NCBI GenBank assembly: GCA_937877715.1
Contig: CALEHW010000044.1
Location: 1-56,513 of the forward strand
Length of the DNA: 56,513 bases
DNA from: an uncultured Methylophaga sp.
Lineage (GTDB): Bacteria; Pseudomonadota; Gammaproteobacteria; GCF-002020875
Direction of reading: 5' to 3'
Position numbers and translations under genes: made by a program. Numbering within the stretch: the first letter of the stretch is position 1; the number at the start of each line of letters is the position of its first letter. The notes beneath the pieces are model-generated. The model was not told where the DNA came from, did no database searches, and saw only the letters and a list, made by a program, of their open reading frames with translations. Below are positions 1 through 56,513 of this stretch, piece by piece.

Positions 1-272
1 TCGGGTTCGGGCTCTGGCTCGGGCTCGGGCTCGGGCTCTGACTCTGGCTCTGGTTCGGGCTCTGGCTCGGGCTCTACAAGAACCACATCACCCTCAGATG
101 GCAAGGCTGTTTCCAGCTGTTTTTCGGCAATGACAACCATCTCAAACTCACTTAAACTCTCTATGAGTTCAAGTGGTTTTTGATGGGTTAAGAGTGCAGC
201 AGCAAATGCGCCATGCACTGTCAAAGAGACAATGGCAGCCATTACCGCATGAATGTTGCGTGAAATATCCAC
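1..272 (-). CDS. tonB: TonB-type energy transducer, N-terminal part (cut by window edge)
   Basis: This open frame starts with GTG at 272, seven bases after a GAGGT ribosome-binding site, and runs off the left edge of the window. An in-frame TGA lies four codons upstream of the GTG, so no longer start is available. The product begins with a short basic stretch and a single hydrophobic segment (roughly residues 10-28, AVMAAIVSLTVHGAFAAALL). A spacer follows, and from about residue 67 there is a run of Glu-Pro dipeptides with one Glu-Ser. An inner-membrane anchor followed by a rigid periplasmic Glu-Pro arm is the classical plan of TonB, which passes proton-motive force from ExbB/ExbD to outer-membrane receptors. 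The C-terminal receptor-binding domain lies outside the window, so other single-anchor proteins with Pro-rich arms are not fully excluded. Confidence 0.8.
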   Translation of the reverse strand, partial: MDISRNIHAVMAAIVSLTVHGAFAAALLTHQKPLELIESLSEFEMVVIAEKQLETALPSEGDVVLVEPEPEPEPEPESEPEPEPEPEPEP

Positions 273-558
273 AATCTGACCTCATGTCATTTCCTATGCA
301 TCACCAGCTATGGTGAGAACATAAGAAAAGCTGGATACTACAGCACTTCTACTTGGTTCAGATTGATTGCAACATGTGGCCACACCATAACTTCTGGCCA
401 CAATGGGATATATTTTTCTGCTTGTGCTACGAACACTAGAATCACCTCAATTCCACTGATGCAGCTGAAAACAACTCCACCACTGGATCGTTAATTTGAT
501 ATACAGCCATATCACCCACAACTACAAATAGTTGGGCTAATACAACAACAGCTCCAAA

Positions 559-945
559 TTAACTAAAGAGAGGAGGTCCTCGGATGGGCAGTGACTCCAG
601 AAAGATTCCTGTTTGGAAGCTTATCTGGACTGATGGCAAACCGTAGTGACGGTTTTCAAGGAAGGCAAAGAGTGTCTCTACTTCCTGGCTGACGGTATCG
701 GTTGAGACCAGATTAAATAAGCAATAGGGGCACTCAACTACAGTTGCTGTCTCACTATTTTGATTATTATCCAGATCAATCCATACTGTTTTGTACCCCT
801 GTACAGTACAAAACGTATCAAAATAACCATTCTGGTCTGGATCAGATGTGGCAGCCAGAATTGCTGGCGAGAAGAGCTGAAACAGCATAACCCAAAGGAT
901 CGTACGAGCAATCCTGATTGCATTAATATGAGCCACAATGTTCAT
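559..945 (-). CDS. Small secreted DUF2946-like protein with CPYC motif
   Basis: This 128-residue protein has an N-terminal hydrophobic segment ending in a likely signal cleavage site (VMLFQLFSPAILA-ATS, near residue 31). The mature part has the pattern of the proteobacterial DUF2946 family: an early Cys in FCTVQG, then a CPYC motif near residue 73. It probably lies in the periplasm or is membrane-attached, and its function is unknown. The next gene on the same strand is the TonB-type protein, and from memory DUF2946 genes often accompany TonB or metal-related genes. The start is uncertain because no strong ribosome-binding site precedes it. The family assignment rests on motif spacing and length only. 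Confidence 0.55.
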   Translation of the reverse strand: MNIVAHINAIRIARTILWVMLFQLFSPAILAATSDPDQNGYFDTFCTVQGYKTVWIDLDNNQNSETATVVECPYCLFNLVSTDTVSQEVETLFAFLENRHYGLPSVQISFQTGIFLESLPIRGPPLFS

Positions 946-1165
946 AGCTACTAACTGATAATCTGCCTGATATTAGATAGAGAAATTTAAGTAGGTGCTG
1001 ATTCTATTGTCGCGATAGTAAATTGTCTATTGATCCAAATCAATTAATGCAACTAATTCCCAGCACAGGGGTGTTAATGTTGGCTACAAATCTTGAGGTT
1101 GTATGTTTCTTACTGGCTGTTCTCGGAAGGATCGTATCTACCGACAAGAAGTCTGGAGTAGCCGC

Positions 1166-3970
1166 TCACACATTTTCCGACATCAACCGGTTCCAGATCT
1201 TAACCACCTGCTGACGCTCTGTTGTAAATTCACTCTCCGGGACAATTGCCTTCTGGTTCTGTAACGAGAGGTGGTAAGTTCGTCTGCGATAGCGGCGATA
1301 GTGTTCCATCAGAAGTGTCGCCTCTTCACTGCTTATGCGTCCATCTTTGGCCAGCTGCTCCAGCAGACGGATATTGTCTGTCCACTCCGTCAGTGATGGG
1401 TATTGCTTTGCCCAGCGCAGCACCAGATATTGGACCATAAACTCGATATCCACCATCCCCCCAGCCATCTGCTTGAGGTGAATCTCTCCCTCTCCACACT
1501 GCCCCAGTGAGCTACGCATCTTCTCACGCATCTCGCAGACTTCATGGCGCAATTTTTCGGGATCTCTCTGCTGGCTCAGAATCTCTCTGCGAATCGCCTC
1601 AAATTCTGTTTTTGCCTGCTTCCCTCCCATGATCACACGGGCTCGCACCAGAGCTTGGTGCTCCCAAGTCCAGGCCTCTTCCTTTTGATAGCTGCGAAAG
1701 CCCTCCATATCCACAACCAGTAGGCCAGAGTTCCCATGGGGGCGCAGACGTGGATCGATCTCATATAGCCGTCCACTCATGGTGCGTGTACTGAGCATGT
1801 GGATCATGCGCTGTACTAGTCGAGCATAGAACTCCCGGCGGCTGGCAGGGCGCTGCTTGCGACTAAAGGGCTCCTCTGGTGATCCGGTGTGGAGAAAGAC
1901 CAGATCAAGATCAGAGCCATATCCCAGCTCGATTCCTCCCAGCTTGCCGTATCCAACTACCACGAAGCCGGGTTCACTGAGACTTTCTGAGCGCTTGCGT
2001 GGTTGACCAAGACGCCTTGTCCACTCTCTCCATGAGAGCTTGTAACAGTAGTGCACCACGCTCTCGGCAAGCCAGGTCAAGGCATCACTTACCTTCATGG
2101 TCGGCAGCTGGTCCATTACATCAACTGCCGCTACCCTGGCCATATGGCGGTGCTGGAAGTGGCGCAACAGCTCCATCTGCTGCTCCAGATCATCCCCATC
2201 TACCCTCCCCCCCAGCAGTGACAGCTCCTCCACCATCGATTGACAGTTAGCGGGAAGGAAGAGGTTGCGCGGGTCCATCAGCTCATCAAGCAGGGCCGGG
2301 GTCTGTGCAAGCTGTCCGGCAATCCACTCGCTCTTCTGCAACAGAAACAGCAGGTGCTCCAGGGTCGCATGGTTTTCTGCCAGCAGCATAAAGTATACCG
2401 AGCGCCGCCCGATTGACTCCACCAGCGAGACTGCCCGCTCTAGGCTCTGGTCTGCATCACTCTGTTTGGTGGCCGCCTCAATCAGTAGTGGCATCAACCG
2501 GTCCAGCCGCTCTCTCCCCTCACGGCTCATCGACTGAACGGGGGAGGAGTCTTGCAGCTGTTGCAACAGCAGCAGAACCTTTCCGGTATCTTCAAACCAC
2601 TCCGAGAGCCGCTCAATCAGCTGCTGGGGTAGCTCCCCATCTTCCTGCTCAGACCAGATCTGCTGAAACAGCTGCACCTCTGTTGGGGCGCCCTCTTCAT
2701 CCGGAACCGCAAACAGCCTCTCAAACTGTCGCTGAACCTGGTTACGGTGCCGCTCCAGCTGGTCATAAAATTGTTCCCAGCTCTCAAACCCCATCGACTC
2801 CGCCAGCAGCGCCCGCCGCTCCTCGCTGGATGGGAGACGCTGGGTCTGCCGATCCTCATACTCCTGCAGACGATGCTCACCATTGCGCAGAAAAATATAG
2901 GCTGCGGTCAGTGCCTGCTCATCCTCGACGCTAATCTCTCCCCGTTCGGCCAGTAGCGGCAATACACCAAGAATGGGCCGCACCTGTAGCTCCGGCTCTC
3001 TCCCTCCCCGCACCAGCTGAAAGGCCTGGCCGATAAACTCAATCTCGCGGATCCCCCCGGGCCCCAATTTCAGGTCATCCTCCATCCCTTTTTTGCGCAC
3101 CTGACTGGAGATCATCCGCTTCATCTCACGGAGAGATTCGAAGGCGCTGTAATCAATGTAGCGACGGTAGATAAAGGGGCGCAGCAGATTGATGAGTTGC
3201 TCTCCGGAGTCACGATCACCCGCGACCGCCCGCCCCTTGATCCATGCATAACGCTCCCAGCTACGGCCGTGCAGCTGGTAGTAATCTTCCATTGCATCAA
3301 ATGAGGAGACTAGAGAGCCGCTCTCTCCAAAGGGGCGCAGCCTCATGTCGACACGAAAGACAAAACCGTCTGCTGTTTTATTGTTGATGGCACGAATCAG
3401 GCGCTGCGCCAGATGGGCAAAGAATTCCCGGTTGCTGATCCAGGGACGACGGCCCCTGGTCTCACCATCCTCTGGATAGGCAAATATCAGGTCGATATCG
3501 GAGGAGAAGTTGAGCTCACTGGCTCCCAGCTTTCCCATTGCAACCACCACCATCTGCTGTGGCCTGCCACTCTGCTCTCCCTTTGGGGTCCCCTCCTCCG
3601 CACACTGCCACTTGTAGAGCAGGCTCAGCGTATTGGAGAGTACCGCATCTGCCAGGGCTGAGAGATCTCGAACGGTTGTATGGTAGTCGGCCCATCCGGC
3701 AAGATCTCGCAGGGCAATCCGTACCATCTCTTCACGCCGAAAGTGTCGTAGTAGCTTTGAGAGTTGTTGATCGTTCTCAACCGGGGCCTCGGCACCTGTT
3801 CTGCCTCGTAGCCGGTTGGCAAGCTGCTCCTGGTAGTGCCCCTCCTCGATATCATTCAGCAACCGCCCTGACTCTAGCAGTCTCTCCAGCAACTCCGGGT
3901 CCTGTCGACAGCTATCCTCAACAAAGGGGCTAAACCTGAACAGCTCCCGGATAGTAGAGAGTGATGGCAC
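1166..3970 (-). CDS. glnE: Bifunctional glutamine synthetase adenylyltransferase/adenylyl-removing enzyme
   Basis: GlnE attaches AMP to, and removes it from, a conserved tyrosine of glutamine synthetase in response to PII signalling. Two nucleotidyltransferase domains are visible. The N-terminal (deadenylylating) one carries GKLGASELNFSSDIDL at about residues 146-161. The C-terminal (adenylylating) one carries GYGKLGGIELGYGSDLDL at about 670-687. The frame gives 934 residues from a GTG start only five bases after the stop of the preceding M23 peptidase gene. E. coli GlnE is about 946 residues and has a slightly longer N terminus, and this frame does extend upstream without a stop, so a non-ATG start inside the M23 gene is possible. 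It ends an M23-glnE pair downstream of ntrBC. Its target glnA is encoded nearby on the same strand and retains Tyr397. Confidence 0.95.
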   Translation of the reverse strand: MPSLSTIRELFRFSPFVEDSCRQDPELLERLLESGRLLNDIEEGHYQEQLANRLRGRTGAEAPVENDQQLSKLLRHFRREEMVRIALRDLAGWADYHTTVRDLSALADAVLSNTLSLLYKWQCAEEGTPKGEQSGRPQQMVVVAMGKLGASELNFSSDIDLIFAYPEDGETRGRRPWISNREFFAHLAQRLIRAINNKTADGFVFRVDMRLRPFGESGSLVSSFDAMEDYYQLHGRSWERYAWIKGRAVAGDRDSGEQLINLLRPFIYRRYIDYSAFESLREMKRMISSQVRKKGMEDDLKLGPGGIREIEFIGQAFQLVRGGREPELQVRPILGVLPLLAERGEISVEDEQALTAAYIFLRNGEHRLQEYEDRQTQRLPSSEERRALLAESMGFESWEQFYDQLERHRNQVQRQFERLFAVPDEEGAPTEVQLFQQIWSEQEDGELPQQLIERLSEWFEDTGKVLLLLQQLQDSSPVQSMSREGRERLDRLMPLLIEAATKQSDADQSLERAVSLVESIGRRSVYFMLLAENHATLEHLLFLLQKSEWIAGQLAQTPALLDELMDPRNLFLPANCQSMVEELSLLGGRVDGDDLEQQMELLRHFQHRHMARVAAVDVMDQLPTMKVSDALTWLAESVVHYCYKLSWREWTRRLGQPRKRSESLSEPGFVVVGYGKLGGIELGYGSDLDLVFLHTGSPEEPFSRKQRPASRREFYARLVQRMIHMLSTRTMSGRLYEIDPRLRPHGNSGLLVVDMEGFRSYQKEEAWTWEHQALVRARVIMGGKQAKTEFEAIRREILSQQRDPEKLRHEVCEMREKMRSSLGQCGEGEIHLKQMAGGMVDIEFMVQYLVLRWAKQYPSLTEWTDNIRLLEQLAKDGRISSEEATLLMEHYRRYRRRTYHLSLQNQKAIVPESEFTTERQQVVKIWNRLMSENV

Positions 3971-3975
3971 TGGAT

Positions 3976-5013
3976 CTAGCGTCGGCTTTGTGATCCGCCA
4001 GACGCCATGGCAATTCGCCTCTCCCTCTGCTCGCTCAACAGGATGCGGCGCAGATCTGCAGTTGCCTGATAGAAATATTTGCGCTCAGCAGTCGTGGGCT
4101 TTTTGATTCGAGGCAGCGCAACCTTCATTGCATCCTTGTACTCTCCATCCTCTCTGAACTCATAGTGCAGATGGGAGCCTGTTGCCAATCCGGTACTTCC
4201 AACATAGCCGATAATCTGCCCTTGGTGTACAGCTCTTCCCGGCTTGATTCCCCGTGCAAAGCGAGAGAGATGGGCATAGACAGTGGTGTATCTACCACCG
4301 CTGTGCTCAAGAAAAACAACCTTGCCATAGCCGTTCTGATACTCCCTCTTCTGCACCACTCCATCTGCCGTCGCCATCACCGGAGTTCCTTTTCTGGCAG
4401 CAAAATCTGTCCCGCGGTGGGGACGATATACCTTCAGCACGGGGTGAAACCGTCGCAACGTAAAGTGCGAGCTAACCTTTACATTCTTTAGCGGGTTACG
4501 CAAAAAATCTGTCCCCAGTGGCTCGCCGGAGCCGCTATAAAAGCGGGAGATCCCGCGACGGTTGGTGTGACGAATTACCCGTATCGGTTCTCTGCGGCTA
4601 TTCAGCTCTGCCGCGAGAAGCTTGCCACCACGTAGTGAGCCGCTCTTGCCGGGCTGAAAAACTGCCGTGAAGTGGTCTCCCTTCTGGATGTCTCGGCGAA
4701 AATCTATCTGCTCACCAAACAAGGCCTCCAGTTTTCGTATCTGTAGATTTGGAATCCCTGCCCTCTGTGCAGTCTGCGAAAAAGTCTTCTTAATCCTGCC
4801 GCTGCGAATAACCCAACGGCTGGTGGCCGCTTCTGATTCAGACCGCTCGGCACTCTTTTTCACCACCTGTCTGGATGGCGTCACCGCCGGCGCCGGAGAG
4901 ACGGCAGCATCTGCCAGAATGGCCGTTGTTGTAAGTTGTGTTGTCTGCTGCGCCACACACCCCGACATAAGAAGTAGCAGTGTCGCCAGTGCAGTAGAGA
5001 AAAAGAGTTTCAA
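3976..5013 (-). CDS. M23-family murein endopeptidase lipoprotein
   Basis: This 345-residue protein starts with TTG at 5013, because an in-frame stop closes the sequence upstream. Its N terminus is a lipoprotein signal (LLLLMSGC), so it should be lipidated at Cys19 and face the periplasm. A central region (about 75-135, KTFSQTAQRAGIPNLQIRKL onward) resembles the LysM/OapA-like segment of YebA/MepM-type endopeptidases. The C-terminal zinc peptidase domain carries HRGTDF (metal-binding His and Asp) and GSHLHYEF (HxH). Such enzymes cut peptide cross-links in murein during growth or division. It lies between ntrC and glnE on the same strand, but no functional tie to nitrogen control is evident. 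The exact cut site is not predictable from sequence. Confidence 0.88.
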   Translation of the reverse strand: MKLFFSTALATLLLLMSGCVAQQTTQLTTTAILADAAVSPAPAVTPSRQVVKKSAERSESEAATSRWVIRSGRIKKTFSQTAQRAGIPNLQIRKLEALFGEQIDFRRDIQKGDHFTAVFQPGKSGSLRGGKLLAAELNSRREPIRVIRHTNRRGISRFYSGSGEPLGTDFLRNPLKNVKVSSHFTLRRFHPVLKVYRPHRGTDFAARKGTPVMATADGVVQKREYQNGYGKVVFLEHSGGRYTTVYAHLSRFARGIKPGRAVHQGQIIGYVGSTGLATGSHLHYEFREDGEYKDAMKVALPRIKKPTTAERKYFYQATADLRRILLSEQRERRIAMASGGSQSRR

Positions 5014-5069
5014 AATAAGGAGCCTGTATTAAAACCAGCTTCCCAGTATACCTCCAGCAACCAGCCCCA

Positions 5070-6473
5070 TCAAATACTCTCACCCGGTGAGAGCTCCTTG
5101 ATCTTGCGGGTCAGGGTGTTTCTGCCCCACCCCAGCAGGCGTGCTGCCTCTTGCTTTTTTCCGGCAGTGTGTTGTAGTGCGGCCTCAATCAGTATCTTCT
5201 CCATGGTCGGCACCACTTGCTGCAGCAGACCCTCATCATTCCTGCCGAGATGCTCTCTGATCCACTGCTCCAGAGCCGCCTCCCATCCTCTACTGTCTGC
5301 CTCACTACTTATTTTCAACTCGGGTGGTAGATCGTCCATGCAGACCTTTCTGGTTGGAGCCATAACCGTGATCCAGCGACATGTGTTCTCCAGTTGGCGC
5401 ACATTGCCCTGCCACTCCAATCCAGAGATATAACTCATGGTCTCTGGCAGCAGCTCCTTCTCCTCCACCTCAAGCTCTCGGGCAGCTAGCCGCAGAAAGT
5501 GGTTGGCCAACAGGGGAATATCCTCTCTGCGCTCACGCAGGCGGGGAACATGAATACGAATCACATTAAGGCGATGGTAGAGATCCTCCCGAAAATCACC
5601 AGAGTCAACTGCAGCCTCAAGATTCTGGTGTGTGGCTGCAATTATCCTCACATCTGCCTGGATCGGGGCATGCCCACCTACCTGATAAAATTCACCCTCG
5701 GAGAGCACTCGCAGCAATCTGGTCTGGGTCTCCAACGGCATGTCGCCAATCTCATCCAGAAACAGGGTGCCTCCCTCTGCCTGCTGGAAGCGCCCCTTAC
5801 GCATCGCATTGGCCCCGGTAAATGCCCCCTTTTCATGGCCAAAGAGCTCTGAATCCATCAGATCTTTTGGTACTGCCGCCATATTCAGTGCAATAAATGG
5901 CTGCTCTGCACGTGGGCTGTGGCGATGCAACGCCTGGGCCACCCGCTCCTTTCCCGTGCCCGACTCGCCATTGATCAAGACTGTCATATTGGAGTGTGCC
6001 AATCTGCCGATGGCGCGAAACACCTCCTGCATCGCAGGTGACTCTCCGATGATATCCATCGTCGCCTCCTGTCTTTCTGTACGCACCCCTTGTTTACTGC
6101 GTGCCTGCTCTACTGCCCGCCGGGTCAGCCCTATCGCCTCTTCAATATCAAAAGGCTTCGGGAGATACTCGAAAGCACCGCCCTCATAGGCGGAGACGGC
6201 ACTATCCATATCTGAGTGGGCAGTCATTATGATTACCGGAAGCTCAGGATAGTGCTCGCCAATCTCTTTTAGCAGAGCCAATCCATCAATACCGGGCATC
6301 CGTATATCGGTGACGATCACATCCGGACTCTCCTGTTGCAGGCGATCCAGAACCTCGTTACCATCACTGAAGCTTGTAACGCTCATCCCCGCCTTCTGCA
6401 GGGCCCGCTCCAGTACCCAGCGGATGGACTGGTCATCGTCAATAACCCAAATGTCGCCATTATCTTGTTGCAT
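5070..6473 (-). CDS. ntrC: Nitrogen regulation response regulator NtrC (sigma-54 activator)
   Basis: NtrC, when phosphorylated by NtrB, opens sigma-54 promoters of nitrogen-starvation genes. The 467 residues show a receiver domain with the phospho-acceptor in VTDIRMPG (Asp56), an AAA+ domain with Walker A GESGTGKE (169-176) and the sigma-54-contacting loop GAFTGA (216-221), and a C-terminal Fis-type helix-turn-helix ending in GWGRNTLTRKIKEL. The start follows GGAGG at good spacing. It lies four bases after ntrB, so the two are co-transcribed. NtrC-type dyads are visible upstream of ntrB and of glnA in this window, consistent with autoregulation and glnA control. Confidence 0.96.
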   Translation of the reverse strand: MQQDNGDIWVIDDDQSIRWVLERALQKAGMSVTSFSDGNEVLDRLQQESPDVIVTDIRMPGIDGLALLKEIGEHYPELPVIIMTAHSDMDSAVSAYEGGAFEYLPKPFDIEEAIGLTRRAVEQARSKQGVRTERQEATMDIIGESPAMQEVFRAIGRLAHSNMTVLINGESGTGKERVAQALHRHSPRAEQPFIALNMAAVPKDLMDSELFGHEKGAFTGANAMRKGRFQQAEGGTLFLDEIGDMPLETQTRLLRVLSEGEFYQVGGHAPIQADVRIIAATHQNLEAAVDSGDFREDLYHRLNVIRIHVPRLRERREDIPLLANHFLRLAARELEVEEKELLPETMSYISGLEWQGNVRQLENTCRWITVMAPTRKVCMDDLPPELKISSEADSRGWEAALEQWIREHLGRNDEGLLQQVVPTMEKILIEAALQHTAGKKQEAARLLGWGRNTLTRKIKELSPGESI

Positions 6474-6477
6474 CTCT

Positions 6478-7539
6478 CTATTCCTCCAGTGGAATCAGAA
6501 GGGTAAATATTGTCTTCTCGGGGTTGGATTGGCACTCAATAACTCCTCCATGGCGATGGATGATCGACTGCGCAATCGACAGGCCCAATCCGGTACCCTC
6601 AGCTCGCCCTGTCACCATCGGCAGAAAGATACTCTTCTGCAGCTCCTCGGAGATGCCGGGTCCATTGTCCTCAATCTCCAGGCTACAGACCAGGCGATGG
6701 TGGTTGTGGCCGATAGTTACCTGACGCCGTATCCGTGTCCGTAATCGAATCTCCCCACTATTTTTCAGACTCTGCGCCGCATTCCGCACAATATTCAGCA
6801 GGGCCTGAATCAGCAGATTACCATCTGCAACAAGGTCCGGAATGCTGGGGTCATAATCCCTCTGGATCTGTAGCGGTGCATCCCCTGCCTCCACCATAAC
6901 CAGGGTGCGAACCCGCTCTAACAGCTCATGAATATTGGTCTCCCTCAGTTGCGGGGGGCGATTAGGGCCCAACATTCTGTCCAGCAACAGCTGCAACCGA
7001 TCGGCCTCACCAATAATGACCTCGGTATACTCTCTGAGCGACCGGTCGTTAAGCTCACTCTCCAGTAGCTGGGCAGCACCCCTCAGGCCACCCAGCGGAT
7101 TCTTGATCTCGTGCGCCAGCCCCCTCAACAGATCTGCCGATGCTTGGGTCTGATTAAGCAGGTGCTCCTCATTCATCAGCCGTAACTGCTGATCCATCCG
7201 CTGCAGCTCAACCACTGTCCGTTGACCCTGTTGTTGCCACAACAGTGGAGACAGGGTGCAGTCCACAATGATCTTCTCTCCACCAGGCAGCCTGAGCTCC
7301 ACCTCACGCTCTGTATAGGGGTGGTTGGTCTCCATGATACGTTGCAGGCCCTCTGCCATTTCACAGCGTATGTCCACAATCTCCGTCAGCAACAGACCAA
7401 CAGCTTTTTTTGCACTGACCCCCAGCAACATCTCTGCAGCGGAGTTGAGAAAATGGAGACGCTGTCGCTCATCCACAACCAGCAAGGCAATGGTTGTGTG
7501 GTCAACAACAAGCTCGGAATAGGACGAAGATGAATCCAT
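6478..7539 (-). CDS. ntrB: Nitrogen regulation sensor kinase NtrB
   Basis: NtrB is the soluble PII-controlled histidine kinase/phosphatase of NtrC. From the ATG at 7539 it has 353 residues: a PAS domain (about 8-115), the H-box LAHEIKNPLGGLRGA with phospho-acceptor His143, and an ATP-binding domain with N-box (NIVRNAAQSL), EDNGPG and GTGLGLSIAQ. No membrane segments are present, as expected. A longer frame begins at 7596. I prefer 7539 because AGGAG directly precedes that ATG and the family begins close to its PAS domain. It is followed after four bases by ntrC, and lies downstream of glnA beyond a terminator hairpin and an NtrC dyad. This is the E. coli glnA-glnL-glnG order. Confidence 0.95.
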   Translation of the reverse strand: MDSSSSYSELVVDHTTIALLVVDERQRLHFLNSAAEMLLGVSAKKAVGLLLTEIVDIRCEMAEGLQRIMETNHPYTEREVELRLPGGEKIIVDCTLSPLLWQQQGQRTVVELQRMDQQLRLMNEEHLLNQTQASADLLRGLAHEIKNPLGGLRGAAQLLESELNDRSLREYTEVIIGEADRLQLLLDRMLGPNRPPQLRETNIHELLERVRTLVMVEAGDAPLQIQRDYDPSIPDLVADGNLLIQALLNIVRNAAQSLKNSGEIRLRTRIRRQVTIGHNHHRLVCSLEIEDNGPGISEELQKSIFLPMVTGRAEGTGLGLSIAQSIIHRHGGVIECQSNPEKTIFTLLIPLEE

Positions 7540-7681
7540 GGCTCCTAAAGTTAATGCAATGGTTGTACCAGCTCCGGAGCACAGCATCCGGAACACCCAT
7601 GATAATGGTTGAAAAACAATTGGTTACCCGTGTGCGGCTGATGACATAGAGGCAACCTCACGGACCACCACCAACCGTTTG

Positions 7682-7698
7682 CGCACCATTATGGTGCA
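7682..7698. promoter_or_regulatory. NtrC-type binding dyad between glnA and ntrBC
   Basis: The dyad CGCACCATTATGGTGCA matches the enterobacterial NtrC consensus TGCACC-N5-GGTGCA (core GCAC-N7-GTGC) in both half-sites. It sits about 140 bases upstream of the ntrB start and just outside the glnA terminator. In enteric bacteria a comparable site lets NtrC limit transcription of its own operon from a sigma-70 promoter. I infer the same role here. No sigma-54 promoter is evident between the dyad and ntrB. Confidence 0.75.
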
Positions 7699-7726
7699 AT
7701 TGCCTGACGATAACAAATCAGTCACA

Positions 7727-7762
7727 TTAAAAAAGCCCCTCCTGCAAGCAGAAGGGGCTTTT
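7727..7762 (-). terminator. Rho-independent terminator after glnA
   Basis: An inverted repeat (AGCCCCT plus CTGC pairing with GCAG plus AGGGGCT, one C/A mismatch) lies 22 bases after the glnA stop. It is followed on the minus strand by a run of T (A-run at 7729-7734 on the plus strand). It should end most glnA transcripts and separate glnA from ntrBC, with some readthrough possible. The T-run on the other side (7759-7762) is short. Confidence 0.85.
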
Positions 7763-7784
7763 CCTGATTTGAATTGCTACAGAT

Positions 7785-9191
7785 TTAGACGCTGTAGTAC
7801 ATATCAAACTCAATCGGATGGGTGGTCATACGCACACGAGTCACCTCTTCCATCTTCAGATCGATGTAACTTTCGATAAAGTCTTCCGTAAATACATCAC
7901 CCTGCGTCAGATAATCATTATCCTCAGCAAGTGCATCAAGTGCCTGCTCAAAGGAGTGACATACGGTTGGAATCTCCGCCGCCTCTTCTGCCGGCAGGTC
8001 ATATAGATCCTTGTCCATCGCCTCACCTGGATCGATCTTGTTCTTGATTCCATCAAGGCCGGCCATCAACATGGCAGCAAATGCCAGGTATGGATTTGCT
8101 GTTGGATCAGGGAAACGAACCTCAACACGGGTAGCCTTGGGTACCGGTACAAAAGGAATACGAATAGAGGCTGAACGGTTACGGGCAGAGTAGGCCAGCA
8201 TTACTGGTGCCTCAAAGCCTGGAACCAGACGCTTGTAGGAGTTAGTTGATGCATTAGTGAATGCATTCAATGAACGGGCGTGCTTGATGATTCCGCCAAT
8301 GTAGTAGAGCGCATCCTGAGAGAGGCCACCATACTTGTTGCCAGAGAAGATATTCTTTCCCTTCTTGGCGATTGACTGGTGTACATGCATACCGGTTCCG
8401 TTATCACCAACAATTGGCTTGGGCATAAAGGTTGCGGTCTTGCCGTAGGCGTGTGCAACATTATGCGTTACATACTTGAGGATCTGAACCTCATCCGCCT
8501 TCTTCACCAGTGAGTTGAATGCTGTCGCAATCTCATTCTGGTTTGCGGTTGCAACCTCATGATGGTGCGCCTCAATGACAAGACCCATATCTTCCATAAC
8601 CAGAGACATTGCGGTACGGATATCCTGAGTAGAGTCAACTGGAGGTACCGGGAAATAACCACCCTTGACGCCGGGACGGTGTCCCATATTTCCGCCTTCG
8701 TATACCTTCTCTGTATTCCAGGATGCCTCTTCAGAATCAACCTTGCAGAAAGAACCACTCATGTCTGAGCCCCAACGGACATCATCGAAGAGAAAAAACT
8801 CTGGCTCAGGACCGAAATATGCAGTATCACCAACCCCTGTAGACTTGAGGTACTCCTCGGCACGATAAGCCACAGAGCGTGGGTCACGCTCGTAACCCTC
8901 CATGGTTGCGGGTTCAACGATATTACAACGGATAATGATTGTTGGCTCTTCGTAGAATGGATCCAGCATTGCGGTATCGGCATCTGGCATCAGAATCATG
9001 TCCGATTCATTGATCCCCTTCCAGCCCTCGATGGATGAGCCATCGAACATCTTGCCGGTCTTGAAGAATGCCGTATTAACCTCTGCTGAAGGAATTGTTA
9101 CGTGCTGCTCCTTGCCCTTGGTATCTGTAAAACGGAGATCAACGAACTTGGCGTTGTCCTCTTTTATGAGTTTGAGTACTTTCTGAGACAT
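7785..9191 (-). CDS. glnA: Glutamine synthetase type I (GSI-beta)
   Basis: GlnA makes glutamine from glutamate, ammonium and ATP, the main entry of ammonium into biomass. The ATG at 9191 follows GGGAG with good spacing and gives 468 residues, the usual length. A longer frame to 9221 adds ten residues with no support. Visible signatures are the early beta-grasp segment with FDGSSIEGW, the ATP-site region [25 protein letters not shown], and the adenylylation loop KDLYDLP. The tyrosine of that loop falls at 397, the same number as in E. coli, so regulation by GlnE is expected. Upstream lie a -24/-12 promoter, two NtrC dyads and a 5' hairpin; downstream lie a terminator and ntrBC. Confidence 0.98.
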
Positions 9192-9272
9192 TAATGACTC
9201 CCCTGATTCAATGTAAAACATGAGTTGAGGGCGGCCACTACCCTGTGGCCAGCCCCTGTAAAAAATTAATCT

Positions 9273-9302
9273 TTCGAATGCAGAGCATTCTCTGAATTCG
9301 AA
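9273..9302 (-). promoter_or_regulatory. Near-perfect hairpin at the 5' end of the glnA transcript
   Basis: Positions 9273-9302 form a 30-base inverted repeat. The outer arms are TTCGAAT and ATTCGAA, there is one G/A mismatch, the inner arms are CAGAG and CTCTG, and the loop is CATT. The predicted sigma-54 transcription start is near 9310, so this hairpin would occupy roughly the first 10-40 bases of the glnA leader, about 80 bases ahead of the start codon. There is no T-run, so it is not a terminator. A 5' stabilising stem or a protein-binding site is possible; this is inference. Confidence 0.55.
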
Positions 9303-9320
9303 TAGAACCGTTGATTATAT

Positions 9321-9336
9321 AGCATAAAGCGTGCCG
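9321..9336 (-). promoter_or_regulatory. Sigma-54 (-24/-12) promoter of glnA
   Basis: Read on the minus strand the sequence is CGGCACGCTTTATGCT. The invariant GG and GC are exactly ten bases apart and most flanking bases fit the consensus TGGCACG-N4-TTGCW. Transcription would begin near 9310, leaving a leader of about 120 bases. Two NtrC dyads lie about 98 and 128 bases upstream of that start, close to the E. coli glnAp2 enhancer geometry. Confidence 0.85.
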
Positions 9337-9399
9337 ATCGTATAAGCAGCTGATCCTGCTTGAGACTTTTTATAACACACACACAAAACGGATACTTTA

Positions 9400-9446
9400 C
9401 GCACTGTTTTGGGGCGCTTTTTACCCGCTCGCACCAGTGTGGTGCG
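9400..9446. promoter_or_regulatory. Tandem NtrC enhancer sites upstream of glnA
   Basis: The distal site at 9430-9446, CGCACCAGTGTGGTGCG, is a perfect GCAC-N7-GTGC dyad. A weaker second site at 9400-9416, CGCACTGTTTTGGGGCG, has one core mismatch. Their centres are 30 bases apart, about three helical turns, which would put bound NtrC dimers on the same DNA face. The sites abut the end of tusA, so the enhancer occupies nearly all of the gap between the two genes. Confidence 0.75.
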
Positions 9447-9467
9447 GACTGCCCTGCAAGTTGTTGT

Positions 9468-9695
9468 TTAGCTACCCACCTTAATCACAATCCGCACCTC
9501 TCTCCCCTCCTGGCTTTTCTCCAATACGGCGTGGCCATTGATCCGACACCAGGCCGGTATATCGTTCAGTGCACCAGGATCAGAGGATATAACCTCTAGG
9601 TGGTCCCCCAGACTCAGCTCCTCTACCCTGTCCTGGGCACGAATTACCGGCATTGGACAGAGCAGGCCTCGGGTATCGATGGAAAAATTGGCCAT
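9468..9695 (-). CDS. tusA: TusA/SirA-family sulfur carrier protein
   Basis: This 75-residue protein has the TusA fold signature GLLCPMPVI with the persulfide-carrying Cys13 and the family CPxP motif. TusA-type proteins take sulfur from cysteine desulfurases or, in sulfur oxidisers, from rhodaneses, and hand it to partners in tRNA thiolation, molybdopterin synthesis or Dsr-type oxidation. It starts 11 bases downstream of the stop of a PP-loop ATPase gene on the same strand. That neighbour is related to tRNA-thiolating enzymes, so a dedicated carrier-enzyme pair is a reasonable inference. The usual length is about 75-82 residues. Confidence 0.88.
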   Translation of the reverse strand: MANFSIDTRGLLCPMPVIRAQDRVEELSLGDHLEVISSDPGALNDIPAWCRINGHAVLEKSQEGREVRIVIKVGS

Positions 9696-9706
9696 TCAGA
9701 CGGCTC

Positions 9707-10750
9707 CTATATGTACCAGCTCTTCTCAATATCGCTCGGAGAGATTGGTGCCACCTTGATCTCTCGGCTAGCTCCATCCATCTCTCTAATCTCTACGGTA
9801 ACCTCATCTGCACTCTTCCCCTTGCCGAAACGGGCGGTAATCCGGCCAGCCAGAATCAGATCCTCCTCACTGGCCTCCCCATCGATCAATACCAGGGGAC
9901 CGGGAAAGTCTGTTGTTCTCATGCTGATGTATCGGTTTCTATAGCCCTGAAGAAAGTGGTTTTCTCCCTCTTCTCGAGAGACGATCATTTTGAAGTTGTC
10001 CCGTGGACGCAGGTGACGGCCAACCTTGAGCAGCATGATGTCATCCATCTCATAATCACGACTGCCTCGCGCCTTCCAGAGATCAACCAGCTTGACCGAG
10101 TAACTCTCATCGGTAAGAAAACAGCATCCGCCTGCCGGGGTTGCGTAATCCTTAAAACCGAACTGCTTGGCCAGCGCCATCTGTGGCTTGCGTGTACGGC
10201 CACTGAAATCATATAGGGTTTCACGATCCAGCCACCCCTCTCTTTCAGGTAATGTTGGTGGAAGGTTTTTTGCACATAGTGGGCGCACCAGAAGGTCATC
10301 AGCGCCCGATTCGCCAGATACCACCGGCATCGTATCCTTGCGCTGTGACATCGGACGCTGCCCTACTACCTCTCCGGTGGCGATAAAATCAAACTGATGT
10401 TTATGCATCCACTCCAGCGCCTTCTTTACCATAAAGATTTTGCAGTCAAGACAGGGGTTCATATTGGCGCCATATCCATGCTTGGGGTTCAATAAAACGT
10501 CCTTGTACTCCTCCACGATATCAACAATGTGAAGTTTGATCCCCAGCTGTTCGGCAACCCAGAGTGCGTTGTTGCGTTTGTCTTTTTTCTGGTCTTTCTT
10601 GCGGATGGCGTGGGTATGCCCCTCCACACAGAAGCCGGTATAGAAATTGATTCCCTCGACATGAATACCCTGCTCCTGGAGTACGCGTACTGCCAGCATG
10701 GAATCCAGTCCACCTGAAACCAATACTGCCGCTTTTTTTGCTTCTGACAT
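9707..10750 (-). CDS. PP-loop ATPase related to tRNA thiolation enzymes (MnmA/ThiI-like)
   Basis: The ATG at 10750 gives 347 residues; an in-frame TTG directly before it adds one. The N terminus carries the adenylating PP-loop SGGLDSMLAVRVL (about residues 12-24), as in ATPases that adenylate a tRNA base before sulfur insertion. NPCLDCKIFM (near 100) and PAGGCCFLTDESYS (near 205) supply Cys residues that could carry persulfide. The C-terminal third (RPRDNFKMIVSREEGEN onward) looks like the DUF814/NFACT-R-like tail found in some MnmA-like proteins. It does not look like standard MnmA or ThiI throughout, because no THUMP or rhodanese domain is visible. It is followed by tusA. The function is inferred: sulfur transfer to RNA or another acceptor. 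Confidence 0.7.
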   Translation of the reverse strand: MSEAKKAAVLVSGGLDSMLAVRVLQEQGIHVEGINFYTGFCVEGHTHAIRKKDQKKDKRNNALWVAEQLGIKLHIVDIVEEYKDVLLNPKHGYGANMNPCLDCKIFMVKKALEWMHKHQFDFIATGEVVGQRPMSQRKDTMPVVSGESGADDLLVRPLCAKNLPPTLPEREGWLDRETLYDFSGRTRKPQMALAKQFGFKDYATPAGGCCFLTDESYSVKLVDLWKARGSRDYEMDDIMLLKVGRHLRPRDNFKMIVSREEGENHFLQGYRNRYISMRTTDFPGPLVLIDGEASEEDLILAGRITARFGKGKSADEVTVEIREMDGASREIKVAPISPSDIEKSWYI

Positions 10751-10792
10751 CAAATATCCCGGTTCAAACAGTAATAAGGGCGCATTCTACCC

Positions 10793-10830
10793 GAATCCAC
10801 GCCTGAAAATTGAATATAGAGCGTGGATTC
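10793..10830. repeat. 10-bp perfect inverted repeat in a divergent intergenic region
   Basis: GAATCCACGC at 10793-10802 is exactly inverted as GCGTGGATTC at 10821-10830, with an 18-base AT-rich spacer. It lies between the divergent PP-loop ATPase gene (start 10750) and the DUF6172 gene (start 10913). There is no adjacent T-run, so a regulator-binding operator is more likely than a terminator. The binding protein is unknown. Confidence 0.5.
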
Positions 10831-10912
10831 AGGTTCTGGCAGATGGCTGTCAATTGATACCTCTTTCACGGATAATGCCTGCTCATCCCCCACAACACTG
10901 TCGGCTCAAATC

Positions 10913-11221
10913 ATGAAAAAAACATTCTCGCTAACCCACCCCAAGAAGACGAAGCCTCGTCTTGTTGAGCCCATCAAACATGAAATCAGAAAATACATTA
11001 AAAGGGAGCGCAAAAAAAGCCTGCCTGATGGGGTTGATTATTGGGACTTTGACTGCAAATTTGGGGATGATGCGGCAAGCAGCGTCCTCATTCACCTCTC
11101 TGAGATTGATAAACAGATTGCCGAGGCCGAGTCCAAAACGCTTGACTCATTCTATATAGAGATTTTGGCAAAACCTGGCTATCGCACCAAAAAACCGGCG
11201 ACAAAAACCGATTCAGACTAG
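10913..11221 (+). CDS. Conserved small basic protein, DUF6172 family
   Basis: The frame can be opened further upstream, but the ATG at 10913 gives the typical 102-residue product beginning MKKTFSLTHPKKTKPRLVEP. It is Lys/Arg-rich at the N terminus, contains the conserved-looking VDYWDFDCKFG segment in the middle and ends in a helical, acidic-basic stretch. I recognise this as the gammaproteobacterial DUF6172 family, whose function is not known. The basic character could suggest nucleic-acid contact, but nothing in the sequence proves it. The U32 gene starts 23 bases after its stop on the same strand, so the two are probably co-transcribed. Confidence 0.75.
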   Translation: MKKTFSLTHPKKTKPRLVEPIKHEIRKYIKRERKKSLPDGVDYWDFDCKFGDDAASSVLIHLSEIDKQIAEAESKTLDSFYIEILAKPGYRTKKPATKTDSD

Positions 11222-11244
11222 CTGCCCAGTTCAGACAGGTTTCA

Positions 11245-13536
11245 ATGAAAAAAGAGATCGAACTGCTGGCACCTGGTGGTGATATTGACTCCATCAAGGC
11301 GGCTATCCTGGCTGGAGCGGATGCTGTCTATTGTGGGCTGGAGCGATTCAATGCTAGAAACCGGGCAGAAAACATAACACTTGATAACCTTAACGGGATT
11401 GTCCGACTTGCCCACAGAAATAGCTGTGAAATCTTTCTAACCGTCAACATCATCATAGTGGAGAGCGAAATACCTGCTCTTGTGGGGATGCTGAATAGGG
11501 TGGTCAAGATCGGAATTGATGGAATTATTGTTCAGGATTTGGGGCTGCTCTACCTACTCTCCAGATATTTTCCAACCCTCAAGGTTCATGCCTCCACGCA
11601 GCTGACAACCCACAACCCGGGCCAGATAAAATTCCTGCGTCATTTGGGTGTTGCCAGAGTAAACCTCTCCAGAGAGCTGAGCCTTGATGAGATAAAAGAG
11701 TTGAGCTCCGTTGCACATGAGAACAGGTTGCTGACCGAGGTATTTGTTCACGGCTCCAACTGCATCTCCTTTTCAGGTCTCTGCTACATGAGCTCACTGC
11801 ATGGTGGAAATTCTGGCAACCGTGGTCGCTGTAGCCAGCCCTGTAGAGACCAGTATCTGACTACTGCCGAGGGAATGAACTTCCCTCTGAACATAAAAGA
11901 CAACTCAGCATATTCCGATCTTGATGCACTCTATGATGCTGGAATTGACTCCATCAAGATTGAGGGCAGGATAAAGAAATACCATTATGTATATACCGTG
12001 GTAGACACCTGGAGAAAGCAGCTACAGCAGTTCTATAGCCAGGGCACAACAAGCAGTGATGATAGCAGCCTGCGCAAGGTGTTTAACCGTGACTTCTCAA
12101 ACTCGTTTTTACGGGGCTCCATCAGCAACCAGATCTTTATTGATAACCCACGAGACAACTCGGCACTACATCGCTCCAGACAATATAGTGGCTCAACTAC
12201 CAAGGGTTTAACGGTCGCTAAAAAAGAGCTCTATGAACTGAAAACAGAGATTATCGAGAGCGTCCAAGAGAGGATTAACACCTTAAGTATCGAACAAGCA
12301 CCTCTGCGAATCACCGTCTCTGGCAGCGCCAATAAGCCTCTGCAACTCTTTGTTGAAACTCCTGAAAGCACATTCACCGTCTCCTCAGACACCAAGCTGA
12401 AATATATCGTTAATCCTGCTGAAGATAACGATTCGCGACATAGCAATGGTAAAAAACCACCACAATATCTTGATCGTCAGTTTTTATTAAAACGGCTCAA
12501 GGCCATAAATGAGACTGAATATTTCATCGAGGATCTTGATCTAGAGAAGCTGCAGGAAGAGCTATCCATTCCTTTCAGCTCACTTACCCGGATAAAAAAC
12601 GAGATTCTCTTTATTCTGAATGGCTCAAAAAAGAGTGCTGGTCCAGTTGAGATACCACCCCTGAAAGAGGCTGGCAGTGACAATGCTAAGCCATCTCTGT
12701 CGCTGTTGATCTCGTCACAAGATGATCTTTATCTCGCTGAGGATGGTGTTGCAGAGATCTATTTCCAGCTCCCCTCCACTATTCAACATAACCTCTCTCA
12801 ACTAATTGAACTCTTCATGCACAACCCGAAGCTAATCCCATGGTTTCCGGCTCTGTTGATTGGTGAGGAGTACCATGCCGCAGTAGAGCTCCTTCATCAG
12901 CTGAAACCGGAGAAAATTGTTACCAACAACAGCGGCGTGGCCTACGAGGCGTATCGGAAGAAAATCCCATGGGTTGCTGGTCCCTACATGAACCTTGTCA
13001 ACTCATTTAGCATGCTTTGCCTGAAAGAGAACTTTAGCTGTAGTGGTGCATTTGTCTCAAATGAACTTAATAAAAATCAGATAAAGAGGATCAAAAAGCC
13101 TGACGATTTTGATCTCTACTACAGCATATATCACCCTATCGTATTGATGACTAGCAGGGTTTGCATGTTCCACCCCGTGACTGGATGCGAGAAAAATATT
13201 GTTGATGACAGGTGCATTCAACGCTGTGAAAAATCCGCATCCATTACAAACCTTAAAGATGTCTCCTTTATTATTGATAAGGTAAAGGGGGGTTATCACT
13301 CTATCTACAATGAGTATGATTTTCTCAACACCGATGTTGTTGCAGATATACCCAATACATTTTCCAGCTTTCTCATTGACTTGAGAGATATAAAAACCAG
13401 CACAAGCACCAAGGTTGAGAAATCAGCCATTATTAGGCTCTTCAGAGGACTGCTCAACGGAGAGAGTGGATCAACAGACAAACTTCATCGGAGTATCTCT
13501 CTCTCAACCAAAACTCAATATATAAAAGGGATCTAA
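11245..13536 (+). CDS. rlhA: U32-family protein, RlhA-like (23S rRNA cytidine hydroxylation)
   Basis: This 763-residue protein begins with the U32 signature IELLAPGGDIDSIKAAILAG and continues with an alpha/beta barrel core (to about residue 260). The core holds the Cys cluster CYMSSLHGGNSGNRGRCSQP-C typical of U32 proteins that bind an iron-sulfur cluster. Members of this group (RlhA, TrhP) hydroxylate rRNA or tRNA bases and use prephenate-derived oxygen chemistry, despite the historic label peptidase. Total length and a middle DUF3656-like region favour RlhA over TrhP, but the match is by general form. A C-terminal segment (about 640-680) contains three further Cys clustered around CMFHPVTGCEKN and RCIQRC. 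The last two bases of its stop region overlap the convergent flavoprotein gene. Confidence 0.7.
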   Translation: MKKEIELLAPGGDIDSIKAAILAGADAVYCGLERFNARNRAENITLDNLNGIVRLAHRNSCEIFLTVNIIIVESEIPALVGMLNRVVKIGIDGIIVQDLGLLYLLSRYFPTLKVHASTQLTTHNPGQIKFLRHLGVARVNLSRELSLDEIKELSSVAHENRLLTEVFVHGSNCISFSGLCYMSSLHGGNSGNRGRCSQPCRDQYLTTAEGMNFPLNIKDNSAYSDLDALYDAGIDSIKIEGRIKKYHYVYTVVDTWRKQLQQFYSQGTTSSDDSSLRKVFNRDFSNSFLRGSISNQIFIDNPRDNSALHRSRQYSGSTTKGLTVAKKELYELKTEIIESVQERINTLSIEQAPLRITVSGSANKPLQLFVETPESTFTVSSDTKLKYIVNPAEDNDSRHSNGKKPPQYLDRQFLLKRLKAINETEYFIEDLDLEKLQEELSIPFSSLTRIKNEILFILNGSKKSAGPVEIPPLKEAGSDNAKPSLSLLISSQDDLYLAEDGVAEIYFQLPSTIQHNLSQLIELFMHNPKLIPWFPALLIGEEYHAAVELLHQLKPEKIVTNNSGVAYEAYRKKIPWVAGPYMNLVNSFSMLCLKENFSCSGAFVSNELNKNQIKRIKKPDDFDLYYSIYHPIVLMTSRVCMFHPVTGCEKNIVDDRCIQRCEKSASITNLKDVSFIIDKVKGGYHSIYNEYDFLNTDVVADIPNTFSSFLIDLRDIKTSTSTKVEKSAIIRLFRGLLNGESGSTDKLHRSISLSTKTQYIKGI

Positions 13537-14720
13537 ACCACCTGCCCCGCACACCACCCTGATGACCAGGCCCATTGAAAATTATATCCACCCAACCAGC
13601 CGGTAACATCAACCACCTCTCCAACAAAATAGAGGCCAGACTCCTTGCTGGACCCCATGGTTTTGGATGAGAGCTCATTACAATCCACACCTCCCAGGGT
13701 CACCTCAGATGTTCGATACCCCTCCGTACCATTGGGTCTGAGCTGCCAATCCTGTAACTGTCGTGCAACATCACTGAAACTGGTATGTGTCACCTCCTGC
13801 AATCTGGCGTCCACTATCTCTCTACCCAGTAATAACGGTGGGAGTCGTTTAGGTAGCAACTCTGCCAAGACAGTTCCCAGCTGGCTGTTGGGCTGGGCTG
13901 ACTGTTTTGCAATCAAAAATTGTTCTACATCCGCGTCCGGCAACAGGTTAATGTGAACTGTCTCTCCTGGCCTCCAGTATGAGGAGATCTGTAAAATGGC
14001 GGGGCCACTCACTCCTCTGTGGGTAAACAGTACATTCTCTCTGAACTGATCGTCGCCTCTGCTGACAATACTATCCACAGCAATACCTGATAGGGCTGAA
14101 AACTTTTCCCGCTCCTCACTATGCAGGGTTAGTGGAACCAGACCCGCAGTAGTTGGCCATATATGGTGCCCAAACTGTTCCGCTACCCGATAACCCAAAG
14201 GAGTGGCTCCCATCTTTGGAATAGAGAGCCCCCCGGTGGCCATCACCAGTGAAGATGCCTGAAAATTCCCATGTGATGACTCTACAGTGAATCGGTCACC
14301 TTCCCTGCCGATGGTTTTGATCTCTCTCTGTAGACGTATATCCACCGCTGCACTTTCACATTCGGCAAGGAGCATATCGAGGATATCCCTGGCACTGTTG
14401 TCACAAAATAGCTGTCCATGATCCCTCTCATGGTATGGGATTCGATGCTGGTTCACCATGGCGATAAAGTCCCACTGGGTAAAACGGCTCAATGCAGATT
14501 TACAGAAGTGTGGGTTGTGGGATATATAGTTGTCCGCACTTACCTGCTGGTTGGTGAAATTGCAGCGCCCGCCTCCCGATACCAGAATTTTTTTGCCCGG
14601 CTTATCGGCATGATCCAGCACAATCACCTGGCGCCCACGCTTTCCTGCCTCTATTGCGCACATTAACCCTGATGCGCTGGCACCAATAATCAGTACATCT
14701 GTTTGAACGGTCTTGGACAT
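13533..14720 (-). CDS. HI0933/YhiN-family FAD-dependent oxidoreductase
   Basis: From the ATG at 14720 the product has 395 residues. It opens with a Rossmann FAD motif (DVLIIGASASGLMCAIEAGK), followed by KILVSGGGRCNFTN, the diagnostic signature of the HI0933 flavoprotein family (YhiN, BaiN). Near the C terminus are GGVDCNELSSKTM and the FAD-closing GEVVDVTGWLGGYNFQWA. The natural substrate is not established for most members. A frame extended to 14750 adds ten residues without support. It converges with the U32 gene and overlaps its end by a few bases; it diverges from glyQ. Confidence 0.88.
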   Translation of the reverse strand: MSKTVQTDVLIIGASASGLMCAIEAGKRGRQVIVLDHADKPGKKILVSGGGRCNFTNQQVSADNYISHNPHFCKSALSRFTQWDFIAMVNQHRIPYHERDHGQLFCDNSARDILDMLLAECESAAVDIRLQREIKTIGREGDRFTVESSHGNFQASSLVMATGGLSIPKMGATPLGYRVAEQFGHHIWPTTAGLVPLTLHSEEREKFSALSGIAVDSIVSRGDDQFRENVLFTHRGVSGPAILQISSYWRPGETVHINLLPDADVEQFLIAKQSAQPNSQLGTVLAELLPKRLPPLLLGREIVDARLQEVTHTSFSDVARQLQDWQLRPNGTEGYRTSEVTLGGVDCNELSSKTMGSSKESGLYFVGEVVDVTGWLGGYNFQWAWSSGWCAGQVV

Positions 14721-14818
14721 AATGACCATAACTGTAATGGAGGTGGCCATGAGTGGGAAGTAGTGGTGCTATAATTCCCCCCTTTCAGAAAGAGAACAAC
14801 CATCTTTTCGGGTTTTTC

Positions 14819-15745
14819 ATGAACAACAACGACTCATCTACTTTTCAGGGGCTGATTCTTTCGCTTCAGAACTACTGGGCAGAGCAGGGATGTCTGCTTA
14901 ATCAACCTTATGATATGGAGGTTGGGGCAGGCACCTTCCACCCAGCCACCTTCTTACGGGCTATCGGGCCAGAGCCCTGGAGTGCGGCCTATGTACAGCC
15001 CTCCCGTCGTCCAACCGATGGACGCTATGGCGAGAACCCCAACCGTCTGCAGCACTACTATCAGTTTCAGGTTGTTATCAAACCATCACCTCTGGAGATC
15101 CAGGAGCTCTATCTGGACTCTCTGCGGATGCTGGGGATTGATCCACTAGTACATGATATCCGTTTTGTGGAAGATAACTGGGAATCCCCTACCCTCGGTG
15201 CCTGGGGACTTGGCTGGGAGGTTTGGTTGAATGGCATGGAGGTGAGCCAGTTCACCTATTTCCAGCAGGTAGGCGGCCTTGACTGTCGTCCGGTAACAGG
15301 TGAGATCACCTATGGCCTGGAACGTATCGCCATGTACCTGCAAGGGGTGGAAAGTGTATTTGATCTAATCTGGACCGATGGACCACTCGGCAAGGTCACA
15401 TATGGTGACGTCTTCCACCAGAATGAGGTGGAGATGTCCGCCTACAATTTCAAGCATGCCAATGTGGAGGAGCTGTTCCACCAGTTTGACAGCTGTGAAT
15501 CTGAGAGCAAGAAGCTGATCGAGGCCGGCCTGTCACTGCCCGCATATGAGATGATGTTGAGATCATCCCACCTCTTTAATCTGCTGGATGCCAGAAACGC
15601 CATCTCGGTTACCGAGCGTGCCCGTTTTATTGGCAGAATTCGCGGTCTCTCGCGTGCTGTTGCACAGGCCTATTATGAACGCAGAGAGAGTCTAGGGTTC
15701 CCGATGTTAAATGGATCAGACCAACCGGCGGGGAATGAGTCATGA
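14819..15745 (+). CDS. glyQ: Glycyl-tRNA synthetase alpha subunit
   Basis: The alpha chain of the bacterial alpha2beta2 glycyl-tRNA synthetase activates glycine and charges tRNA-Gly. The 308-residue product shows the expected conserved start [29 protein letters not shown] and [19 protein letters not shown], all typical of GlyQ. The ATG at 14819 gives a family-typical length (about 300), so an upstream frame opening at 14753 was not used. Its TGA overlaps the glyS start in an ATGA arrangement, implying translational coupling of the two subunits. Confidence 0.97.
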
Positions 15746-17814
15746 GCACTGAGAACTTTCTGTTCGAATTGGGCACAGAGGAGCTGCCGCCAAAATCACT
15801 GCGGACCCTGAGCGAGGCTCTGGGGCAAGAGGTAGAGGCTGGTTTAGAAAAAGCAGGTCTCAAATATGGCGAGGTTAGGCTCTATGCCGCACCTCGCAGA
15901 CTGGCATTTACCATTGATGCCCTGCAGACAAAACAGGCTGATCGTGAGACCGAAAGAAAAGGGCCTGCTGAGGCTGCTGCGTTTGATGCCGATGGAAACC
16001 CAACCAAGGCTGTAATGGGTTTTGCCCGCTCCTGTGGGGTTGAGGTTGCTGAGCTGGACAGAGTTGAGACCCCAAAAGGGGTCTGGATGAGCTATCAGAT
16101 AAAATCCAAGGGCGAGTCCACTGCTGAGCTGCTACCAGCAATTATTCAAACCGCTCTGGATCGGCTCCCTATTCCCAAAAGGATGCGCTGGGGCGACTCT
16201 GATGCCGAGTTCCTGCGCCCGGTCCACTGGGTTGTTGCCCTGTTGGGGGATGCTGTTGTTCCAGTAACACTCTATAACATCACCTCTGGCAACCAATCTC
16301 AAGGACACCGTTTTCACCACCCTGAGAAAATTACCATCTCATCTGCCGGCAGCTATGCGACACAGTTGGAAAATGAGGGGATGGTACTGGCCGACACATC
16401 AGTAAGACGCGAGCGGGTACGCCAACAGGTTATCGATGTTGCGTCCGGGATTGGTGGCAGTGCCATTATTGACAGTGATCTGCTGGATGAGGTCACCGCG
16501 TTGGTAGAGTGGCCTGTTGCAATTGGTGGTAGCTTTGAGGGTCGCTTCCTGGAGGTACCTCAAGAGGCACTGATTGCATCAATGCAGGGGCACCAGAAAT
16601 TCTTCCCGGTAGTGAATGGAGATGGAGAGTTGATGGCTCACTTCATAACCGTCAGCAATATTGAGAGCCGTGACCCAACAATGGTACAGAGTGGGAATGA
16701 GCGTGTAATTCGTCCACGACTGTCTGATGCTGTATTTTTCTGGGAGCAGGATCTGAGTCAACCACTCTCCTCGCATCAAGAGGGGCTGAAAAAAGTGGTC
16801 TACCAGGAGAAGCTTGGATCACTATTGGACAAGTCGGAACGGGTCGCCAAACTTGCTGCAACTATCGCGTCTGAGCTCGGTTCCAGTGTGGAATATGCGG
16901 AACGTGCTGCCATGCTGGCAAAATGTGATCTGTTGACCAATATGGTCAAGGAATTCCCGGAGCTTCAAGGTACCATGGGGCGTTACTACGGTGAGCATGA
17001 TGGCGAGGCTACCGAGGTCGCTATCGCCATGGATGAACAGTACATGCCCCGCTTCTCTGGCGACCGACTCCCTTCTACCCCAACCGGTGAGACTGTTGCA
17101 CTAGCTGAACGCATTGACTCCCTGGTGGGGATATTTGGCATTGGCATGGTTCCGACTGGCGACAAAGACCCGTTTGCCCTGCGCCGGGCAGCCCTTGGGG
17201 TGCTCCGTATCATGGTTGAAAACCAGCGCCCTCTAAACCTGCTTGATCTGATTAAGGAATCGGCAGCTGGTTACGGAGACAAAATCGAGGAAGGTACTGC
17301 ACAGAAGGTTTTTGCCTTTATGCTGGAGCGGCTGCGTGGCTACTACCGAGACAAAAATATCTCACCAGCAGTCTTTGAGTCTGTGCTTTCTTGTCAGCCT
17401 CCGCAGCCAATGGATTTTGATCTGCGTATTGCTGCAGTTAACCAGTTTGTTGATAGTGAGGAGGCAGTCAGCCTGAGTGCGGCCAACAAACGAATACATA
17501 ATCTGTTGAAAAAAGCTGGTGATGTTATTGAGGGACAGGTTGATGCTGTTCTGCTGGAGGAGGATGTAGAAAAATCTCTCCACTCCATGCTGAAGCAGAT
17601 CCGCCAACAGCTCGATGATGCCCTGCAACAGAATGATTATGCGATGGCACTAAAACTTCTTTCAAAATTGCGTGGTCCTGTTGATCAGTTCTTTGATGCT
17701 GTGATGGTTATGGCTGATGATCCTGAGATTAGAAAAAACCGTCTCGCCCTACTCTCCCAGCTACGCAGTCAGTTCCTCCGAATTGCCGATATCTCACTCC
17801 TGCACACAACCTGA
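15742..17814 (+). CDS. glyS: Glycyl-tRNA synthetase beta subunit
   Basis: GlyS is the tRNA-binding and processivity chain of the heterotetrameric glycyl-tRNA synthetase. The 690 residues begin with the hallmark [15 protein letters not shown] and contain [26 protein letters not shown] and GHQKFFPV, as in other GlyS proteins. The HD-like and anticodon-binding C-terminal part is intact and the length is normal (E. coli 689). It overlaps the glyQ stop by four bases and is followed seven bases later by a MazG-like gene on the same strand. Confidence 0.97.
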
Positions 17815-17821
17815 GATAACC

Positions 17822-18163
17822 ATGAACAGTGACTCCTACCAGGATATGCTAAATGAGGTTCAGGCCTTTCACGACAAACACCAGTTTAGTGAGAATGGTG
17901 GTGAGGAGATGACCTATAGAATCTCACTGATGGCCGAGGAGCTTGGGGAAATCTCATCCTGTGTCACAAAAGGAAAAAGCAAGGAGGAGCTTGCTGAAGA
18001 GTGTGCAGACCTCTTTATCCTGTTGATGGGAACTGCGATTGCGGCAGATTTCGACCTTAATCAATCATTCTGGGACAAAATGAAAAAGCTCGAACAGAGA
18101 AAATCGAGGATGGTTGATGGAAGGATCCGTGTCTCGGAGTTCAGAGGAGTTAAGGAGCAATAA
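17822..18163 (+). CDS. MazG-like nucleotide pyrophosphohydrolase
   Basis: This 113-residue all-helical protein shows the EExxE and ExxD metal-binding pattern of MazG-type enzymes (MAEELGEISS and AEECADLFILLMG). Such enzymes cleave nucleoside triphosphates to monophosphate and pyrophosphate and are regarded as house-cleaning enzymes. It is a single-domain form; the tandem E. coli MazG is more than twice as long. The ATG at 17822 follows the glyS stop after seven bases; a longer frame reaching into glyS is ignored. gmhB follows after two bases, so the genes are likely one transcription unit. The substrate cannot be read from the sequence. Confidence 0.8.
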   Translation: MNSDSYQDMLNEVQAFHDKHQFSENGGEEMTYRISLMAEELGEISSCVTKGKSKEELAEECADLFILLMGTAIAADFDLNQSFWDKMKKLEQRKSRMVDGRIRVSEFRGVKEQ

Positions 18164-18165
18164 CC

Positions 18166-18720
18166 ATGGAACTGATTATTCTTGATCGGGATGGCGTCAT
18201 CAATGAGGACTCGGATGAGTACATCAAATCTCCAAATGAGTGGCGCCCACTGCCAGGCAGTATTCAGGCAATCGCTCGACTAAACCATGCTGGTTATCGA
18301 GTCGTAGTTGCAACCAACCAGTCAGGGGTTGGTCGAGGCCTGTTTGATATTGAGACTCTTGGAAAAATACACGAGAAAATGTACCTGCAGCTCGAGGAGG
18401 CTGGAGCCTCTGTCGAGGCGATCTTCTACTGCCCACACACCCCGGAGGATAAATGTGAGTGCAGAAAACCAAAGCCAGGGCTATTTTACGACATTGAAAA
18501 CCGTCTCGGTAAAGAACTCAGCGGGATCTATGCAGTGGGTGACTCTCTGAGAGACTTCGAGGCAGCGCGAGCAGTTGGGGCTACACCAATACTGGTAAAA
18601 ACCGGTAAGGGAAAGAGGACCATTGAGGGAGGCCAGGGACTGAACGATGTTCTACAGTTTGATGATCTCTACAGCTTTGTTGATGCACTGCTAAGTGGTG
18701 CCCTCGCTAACAAAGCGTAG
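18166..18720 (+). CDS. gmhB: D-glycero-beta-D-manno-heptose 1,7-bisphosphate 7-phosphatase
   Basis: GmhB removes the 7-phosphate from heptose bisphosphate in the ADP-heptose pathway for lipopolysaccharide core. The 184 residues carry the HAD motif I DRDGVIN, motif II in ATNQSGVGRG, and the zinc-binding loop CPHTPEDKCECRKPKPG that is specific to GmhB and histidinol-phosphate phosphatases. Motif IV, GDSLRDFEAARAVG, completes the active site. Length is usual for the family. It follows the MazG-like gene closely, and a PlsC-type acyltransferase gene starts 13 bases after it, as in many gammaproteobacteria (glyQS-gmhB-plsC order). Confidence 0.93.
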   Translation: MELIILDRDGVINEDSDEYIKSPNEWRPLPGSIQAIARLNHAGYRVVVATNQSGVGRGLFDIETLGKIHEKMYLQLEEAGASVEAIFYCPHTPEDKCECRKPKPGLFYDIENRLGKELSGIYAVGDSLRDFEAARAVGATPILVKTGKGKRTIEGGQGLNDVLQFDDLYSFVDALLSGALANKA

Positions 18721-18733
18721 AGGCAATGCGACG

Positions 18734-19447
18734 ATGATCTATCTTCGATCCATCATCTTCTTTATAGGCATGGTGGCAAGTGTCCCGGTTATAACTGTGC
18801 TGGGGCTGACGGTCGCTCCGCTCCCATTCTCCATCCGTTATCGGGTTATCAGCCAATGGGCTGTTTTTATTATCTGGTGGCTTAAAGTCACCTGCAATCT
18901 GAATTATCGGGTGAGTGGTCTTGAGAATCTTGCAGGGGTTGAAAGTGCCATTATTTTCAGCAAGCACCAATCCACCTGGGAGACGCTTGCCTTTCAGCTG
19001 ATTTTCCCCCCTCAAGTCTGGATTCTTAAACGGAGCCTGCTCTGGGTTCCCTTTTTCGGTTGGGGGCTTGCACTACTGAAGCCGGTAGCGATTGATCGAC
19101 AGGCGGGACGCAAGGCCCTGCAGCAGGTGGTCTCCCAGGGAATCGATCGACTACAGGCGGGAATCTGGGTGGTTATTTTTCCCGAAGGTACACGTCTCGC
19201 GCCAGGAATCAGAAAGAGGTTTGCCCGGGGTGGGGCCAATCTTGCTGACCAGTCCGGCTATCCGGTTATTCCTGTAGCCCATAATGCGGGCACATACTGG
19301 CCTCGACGCGGGCTATTGAAACAGCCAGGAACAGTGGAGCTCCATATTGGGCCGGCTATCAATACCTCCCGGCTCTCCGCCAGCGAGATCAACCAGCGTG
19401 CCGAGCAGTGGATCAACTCCAAAATGGAGAAGATAGAGGGGCATTAG
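18734..19447 (+). CDS. 1-acyl-sn-glycerol-3-phosphate acyltransferase (PlsC family)
   Basis: The ATG at 18734 follows AGAGG and gives 237 residues; the longer frame at 18695 overlaps gmhB and is unlikely. A hydrophobic N-terminal anchor (about 5-30) is followed by SKHQSTWET, the acyltransferase block I in its HxxxxE variant, and FPEGTR, block III. Proteins like this transfer fatty acyl chains to lysophosphatidate or related lysolipids at the inner membrane. It ends ten bases from the convergent gyrB end, with no obvious terminator between them. Confidence 0.88.
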   Translation: MIYLRSIIFFIGMVASVPVITVLGLTVAPLPFSIRYRVISQWAVFIIWWLKVTCNLNYRVSGLENLAGVESAIIFSKHQSTWETLAFQLIFPPQVWILKRSLLWVPFFGWGLALLKPVAIDRQAGRKALQQVVSQGIDRLQAGIWVVIFPEGTRLAPGIRKRFARGGANLADQSGYPVIPVAHNAGTYWPRRGLLKQPGTVELHIGPAINTSRLSASEINQRAEQWINSKMEKIEGH

Positions 19448-19457
19448 AGTTCCCCTT

Positions 19458-21947
<2,490 letters not shown>

Positions 21948-22010
21948 CTATCAGAATAGCCGATGGTGGAATCACCAAAACCACTAATTACGCTTCTAAT
22001 TATATCATAT

Positions 22011-23117
22011 TCAAGCGGTTATCGTCTGTTTTACGACTGTTGAAACGCCTCCATGTTCCACGTGGAACATCTCCAGATCTCTCTCATTCAACAGAGACAC
22101 ATCTCCCTCTGTTGTTGTGGCAAACACCTGGTGTCCACTATCTATCAGATACTCAAGAATGGTCAGACTGTTTTGGTGGTCCAGTTCAGAAAACATGTCG
22201 TCAAACAGCACGATGCCCTTTTTTCCGGTTTTCCTGTATAGGTGAGACAGTTGAGACAGATAAAGTCCAACAGATAGCAATTTGGCCTGCCCTCTAGATA
22301 AAACATTTTTGGCGACGCCGTCCCCACTCTTTATTGCCATATCGGCCTCATGTGGGCCCGATAGCGTGTGTCCAACCACCCTCTCCCTCTCAACCCCCTG
22401 CTCTAGCGTCTCACATAAAGTAGCCGACTCTCTCCACCCCCTACGATAACTGAACCCGACCTCGCCTTCTGATAGAGATCCCAATCTTGGTGATAGCTTC
22501 TGCTGGTAGAGCTCTGTTAGCTCTTCAAGATAATTTGCGCGATAGGATGAAATCTCCTCTCCAGCATCAGAGAGAGCTTTGTTCCAGTACGACATCTCGC
22601 TCTCTGAGAATTTTTTCCTCTTCAATAATGCATTTCGCTGTCTGAGATTTTTCTTATAGTTTCTGGTTGCCGACAAGAAGTTATGTTCCACGTGGAACAT
22701 CCCCCAGTCGAGAAATGATCTTCTGCCCCTTGGAGACCCCATCACAAGATTTATTGATTCCGGGGTTATTATCTGGATTGGCAGAATTTCTGCCGCCCTG
22801 GAGAGCTGCTTGATTGGAGAGCGGTCTATGTGGAGACGGTTACAGCTCTTTCCACGTTCCATGCCAACCGTCACTATCTGGCCAGACTCTGTCTCAATAT
22901 CTGCCGAGACAATCAGTGACCTCTCCCCTTTTTTTATGACTGATGATGTAGAGCTTGAGCGAAAGGATCTCCCAGTACCCAAAAGATAGATAGCCTCTAA
23001 AAGAGAGCTCTTGCCACTACCGTTCTGTCCTGAAATCAGATTGAAACCAGGTGATGGTTCAAGCTCGACATGAGAGATTATTCTACAATTTGAAACACGA
23101 AGTGATTTTATGGTCAC
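22011..23117 (-). CDS. recF: DNA replication and repair protein RecF
   Basis: RecF is an SMC-like ATPase that helps load RecA at gaps and restart replication. The 368 residues start with GTG at 23117. They show Walker A GQNGSGKSSLLEA (near residue 30), the signature LSRGQAKLLSVGLYLSQL, and Walker B IVLFDDMFSELD. Two identical parS palindromes lie inside the gene, and each is read in frame as the peptide MFHVEH (near residues 141 and 350). The second copy is within about 20 residues of the C terminus. RecF proteins do not normally share such a repeated peptide, so the DNA site probably dictates the protein sequence. It lies between dnaN and gyrB. Confidence 0.97.
   Translation of the reverse strand: MTIKSLRVSNCRIISHVELEPSPGFNLISGQNGSGKSSLLEAIYLLGTGRSFRSSSTSSVIKKGERSLIVSADIETESGQIVTVGMERGKSCNRLHIDRSPIKQLSRAAEILPIQIITPESINLVMGSPRGRRSFLDWGMFHVEHNFLSATRNYKKNLRQRNALLKRKKFSESEMSYWNKALSDAGEEISSYRANYLEELTELYQQKLSPRLGSLSEGEVGFSYRRGWRESATLCETLEQGVERERVVGHTLSGPHEADMAIKSGDGVAKNVLSRGQAKLLSVGLYLSQLSHLYRKTGKKGIVLFDDMFSELDHQNSLTILEYLIDSGHQVFATTTEGDVSLLNERDLEMFHVEHGGVSTVVKQTITA
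22054..22069. promoter_or_regulatory. parS: parS centromere site inside the 3' end of recF
   Basis: TGTTCCACGTGGAACA is a perfect 16-base palindrome (18 with the flanking A and T), matching the chromosomal parS type known from Pseudomonas (core GTTCCACGTGGAAC). ParB-family protein from the parAB genes at 41-43 kb should nucleate here. An identical copy lies 630 bases away. It is read in recF as MFHVEH. Confidence 0.92.
22684..22699. promoter_or_regulatory. parS: Second parS centromere site inside recF
   Basis: This is the same 18-base sequence as at 22053-22070, again a perfect palindrome and again in the frame that gives MFHVEH. Start-to-start spacing of the two sites is exactly 630 bases. 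Clustered parS sites close to the origin are the usual loading zone for ParB and SMC/MukBEF-mediated segregation. Confidence 0.92.
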
Positions 23118-23150
23118 TTATATAAACGCTTTGTTTTTCAGTGGGTTACA

Positions 23151-24266
23151 CTAAAGCCTCATCGGCATCACCACAAACTTGTACTCCTCTCTGCCGCTAT
23201 CAGTGTGGATCAGACTGCTGCTGTTTTCATCTATAAAGTAGATCGTAACCTGCTCATCATCAATTACAGACAGAGCATCCATCATGTAGGCAGAGTTGAA
23301 TCCTATTTCCATCTCCTCCCCGCTATATGTAACTGAGGAGAGCTCCTCTTCGGCCTCCTCCTGCTCAGGATTGTTTGCATGGATGGTGACCGCTGTCTCG
23401 CTCATCGCCATACGAATCCCGCGATATTTCTCGTTTGAGAGGATTGAAACTCGACTGACCGCCCTTCTGAAAGCCTCATTATCGGTAACCAGAGTACGCT
23501 CCCCTTCCCTCGGTATCACCCGCTGGTAATCTGGAAAACGGCCATCAATCAGTTTTGTGGTCAGGGTCAGTTCCCCCAATACCACCTGAAGATGGTTGCT
23601 ACCCATGACTATTCTAACCGGATCATCACCATCATCCAGCAGCCGCATCAACTCCTGAACCGCCTTGCGAGGAACTATTACCTGCTTCTTCTCTCCATAA
23701 TCTCTATCCAGAGTACGACGACAAAAAGCCAATCGATGGCCATCGGTCGCAACAAGTCTCAACTCATTACCCTCAAGCTCAAGTAGTAATCCGTTCAGAT
23801 AGTATCTGACATCCTGCATTGCCATCGAGAACTGGCTCTTATGGAGCAGATTCCTTAAAACAGCACGGGAAAGCTCATCAATTACAGCAACCTCAGTTAT
23901 CTCATCCACCCGTGGAAACTCATCTGCAGGTAGTGTAGAGAGGGTAAATCTGCTTTTGCCAGAACGAATAGTTGCCCGATTACCGTCAACCTTGACCTTG
24001 ATATCTGATTGATCTGGCAATGCTTTTGAGAGGTCTGAGAACTTTCTTGCTGGAATGGTTGTTTTTCCAGTCTCTACAGGACCGTCCAATGGAATTGTTA
24101 TCTTTATCTCAACCTCAAGATCAGTTCCAATCAGAGTCAGCTCACTAGATTCTGTAACATCTACAAAGAGATGGGAGAGAATCGGGAGGGTCTGCCTTCT
24201 CTCAACAGCCCCACTGATAGACTGCAGTGGTCGTAGTAGATTTTCTCGTGAAACAGAAAATTGCAT
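23151..24266 (-). CDS. dnaN: DNA polymerase III beta subunit (sliding clamp)
   Basis: DnaN forms the dimeric ring that tethers DNA polymerase III to the template. The ATG at 24266 follows GGAG with an eight-base spacing and gives 371 residues; an in-frame TTG at 24272 would add two. The start MQFSVSRENLLRPLQSISG, RTLPILSHLF, and the C-terminal VMPMRL are typical of beta clamps. It lies between dnaA and recF on the same strand. The 256-base gap to dnaA contains two exact DnaA boxes. Confidence 0.97.
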   Translation of the reverse strand: MQFSVSRENLLRPLQSISGAVERRQTLPILSHLFVDVTESSELTLIGTDLEVEIKITIPLDGPVETGKTTIPARKFSDLSKALPDQSDIKVKVDGNRATIRSGKSRFTLSTLPADEFPRVDEITEVAVIDELSRAVLRNLLHKSQFSMAMQDVRYYLNGLLLELEGNELRLVATDGHRLAFCRRTLDRDYGEKKQVIVPRKAVQELMRLLDDGDDPVRIVMGSNHLQVVLGELTLTTKLIDGRFPDYQRVIPREGERTLVTDNEAFRRAVSRVSILSNEKYRGIRMAMSETAVTIHANNPEQEEAEEELSSVTYSGEEMEIGFNSAYMMDALSVIDDEQVTIYFIDENSSSLIHTDSGREEYKFVVMPMRL

Positions 24267-24522
24267 TTTCAAACTCCCTCTCTAGATAATAAATATTCTA
24301 TATATAAGATAGTAGTAGTTATAGTGTCGACATAAAACTGTTATAAACTGCGATTTTCTCATATTTTACAAACGATTACATTAATCCCAAAACTGTCCCA
24401 AACCATGAGACAAAACTGTCTCAAAACTGTGGATAACTTTTTCCAACAATGACTGTCTCACGATTCCCATAGGTTATCCACACTCTTTTTCACAACTTTT
24501 ACCACAAAACATGTATTGATCA
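24267..24522. other. dnaA-dnaN intergenic region with DnaA boxes (candidate oriC)
   Basis: This AT-rich gap has two exact 9-mer DnaA boxes (TTATCCACA), at 24474-24482 on the plus strand and 24428-24436 on the minus strand. A relaxed box TTTTTCACA lies at 24486-24494. The box-poor half nearest dnaN (24290-24380) is strongly AT-rich and could be an unwinding region. In several gammaproteobacteria such as Pseudomonas the origin lies beside dnaA, so this gap and the rpmH-dnaA gap are both candidates. The dnaN promoter must also be here, but I cannot pick one. Confidence 0.6.
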
Positions 24523-25833
24523 TCAGGCACTTAATTTTCTCTGCAGATTCTTGTAGTCACTATCTGTTCTGGAGTCGGTTTCACGTAACTCCTTGATTTT
24601 TTTGCATGCATGTATCACCGTTGTGTGGTCGCGCCCACCAAAAGCCCGGCCAATCTCTGGCAGACTTTTCTCTGTAAGCTCTTTTGCCAGAGACATGGCA
24701 ATCTGTCTAGGTCTTGCGATCGAGCGTGAGCGACTCTTTGAGAGCAGATCAGATAGTGAGACATTGTAGTATTCGGAGATGGTCTTCTGGATGTTGTCTA
24801 TTGAGATTAGGCGATCATGGACAGCAATCAGATCACGTAGTGCCATTCGTGAGCTCTCAAGAGTGATTGGCTCACCGGTTAGTTGGGCATTGGCTCGAAC
24901 ATTGTTGAGTGCCCCCTCGAGTTCACGTACGTTGGATTTGACCAGCTTGGCAATCTCGAAGGCGGCCTCCTGAGGCAGCTCCAGGGGAATCTGCTCTGCC
25001 TTCTTCATCAAAATGGCCACGCGGGTCTCCAGCTCAGGTGGTTCAACAGCAACAGTCAGTCCGGCACCAAAACGTGACTTGAGCCGATCCTCAAGGTTAT
25101 CGATCTCTTTCGGATACTTGTCACTGGTAAGAACGATCTGCTTGTTTCCCTCAAGCAGCGCGTTGTAGGTGTTGAAGAACTCCTCTTGAGAGGAGAATTT
25201 TCCAGCGAAAAACTGAATGTCATCAATAAGCAATACATCCAGGCTATGGAAGTACCGTTTGAACTGATCTATCGTATGGTGGCGCAGGGCGCTGACCATA
25301 TCATTTACAAAGTTTTGGGAGCGGATATAGAGAATTCTGCTGGAGGGGGTTTTTTTCAACAGATAGTGGCCAACAGCATGCATCAAATGGGTCTTTCCAA
25401 GGCCGGTCGAGCCGTGGATAAAGAGAGGGTTGTAGCTGGCACCAGGATTATCTGCAACCCGTTTTGATGCGGCATGTGCCAGCTGAGTTGTTTTGCCTTC
25501 GACAAAGTTCTCAAAGGTGAAGAATGGGTTGAGGTTATTCTCAAAATGTTCCGGCAGTGGGGCGTCTCTTCTCCCCACAGCAACACTTTTTTCAGGACTC
25601 ATTCCGACGTAGAGAAAAATCTCACTTTTGTCACTATCAACCAGTCTCACCGTACGTCTGATAAGAGACAGGTAGTTGTCCTGAACCTGATCCAGAATCA
25701 ACCCATTGGGGGCGAAAAGCTCCACGACACCAGCCTGTTCCGAGCTGTGGAGAGGGCGTATCCATGCATTAAACTCCTCATCCGGAAGCTCGTCTCTCAG
25801 AACTTCCAGACAGTCTCTCCAAACAGCACTCAC
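24523..25833 (-). CDS. dnaA: Chromosomal replication initiator DnaA
   Basis: DnaA binds 9-mer boxes and unwinds the origin. The GTG at 25833 follows GGAGG at eight bases and gives 436 residues (VSAVWRDCLEVLRDELPDEE). A longer frame at 25872 lacks support. Domains are the N-terminal DnaB-contact domain I, a short linker, the AAA+ domain with Walker A GSTGLGKTH (141-149) and Walker B VLLIDDIQF, and the C-terminal domain IV with the box-binding signature GRDHTTVIHACKKI. The length is on the short side because of a compact linker. It diverges from rpmH and is followed by dnaN. Confidence 0.97.
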   Translation of the reverse strand: MSAVWRDCLEVLRDELPDEEFNAWIRPLHSSEQAGVVELFAPNGLILDQVQDNYLSLIRRTVRLVDSDKSEIFLYVGMSPEKSVAVGRRDAPLPEHFENNLNPFFTFENFVEGKTTQLAHAASKRVADNPGASYNPLFIHGSTGLGKTHLMHAVGHYLLKKTPSSRILYIRSQNFVNDMVSALRHHTIDQFKRYFHSLDVLLIDDIQFFAGKFSSQEEFFNTYNALLEGNKQIVLTSDKYPKEIDNLEDRLKSRFGAGLTVAVEPPELETRVAILMKKAEQIPLELPQEAAFEIAKLVKSNVRELEGALNNVRANAQLTGEPITLESSRMALRDLIAVHDRLISIDNIQKTISEYYNVSLSDLLSKSRSRSIARPRQIAMSLAKELTEKSLPEIGRAFGGRDHTTVIHACKKIKELRETDSRTDSDYKNLQRKLSA

Positions 25834-26181
25834 CAGACACCCTCCATGAGGTTTTATCAGACAACCACACACACAGGAGTTAATCCTGATTAATCAAGCG
25901 GTTATACCGAGGCACTTATAAAGCGGAGGGGTGTTGTAGTGGTCAAAACTGTGTAATCATCCCCCCAGGATCAGACCGATTGTAGCCCCAAGAGAGAAAG
26001 TTATCCACAGTTGACCATCTTTTATTTGACCACAGCCTGTTAGGCTGCAGAAAATTTACCGGACAGACCTGTTTACTGATTGATTTATCATCTGTTGAGG
26101 AGTAAAGTTCACGGTTCTCTGAGGTGGGCCGATTGTGCTCAGCTCGAAATGAATTTATTTGGATATTAGAGGTGAACAGTC
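25834..26181. other. dnaA-rpmH divergent intergenic region
   Basis: This 348-base gap carries no gene. It contains one exact DnaA box, TTATCCACA at 26001-26009, and a perfect inverted repeat CAGCCT-GTT-AGGCTG at 26033-26047. It must hold the divergent promoters of dnaA and rpmH. The DnaA box could serve autoregulation of dnaA or form part of the origin. I see no clear consensus promoter for either gene. Confidence 0.6.
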
Positions 26182-26316
26182 ATGAAACGTACATTTCAGC
26201 CTAGCGTACTGAAGCGTAAGCGCACACACGGATTCCGTGCAAGAATGAAGACCAAGTCTGGTCGCAAGATCTTGAATGCCCGCAGGGCGAAGGGCCGCGC
26301 ACGTCTGGCAGCTTGA
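26182..26316 (+). CDS. rpmH: 50S ribosomal protein L34
   Basis: The 44-residue product begins [20 protein letters not shown] and continues with [18 protein letters not shown], the invariant sequence of ribosomal protein L34. The start follows AGAGGTGAA with good spacing. It is the first gene of the rpmH-rnpA-yidC-mnmE block diverging from dnaA. A terminator-like hairpin lies between it and rnpA. Confidence 0.98.
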
Positions 26317-26344
26317 TTGTACATGGAGCCTTGAACGAAGAATG

Positions 26345-26370
26345 GAGGTGCTTGTAGCACCTCTTTTTTT
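26345..26370 (+). terminator. Rho-independent terminator/attenuator between rpmH and rnpA
   Basis: GAGGTGCT (26345-26352) pairs perfectly with AGCACCTC (26356-26363) and is followed by seven T. It lies 28 bases after the rpmH stop. This would terminate most rpmH transcripts and let a minority continue into rnpA. That fits the very different need for L34 and the RNase P protein. Confidence 0.9.
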
Positions 26371-26381
26371 CTGTTGAAAGG

Positions 26382-26741
26382 ATGAGTTTTTCCATATCTT
26401 CCAGTCGGAGGCTGTCAATTGCGACAGACTTTAACAGGGTTTTCAAGAGCAGTTGCTGCAAAGCCGGAGATGATGCATTCCTGCTGCTGGCAACAGAGAG
26501 TAGTCTGGAGCATGCTCGCCTTGGTCTTGTTATTGCCAAGAAGCAGCTGAGACAGGCGGTTGATAGAAATCTGGTTAAACGCATCTCCAGGGAGGCTTTT
26601 CGCTTACTGCAGGCAGATCTTGCCGGGCTTGATATTGTAGTGCTCTGTCGCTCCGGGGTGGTGGGGCTGGACAAGAGACAAATCCGTTACAAGCTGGACA
26701 CTCTTTTCGTTAAAATAGCCAGCCAGAAAAACAGAGAGTAG
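26382..26741 (+). CDS. rnpA: Ribonuclease P protein component
   Basis: RnpA assists the RNase P ribozyme in 5' maturation of tRNA. The 119 residues include the signature [23 protein letters not shown] with the RNR-type motif (here [11 protein letters not shown]), which contacts RNA. The start at 26382 has AAGG immediately before it, so an internal start is possible but would lose little. It follows rpmH beyond a terminator hairpin and is followed by yidC after only 14 bases. The usual yidD gene between rnpA and yidC is missing. Confidence 0.95.
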
Positions 26742-26755
26742 ATAGATTAATTACC

Positions 26756-28450
26756 ATGGACACTCAGAGACTCATCTTATTTGTTGCACTCTCATTCATC
26801 TCGCTGATGCTGTGGGATGCATGGCAACTGGATCATGGAGCGGGACAGCCACAGCTGCTCATGCAGGGACAACAGCAGGTAGACCAGACTTTTTCAGTTC
26901 CTGAGGCACCTGAGGCCAGAGGTGTTGAGACAACAGGTGGCGGAATGCCCACGGTTGCTGCTCCAGAGAGCGTATCGAACGGTCAGCCAAAAGTAGTCAT
27001 TGAGAGCGAGATGAGGGCATCCGGTACCCCAATACGGGTAGAGACCGATCTCCTCGCCGTAATTATCAGCACAGAGGGCGGTGACCTTCGGCAGGTTGAT
27101 CTGCTTAAGCATGGGCAGGATTCAGCACACAAAGATATCCCATTTCGCTTGATGAGTGAGGGAGACCAGTTCTTTGTTGCCCAGACCGGAATTATGGGGG
27201 GCAGGGGGACAGAGAAGGGGAGTTATCCGGATCATAATGCTATATACACAACAGAGCAGACCAGCTTTGTGCTGGGTGGTGAAGACGAGTTGCGGGTACC
27301 AATGGTGTGGCACGATGATGCCGGTGGAGTAGAGATCACAAAAACCTATCGGTTTCATCGCAATAGCTACAAAATTGATGTGGAGTATCACGTAGAGAAC
27401 CGTGGCACTATAGACTGGAAGGGTGGACTGTATGGGCAGCTTCTGAGAAATGACCAGACCCCAGAGGCAGAAAACAGCTTCATCTATACGTACACCGGTG
27501 GCGTTACCTACACAGATAGCGATCACTACCAGAAGGTAGATTTTGACGAGATGGCTGGCCGGCCCCCCATTCGCAATGCAGACAAAGGGTGGGTTGCGAT
27601 GATTCAGCACTATTTCCTTGCTGCTATTGTCCCGAACTCAAATCAGAAGCCAACACTCTATACCGACCAGCAATCCAGTGGGCACTATGCCATTGGAGCA
27701 ATCCTTCCGGTTATCTCTGTACCGGCAGGGGAGAGTGGGGATCTTGCAATACAGCTATATACCGGACCCAAAGACCAGGGGCGTCTTGAGTCGTTGGCTG
27801 AGGGGTTGGAGTTGACGGTCGATTACGGATGGCTCACCTTTTTGGCGCAGCCACTGTTCTGGATACTGAATCAGATCCAGGATGTGGTAAGCAACTGGGG
27901 ACTTTCAATCATTCTGCTGACCATTTTGATCAAACTGGTCTTCTTCAAGCTCTCCGAGACCAGTTATCGCTCTATGGCGCGGATGAGAAAATTGCAACCG
28001 CGCCTCACCACACTCAAAGAGCGCTACGGAGATGATCGCCAGAAGATGAATGAGGCGATGATGAAAATCTACCGTGAGGAGAAGGTAAATCCGATGGGGG
28101 GGTGCCTCCCAATTCTGGTACAGATCCCGGTCTTTATTGCGCTCTACTGGGTTCTGCTGGAGAGTGTGGAGATTCGTCAGGCGCCATTCATGCTCTGGAT
28201 CCAGGATCTCTCTGCCAAGGATCCATACTATATTCTTCCGCTGCTGATGGGTGGTTCCATGTTGATTCAGCAGCGCCTCAACCCTGCACCGATTGATCCG
28301 ATCCAGCAGAAGGTGATGATGGTGTTACCAGTTGTATTCACCGTCTTCTTTGCCTTCTTCCCGGCAGGGCTGGTGCTCTACTGGGTGGTGAACAACCTCA
28401 TCTCAATCACCCAGCAGTGGTATATCACCAAGAAAATTGAGGCAGCCTGA
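26756..28450 (+). CDS. yidC: Membrane protein insertase YidC
   Basis: YidC inserts and folds inner-membrane proteins, including subunits c and a of the ATP synthase encoded further along. The 564 residues have an N-terminal membrane anchor (LILFVALSFISLMLWDAWQ), a large periplasmic domain (about 50-340) and the conserved insertase core with RSMARMRKLQPRLTTLKERY and GGCLPILVQIPVFIALYWVL. Length and layout match the long proteobacterial form. The start lies 14 bases after rnpA and mnmE follows three bases after its stop. Confidence 0.97.
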   Translation: MDTQRLILFVALSFISLMLWDAWQLDHGAGQPQLLMQGQQQVDQTFSVPEAPEARGVETTGGGMPTVAAPESVSNGQPKVVIESEMRASGTPIRVETDLLAVIISTEGGDLRQVDLLKHGQDSAHKDIPFRLMSEGDQFFVAQTGIMGGRGTEKGSYPDHNAIYTTEQTSFVLGGEDELRVPMVWHDDAGGVEITKTYRFHRNSYKIDVEYHVENRGTIDWKGGLYGQLLRNDQTPEAENSFIYTYTGGVTYTDSDHYQKVDFDEMAGRPPIRNADKGWVAMIQHYFLAAIVPNSNQKPTLYTDQQSSGHYAIGAILPVISVPAGESGDLAIQLYTGPKDQGRLESLAEGLELTVDYGWLTFLAQPLFWILNQIQDVVSNWGLSIILLTILIKLVFFKLSETSYRSMARMRKLQPRLTTLKERYGDDRQKMNEAMMKIYREEKVNPMGGCLPILVQIPVFIALYWVLLESVEIRQAPFMLWIQDLSAKDPYYILPLLMGGSMLIQQRLNPAPIDPIQQKVMMVLPVVFTVFFAFFPAGLVLYWVVNNLISITQQWYITKKIEAA

Positions 28451-28453
28451 TAA

Positions 28454-29818
28454 TTGCCTGTAGCAGAGGATACGATCTGTGCCCAGGCTACGGCAAACGG
28501 CCGTGGCGGGGTGGGGATCCTCAGAATTTCAGGCCCCCTTGCGCAACACGTCTCCAGATCCATAGTCGGTAGAGTTACGGCACCGAGGGTTGCCGAGTTA
28601 CTAGATTTTCTGGATGAAAATGGCGAGCCCCTAGACCGGGGGCTCGCCATTTTCTTTCCCAACCCAAACTCATTTACCGGAGAGGATGTGCTGGAGCTCC
28701 ATGCTCATGGCGGCCCCGTGGTAATGGATCGGTTGATGCGCAGGGTGCTGGCTCTAGGCCCTCGCCCGGCGCGCCCGGGAGAATTTTCGGAACGTGCCTT
28801 TCTAAATGGCAAGATGGATCTGGTTCAGGCAGAGGCAATTGCAGATCTTATCGACAGTGCTTCGGAGCAGGCAGCACGTTCTGCAGTTCGCTCCCTGCAG
28901 GGTGAATTTTCTACTGAGATTCACCGTCTGGTAGATGCGGTAACAGAGCTCCGTATTTACGTGGAGTCCTCTATGGATTTCCCGGAGGAGGAGATAGATT
29001 TTCTTGAGGAGGGAGACGTCTCCAGTCGCCTGCAGCAGATTATCGAGCAGTTGGAGCGGGTGGTTGAGAGCACCAGAGAGGGGGTTCTGCTGAGAGAGGG
29101 GATGACCCTAGTGATTGCCGGTCGTCCCAATGCCGGGAAATCCAGTCTGCTCAATGCGCTGGCAGGAAAAGAGTCTGCCATCGTTACCGAGATCCCGGGT
29201 ACCACCAGAGACCTATTGAAGGAGCAGATTGAGATCGATGGGCTACCGATTCATATCATCGATACAGCGGGGCTGAGAGAGAGTGATGATCGGGTGGAGC
29301 AGGAGGGAATTCGCCGCGCTTGGCAGGAGATTGAAAAAGCGGATAGGGTGCTGATGCTGGTTGATGACCAGGAGGGGATCACAGCAGAGGACGCCGAGGC
29401 TATTCAGCAGATCAGTCTGATCGGGGGAGAGGAGATACTATTGACCGTTGTTTATACCAAGGCCGACCTTACTGGACGGACACCAGGGACCCATGAGGGG
29501 GAGCGAGGTGTCGAGCTTGCAATATCTGCGAAAGAGGGGAGCGGTATTGCGGAGCTGCGAGATTTTCTAAAGACAATGGCTGGCTATCAGCCAAGCGGAG
29601 AGGGAACCTTCCTCGCCAGACGACGCCATCTGGAGGCTCTGCAACAGGCATATTATGCGCTTGAGCAGGGCAGGGCTCAGCTGGCAGACTTTCATGCTGG
29701 CGAGCTGCTGGCAGAGGAGCTACGCCGGGCACAACAGGCACTCTCTGAGATTACCGGTGAATTTACCAGCGATGACCTGTTAGGAGAGATTTTCTCGTCC
29801 TTCTGTATCGGGAAGTAG
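28454..29818 (+). CDS. mnmE: tRNA modification GTPase MnmE
   Basis: MnmE works with MnmG to build the cmnm5 group on the wobble uridine of certain tRNAs. The product is 454 residues from a TTG start at 28454, which gives [20 protein letters not shown], aligned with other MnmE N termini. It has the formyl-tetrahydrofolate-binding N domain, a G domain with [23 protein letters not shown] and DTAGLRES, and the C-terminal CIGK with its catalytic Cys. Its partner mnmG is encoded 9 kb downstream, separated by the cytochrome and glnK-amtB genes; in many relatives these two genes are closer. Confidence 0.96.
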
Positions 29819-29966
29819 AGAGACAAAACTTCAATATCTTTTGGAGGCCTTAATGCACCGAATTTTCTTTTTATGCTCTTGTGTGGTGCAAATTCTTGTA
29901 AAACGCTGAGTCTCAGCTGGGGGTGTTTTTATATAACAAGCTGTTATTAAAGAATTAATCATCTGT

Positions 29967-29982
29967 TGGAATGAAACCTGCT
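29967..29982 (+). promoter_or_regulatory. Possible sigma-54 promoter of the PDC/Cache-like gene
   Basis: TGGAATGAAACCTGCT has GG at 29968-29969 and GC at 29980-29981, exactly ten bases apart, about 37 bases before the GTG start at 30018. Outside the invariant pairs the match to TGGCACG-N4-TTGCW is only moderate, so this could be chance. It is listed because the next gene downstream has a much better -24/-12 element. Confidence 0.35.
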
Positions 29983-30017
29983 TGTATCTGTGTAGACAAC
30001 ACAAGGGGGGAATTTTA

Positions 30018-30977
30018 GTGGCCAGTTTTTCAGATTTGGTTGTTAGTAGAAGAGAGCTGCTCAGGGATTACTTGCATGAGCCGATGGTGGGGCTGGCAGC
30101 GCAGTGTGCCGATGTCTGGGGTTGCCGGCAGTCGGTGGATGAAATTCTTGGCAACAGGGTTATGCAGGCAGGGCAGTGTGCTGGCATGCCATCCTGTGAA
30201 CTGCTCTATGCGGTAGACATTGAGGGCAGACAGATTAGCTCCAATATCTCGCAGGAGTATTGGGATGGTTCTGCCATTGGGCAGGATCTCTCCATGCGTC
30301 CATATTTTTCTACCCGTGGCGAGTCTGACAGAGTCTCTCTCTCCGATATCTATATCAGCCAGACAACGCGCAGAAGTTGTCTTACTGCCATCTACCAGGT
30401 AACGGAGGGAGACACTCATCTGGGGTTTATAGCTGCCGACTTCAGGTTGAGTGCCCTGCCACAGGAGGAGAGGGAGAGTGATGACGGCCGTCTCTGGCAG
30501 CAGATAAAGGGTGATCCATCTGTACGCCAGACTCTGTTCATGCAGGAGCGGGCAGTCAGCCCCATGGACGAAAAGCTTGATGATGTCTTGAGTACGATCG
30601 ATGAGCTGGTTGTGGAGCGTGGTGTGTTTCATACCAAGATTCACTTCTCAAGCTCACGGGCAACACTATGGTTATACGATGACCCCTATCGTTACCGGAT
30701 TCATGTGCTGGATGAGATCATCAACCCCTCTGTTTGTCTTGCTTATCCGGGTCGGGGATACCCACAGGATGCGATAATTCCACAGGGAGAGGTCCGTGCA
30801 ATTCTGGATAAGTTTGAGCAATTACGGATGGCAGATGAGACAGTCTACCTGCGGGATGGATCGCTGAATGTAATTAACGGCATGGTCGGGATCCATTTTT
30901 CCTGTGATGGACAGCACTACATGCCCTATGAGGAGTTTCTTCAGGCAGGGGATGAGTTCTGGTTTGGTGCTCAATAG
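30018..30977 (+). CDS. Soluble PDC/Cache-fold sensor-like protein
   Basis: The GTG at 30018 follows GGGGGG with good spacing and gives 319 residues; an in-frame ATG at 29982 has no ribosome-binding site. The stretch LLYAVDIEGRQISSNIS, then GQDLSMRPYF and DIYISQTTRRSCLTAIYQV, is the pattern of PDC/Cache small-molecule sensor domains (about residues 60-140). These are normally periplasmic parts of receptors, yet no signal peptide, membrane segment or output domain is visible here. The second half (about 170-319) is not a family I recognise and has several Cys. It directly precedes the octaheme cytochrome gene on the same strand, so it may sense its substrate or redox state. The function is unknown. 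Confidence 0.6.
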   Translation: MASFSDLVVSRRELLRDYLHEPMVGLAAQCADVWGCRQSVDEILGNRVMQAGQCAGMPSCELLYAVDIEGRQISSNISQEYWDGSAIGQDLSMRPYFSTRGESDRVSLSDIYISQTTRRSCLTAIYQVTEGDTHLGFIAADFRLSALPQEERESDDGRLWQQIKGDPSVRQTLFMQERAVSPMDEKLDDVLSTIDELVVERGVFHTKIHFSSSRATLWLYDDPYRYRIHVLDEIINPSVCLAYPGRGYPQDAIIPQGEVRAILDKFEQLRMADETVYLRDGSLNVINGMVGIHFSCDGQHYMPYEEFLQAGDEFWFGAQ

Positions 30978-31012
30978 AAGCGTAAAAAGTTTTTTTGCAC
31001 ATTATTTACTCA

Positions 31013-31032
31013 TTTACCATCTTTCTGGTATA
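31013..31032. promoter_or_regulatory. Candidate activator-binding inverted repeat upstream of the octaheme cytochrome gene
   Basis: TTTACCA-TCTTTC-TGGTATA (31013-31032) contains a perfect TACCA/TGGTA dyad with six bases between. Its centre lies roughly 90 bases before the -24 element of the sigma-54 promoter at 31111, a usual enhancer distance. It does not resemble the NtrC consensus. The identity of the binding protein is unknown. Confidence 0.35.
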
Positions 31033-31110
31033 TCTATTAATCAAACAGTCCCCATAAAAACTCTTTACAAATCAACGCGCTGTTGATGATGCCGCCTTAT
31101 GAAAGTATAT

Positions 31111-31126
31111 TGGCATTGTTTTTGCA
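31111..31126 (+). promoter_or_regulatory. Sigma-54 promoter of the octaheme cytochrome gene
   Basis: TGGCATTGTTTTTGCA has the invariant GG and GC exactly ten bases apart and matches TGGCA and TTGCA of the consensus, with CG replaced by TT. Transcription would start near 31137, giving a 60-base leader before the ATG at 31197. It would require an AAA+ activator. NtrC is the only one encoded in this window, but no NtrC dyad is seen upstream. Confidence 0.72.
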
Positions 31127-31196
31127 TCATTACTTTGTAGGGGGAGATCCTGTATTTACAGAAATATCTATATTCCAGACTAAGAGGCTTAACACT

Positions 31197-32738
31197 ATGA
31201 AAGAATCAATTATCCAACGGCAAAAAACATTATTAAATATGTTGGTACTGCTGTTATGTGTCATCTCTACACCACTTTATGCTAGTGCGGTGGCGACATT
31301 TTTTGGTGATATTGAGACATCGAAAAAGCCAATGGATACTCTATACAGCACTGTAATGCCTATGGATCAACCAGTCAAAATCTCTAGGGGATTAATGCAT
31401 CTTAGCAAAGAGAGTGCCACCTGCGCCTCTTGCCATAAGGAGAAAAGTGCCGGTATATATGATCAGTGGGGGAAATCAAAACATTATGGTGCCAATGTAG
31501 GTTGCTATGAGTGCCACAAAGCTGAAAAAGGTGATAAAGATGCCATCATGCACAAGGACTTTGTGATCTCAATAATTGTCTCCCCCAAAGACTGTGCCCA
31601 ATGCCATGAGACTGAGGCTGAGGAATTTGATAAGTCTCATCATGCAACAGCAGGAAACATCTTAGGATCACTGGATAATGTGCTGGCAGAAGTGGTTGAA
31701 GGTGCTCCCACGTTAAATGGCTCTTCCCCTGTTACAACTGTTGGTTGTGCAGGTTGTCATGGTTCTATTGTGCGTGTAAATTCCGACGGCAGTCTGAATT
31801 CCAGTGGTTGGCCAAATACAGGTATTGGCCGCATCAATCCGGACGGCTCCAAAGGCTCTTGTTCTGCGTGCCATCTACGGCACAATTTTGATTCTGAGCA
31901 GGCCCGCCATCCAGACAACTGCGGCCGGTGCCATCTGGGGCCAGACCATCCTCAGAAAGAAATATATGAAGAGTCTGCGCATGGTGTTGCATTCCGTGCA
32001 CATGAGAGTGAAATGAATATGGATTCAGCAAAATGGGTAGTTGGTGAAGACTATAGTGCAGCACCTACCTGTGCGACTTGTCATATGTCAGCTACTCCAG
32101 ACTTACCTATTAGTCATGATATTGGTGGGCGAATCTCATGGAACTTGCGTGCACCGATATCTGCCAAGATTGATGCAAAAGCAATTAAGCAAGGTAAAGA
32201 AGTAAAACCTTGGCTACAGCGACGTAAGGATATGAAGAATGTCTGCCTAAACTGTCATGGCACCAGCACGATTGATAATCACTTCGAGCAGCTAGACTCA
32301 TTTATTAACCTTTACAATGATAAGTTTGCAATTCCAGCCAAGGCATTGGTTACCTCCATGTTAAAAAATGGACTGCTTGATAAAACTAAGTTTAATGAGG
32401 ACGTAGAGTGGACATGGTTCTATCTCTGGCACCATGAAGGACGTCGTGCTCGTCATGGCGCCGCAATGTTCGCGCCAGACTACGCTCATTGGGAAGGAAT
32501 GTATGAGATGGCACACCGTTTCTATATGGAGATGGTTCCACAGATCAAAGACCATATCCGCGATGCGCGAGCAGATGGAAATAATGTTGGTGCAGATAAA
32601 GTTGAAAAGCTCTTAAATGCGACACTTGAATCAGAAATGCACCGCTGGTTCCTTGGTAAACAGCCCCCAAGATTCTGGCGCCCCACTGATGATGATGATC
32701 ATGGCTTTGTGCTGAATAAAGGATCAATCAATAAGTAA
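31197..32738 (+). CDS. Octaheme c-type cytochrome, hydroxylamine oxidoreductase (HAO) family
   Basis: The ATG at 31197 gives 513 residues with a signal peptide (MLVLLLCVISTPLYASA, cleavage near residue 30), so it is periplasmic. Eight CxxCH motifs begin at residues 76, 103, 133, 184, 222, 242, 292 and 350. The spacing plus CSACHLRHNF, CGRCHLGPDHPQKEIYEESA and the C-terminal APDYAHWEGMYE (426-437) match the HAO family. Family members oxidise hydroxylamine or hydrazine, or run reductively on nitrite or hydroxylamine. Whether a tyrosine corresponds to the P460 cross-link of true HAO (candidates Tyr429, Tyr436) needs an alignment. It is expressed from a -24/-12 promoter and is followed by a c/b cytochrome that could exchange electrons with quinone. 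It is more AT-rich than its neighbours. Confidence 0.85.
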   Translation: MKESIIQRQKTLLNMLVLLLCVISTPLYASAVATFFGDIETSKKPMDTLYSTVMPMDQPVKISRGLMHLSKESATCASCHKEKSAGIYDQWGKSKHYGANVGCYECHKAEKGDKDAIMHKDFVISIIVSPKDCAQCHETEAEEFDKSHHATAGNILGSLDNVLAEVVEGAPTLNGSSPVTTVGCAGCHGSIVRVNSDGSLNSSGWPNTGIGRINPDGSKGSCSACHLRHNFDSEQARHPDNCGRCHLGPDHPQKEIYEESAHGVAFRAHESEMNMDSAKWVVGEDYSAAPTCATCHMSATPDLPISHDIGGRISWNLRAPISAKIDAKAIKQGKEVKPWLQRRKDMKNVCLNCHGTSTIDNHFEQLDSFINLYNDKFAIPAKALVTSMLKNGLLDKTKFNEDVEWTWFYLWHHEGRRARHGAAMFAPDYAHWEGMYEMAHRFYMEMVPQIKDHIRDARADGNNVGADKVEKLLNATLESEMHRWFLGKQPPRFWRPTDDDDHGFVLNKGSINK

Positions 32739-32754
32739 TCAATAGCACCAGGAT

Positions 32755-32780
32755 CTTTTCCCACCATGTGGTGGGAAGAG
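32755..32780 (+). other. Strong intergenic hairpin between the two cytochrome genes
   Basis: CTTTTCCCACCA and TGGTGGGAAGAG form a 12-base-pair stem with one wobble and a two-base centre, 16 bases after the octaheme cytochrome stop. Only GTTTTA follows, so termination would be weak. It is better explained as an mRNA-stabilising or attenuating element that sets the ratio of the periplasmic to the membrane cytochrome. Confidence 0.55.
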
Positions 32781-32842
32781 GTTTTATGGGTAGCTTTTGT
32801 AAAGTAATGGTGGTTGGTACAAACTTAAAAAAGGAATTCAAC

Positions 32843-34795
32843 ATGCGCATTCCCCGCCTTATTGTTGTTTCTATTGCTCTGGTCAACAGCCTCTTTTTTT
32901 TGATATTTGTAGAGGCAGTATCAGCAGAATCGTTTGCCGATGAGGAGTGTCAGGAATGTCATGGAGAGGCAGGTTTTAGTGTTCCATTAGGAGAATATGG
33001 AGAAGGAGCAAAAAAAGGTCTATTTGTTGATGATGGTTTTTTTAAAGAGAGCGTACATGGGGGGCTTCAATGTACAGGTTGCCATACTGATATTGAAGAA
33101 TTACCACACCGTAAAAAAAAACTTGGAGAGGTAAATTGTATAAGTTGCCATGAAAAATTGGCAGAAAATTTGGTACCTAATAAGAAACAGGCAAAATGGC
33201 TCCGGCCTAAACCACCGTTGGCTGTAAGTCATACGCGCGATTTCAAGCTTTCTGTTCATGCAAATAGGGATGTAGAAAACAATGCAACCTGTGCAACATG
33301 TCATACGGCACATTATGTATATAAAACAGATGATCCTCGTGCCAGTACATATCGCCTAAATTCTCCAGAGATGTGTGGGCGCTGTCATGGCAAGGCGCTT
33401 AGCGAGTATCGTTTGTCAATGCATGGTGCAAAGCTAAAGAGACCATGGAAGGGGGACTCCGCCACCTGTAGCGACTGTCACTCTTCACACAAAATTTCAG
33501 ACGTTAGCAAGCTTCCTGCTCATAGAGTGATGTCAGAAGGGTGTGGTAGTTGTCATGAAGATGAGCTGCGCGGCTATATGGTAAGCCCGCATGGACAGTT
33601 AGCATGGCATGGCAATACAGACGCACCAAAATGTGTTAGCTGCCATGATGGTCATCAAATTGTCCATGCTTCTCAGGTAGAATCACCGGTTAGCAACAAA
33701 AACAGGGTGAAAACCTGTCAGAAATGTCATGAGAGTGCGAACGAACAGTTTGTAAAATACCAGCCTCACGCAACCACAAGTAATTTTAAAAAACATCCAG
33801 GTCTATGGATATTGGGCAAGGGAATGGGTGGGCTGATTGTATTGGTGATTCTCTTTTTCTATTTACACTCGGTGCTTTGGTTTTGGCGTGAAAAAAAAGA
33901 GCGTCCGGTTATTTATCAGACACACAAGTCGTTTAGATATCCGGTACGGATCAAACCCAAAAAACATCATAGTGGAATACATTTCCGTCGCTTTAGCTGG
34001 TATTGGCGCATCAATCACTGGCTTCTTGCGCTGTCACTCATGTCCCTGGTGTTTTCTGGCATGGTAGTGATGTATGCCACCACTGGATGGGCCACAGCAG
34101 TGGTGGATTGGTTGGGAGGAACAAATATCTTGACCGCGATTCATCATGTTGTGGGAGTCATTTTTTTACTGACTATCTTTGGGCATGGAGTTGTTGTGTT
34201 GATACAGCTATTGGCAGATAAGGATTTTGATTGGTTTGGGCCTGATTCACTGCTTCCACGTAAGCAGGACTGGTTGGATATGAAGGGACAGTTTCGGTGG
34301 TATTTTGGTAAAGGGCCTCAGCCGAGATTTGATCGTTGGACCTATTGGGAGAAGTTTGATTATTGGGCAGTGTATTGGGGTGCGCTGGTGATTGGTGTAT
34401 CTGGAATGTTGCTCTGGTTTGCTGAGGATATAGGCCAAATTTTGCCAGGATGGATTTTTAATTTAGCTATCGTGGCTCATGGGCTGGAGGCATTTTTGGC
34501 GGTAATGACGCTATTTGTTGTCCATTTTTTTAATAACCATTTTAGGCCATCCAAATTCCCGCTAGATACTGTGATGTTTACAGGCTCATGGGATCTTGCA
34601 GAATTTAAAGAAGAGCGCCCAGCTGAGTATGAGCGACTCAAAAATAGTGGCGATCTTGAGAAATATTTGGTTGCACCACCTTCTAGAGAGTGGAATTTCA
34701 TATCCCACCTTCTGGGCTTTGTTTTGCTGGGTATCGGGTTGATATTGCTGGTGGTAGTTATGAGTGGCTTTCTTGCAAGTGGACTTTATTGGTAG
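32843..34795 (+). CDS. Multiheme cytochrome c fused to membrane cytochrome b
   Basis: The ATG at 32843 follows AAGGA and gives 650 residues. A signal peptide is followed by nine CxxCH motifs starting at residues 36, 77, 99, 150, 178, 209, 234, 264 and 292. A membrane segment (about 328-349) leads to a cytochrome b561/formate-dehydrogenase-gamma-like domain with further helices near 393-415, 432-456, 508-528, 540-563 and 620-645. Haem b ligand candidates are His392, His434/435, His448, His546 and His561. The architecture is a quinone-linked electron wire: periplasmic c-hemes joined to a transmembrane b domain. As the neighbour of the octaheme cytochrome it is its most likely redox partner; the direction of flow cannot be told. 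Some of its internal repeats resemble cytochrome c3/c7 units. Confidence 0.82.
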   Translation: MRIPRLIVVSIALVNSLFFLIFVEAVSAESFADEECQECHGEAGFSVPLGEYGEGAKKGLFVDDGFFKESVHGGLQCTGCHTDIEELPHRKKKLGEVNCISCHEKLAENLVPNKKQAKWLRPKPPLAVSHTRDFKLSVHANRDVENNATCATCHTAHYVYKTDDPRASTYRLNSPEMCGRCHGKALSEYRLSMHGAKLKRPWKGDSATCSDCHSSHKISDVSKLPAHRVMSEGCGSCHEDELRGYMVSPHGQLAWHGNTDAPKCVSCHDGHQIVHASQVESPVSNKNRVKTCQKCHESANEQFVKYQPHATTSNFKKHPGLWILGKGMGGLIVLVILFFYLHSVLWFWREKKERPVIYQTHKSFRYPVRIKPKKHHSGIHFRRFSWYWRINHWLLALSLMSLVFSGMVVMYATTGWATAVVDWLGGTNILTAIHHVVGVIFLLTIFGHGVVVLIQLLADKDFDWFGPDSLLPRKQDWLDMKGQFRWYFGKGPQPRFDRWTYWEKFDYWAVYWGALVIGVSGMLLWFAEDIGQILPGWIFNLAIVAHGLEAFLAVMTLFVVHFFNNHFRPSKFPLDTVMFTGSWDLAEFKEERPAEYERLKNSGDLEKYLVAPPSREWNFISHLLGFVLLGIGLILLVVVMSGFLASGLYW

Positions 34796-34938
34796 GTGGA
34801 GCTGTGGTGCTAATTTTGTGCAGCCCGTATCACATATGCCCTGTAATGGAGCGCCTAATCCGGGCTACAGCATCCAATATTATCCTTATAAATTATGTGC
34901 GCTCGGGTATCTGTTTGTTTTTACTGCTTAAAAAGAAG

Positions 34939-34955
34939 TTGGCACGTTAGTTGCT
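34939..34955 (+). promoter_or_regulatory. Sigma-54 promoter of glnK-amtB
   Basis: TTGGCACGTTAGTTGCT is a full match to the -24/-12 consensus TGGCACG-N4-TTGCW, with GG at 34941-34942 and GC at 34953-34954. Transcription would begin near 34966, 50 bases before glnK. A small inverted repeat CACCC-GTGTT-GGGTG (34969-34983) lies at the start of the leader. A clear NtrC dyad is not visible within 150 bases upstream, only isolated GTGC half-sites. Confidence 0.92.
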
Positions 34956-35000
34956 ATTATTTGGTTAGCACCCGTGTTGGGTGGAATATTGATAGATTAA

Positions 35001-35354
<354 letters not shown>

Positions 35355-35391
35355 TCTGGTCGGCCAAACAATCTTAATAGAGAGAGTGATA

Positions 35392-36666
35392 ATGGAAAAT
35401 CAAATTTTTGAACTTCAATATGCAATGGATACCTTCTATTTTTTGGTGTCCGGCGCATTGGTTATGTGGATGGCGGCAGGGTTTGCCATGCTCGAGGCGG
35501 GGTTGGTTCGCTCAAAAAACACCACCGAGATTCTGACTAAGAATGTGGCACTGTTTGCCATTGCCTGCATCATGTATCTGGTGATGGGTTATGAACTGAT
35601 GTATGGGGGAGGGGGTGGAACAAACTATTTCCTCACTAGCATTATGGGTGGAAATAACTTTGTGGATGAGGCATTAAAAGCCTCGGCAGATAATGGTTTT
35701 GGTGGGGATTCAGTCTATTCTGGTGCCTCCGACTTCTTCTTCCAAGTGGTCTTTGTGGCAACAGCAATGTCTATTGTATCGGGTGCAGTTGCAGAGCGCA
35801 TGAAGCTCTGGGCATTTCTTGCCTTTGCGGTGGTGATGACTGGTGTTATCTATCCCATGGAGGGATCTTGGACCTGGGGTGGCCAGGAGGTGTTCGGCAT
35901 GTTTGCCCTGGAGTTTAGTGACTTTGCCGGTTCCGGTATTGTCCATATGGCTGGCGCGGCCGCAGCATTGGCCGGTGTATTGTTGTTAGGCGCTCGAAAT
36001 GGCAAGTATGGTAAAAATGGAGAGGTTCGTGCCATACCCGGAGCCAACATGCCGCTGGCAACATTGGGTACATTCATTCTCTGGATGGGATGGTTTGGTT
36101 TCAATGGCGGCTCGGTCCTAAAACTGGGCGATATTGCCAGTGCCCATGCCGTTGCAATGGTCTTCCTCAACACTAATGCGGCAGCAGCGGGTGGTGCGGT
36201 AGGCGCGTTGATTATTGCCCGCATACTATTTGGCAAGGCTGATCTTACAATGCTATTAAATGGTGCATTGGCTGGCCTGGTTGCAATTACTGCAGGACCG
36301 GATACCCCATCACCATTGATGGCAACACTCTTTGGTATGGCTGCTGGTGTAATTGTGGTCTTCTCTATCATCACCCTGGACAAGATGAGAATCGATGACC
36401 CAGTAGGTGCGATCTCTGTTCACGGAGTGGCCGGCTTTTTTGGTCTGATGATAGTGCCGCTGACAAATGATGGCGCGACCTTTATTGGGCAGCTGGTGGG
36501 TGCAGGGGTCATCTTTGGATGGGTCTTTGGCTCCAGTCTGGTGGTCTGGGCAGTTATCAAGATGCTCATGGGTATTCGTATCAGCGAGGAGGAGGAAGAG
36601 GCTGGCGCAGACTTCACCGAGTGCGGTCTGGAAGCCTATCCGGAGTTCACCAATACAGGCAAATAA
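35392..36666 (+). CDS. amtB: Ammonium transporter AmtB
   Basis: AmtB is a trimeric inner-membrane channel for ammonium, blocked by unuridylylated GlnK when nitrogen is plentiful. The ATG at 35392 gives 424 residues with about eleven hydrophobic helices. Visible signatures are DFAGSGIVHMAGAAAALAG (containing Asp160- and His168-type residues) and SVHGVAGFFG (His318-type). A longer frame opening at 35329 overlaps glnK and is not used. No cleavable signal sequence is clear. A terminator follows about 47 bases after its stop. Confidence 0.96.
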   Translation: MENQIFELQYAMDTFYFLVSGALVMWMAAGFAMLEAGLVRSKNTTEILTKNVALFAIACIMYLVMGYELMYGGGGGTNYFLTSIMGGNNFVDEALKASADNGFGGDSVYSGASDFFFQVVFVATAMSIVSGAVAERMKLWAFLAFAVVMTGVIYPMEGSWTWGGQEVFGMFALEFSDFAGSGIVHMAGAAAALAGVLLLGARNGKYGKNGEVRAIPGANMPLATLGTFILWMGWFGFNGGSVLKLGDIASAHAVAMVFLNTNAAAAGGAVGALIIARILFGKADLTMLLNGALAGLVAITAGPDTPSPLMATLFGMAAGVIVVFSIITLDKMRIDDPVGAISVHGVAGFFGLMIVPLTNDGATFIGQLVGAGVIFGWVFGSSLVVWAVIKMLMGIRISEEEEEAGADFTECGLEAYPEFTNTGK

Positions 36667-36712
36667 CAGCTCCCAAATCATCTATACCATAGGGTAGATG
36701 GGTGGCTGTAGA

Positions 36713-36743
36713 GACCCAATCGAAAAATCGGTTGGGTCTTTTT
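36713..36743 (+). terminator. Rho-independent terminator after amtB
   Basis: GACCCAA (36713-36719) pairs with TTGGGTC (36732-36738), the inner bases TCG and CGG partly extend the stem, and a run of five T follows. It closes the glnK-amtB operon. Confidence 0.88.
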
Positions 36744-36780
36744 ATTGCCTAATCTATTGGCAAAACAGTGCTGTTCCTGA

Positions 36781-36867
36781 CATAAGTACCTGAATATTTC
36801 TCCTACAGTAGAGGAGCTGTATAATATTCTAGATATGTTGGGAGTTGATCCAGAGCCCAAGATGTAG
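36781..36867 (+). pseudogene. ArsC/Spx-like arsenate reductase fragment
   Basis: A 28-codon open stretch reads KYLNISPTVEELYNILDM followed by LGVDPEPKM and a TAG. This matches in form the central YLxTPPTxxELxxLLxxLG segment of ArsC-family proteins. The N-terminal CX2C/CX5R-type active-site part is gone: an in-frame stop lies directly upstream and no glutaredoxin-like start is seen. Just after the TAG, the +2 frame gives VEKEYWNLL, which could be the frame-shifted continuation. I read it as the remnant of a gene between amtB and mlaA. The assignment is from pattern memory on a short peptide. Confidence 0.5.
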
Positions 36868-36912
36868 AGAAGGAATACTGGAATCTACTGGTTAATTTCC
36901 ATTAGCGGATCT

Positions 36913-37710
36913 CTATAAATCTTCTGGAAGCCCAGGTAGTGGAACATTCCCATCATAGATCTTGTTTTCACGTTTCTGTAGGTAGGAGTCACGCCTGAAT
37001 GCGTAGGGATCAAAACTTGCGGAGTCTACAATCTCCTTTTTCCCCAGAAGATCGGCACGAGTGCTGATGCCCTGGGTGATGATCACCGCATGCTCTGCAT
37101 CTTGTGAATTGATCTCACCGGTGGGCTTGAAGATCTGGGTATCACCAATCTCAACGGTATTTCCAATCCAGAACTCGGTGGCGGTACCAGTGGCGTCACG
37201 AAGCGTGCTTGAACCGAGGACGGGGATCACAAAATAGGGTCCGCTATCGACACCCCAGACCGCCAGGGTCTGGCCAAAATCCTCATCATGTTTAGGGAGA
37301 CCGGCATCGGTGGCAACATCAAATAAACCCAAAATACCGACGGTGGTGTTGATCCCGAAACGGACGGTATCGGAGACTGCATCCCCCAGCTTGAACTGCA
37401 GCAGGTTATTGAGGATGTTGAATGGCTCACGGAGATTGCTGAAAAAGTTGCTGATGCTACGCTCGACGGGATCGGGAAGGAGATCATGGTATCCTTCTGC
37501 AGCCGGTTTTAGAATTGACTCATCCAGAGCCTCATTAAACTCAAACATGGAGCGGTTATACCCCTCAAGAGGGTCATTTTCTGTAACATCCGGGGTGGCT
37601 ATTACAATCACCGGATCCAGCGTCTCTACGGCCTGTGCGGTGGAGATCTGTGCAGATAGAGATAGCAGCAGCGTAGAGAGGAGAGCCAGTTTCTTTATTA
37701 TAGGGGCCAT
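36913..37710 (-). CDS. mlaA: Outer-membrane lipid asymmetry protein MlaA (VacJ)
   Basis: MlaA removes misplaced phospholipids from the outer leaflet of the outer membrane and hands them to MlaC. From the ATG at 37710 the product has 265 residues. Family signatures are DPLEGYNRSMFEFNEALDE, FFSNLREPFNILNNLLQ and GLFDVATDAGLPKHDEDFGQ-T. The N terminus is a signal peptide (KKLALLSTLLLSLSAQISTA). The lipobox Cys that usually anchors MlaA is absent, and the mature part starts with AVETLDP. The start at 37731 would add seven residues and no lipobox. It is a lone gene here: mlaBCDEF are not nearby. Confidence 0.9.
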   Translation of the reverse strand: MAPIIKKLALLSTLLLSLSAQISTAQAVETLDPVIVIATPDVTENDPLEGYNRSMFEFNEALDESILKPAAEGYHDLLPDPVERSISNFFSNLREPFNILNNLLQFKLGDAVSDTVRFGINTTVGILGLFDVATDAGLPKHDEDFGQTLAVWGVDSGPYFVIPVLGSSTLRDATGTATEFWIGNTVEIGDTQIFKPTGEINSQDAEHAVIITQGISTRADLLGKKEIVDSASFDPYAFRRDSYLQKRENKIYDGNVPLPGLPEDL

Positions 37711-37799
37711 AAGTATGTCGCCAGAATTCAAGTAATCTATTGAAAGAACCGATTATTATACCTGCGGGAAAGTGAAAGAACAATTGATGGAAATCAAAG

Positions 37800-38579
37800 A
37801 TGGTTGAAATTATACGGCTTATTGAATCCTGGCTGATGCCGCCTGGGGGCACTCTGTTGCTGATTTTACTGGCACTGCTGTTAGCCCCACTATTGAGGCG
37901 TTTTTCACTATTTCTGGTTGGAGTTGCCGGGTTAGTGCTCTATCTGTTGAGCACACCATGGGTGATGTTTCAGCTGGCTTCTATGTTGGAAGTGGTGGCA
38001 CCATTTCAGCAGATCCCTGAAGTCAATGAGGAGAGGCTGGCCGCCATTGTTATCCTTGGAGGAGAGCGTTATACGGCTGCACCAGAGTTTGGGGAGGATG
38101 TGGTTGGAAAATCGACACTAGAGCGGTTGCGCTATGGGGCCTGGCTTCACAAGCGTACAGGTTTCCCAATTTTGGTTACCGGAGGTACGCCATTGGGTGA
38201 GGGGGTACCGGAGTCACGATTGATGGCTGATAGCCTCTGGCGGGATTTTGGTATCAGTGCTGTCTGGCAGGAGAATCAGAGTATCAACACCTGGGAGCAC
38301 GCCCACTTTGTTCCGCCAATTCTTAAGTCCAAGGGGGTCTCCACCATATTACTGGTTACCCATGCCTCCCATATGTCACGATCCCTGAGGGTATTTCAGC
38401 AGTCACCGGAGATGGAGGGGTTAACCCTTGTGGCGGCTCCCACCGGCTTTACAACAGCTGGGAAGATGGACTATGGCATAGGGCTCTGGCGCCCTAGTGC
38501 TGGCGCACTGAGTAAAAATGTAACTTTTCTCCATGAGTGGGGGGGTATGCTCTGGTACCAGCTTAGATACCCGAATTGA
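37800..38579 (+). CDS. YdcF/ElyC-family DUF218 membrane protein
   Basis: This 259-residue protein has two N-terminal membrane helices (about 17-32 and 38-58) and then the DUF218 domain. That domain opens with AAIVILGGERYTAAPEFGE and continues with LVTGGTPLGEGVPESRLMAD and LLVTHASHMSRSLRVFQ. E. coli ElyC, of similar layout, is linked to cell-envelope and peptidoglycan assembly. GGAAATCAAAG precedes the ATG at 37800. It diverges from mlaA and is followed by mnmG after 28 bases. Confidence 0.82.
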   Translation: MVEIIRLIESWLMPPGGTLLLILLALLLAPLLRRFSLFLVGVAGLVLYLLSTPWVMFQLASMLEVVAPFQQIPEVNEERLAAIVILGGERYTAAPEFGEDVVGKSTLERLRYGAWLHKRTGFPILVTGGTPLGEGVPESRLMADSLWRDFGISAVWQENQSINTWEHAHFVPPILKSKGVSTILLVTHASHMSRSLRVFQQSPEMEGLTLVAAPTGFTTAGKMDYGIGLWRPSAGALSKNVTFLHEWGGMLWYQLRYPN

Positions 38580-38607
38580 GCGGTTATTGAATTGATACAA
38601 TTACCAG

Positions 38608-40515
38608 ATGGATTATCCAGAGAGATTTGATGTCATCGTTATCGGTGGCGGTCATGCCGGTACTGAGGCTGCACTGGCGGCCGCACGCATGGGGGCCAAA
38701 ACCATGTTGCTGACCCACAATATCGAGACCCTGGGGCAGATGAGCTGCAATCCCGCAATTGGTGGAATCGGCAAGGGCCATCTGGTCAAGGAGGTAGATG
38801 CACTGGGCGGTTTTATGGCTCACGCGGCAGACCGGTCAGGAATCCAGTTTCGTATCCTCAACCGCAGCAAGGGGGCAGCGGTTCAGGCAACCCGTGCCCA
38901 GGCAGATCGCCAGCTCTACAAATCTGCGGTGCGTAGAGAACTGGAGAACCAGCCCAATCTGATTCTGTTCCAGCAGGCTGCTGATGACCTGCTACTTGAT
39001 GGTGAGAGGGTGGTGGGGGTGGAGACCCAGGCGGGCATCAGAGTCTCGGCACAGAGCGTGGTGCTGACGGCAGGAACCTTCCTCAATGGGGTGATCCATG
39101 TGGGCCTTTCCAGTATGCCGGGTGGAAGGATGGGAGATCTGCCCTCCATGCGATTGGCAGACCGTCTAAGAGAGCTCCCTTTCCGGGTGGAAAGACTGAA
39201 GACAGGGACCCCGCCACGCATTGATGGCCGCACCATCGACTACACAAAGCTTGAGGAGCAGCCGGGGGATGATCCGGCACCGCTTTTCTCCTACCTCGGT
39301 GACCGAGCCGAACACCCAAGACAGCTCTCCTGCTGGATTACCCACACCAACACCAATACCCACGATCTCATTCGTGGAGGTCTGGATCGCTCCCCAATGT
39401 ATAGCGGGGTAATTGAGGGTGTCGGCCCCCGCTACTGTCCCTCGATTGAGGACAAGGTTGTCCGTTTCTCGGAGCGAGATTCTCACCAGATATTCGTGGA
39501 GCCCGAGGGGCTAAACACCAATGAGATCTACCCCAACGGCATCTCCACCAGTCTCCCTTTCGATCTGCAGATTGAGTTGGTTCGCTCTATCAAGGGGTTT
39601 GAAAAGGCCCATATCACTCGCCCTGGATACGCCATTGAGTATGACTTTTTTGACCCCCGCGACCTCAGGCCATCGTTGGAGACCCGTGCCCTAGAGGGGC
39701 TCTTCTTTGCGGGGCAGATTAACGGTACCACAGGATACGAGGAGGCAGCAGCACAGGGGCTGGTTGCCGGCTGTAATGCGGCACGCAGGGCGCAGCAACG
39801 GGAGAGCTGGAATCCGCGCCGCGAGGAGTGCTATATCGGGGTGCTAATTGATGATCTCATCACCCGCGGCACCAACGAGCCCTACCGTATGTTTACCAGT
39901 CGTGCAGAGTATCGACTGCTGCTGCGTGAGGACAATGCGGATCTGCGCCTGACCGAGCACGGGCGGGCGCTGGGCCTGATAGATGACCAGCGCTGGGATG
40001 CCTTTCAGTACAAACGTGACGCTATTACCAAGGAGCAGCAGCGGCTCCGGGGGAGCTGGGTGCACCCCCGCTCCCTGGAAGAGAAGGATGCAAACCGTGT
40101 GTTGGGGCACCCTATTAGTCGAGAGCACAACCTGATGGAGCTGCTGGGGCGGCCCCAGGTCAGCCACCACGGATTGATGAGTCTGGGGGTGGTTGAGGAT
40201 CTCCAGCTTGACTCCAGGGTGGTGGAGCAGGTTGAGATCCAGGCAAAATATGCGGGTTATATTGAGCGTCAGAGCCAGGAGATCGAGAAGAACCAACGGC
40301 ACCAGGAGATGGCACTGCCGGAGGGGCTGAACTACAGAGAGGTATCAGGTCTCTCCACAGAGTTACAGGAGAAGCTGGAGAGGCAGCGACCCGCCACCCT
40401 AGGGCAGGCGGGCAGAATTCCGGGAATTACCCCGGCAGCACTCTCACTGTTGCGGATCTATCTGAAAAAGCGCGATCTGCAGAAGAGAGCGCAGCAAGCG
40501 CAGAGGGCATCATGA
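38608..40515 (+). CDS. mnmG: tRNA uridine-5-carboxymethylaminomethyl modification enzyme MnmG
   Basis: MnmG is the FAD and NADH enzyme that acts with MnmE on wobble uridine 34. The 635 residues begin with the FAD-binding [20 protein letters not shown] and include the conserved [32 protein letters not shown] and [17 protein letters not shown], typical of MnmG. The C-terminal helical domain is intact and the length matches E. coli (629). It overlaps rsmG by four bases (ATGA), the classic mnmG-rsmG (gidA-gidB) pair near the origin. Confidence 0.97.
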
Positions 40516-41132
40516 AGGGGCTCTCTATAGCAGCTGCTGCCGCACAGATGGGGGTTGAGCTAACCGCAGATCACCAACAGCAGCTGGAGCACTATCTGCA
40601 GCTGCTGTCCCGCTGGAACCGGGCCTACAATCTCACCGCAATTCGCGACCCGAAAAAGATGGTTACCCATCACATCCTCGACAGCCTATCGATACTGCCG
40701 TTTATGGAGGGAGAGCGGGTTGCTGATCTGGGGAGTGGGGCAGGCCTGCCCGGGATTCCGATCGCCCTGCTCTATCCGGAGATTGAGGTGGTGATGGTGG
40801 ACAGCAACAGCAAAAAAAGCCGTTTTATCCAGCAGGCCATCCTTGAGCTGGGTTTGGCGAACGCATCTGTTGTACACTCCCGTGTTGAGGAGCTGAGACC
40901 GGATCCACTTTTTGATATGGTGGTATCCAGGGCCTTTACCTCATTGAGTCGGTTTCTTGTGCTCTCATCTCCACTGTTGAAGAGTGGTGGGGTAGCGGTT
41001 GCGATGAAGGGTAAGTGGCCGGAGCAGGGGGATGGAGAGGTGATCGGAGGTTTTGAGCTGGAGCGGGTGGCTGCGGTCACCGTTCCCGGCATTAGCGCCG
41101 AGAGACACATGGTGATCTGCAGAAAGGTGTAG
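40512..41132 (+). CDS. rsmG: 16S rRNA (guanine527-N7)-methyltransferase RsmG
   Basis: RsmG methylates G527 of 16S rRNA using S-adenosylmethionine. The 206 residues show the SAM-binding [17 protein letters not shown] and the preceding [20 protein letters not shown], both typical of GidB. The ATG overlaps the mnmG stop. parA follows after 36 bases, as in Pseudomonas and relatives. Confidence 0.96.
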
Positions 41133-41168
41133 TGACCACTATTTATTGAGTAACCGTAGGGCAGAGTA

Positions 41169-41984
41169 TTGAGCAAGATTTACGCTGTGGCGAACCAGAA
41201 AGGGGGCGTTGGCAAGACCACCACCGCCGTCAATCTGGCGGCCTCTCTTGGATATTTTGACGAGAGGGTGCTGCTTGTCGACCTTGATCCACAGGGTAAT
41301 GCGACCACAGGTAGTGGTATTGACAAGCGGGAAGTTGAGTGGAGCGGTGTTGACGTATTGCTGGAGGATGTCTCCATCCGGCAGGCGATACAGAGTACGG
41401 ATGGGGGCGGCTATGATCTGCTGGCAGCAAACGGAGATCTGACTGCAGCAGAGGTGGAGCTGATGTCTGCAGAAGACCGTTTCCACCGCCTCTCTAGGGC
41501 TCTGGGCGGGATTTCCGGTAACTATGACTATATCTTTATCGACTGCCCGCCAACTCTGAATATCCTCACCCTGAACGCCTTCGTCGCCTCGCAGGGAGTG
41601 ATTGTTCCGCTGCAGTGTGAGTACTACGCACTGGAGGGGCTGAGCGCCCTGATGGAGACTATGGAGCGAGTACGCGAGACCCAGAACCCCAACCTGCGGC
41701 TGCAGGGTATCGTGCGCACCATGTATGATGCGAGAAACCGTCTCTCGATAGAGGTCTCGGAGCAGCTGCTCACCCACTTTGGTGACCAGGTCTATGAGAC
41801 TGTAATTCCGAGAAACGTAACCTTGGCAGAGGCGCCAAGTTATGGGCGTCCAATCATCTACTATGCCCCCTCATCCAGAGGAGCGTATGCTTATGTTGAT
41901 CTGGCGGCAGAGATGCTTGATAAGGCTGAGAGGGTAAAGCAGGCAGAGAAGGTAACAGAAGAGAGCAATAATGGAGTTGAATAA
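41169..41984 (+). CDS. parA: Chromosome partitioning ATPase ParA
   Basis: ParA positions the origin by moving ParB-parS complexes. The 271 residues start at a TTG (41169), giving SKIYAVANQKGGVGKTTTAV with the deviant Walker A KGGVGKTT, followed by DLDPQGNATTGSG and the Walker B-like YIFIDCPPTLN. It is chromosomal in type: short N terminus with no DNA-binding extension. parB follows directly, and the cognate parS sites lie in recF about 19 kb away. Confidence 0.95.
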   Translation: MSKIYAVANQKGGVGKTTTAVNLAASLGYFDERVLLVDLDPQGNATTGSGIDKREVEWSGVDVLLEDVSIRQAIQSTDGGGYDLLAANGDLTAAEVELMSAEDRFHRLSRALGGISGNYDYIFIDCPPTLNILTLNAFVASQGVIVPLQCEYYALEGLSALMETMERVRETQNPNLRLQGIVRTMYDARNRLSIEVSEQLLTHFGDQVYETVIPRNVTLAEAPSYGRPIIYYAPSSRGAYAYVDLAAEMLDKAERVKQAEKVTEESNNGVE

Positions 41985-42890
41985 GTGATGTCGGCAAGAA
42001 AGGGCGGATTGGGACGAGGATTGGATTCACTACTGGGGGCGACCAAACAGTCGAAGGTCTCAAACAGCCCAAGTAGTGCAGTTGTGGTGGAGGATGGGGC
42101 ACGCTCCACGACACCGGGCGCATCCCTGAAGAGTCTGCCGGTTGATTTGCTGCAGCGGGGACAATATCAGCCGCGGCGCGACATGAACCAGGAGGCCCTG
42201 GAGGAGCTCTCTAACTCAATCCGTGCGCAGGGGGTTATCCAGCCTATTGTTGTGCGTCCTATTGGAGAGAGTCGTTATGAGATAGTTGCCGGGGAGCGGC
42301 GTTGGCGCGCGGCACAGATGGCCGGGCTGCAGGAGATTCCTGTAGTACTCAAGGAGGTTTCAGATCAGGTCGCGATGGCGATGGCACTGATTGAGAATAT
42401 CCAGCGTGAGGATCTGAACCCCATTGAGGAGGCGGTTGCCCTGCAGCGTCTAATCAAGGAGTTTGGGCTAACCCAGCAGGAGGCTGCGGATGCGGTTGGG
42501 CGCTCCCGCTCATCGGTAACCAATATGTTGCGGTTGCTGAACTTGAATGCCGAGGTAGGCCAGCTACTGGAGAAGGGGCGGCTGGAGATGGGGCATGCGC
42601 GTGCATTGCTGGCGCTGGAGGGTGAGCGGCAGAGTGAGGCGGCAAAACAGGTGCTATTGTTGGGGCTCTCTGTTCGGGAGACCGAGAAGCTGGTTCGAAA
42701 GATGTTACAGCCACCGAGAAAAAAAGTGGTGGACAAAAATAACCCTGATGTATTGCGGCTACAGGATCAATTATCAGAAAAATTGGGGGCAGCAGTCACT
42801 ATTCAACAGAATAGCAAGGGGCGAGGAAAGCTTACCATTCAATACAACTCTCTAGATGAGCTTGATGGAATTCTTGAGCATATCCGGTAG
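41985..42890 (+). CDS. parB: Chromosome partitioning protein ParB
   Basis: ParB is the CTPase that binds parS, spreads along DNA and interacts with ParA. The start is GTG at 41985 or ATG at 41988. The N terminus RKGGLGRGLDSLLG is typical of the ParA-contact region. GQYQPRRDMNQEALEELSNS, GERRWRAAQMAGLQEIPVV and the helix-turn-helix LTQQEAADAVGRSRSSVTN-M follow. The C-terminal dimer domain ends LDGILEHIR. It is 301 residues long. The two perfect parS palindromes in recF are its expected targets. Confidence 0.95.
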   Translation: MMSARKGGLGRGLDSLLGATKQSKVSNSPSSAVVVEDGARSTTPGASLKSLPVDLLQRGQYQPRRDMNQEALEELSNSIRAQGVIQPIVVRPIGESRYEIVAGERRWRAAQMAGLQEIPVVLKEVSDQVAMAMALIENIQREDLNPIEEAVALQRLIKEFGLTQQEAADAVGRSRSSVTNMLRLLNLNAEVGQLLEKGRLEMGHARALLALEGERQSEAAKQVLLLGLSVRETEKLVRKMLQPPRKKVVDKNNPDVLRLQDQLSEKLGAAVTIQQNSKGRGKLTIQYNSLDELDGILEHIR

Positions 42891-42928
42891 AAAAACTACG
42901 CAAAAAGTTATTTTTCTCAAAATCTTAA

Positions 42929-42957
42929 TTGACCCGCCTATCGATGATTTCTATAAT
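42929..42957 (+). promoter_or_regulatory. Sigma-70 promoter of the atp operon
   Basis: TTGACC at 42929-42934 and a perfect TATAAT at 42952-42957 are separated by 17 bases. Transcription should start near 42963. It overlaps the first codons of the longest atpI frame, so atpI probably begins downstream of it. Confidence 0.7.
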
Positions 42958-42979
42958 GTCCCTGTTTGGAAGATGGGGT

Positions 42980-43366
42980 GTGCCATTGTTTCAGGTTGTC
43001 ACGGTTTTTCTGTTGGCGCTGTTGGTTGATATGGCATGGGAGGGATCCGGACGAGCAACTCTCTACGGGGGTATTGTCTCTATAGCTAATCTGCTTTGGT
43101 TGCAGTGGAGACTGCAGCGGACTGAGAGAAAGGTCCCCCAGAGTGAGATAGAGCGTGATCCAGAACTGAGCGCCAAAAAGAGTGTTGCATACCTCTATAT
43201 GGCCTCGATAGAGCGCTTTATTCTGGTCTCTTCACTGTTTTTGTTTGGTATGGTGAGGCTGGAGTTAGATCCGTTGTCACTGATTGCGGGCTTTATTATG
43301 GGTCAATTGGTGCTGCTTTTTGGCAGCAACGGCTACAGCTATGTTGGTGGTAGAGCTAGGAAGTAA
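42980..43366 (+). CDS. atpI: ATP synthase subunit I (AtpI)
   Basis: AtpI is a small membrane protein that assists assembly of the c-ring. The open frame extends back to 42929, but a near-consensus promoter covers 42929-42957. I therefore place the start at the GTG 42980, preceded by GGAAG, which gives 128 residues, the family's normal size. ATGs at 42944 and 42956 are alternatives if another promoter is used. Four hydrophobic segments are visible (VVTVFLLALLVDM, GGIVSIANLLWL, FILVSSLFLFGMV, LIAGFIMGQLVLLF), as usual for AtpI. It is the first gene of the atp operon. Confidence 0.8.
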   Translation: MPLFQVVTVFLLALLVDMAWEGSGRATLYGGIVSIANLLWLQWRLQRTERKVPQSEIERDPELSAKKSVAYLYMASIERFILVSSLFLFGMVRLELDPLSLIAGFIMGQLVLLFGSNGYSYVGGRARK

Positions 43367-43421
43367 GAAGTAGTTATATAAATAAATAACATTTAAGCGA
43401 AGCGATAACACACAATAATAA

Positions 43422-44294
<873 letters not shown>

Positions 44295-44342
44295 AATTTT
44301 CGGATTTAATTACTATAACTTTCATTCCTCAATAGAGATTAG

Positions 44343-44585
<243 letters not shown>

Positions 44586-44627
44586 GTTACGTCGAATAAA
44601 CATAACTAAATATTTTCAGGACATGCC

Positions 44628-45098
44628 ATGAATATCAATGCCACATTGATCGGACAATCGATTGCATTCTTCCTGTTTGTGCTTTTTGTAATGAAATATG
44701 TGTGGCCCCCTCTGATGGCCGCACTGGATGAGCGCAAGAAGCAGATTGCAGACGGGCTTGCTGCAGCAGAGCGAGGACATCGTGAGCATGAGCTCTCTGA
44801 GCAGCGAGCAACAGAGGTGATTCGTGAGGCGCATGAAGAGGCGAGCCTGATTATCAACCGGGCACAGCAGCGTGCCAGCGAGGTGGTTGATGAGTCAAAG
44901 GGCAAGGCTATGGAAGAAGCTGAGAGAATTATTGAGTCAGCGCATTCCACAATAGAGCAGGATACCAACAGCGCACGTGAGCAGTTGCGGACACAGGTTT
45001 CTGCATTGGCTCTTGCGGGTGCGTCACAGATTTTACAGCGTGAGGTGAGTGAATCAGATCACCAGCAAATCCTCTCTGAACTGAGCGCCAAGCTATAG
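44628..45098 (+). CDS. atpF: ATP synthase F0 subunit b
   Basis: Subunit b is the peripheral stalk. The 156 residues have a single N-terminal membrane helix ([20 protein letters not shown]) followed by a long charged coiled coil rich in Glu, Arg and Ala, as in E. coli (156 residues). Only one b-type gene is present, so the stalk is a homodimer. atpH follows after 12 bases. Confidence 0.96.
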
Positions 45099-45110
45099 AG
45101 AAATTAAGGG

Positions 45111-45647
45111 ATGGAAGAGAGAACAACAATTGCTCGACCCTATGCAGAAGCAGCCTATGCGCAGGCAGGCATAGAGTGGCAAATTGCAGACTGGGCTGAT
45201 GCAATAGAGCTGCTGTCAGCTATTGTTGATGAGCCATCAGTAGCTGTGCGTCTGAATGACCCACGAGTATCTCGTGAGCAGATGGCAGATCTGGTGATTA
45301 GTGTTGGTGGGGAACTCTTCTCTGGTACCCGAGAAAATTTTATCAAGGTGCTGTTGGAGAATGGTCGCCTCGGTTATGCGCCAGAGGTCAACATTCTATT
45401 TCGGGAGCTTAGGGCTGTAGATGAAAATCAGATGGATGTTGAGGTAACCTCTGCCTATTCCCTGGATGAAGTATCAAAGGATGCAATTGCAGCTGCAGTA
45501 AAAGATAAAATGGGGAAAGAGGTTCAGATGAATGTAGAGGTTGACCAGTCTCTTATTGGCGGGGTCATCGTACGTGCAGGAGATCAGGTAATCGACTTGT
45601 CACTACGCGGCAGAATGGACCAGCTTTCAAACACACTGCGCGGATAG
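45111..45647 (+). CDS. atpH: ATP synthase F1 subunit delta
   Basis: Delta joins the b stalk to the top of F1. The 178 residues begin with the conserved TIARPYAEAAYAQA and end with the typical LIGGVIVRAGDQVIDLSLRG. Length equals that of E. coli (177). It sits between atpF and atpA. Confidence 0.95.
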   Translation: MEERTTIARPYAEAAYAQAGIEWQIADWADAIELLSAIVDEPSVAVRLNDPRVSREQMADLVISVGGELFSGTRENFIKVLLENGRLGYAPEVNILFRELRAVDENQMDVEVTSAYSLDEVSKDAIAAAVKDKMGKEVQMNVEVDQSLIGGVIVRAGDQVIDLSLRGRMDQLSNTLRG

Positions 45648-45706
45648 TCGGTAGTTTGTGAAATTGGTTAGTGTTAATTATTTAAGTATTGATTTAAGGA
45701 GCAATC

Positions 45707-47248
45707 ATGCAACTCAACCCTTCTGAAGTCAGCGAACTGATCCGGAAGAAAATCGAGAGTTTTGAGCCACTGGCCGAGGCCCGTACAGAGGGAACAGTGG
45801 TCAGTCTTGCTGATGGTGTAGTTCGTCTGCACGGACTAAGCGATGCGATGCAGGGCGAGATGATCGAATTTCCAGGAAACACCTACGGTATGGCGCTCAA
45901 CCTGGAGAGAGACTCTGTTGGTGCGGTAATCCTTGGATCATATGAACATATCTCTGAGGGGGATACGGTTCGTTGTACAGGAAAGATTCTTGAGGTTCCT
46001 ATCGGTGAGGGGTTGTTGGGACGTGTTGTCGACTCACTGGGTAATCCTCTGGATGGCAAGGGTCCGATCGAGTCCATAGGCACATCTCCAATCGAAAAGA
46101 TCGCTCCCGGCGTTATTGCACGTAAATCAGTGGATCAGCCCGTACAGACTGGGCTGAAATCAGTCGATGCAATGGTGCCTATTGGCCGTGGTCAGCGTGA
46201 GCTGATTATTGGTGACCGCCAGACCGGAAAGACTGCGGTAGCGGTAGATGCCATCATTAACCAGAAGGGAACCGGCGTAAAATGTATCTATGTTGCAGTC
46301 GGCCAGAAGGCCTCCTCAATAGCTGAGGTGGTGCGTCGTCTGGAAGAGCATGATGCCCTTGAGCACACAATTATTGTTGCAGCTGCAGCATCAGATTCAG
46401 CAGCAATGCAGTACATCGCCCCATACTCTGGTTGTACCATGGGAGAGTACTTCCGTGACAAGGGAGAGGATGCATTGATTGTCTATGATGATCTGACCAA
46501 GCAGGCTTGGGCCTACCGTCAGGTCTCCCTGTTGCTGCGTCGTCCACCAGGCCGTGAGGCATATCCTGGTGACGTCTTCTATCTCCATTCACGCCTTCTG
46601 GAGCGTGCCTCCCGTATTAATGAGGACGAAGTTACCAAGCGTACCAATGGTGCCGTTACCGGACAGACAGGTTCGCTAACAGCTCTACCAATTATTGAGA
46701 CTCAGGCTGGTGACGTATCGGCCTTTGTTCCAACCAATGTAATTTCGATTACAGATGGTCAGATCTTCCTTGAGACCGACCTTTTCAATTCTGGTATTCG
46801 TCCGGCGATTAATGCAGGTCTTTCGGTATCTCGAGTTGGTGGTGCGGCACAGACTAAAATCATCAAGAAGCTTGGTGGTGGTGTTCGTCTTGATCTGGCG
46901 CAGTATCGTGAGCTGGCAGCATTTGCCCAGTTTGCATCTGATCTGGATGAGGCGACCCGTAAACAGATTGAACGCGGTCAGCGCGTAACCGAGCTGATGA
47001 AGCAGAAGCAGTATGAGCCAATGAAGATTGCAGAGTTGGCTACCTCACTGTTTGCTGCCAATGAAGGCTATCTGGATGATGTTGAACCATCCAATATCGT
47101 TGCCTTTGAGGAGGCGCTTCAGTCTTATATGAAAAGCTCACAGATTGAGTTGATGGACACTATCAATGAGTCTGGTGACTATAACGATTCGATTGAATCA
47201 TCACTGCGCGCGGCGCTTGATGACTTCAAGGCAAATCATAGTTGGTAA
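45707..47248 (+). CDS. atpA: ATP synthase F1 subunit alpha
   Basis: Alpha carries the non-catalytic nucleotide sites of F1. The 513 residues start after AAGGAGCAATC and include the Walker [14 protein letters not shown], the arginine-finger region [12 protein letters not shown] and the DELSEN-like N-terminal tip [16 protein letters not shown]. Length and motifs are canonical. atpG follows six bases after its stop. Confidence 0.98.
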
Positions 47249-47254
47249 TCTGAA

Positions 47255-48115
47255 ATGGCCGTCGGTAAGGAAATTCGGGAAAAGATCAGAAGCGTTAAAA
47301 GCACGCAGAAGATCACTAGTGCCATGGAGATGGTAGCAGCCAGCAAGATGCGCAGGGCTCAGGAGCGGATGGATGCATCTCGTCCCTACAGCGACAAGAT
47401 TACGGCAGTTGTTAGCCATCTTGCCAATGCGCACCCAGAATATCACCACAGCTATATGAGTGAAAGAGAGGTCAAGCGGGTTGGCTTCATCATCATCTCC
47501 TCTGATCGAGGTCTTTGTGGCGGGCTTAATGTGAACCTGTTTCGCGAGGCTGTTAAGGCAATCAAGGAGCATAGTGATCAGGGGACTGAGGTTGACTACA
47601 CAGCAATTGGTAGCAAGGCGCTCGGTTTCCTTGGGCGGATGGGCGGTAATCTGGTTTCAGAGTCCTGTCAGCTGGGAGATCAGCCAGAAATATCAAGCCT
47701 GATTGGCTCTATCAAGGTGATGTTGAATGCCTTTGATGAAGAGAACATTGATCAGCTTTATGTGGTCTATAACCAGTTTGTGAACACCATGACTCAAAAG
47801 CCTACGGTTCGTCAGGTGTTGCCACTTCAGCAGGATGATAGCGAAGAGTACAGTCACCACTGGGACTATATCTATGAGCCTGATGCAAAACCGGTTATGG
47901 ATACACTGCTACAGCGCTATGTTGAGTCTATTGTCTATCAGGGTGTGGTTGAAAATATTGCCTGTGAGCAATCTGCTCGTATGGTTGCGATGAAGAGCGC
48001 AACAGACAATGCTGGCGACCTGATTGATGAGTTGGAGTTGGTCTATAACAAGGCCAGACAGACAGCAATTACTGCAGAGCTTGCAGATATTGTGGGTGGT
48101 GCAGCGGCGGTTTAG
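47255..48115 (+). CDS. atpG: ATP synthase F1 subunit gamma
   Basis: Gamma is the rotating central shaft. The 286 residues show the conserved N-terminal helix [31 protein letters not shown], and the C-terminal helix [24 protein letters not shown]. Length matches E. coli (287). It lies between atpA and atpD. Confidence 0.97.
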
Positions 48116-48136
48116 TTGGTTAACGGAATATTTTGA

Positions 48137-49534
<1,398 letters not shown>

Positions 49535-49558
49535 GATCGGGATGACAGGAATAGCATC

Positions 49559-49987
49559 ATGAGCATGACCGTACATGTTGATATCGTCAGCGCGGAGAAA
49601 TCTATCTTCTCTGGTGTTGCCGAGATGATTTTTGCCCCTGCCGAGATGGGTGAGGTTGGTATTGCCCCTCGTCATGCCCCGATGTTGGCCCGCATGAAGG
49701 CGGGTGAGGTTCGTATTCAGCAGCCAGGCGGAGAGGAGGCAGATTTCTTTATCTCTGGTGGCATGCTTGAGGTTCAGCCTCATGTTGTGACTGTACTGGC
49801 AGATACTGCCATTCGTGCAGCAGATCTTGATGAGGCTGCGGCACTGGAGGCGAAACAGCGTGCAGAGGCTGCGATGGAGGATAAGCAGGTCGAGATGGAC
49901 TATGCAAAGGCACAGGCAGAGTTGATTCAGGCTGTAGCACAGCTTCAGGCTATCGAGCGTCTGCGCAAACGTTCCGGCACCTCATAG
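49559..49987 (+). CDS. atpC: ATP synthase F1 subunit epsilon
   Basis: Epsilon is the regulatory subunit of the central stalk. The 142 residues have the N-terminal beta-sandwich ([54 protein letters not shown]) and the C-terminal helical hairpin that can block rotation. It closes the atp operon. A weak hairpin without a T-run (CGGTTA/TAACCG, 49998-50017) follows. Confidence 0.96.
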
Positions 49988-50063
49988 CTGAATTACCCGG
50001 TTACAGCTTTATAACCGTTGTTGAATCTCGGGGTTATACTACCCACATACTGTCAACTATAAA

Positions 50064-51515
50064 TTGATGACTGGAAACAGTGGAATGAGTGAGCATGTTG
50101 AAAAAAAGATGGACCATCTGTACCTGCAACAGATGATGACAGAGACAACATCCAATCTTGCTGTAGTAATTCTGGCGGCTGGCCAGGGGACCAGGATGTG
50201 CTCCGCACTACCCAAGGTACTTCACACTCTGGCAGGGAAACCACTGCTTGAACATGTGGTGTGCTATGCAGAGAGTCTGGATCCTGGCTCCATCCATGTG
50301 GTTTATGGCCACGGAGGAGAGCAGGTAAGAGAGCGTCTCTCCCATCTTCAGGTCAACTGGGTGTTACAGGAGCAGCAGCTGGGCACAGGCCATGCAGTTG
50401 AACAGGCGCTGCCACAGATCGGCACTGACCAGACGGTCCTTGTTCTATATGGGGATGTTCCTCTGGTCAAGTCGGAGACGCTCCTCAATCTGTTGAATCG
50501 CAGTCGTGAGAGTGGTTTTTCGCTACTTACAGTTTCACTGGAGAGCCCCGCAGGTTACGGACGTATTGTGCGCAGTTCAGATGGACGGATGGCACGTATT
50601 GTGGAACAGAGGGATGCCTCTGTCGATGAGCTGGAGATCCGGGAGGTCAATACCGGCATTCTTGCTGTCTCTGGAGACAAACTCAAGGGCTGGATCGATG
50701 AACTGGAGAACGGCAATGCCCAAGGTGAGTTTTATCTGACCGACATTGTCGAGATGGCGGTAAGAGATGGGGTTGAGATCAAGACAGTCTCTGCGGCAAC
50801 AGCCAAGGAGGTGCAGGGGGTCAACGATCGACTACAGCTCTCCCAACTTGAGCGAGCCTACCAGAGAGATCAGGCGGAACAGCTAATGCTGGATGGAGTC
50901 ACTCTGCTTGATCCCGACCGTTTTGATCTGCGAGGCACCGCGAAGGCCGGGCAGGACGTGATAATAGATGTAAATGTGATTCTTCAGGGTGAAGTGATTC
51001 TGGGGGATAGGGTTGAGATTGGCGCCAACTGCCATATTCAGGATGCGACAATAGAAGAGGGCACAGTGATTCTACCCAACTCTGTTATTGACTCGGCAGA
51101 AATTGGGCCTAGCTGCAGAATTGGCCCTTTTGCAAGAATCCGCCCTGGAACCAAATTGACCGCGTCAGCTCATGTTGGAAATTTTGTAGAGCTGAAGAAT
51201 TCCCAGGTTGCCGAGGGCTCCAAAATCAATCACCTCTCCTATGTGGGTGACAGCATAGTCGGCGCACGGGTCAACATCGGGGCCGGGGTCATCACCTGTA
51301 ACTATGATGGTGCCAATAAATATCGTACAGTTATCGGAGATGATGCCTTTGTGGGATCAGATACCCAGCTTGTTGCGCCGGTGGAGGTTGGGCGTGGTGC
51401 AACCATCGGAGCCGGGTCTACTATCGTCAAGGATGCCCCGGCAGATCAACTGACTCTAAGCCGCTCCAAACAGACCACCATCAAAGGGTGGAGGCGGCCA
51501 CAGAAAAAGAGCTGA
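50064..51515 (+). CDS. glmU: Bifunctional UDP-GlcNAc pyrophosphorylase/glucosamine-1-phosphate acetyltransferase
   Basis: GlmU makes UDP-N-acetylglucosamine for murein and lipopolysaccharide. The uridylyltransferase motif AVVILAAGQGTRMCSALPKV is followed by the left-handed beta-helix acetyltransferase with its hexapeptide repeats and GAGVITCNYDGANKYRT. The frame gives 483 residues, but E. coli GlmU (456) starts just before the nucleotide loop. The extra N-terminal 24 residues may not be translated: ATG codons at 50085, 50133 and 50136 are alternatives and none has a convincing ribosome-binding site. It follows the atp operon, as in many gammaproteobacteria. Confidence 0.95.
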   Translation: MMTGNSGMSEHVEKKMDHLYLQQMMTETTSNLAVVILAAGQGTRMCSALPKVLHTLAGKPLLEHVVCYAESLDPGSIHVVYGHGGEQVRERLSHLQVNWVLQEQQLGTGHAVEQALPQIGTDQTVLVLYGDVPLVKSETLLNLLNRSRESGFSLLTVSLESPAGYGRIVRSSDGRMARIVEQRDASVDELEIREVNTGILAVSGDKLKGWIDELENGNAQGEFYLTDIVEMAVRDGVEIKTVSAATAKEVQGVNDRLQLSQLERAYQRDQAEQLMLDGVTLLDPDRFDLRGTAKAGQDVIIDVNVILQGEVILGDRVEIGANCHIQDATIEEGTVILPNSVIDSAEIGPSCRIGPFARIRPGTKLTASAHVGNFVELKNSQVAEGSKINHLSYVGDSIVGARVNIGAGVITCNYDGANKYRTVIGDDAFVGSDTQLVAPVEVGRGATIGAGSTIVKDAPADQLTLSRSKQTTIKGWRRPQKKS

Positions 51516-51552
51516 TGGCGCTGTCCTCTATATTCTCCAGCGGTTGTCTGGA

Positions 51553-52104
51553 TTAATCGGGGAACGCTGGAAGAAAGAGCTCATTGACCAGCAGAGGGTC
51601 ACCATCAATACGGTAGAGAATCCGTCTGCCCCACAGTGAGTCAGGTTTTTTCTCAATCCCGGAAATTGCCTCCCGAAACAGCTGGTGGTGGCTATGAAAG
51701 CGGGCATACTCTACATTTGTCCGTTCCATTACTCTGGATGCGTGTAAAACCGCACCAAGTGAACGATTCCCCAGCCGAGTCAGTCGACGCAGAGATCTGT
51801 TGAGTGCATAGTGAGGGATTATCGTATGGGCAAAAACCCATGGATATTCCCCGCAGCGCAACAGTACAGAGCGTGCATTGGCGGTTTCACCGACCCGAAG
51901 CCCCAGTCGCTGGCGCTCACTATGGCTGATGGTGGAGTATCTCTGTATCAACACCTCTACCCGGAATTTACCATTACAGGAATTCACAATCTTTCTGGTC
52001 AGTGAACTGGAGTCGAGCAGATGGTTACGGATTGAGCGCGATGGCTGCAGTAGAGATAGCTGTCTCTCATTGACCCATTGTGGTTCATTGGTGGGAAAAC
52101 TCAT
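51553..52104 (-). CDS. ubiC: Chorismate lyase UbiC
   Basis: UbiC cleaves chorismate to 4-hydroxybenzoate and pyruvate, the first step of ubiquinone synthesis. From the ATG at 52104 the product has 183 residues. The pattern RQLSLLQPSRSIRNHLLDSS, VLLRCGEYPWVFAHTIIP, NRSLGAVLHA and the C-terminal WGRRILYRIDGDPLLVNELF-LP is that of UbiC. A frame open to 52122 adds six residues. It is divergent from the PhoH gene and convergent with glmU. ubiA is not in the window. Confidence 0.88.
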   Translation of the reverse strand: MSFPTNEPQWVNERQLSLLQPSRSIRNHLLDSSSLTRKIVNSCNGKFRVEVLIQRYSTISHSERQRLGLRVGETANARSVLLRCGEYPWVFAHTIIPHYALNRSLRRLTRLGNRSLGAVLHASRVMERTNVEYARFHSHHQLFREAISGIEKKPDSLWGRRILYRIDGDPLLVNELFLPAFPD

Positions 52105-52261
52105 GGGAGTGATTATACGCATCCTCCACCGGCTCTGCCCTGTTTCGGTTGGGACCGGTTTTAATCGATGTGGGTATGAGAATTTGGTGGGAAAGCGCTA
52201 TGGGGCACGGTATGATCGAGACAGGCGTACGAGTCAAATCATGTGTAGGGAGAGCTGCTGA

Positions 52262-53671
52262 ATGATCAAAAAAGCGGATAGTGAAACGCGACTTTTTGTC
52301 CTTGATACCAATATTCTGATGCATGACCCAACGGCGTTGTTCCGTTTTCAGGAGCATGATGTCTATCTTCCAATGATTGTACTGGAGGAGCTGGATCGGG
52401 GGAAAAAAGGGGTCTCTGAGATTGCACGCAACGTGCGCCAGGTGAGCCGCTTTATCGATGAGCTGGTGGAGAGCAGCAGCCTGGAGCAGATCAAGCAAGG
52501 GGTCTCGTTGACTCCGCCAGGCACTCTCAGCAACCTCTCTGACCAATCATCCGGGCGCCTCTATTTTCAGACCTCAACCGACAGCGTCAAGCTGCCGGAA
52601 TCACTGCCTGGCAATACAGCAGACAACAGCATTCTGGCAACGGTGATGGCGCTGCAAAAGCAGGTCAAGGATGTGCGGCTGGTAACCCGCGACATCAATC
52701 TGCGAATCAAGGCATCCATTCTCGGAATCCACAGTGAGGACTATCGCAATGACAAGGTGCTGGATGATGTTGATCTGCTGCAGACTGGCTTTACGGAACT
52801 CTCTGCCGACTTCTGGGAGAGCCACGGCAAGGATCTGGAGAGCTGGCAGGAGGAGGGGCACTCCCTCTACCGTGTACAGGGAGAGGATGTCTCCGAATGG
52901 TTGGTTGGTGAGTTTCTGGCTGACCCCGAGGAGGAGAACAATGACTACATTGTGCGTGATATCGAGGGTGACAGCGCAGTCCTGGAGCGCATTCACAACT
53001 ACAGCTCAGAGAACAATACAGTCTGGGGCATACAGGCTCGCAATCGGGAGCAGAACTACGCCCTGAATCTGCTGATGGACCCGCAGTTTGATTTTGTCAC
53101 CCTGTTGGGGCCTGCAGGCACAGGAAAAACCCTGCTGGCACTGGCAGCCGGTCTGGAGCAGGTTCTGGAGCATGACATCTACAGTGAGATCATCATGACC
53201 CGTATCACCATTCCGTTGGGAGAGGATATAGGGTTTCTGCCCGGCACCGAAGAAGAGAAGATGACCCCATGGATGGGTGCCTTGATGGACAACCTGGAGG
53301 TACTCACCATGCATGACAAGAGCAGCCAGTTTGAGCGTGAGGCCACCCAGGAGTTGATCAACCATCGTATCAAGATTCGCTCCATGAACTTCATGCGTGG
53401 CCGAACCTTTATGAACCGTTATCTGATTATTGATGAGGCCCAGAATCTTACCTCCAAACAGATGAAGGCACTGGTAACCCGCGCCGGTCCCGGCACCAAG
53501 ATTGTCTGTATCGGAAACCTGGCACAGATCGACACACTCTATTTGACGGAGACCAGTTCAGGACTGACCTATGTTGTAGATCGCCTTAAGAGCTGGGCCC
53601 ATAGTGGTCACGTGACCCTGCAGCTTGGTGAGCGTTCACGGCTCTCTGATTACGCAATTACAGCGCTGTAA
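52262..53671 (+). CDS. PIN domain-PhoH-like ATPase
   Basis: This 469-residue protein fuses an N-terminal PIN nuclease domain (LFVLDTNILMHDPTALFRF with the first acidic residue, then ELDRGKKG, and a second acidic cluster near TRDINLRIKA) to a C-terminal PhoH ATPase. Walker A is GPAGTGKTLLALA and Walker B is RYLIIDEAQNLTSKQMK. Proteins of this PhoH2/YlaK type couple ATP-driven RNA unwinding to RNA cleavage in characterised cases. A cognate antitoxin-like partner upstream is not seen here, so it is probably a housekeeping form. The gene is divergent from ubiC. Confidence 0.88.
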   Translation: MIKKADSETRLFVLDTNILMHDPTALFRFQEHDVYLPMIVLEELDRGKKGVSEIARNVRQVSRFIDELVESSSLEQIKQGVSLTPPGTLSNLSDQSSGRLYFQTSTDSVKLPESLPGNTADNSILATVMALQKQVKDVRLVTRDINLRIKASILGIHSEDYRNDKVLDDVDLLQTGFTELSADFWESHGKDLESWQEEGHSLYRVQGEDVSEWLVGEFLADPEEENNDYIVRDIEGDSAVLERIHNYSSENNTVWGIQARNREQNYALNLLMDPQFDFVTLLGPAGTGKTLLALAAGLEQVLEHDIYSEIIMTRITIPLGEDIGFLPGTEEEKMTPWMGALMDNLEVLTMHDKSSQFEREATQELINHRIKIRSMNFMRGRTFMNRYLIIDEAQNLTSKQMKALVTRAGPGTKIVCIGNLAQIDTLYLTETSSGLTYVVDRLKSWAHSGHVTLQLGERSRLSDYAITAL

Positions 53672-53719
53672 TTGCATCATTTTAATTTTATAGCTATTCC
53701 TCTGGCTGGTTATTTAGGA

Positions 53720-53775
53720 AAGCTCTGAATAAGTCATCCCCGCGCAGGCGGGGATCCAGCAACTATTTGATAATT
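53720..53775. repeat. REP-like palindromic repeat
   Basis: In the gap between the convergent PhoH and prolyl isomerase genes lies TCCCCGC-GCAG-GCGGGGA (53737-53754), flanked by AAGTCA and TCCAGC. Elements with a TCATCCCCGC...GCGGGGATCCAG core are common interspersed palindromes in proteobacterial genomes. It can also act as a bidirectional terminator for both genes. Only one copy is in the window, so repetition across the genome is inferred. Confidence 0.55.
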
Positions 53776-53813
53776 AGATGACCGCTATTGGCGTTTTTCA
53801 GAGGTTTCTTAGT

Positions 53814-54839
53814 CTATCTCTCTCTGTGGAAGATATATATTCCATCAGGAAAATCCAGCGGATCACCAACCTGTCCTGGATGTAGTTTAAAAATGGAACT
53901 CATCAACTTGGGCAAGCGATGATTGTTCTCAATTTTTTGAGGCGGAATTTTCAGGGGCATATCTGAATATTTATCAATTAGACTGTTAAATGATATGCCT
54001 TTTGATCTGGCAAGACTGCTTAATCTGCTAGCAAACTCTATTGCTGAGGCACGATCAAGGTGATAGGTTTTTCCGTTATGTTCAGCGCCCTTGATCTCTG
54101 AATGACCAATAAAGATGAAGTCAAAAACTCCGCTGGCAGCATCCTGTTGATCCTTCTGAGGTATACGTGCAGGATCCAATTCCATCGTTTTTTCAGGCAG
54201 GCGTGAGAACATCAGATATTGTATGTCTGATTTTCTTTTTTCGGCCATTTTATGAGCATATTTTTCATTAAAATTTTCAGCTATTGCCCCAATTCTTCTG
54301 ATAGCCACTTTGTGTAATTTATCGTTGGCAACAATGTCATTCACCACTTCTAAGCCATCAATTACATGTCCAAAAATTGTATAGTTACCATCAAGCCATT
54401 CAGCACTTTTTCTGGTTATAAAAAACTGGCTTCCATTTGTGTTCGGACCTTTGTTGGCCATAGTTAGCATCCCTGACTGCAAATGACTTAGGCGCGGATC
54501 AATCTCATCAGCAAATATATAACCGGGATCACCAGTTCCACTATTTGTAGGGTCACCACTCTGTACCATAAAGTCACGCACCCGATGAAAACTTAGGTTG
54601 CTATAGAGCGGCCTTTTCACCATTTCATTTGTTGTTGGCTCTGTCCATGCTGTAGTCCCTTCAGCTAGGCCAATAAAGTTCATTACTGTCATTGGGGCGT
54701 TGCTAGGCAATAATTGAGCCGTGATTACTCCCTTTGATGTGTGAAACTCAGCATACAGTCCATCCTCTAATTTTATCCCTGCGTCAGCCATGAACGGTAA
54801 CAGAGAGGCGATTAAAAACAATATTCTTGAATGGTTCAT
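53814..54839 (-). CDS. Periplasmic cyclophilin-type prolyl isomerase with parvulin-like C-terminal domain
   Basis: The 341 residues begin with a signal peptide (RILFLIASLLPFMADA). A cyclophilin domain follows with FHRVRDFMVQSGDP (84-97, catalytic Arg86), MANKGPNTNGSQFFIT (127-142) and the Trp-containing substrate loop KSAEWLDG. The C-terminal part (about 225-341) has the parvulin rhythm: AIEFASRLSSLARSKGISFN, YSDMP and a closing LHPGQVGDPLDFPDGIYIFH. Such two-fold isomerase fusions are uncommon, and the second domain is judged by pattern only. It lies 83 bases downstream of an octaheme cytochrome gene, on the same strand, behind a terminator. It may help fold or assemble that periplasmic cytochrome. 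Confidence 0.82.
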   Translation of the reverse strand: MNHSRILFLIASLLPFMADAGIKLEDGLYAEFHTSKGVITAQLLPSNAPMTVMNFIGLAEGTTAWTEPTTNEMVKRPLYSNLSFHRVRDFMVQSGDPTNSGTGDPGYIFADEIDPRLSHLQSGMLTMANKGPNTNGSQFFITRKSAEWLDGNYTIFGHVIDGLEVVNDIVANDKLHKVAIRRIGAIAENFNEKYAHKMAEKRKSDIQYLMFSRLPEKTMELDPARIPQKDQQDAASGVFDFIFIGHSEIKGAEHNGKTYHLDRASAIEFASRLSSLARSKGISFNSLIDKYSDMPLKIPPQKIENNHRLPKLMSSIFKLHPGQVGDPLDFPDGIYIFHRER

Positions 54840-54852
54840 TTCTCTTCTTCCA

Positions 54853-54886
54853 TAAAAAACAGGGACAGACCATGGTCTGTCCCTGT
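54853..54886 (-). terminator. Terminator/attenuator between the octaheme cytochrome and the prolyl isomerase gene
   Basis: A perfect 28-base palindrome spans 54859-54886 with ACAGGGACAGACC in one arm and GGTCTGTCCCTGT in the other. On the minus strand it is followed by TTTTTT. It lies 36 bases after the cytochrome stop and 13 bases before the isomerase start. It should cut most transcripts, so the isomerase would be expressed by readthrough at a lower level. The isomerase has its own ribosome-binding site (GGAAGAAGAG). Confidence 0.85.
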
Positions 54887-54922
54887 GTGACTACTATCCC
54901 GGTAAATAATTTATTTTTTTAT

Positions 54923-56365
54923 TTAATGAGAGTTTTTGGCTTCATGTTCTGCGCGAAGCTGTCCTGCCTCCTCTAGGATATTATTTACCGCAGTATTTAG
55001 TGGAGCCCATCCATACCAGTGCATATAGTCATTACTTGCGTGGAATGCACCCTGGAAGGTGCGTTGCCTGTACTCAAGCATAATCAGGTATAGCTCCTGC
55101 TCAATATTGGTTTTGGCATCATAATATTGCAGCAGGTCTGGCGCATATTCCCATCCTTCAGGTTTTTGCAGAATACCATCTCTGTATAGCCCTTGCACAG
55201 CCTGAATGGCCTGTGCAAAACGGTGGTCAGCCTGCTGAATAGTGTCATCCGATGCCTTGAAGAAATCATTTACATATTGATTGCTATGGCATTCATTACA
55301 TGTCTTTTTCATGTCGCGACGTAGTTTGTTGAACTCGTCGGGGCCGCGTGCAGCACGCCCTTGAACCACAATTTCAACAAAGCGCTTAGTTGGCTGTAGG
55401 GATGCATCTAGTATACCGGCCGCCTGCAGGATAATGGCTCTGTCAAATGTCCACTGTGGATTATCATCCAAGTCATCAAAATGACCTGTTGGTAGTAATG
55501 CAGCAAGTTTGGTTAGTGGTTCCTTCAGGCTTGGTGCTACATCAATTAAAGCCAGCACATTATCCTTGGTAGGGATGCGTAGTCCAAGGAAGCCCCATGG
55601 GGTAGATACATTATGGTTGCCATCAACCATATGGCATGTCTGACATGTTGGGGCGCGTCCATCAGTATCGCCACCTTGATTTTCTATTCCCCAGATAACT
55701 CCGTGCTTGGAGGAAGTAAACATTTCCCATTGAGGGTGATCAAAGCCCATATGGCAGTTGGAGCATGCGCGTGGGTCGTTGGCCTCATCCTTACGGAAGG
55801 TATGTCGGGTATGGCATGCATCACATTGAGCGTTACCATAACGATACTCCGACTCCTCTTTGCCGCCATCATATTTTAACTCGGCATCCATATTACCCTG
55901 CGACACGCCAAGCAGTCCTTTTTTGCCAAGTTTGTGGCAGCCTGAACAGCCACGATATCCTTGACCAACAATTGATTTGGGTTGGTTGTGCCATGCAATT
56001 TGAGTTTTTTGTGCCATCCATGCAAGATTATGCTTTCCGGATCGATATTGTTTAAACTGTTTCTTGTGACATTCGCCGCAGACATCGGCAGTTGGCATCT
56101 CGGCCTTTGAATAGTCCGTGTTTGTAGTATGCCCCTCTCCATGGCAATCATGGCAGACAACTTCATCCTCTTGGTTGTGTGCATTGGCCATGGGGCTGTC
56201 AAGATGTTGTTTGACAATCCCGGGAGTCACGTTGTAGTGGCATCCAATGCACTTGGCATTCAGCATGCGGTCTTCGTCTTCGACATCTCTGCTGCTAGCA
56301 GAGGCTATGGCCGAAACAAATAGCAATAACAGCATGGTAGCTATATTTATGGTTTTATATTGCAT
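54923..56365 (-). CDS. Second octaheme c-type cytochrome, HAO family
   Basis: The ATG at 56365 follows GGAGG and gives 480 residues with a signal peptide (IATMLLLLFVSAIASA). Eight CxxCH motifs begin at residues 39, 71, 96, 140, 181, 201, 241 and 356. CDACHTRHTFRKDEANDPRA, MGFDHPQWEMFTSSKHG and the C-terminal NDYMHWYGWAPL (445-456) mark it as a paralogue of the cytochrome at 31197. It is not an MccA-type sulfite reductase because all eight motifs are ordinary CxxCH and none is CX15CH. Where the first paralogue has YAHWEGMYE, this one has YMHWYGWAP, so the second tyrosine is a tryptophan. Substrate is unknown. It has a sigma-70 type promoter and is followed by a periplasmic prolyl isomerase. 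Confidence 0.85.
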   Translation of the reverse strand: MQYKTINIATMLLLLFVSAIASASSRDVEDEDRMLNAKCIGCHYNVTPGIVKQHLDSPMANAHNQEDEVVCHDCHGEGHTTNTDYSKAEMPTADVCGECHKKQFKQYRSGKHNLAWMAQKTQIAWHNQPKSIVGQGYRGCSGCHKLGKKGLLGVSQGNMDAELKYDGGKEESEYRYGNAQCDACHTRHTFRKDEANDPRACSNCHMGFDHPQWEMFTSSKHGVIWGIENQGGDTDGRAPTCQTCHMVDGNHNVSTPWGFLGLRIPTKDNVLALIDVAPSLKEPLTKLAALLPTGHFDDLDDNPQWTFDRAIILQAAGILDASLQPTKRFVEIVVQGRAARGPDEFNKLRRDMKKTCNECHSNQYVNDFFKASDDTIQQADHRFAQAIQAVQGLYRDGILQKPEGWEYAPDLLQYYDAKTNIEQELYLIMLEYRQRTFQGAFHASNDYMHWYGWAPLNTAVNNILEEAGQLRAEHEAKNSH

Positions 56366-56445
56366 AGTTCATCCTCCAGAAACTATTAAGAATTAAAACT
56401 GTTTTCTGCAATTCCAAGCAGAATTCAGTCACGCATTAATGGCAT

Positions 56446-56474
56446 ATAATAAAAGAGATAAGAGTTATTGTCAA
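56446..56474 (-). promoter_or_regulatory. Sigma-70 type promoter of the second octaheme cytochrome
   Basis: On the minus strand a perfect TTGACA (56469-56474) is separated by 17 bases from TATTAT (56446-56451). Transcription would start near 56439, giving a leader of about 75 bases. This contrasts with the sigma-54 promoter of the paralogue at 31111. Confidence 0.78.
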
Positions 56475-56513
56475 AAGTGGTGTTCAGGGTCATCAGTCAG
56501 GCGGCCTTCTGGT

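Follow-up and report, generated by a model that had tools for sequence, protein, structure and literature searches.

The recF gene of an uncultured Methylophaga sp. spells the hexapeptide MFHVEH at two distant positions using the same 18 bases, raising the question of whether a protein motif or a DNA site is maintained there. In the stretch of DNA analysed (the window, 56,513 nucleotides), two perfect palindromes ATGTTCCACGTGGAACAT lie 630 bp apart, a spacing that is a multiple of three, and both are in frame in recF on the minus strand (Table 1). The coordinates and the ORF confirm an earlier note on this DNA, which had described an 18-base palindrome occurring twice, 630 bases apart and in one frame, and yielding MFHVEH twice. 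We consider it highly probable that these palindromes represent chromosomal parS sites inside recF, some 3 kb away from the presumed origin, forming an inherited pair selected as DNA with the hexapeptide as a by-product.

Table 1. Location of the recF palindromes, the flanking genes and the parAB operon in the window.
Feature	Position	Strand	Evidence or remark
gyrB, recF neighbour	19458..21905	-	ORF; named from sequence and gene order
recF	22011..23117	-	ORF; both sites in frame; TIGR00611 336 bits, cut-off 172
parS site B, ATGTTCCACGTGGAACAT	22053..22070		RecF residues 350-355 MFHVEH; predicted C-terminal strand
parS site A, ATGTTCCACGTGGAACAT	22683..22700		RecF residues 140-145 MFHVEH; predicted helix end
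dnaN (sliding clamp), recF neighbour	23151..24272	-	ORF; named from sequence and gene order
dnaA	24523..25872	-	ORF; named from translation and gene order
parA, partition ATPase (Soj/ParA type)	41169..41984	+	ORF; ParA-family matches under curated cut-offs; directly upstream of parB
parB, parS-binding protein	41985..42890	+	TIGR00180 202 bits, cut-off 58; HTH alignment

A palindrome pair near the presumed origin

The identity of RecF is supported by a curated profile whose cut-off is exceeded, and the two copies within the gene are perfect representatives of the 14-16 bp parS palindrome of type TGTTNCACGTGNAACA. The 14-base core GTTNCACGTGNAAC is found in the window at sites A and B only, and not one of 100 dinucleotide shuffles of the window contained even a single core. 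The pair is located approximately 3 kb from dnaA and the presumed origin beside it, on the same contig. Moreover, the window holds a ParA/ParB operon, as the earlier note had stated, with ParB above the curated TIGR00180 cut-off. ParB has both motifs of its parS-binding domain, GRSR and GHAR (HTH alignment, residue numbering of PMC7383237), and by motif reading they match the places of R173 and G201 in Caulobacter numbering. Elsewhere in the window, three CxxCH-rich ORFs (31083-32738, 32768-34795 and 54923-56365) apparently encode cytochromes c of the multihaem type, and one of these also has a portion resembling a membrane cytochrome b.

The assembly (1.89 Mb, 74 contigs, 99.8% complete) contains four cores. 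The earlier note had proposed a genome-wide parS count, and this count returns two cores outside the gene, located on contigs C35 and C73, in addition to the recF pair, which alone is close to the presumed origin. The third core, TGTTCCACGTGAAACA (L001:1501-1516; G000:C35:9135-9150), is intergenic on a 21.9-kb phage-like contig, flanked by a gene for a major head protein (phrog_3437, E 5e-71) on one side and an ORF resembling capsid-assembly genes on the other, and this contig may be a phage or prophage equipped with the centromere site of its host. The fourth, GTTCCACGTGGAAC (L493:1501-1514; G000:C73:10026-10039), is spanned by no long ORF and is apparently intergenic.

Conservation across the Gammaproteobacteria

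RecF was compared across genomes drawn evenly from the Gammaproteobacteria regardless of the motif, complemented by a whole-phylum draw and E. coli K-12, with the ParB status of each genome taken from searches of those same genomes. Genomes reached by the motif alone (L063-L142 and a few pattern-only genomes) were left out of the counts, and the RecF alignment was made with groups separated. Retrieval of RecF is biased to query-like sequences, with the best-scoring half over-represented and the lower-scoring half also sampled.

Among the 252 ParB-positive gammaproteobacteria with a recF sequence, a perfect 14-bp core is present at both homologous positions in 171, at A in 200, at B in 193 and at one or both in 222, and 237 have a core within two mismatches at one or both positions. 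The distance between A and B ranges from 597 to 669 bases and is a multiple of three without exception; an early scan of 114 relatives likewise recovered site pairs 606-669 bases apart in RecF frames in many families. Both recF sites are lost in 15 of the 252, thus recF is not the sole possible place. Outside the class, none of the 36 ParB-positive genomes of other Pseudomonadota classes has a core at either recF position. The earlier note had regarded two in-frame copies as notable: the sites are real, however they are no oddity of this genome, as the double site is the norm of the class and is published for P. aeruginosa. The pair in this Methylophaga sp. accordingly adds an example to a known kind of site, with the class-wide case apparently little-noticed.

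Codon usage at the two sites

To separate DNA from peptide we turned to the ParB-positive RecFs that keep.FHV[EK]., with expected codon frequencies derived from those same genes (roughly a third to 60%). At site A, histidine is encoded by CAC in 205 of 207 (89.0 expected), valine by GTG in 205 of 207 (69.3 expected) and glutamate by GAA in 175 of 176 (93.1 expected), with lysine as AAA in 31 of 31; where the first residue is valine, it is GTG in 102 of 102 (33.1 expected). Site B behaves similarly (CAC 196/207, GTG 205/207, GAA 162/163, AAA 44/44). The earlier note had named relatives with the same peptide in palindrome-breaking codons as the finding that would speak against it; the opposite was found, and such near-invariant codons where the peptide is kept support its proposal that a DNA centromere site shapes a protein. 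Indeed, when 165 RecF columns are ordered by codon excess, the first seven all belong to the sites (z 11.3 to 18.1), and no column elsewhere exceeds 8.4.

The flanking residues show the same signature. Residue 1 of perfect sites is restricted to M, V, L, T, A, S, R, W, Q and K, a chemically mixed set that is always encoded by an NNG codon, and residue 6 to H, P, Q, R and L, exactly the CNN family. Furthermore, the choice between Glu and Lys is tied to the silent base of the Phe codon, lysine at site A occurring in 1 of 105 sequences with TTC and 28 of 95 with TTT, as expected since the palindrome requires such pairing (Fisher p 2e-9 at A and 1e-6 at B, uncorrected for kinship; the trend persists in GC3 thirds). 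Mixed sites are mostly found in the Glu-giving orientation, 67 to 1 at A and 54 to 9 at B, despite the expectation that reverse complements look alike to a ParB dimer, suggesting that some protein preference remains. Aggregated, there is selection at the DNA level across relatives, and judging from the codons it is the DNA rather than the peptide that is conserved.

Could FHVE nevertheless be a functional RecF peptide motif, with the palindrome as mere back-translation? An alignment of 71 sequences shows F141, F351 and V353 conserved to 90% or more, the F-x-V strand motif at site B is present in other classes too, and RecF favours E over K where the palindrome permits both, and the influence is hence two-way. 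The codon fixation however far exceeds what the peptide needs, E. coli and other ParB-less RecFs manage without FHVE, and one motif can vanish while the other persists. In the predicted RecF structure (mean pLDDT 94.4), site A spans the junction where one helix (129-143) finishes and the following one begins, and site B falls within a strand (348-354); one hexapeptide in two predicted folds argues against a common protein role. In P. aeruginosa, synonymous mutation of the recF sites lowers ParB binding, and parS2 alone is enough for segregation (PMC4368675). With codons fixed beyond the peptide and ParB-less RecFs lacking it, we rejected the peptide motif as very unlikely.

Formation of RNA hairpins in the recF message was also considered, as both palindromes fold with 7-bp stems and a 4-nt loop (z -1.9 and -3.6 versus shuffles). 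The four loop bases are however conserved like the stem (0.95-1.00), the outer pairs are not kept (Watson-Crick 2-17 in 55% and 77%, 1-18 in 29% and 39%), absence of the sites accompanies absence of ParB, and no stem-keeping compensatory change that breaks CACGTG has been seen among ParB-positive relatives so far. With a loop as conserved as the stem and outer pairs unkept, this explanation was rejected as exceedingly improbable. The unusually good RNA fold of the stretch around site A (22668-22715; z -3.6) probably results incidentally from the palindrome and the adjoining sequence.

Loss of ParB and decay of the sites

We then considered lineages in which the chromosomal partition system is missing. 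E. coli has the homologous gene and positions but no parS: its RecF (NC_000913 b3700) reads CFHNEP and MFTVEK, with 4 and 3 mismatches to the core, and its family is devoid of chromosomal parAB (PMC4368675). Three families (f183, f168 and f50) have no chromosomal-type ParB, with no match or weak plasmid-like ones; no perfect core was found in their recF genes, and neither the core nor the near variant GTTYCAYRTGRAAC was found genome-wide in seven searched members. Two reduced, single-contig, ParB-less genomes (G176 and G269) retain, at both positions, near-sites that deviate by one or two substitutions, the changes including silent ones (CAC to CAT, GTG to GTA), and a ParB-positive relative (G032) has both sites intact.

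Thus, in ParB-less lineages the sites are mostly lost or decaying and the residues changed. A few genomes scored as ParB-less nevertheless have sites: G220 has one, and G363, G382, G299, G249 and G135 are probably incompletely assembled. When ParB loss was compared with site loss on the tree, 2.2 of 4 pairs agreed and none opposed, a test of low power given only about five ParB changes, all of them losses.

Number and placement of cores

Across 341 ParB-positive genomes of the class, two cores per genome is the most frequent count (204 genomes), followed by one (46), three (44), none (35) and more (12), using a strict core that misses departing sites such as P. aeruginosa parS5 to parS10; a reversed control pattern is mostly absent. 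Of the 465 cores in the 231 of these genomes for which recF was available, 372 occupy position A or B, and 128 of the 162 genomes with both sites have no further core. Where one site is lost, a second core often lies in another part of recF or shortly downstream (G014, G083, G110, G239, G383, G337 and others), and the 14 genomes searched from the group in which both recF sites are lost have cores elsewhere or centre variants. That the recF sites here are decayed or chance parS without a role, the work being done by others such as the C35 and C73 cores, is extremely unlikely, considering that both are perfect 18-bp palindromes, that the class-wide pattern shows maintained selection, and that the C35 core is on a phage-like contig.

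Other arrangements were also noted. One genome has three parS cores with an exact 62-base period (G309:C157:5798-5935) and, on a different contig, a further two separated by 100 bases, and two genomes are core-rich (G121 with 12, G261 with 8), possibly representing parS arrays. In families f142, f155 and f83 (G147, G246, G325, G388, G160, G257, G087 and G294) the RecF match is absent or very weak, and there is instead a close parS core pair, 25-106 bases apart.

Altered centres and ParB

In four genomes (G029, G326, G183 and G102) both copies have an identical altered centre (CACATG/CATGTG or CATATG), and in three of them, G029, G326 and G102, RecF has changed from V to M at both sites. Residues 170-172 of ParB touch parS in the Caulobacter structure (PMC7383237), and in a 30-ParB alignment G-[KR]-S is replaced at these positions in 7 of 12 altered-centre lineages versus 0 of 18 with CACGTG (Fisher p 4e-4, rising to 1e-3 when one family is counted a single time); the comparison was post hoc, chosen after the data were seen, and is hence a lead only. 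Separately, a 0.9-Mb genome (G036; L284, L488) has TGTTCTACGTAGAACA at site A, a perfect palindrome with altered centre, and TGTTCCACGTAGAACA at site B, and its ParB has GKPR in place of GRSR.

It is a real possibility, held tentatively, that the recF pair is the ancestral principal centromere of the Gammaproteobacteria, under selection to keep roughly two sites as a set and co-evolving with ParB, such that both copies change together, RecF often from V to M, and ParB often at 170-172. If so, RecF would document, in readable form, the specificity of the centromere throughout the class. The altered-centre lineages offer ready natural pairs for studying joint change of ParB and site.

Proposed role and relation to known systems

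Position, frame, conservation, codon-level selection and the association with ParB are observed features of the recF pair, and from here we infer ParB binding and a segregation function in this Methylophaga sp. ParB from the parAB operon 19 kb away would load on the recF palindromes, spread over the neighbouring DNA and, together with ParA, separate newly copied origins. The pair would have arisen in or near the gammaproteobacterial ancestor and been kept by selection on the DNA, thereby binding RecF to [NNG]-F-H-V-[E/K]-[CNN] at both places, with MFHVEH a trace of the centromere rather than a repeated protein motif.

The closest known system is that of P. aeruginosa, where parS1 and parS2 are within recF, about 4 kb from oriC, and share gene and core sequences with the sites described here (PMC3909081, PMC5521831, PMC4368675). 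These are TGTTCCACGTGGAACC and TGTTCCACGTGGAACA, respectively (Jecz et al., PMC4368675), and with ParB in excess expression around them drops (PMC5521831). Site A here ends in CAT (H), whereas parS1 ends in CC (P), and P. aeruginosa has ten parS, including the intergenic parS3 and parS4, in contrast to four cores in the present assembly. Large genomes of family f159, probably Pseudomonas-like, have the same 630-bp spacing as here. Bacillus subtilis also has a parS in coding sequence near the origin, inside spo0J, differing in gene, in being a single site and in phylum. Among the papers retrieved on parS with recF or with synonymous codons, only the Pseudomonas work was relevant, and no paper on a class-wide recF pair or its protein consequence was found (the survey of Livny et al. 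2007 being outside this scope).

The kind of site is ordinary, a parS near the origin in a gene known from Pseudomonas; it is the class-wide conservation, the codons and the pair usually being the complete set of cores that lift it above a single-genome curiosity. It provides a clean, countable case in which, throughout a bacterial class, the sequence of a protein is dictated by a DNA-binding site: chemically unlike residues are tolerated at the site flanks provided that their codons spell the centromere. The data moreover suggest that many Gammaproteobacteria have their sole parS sites inside one gene, recF. Deletion of recF would in such species also remove the centromere, and recF phenotypes there would need silent-recoding controls.
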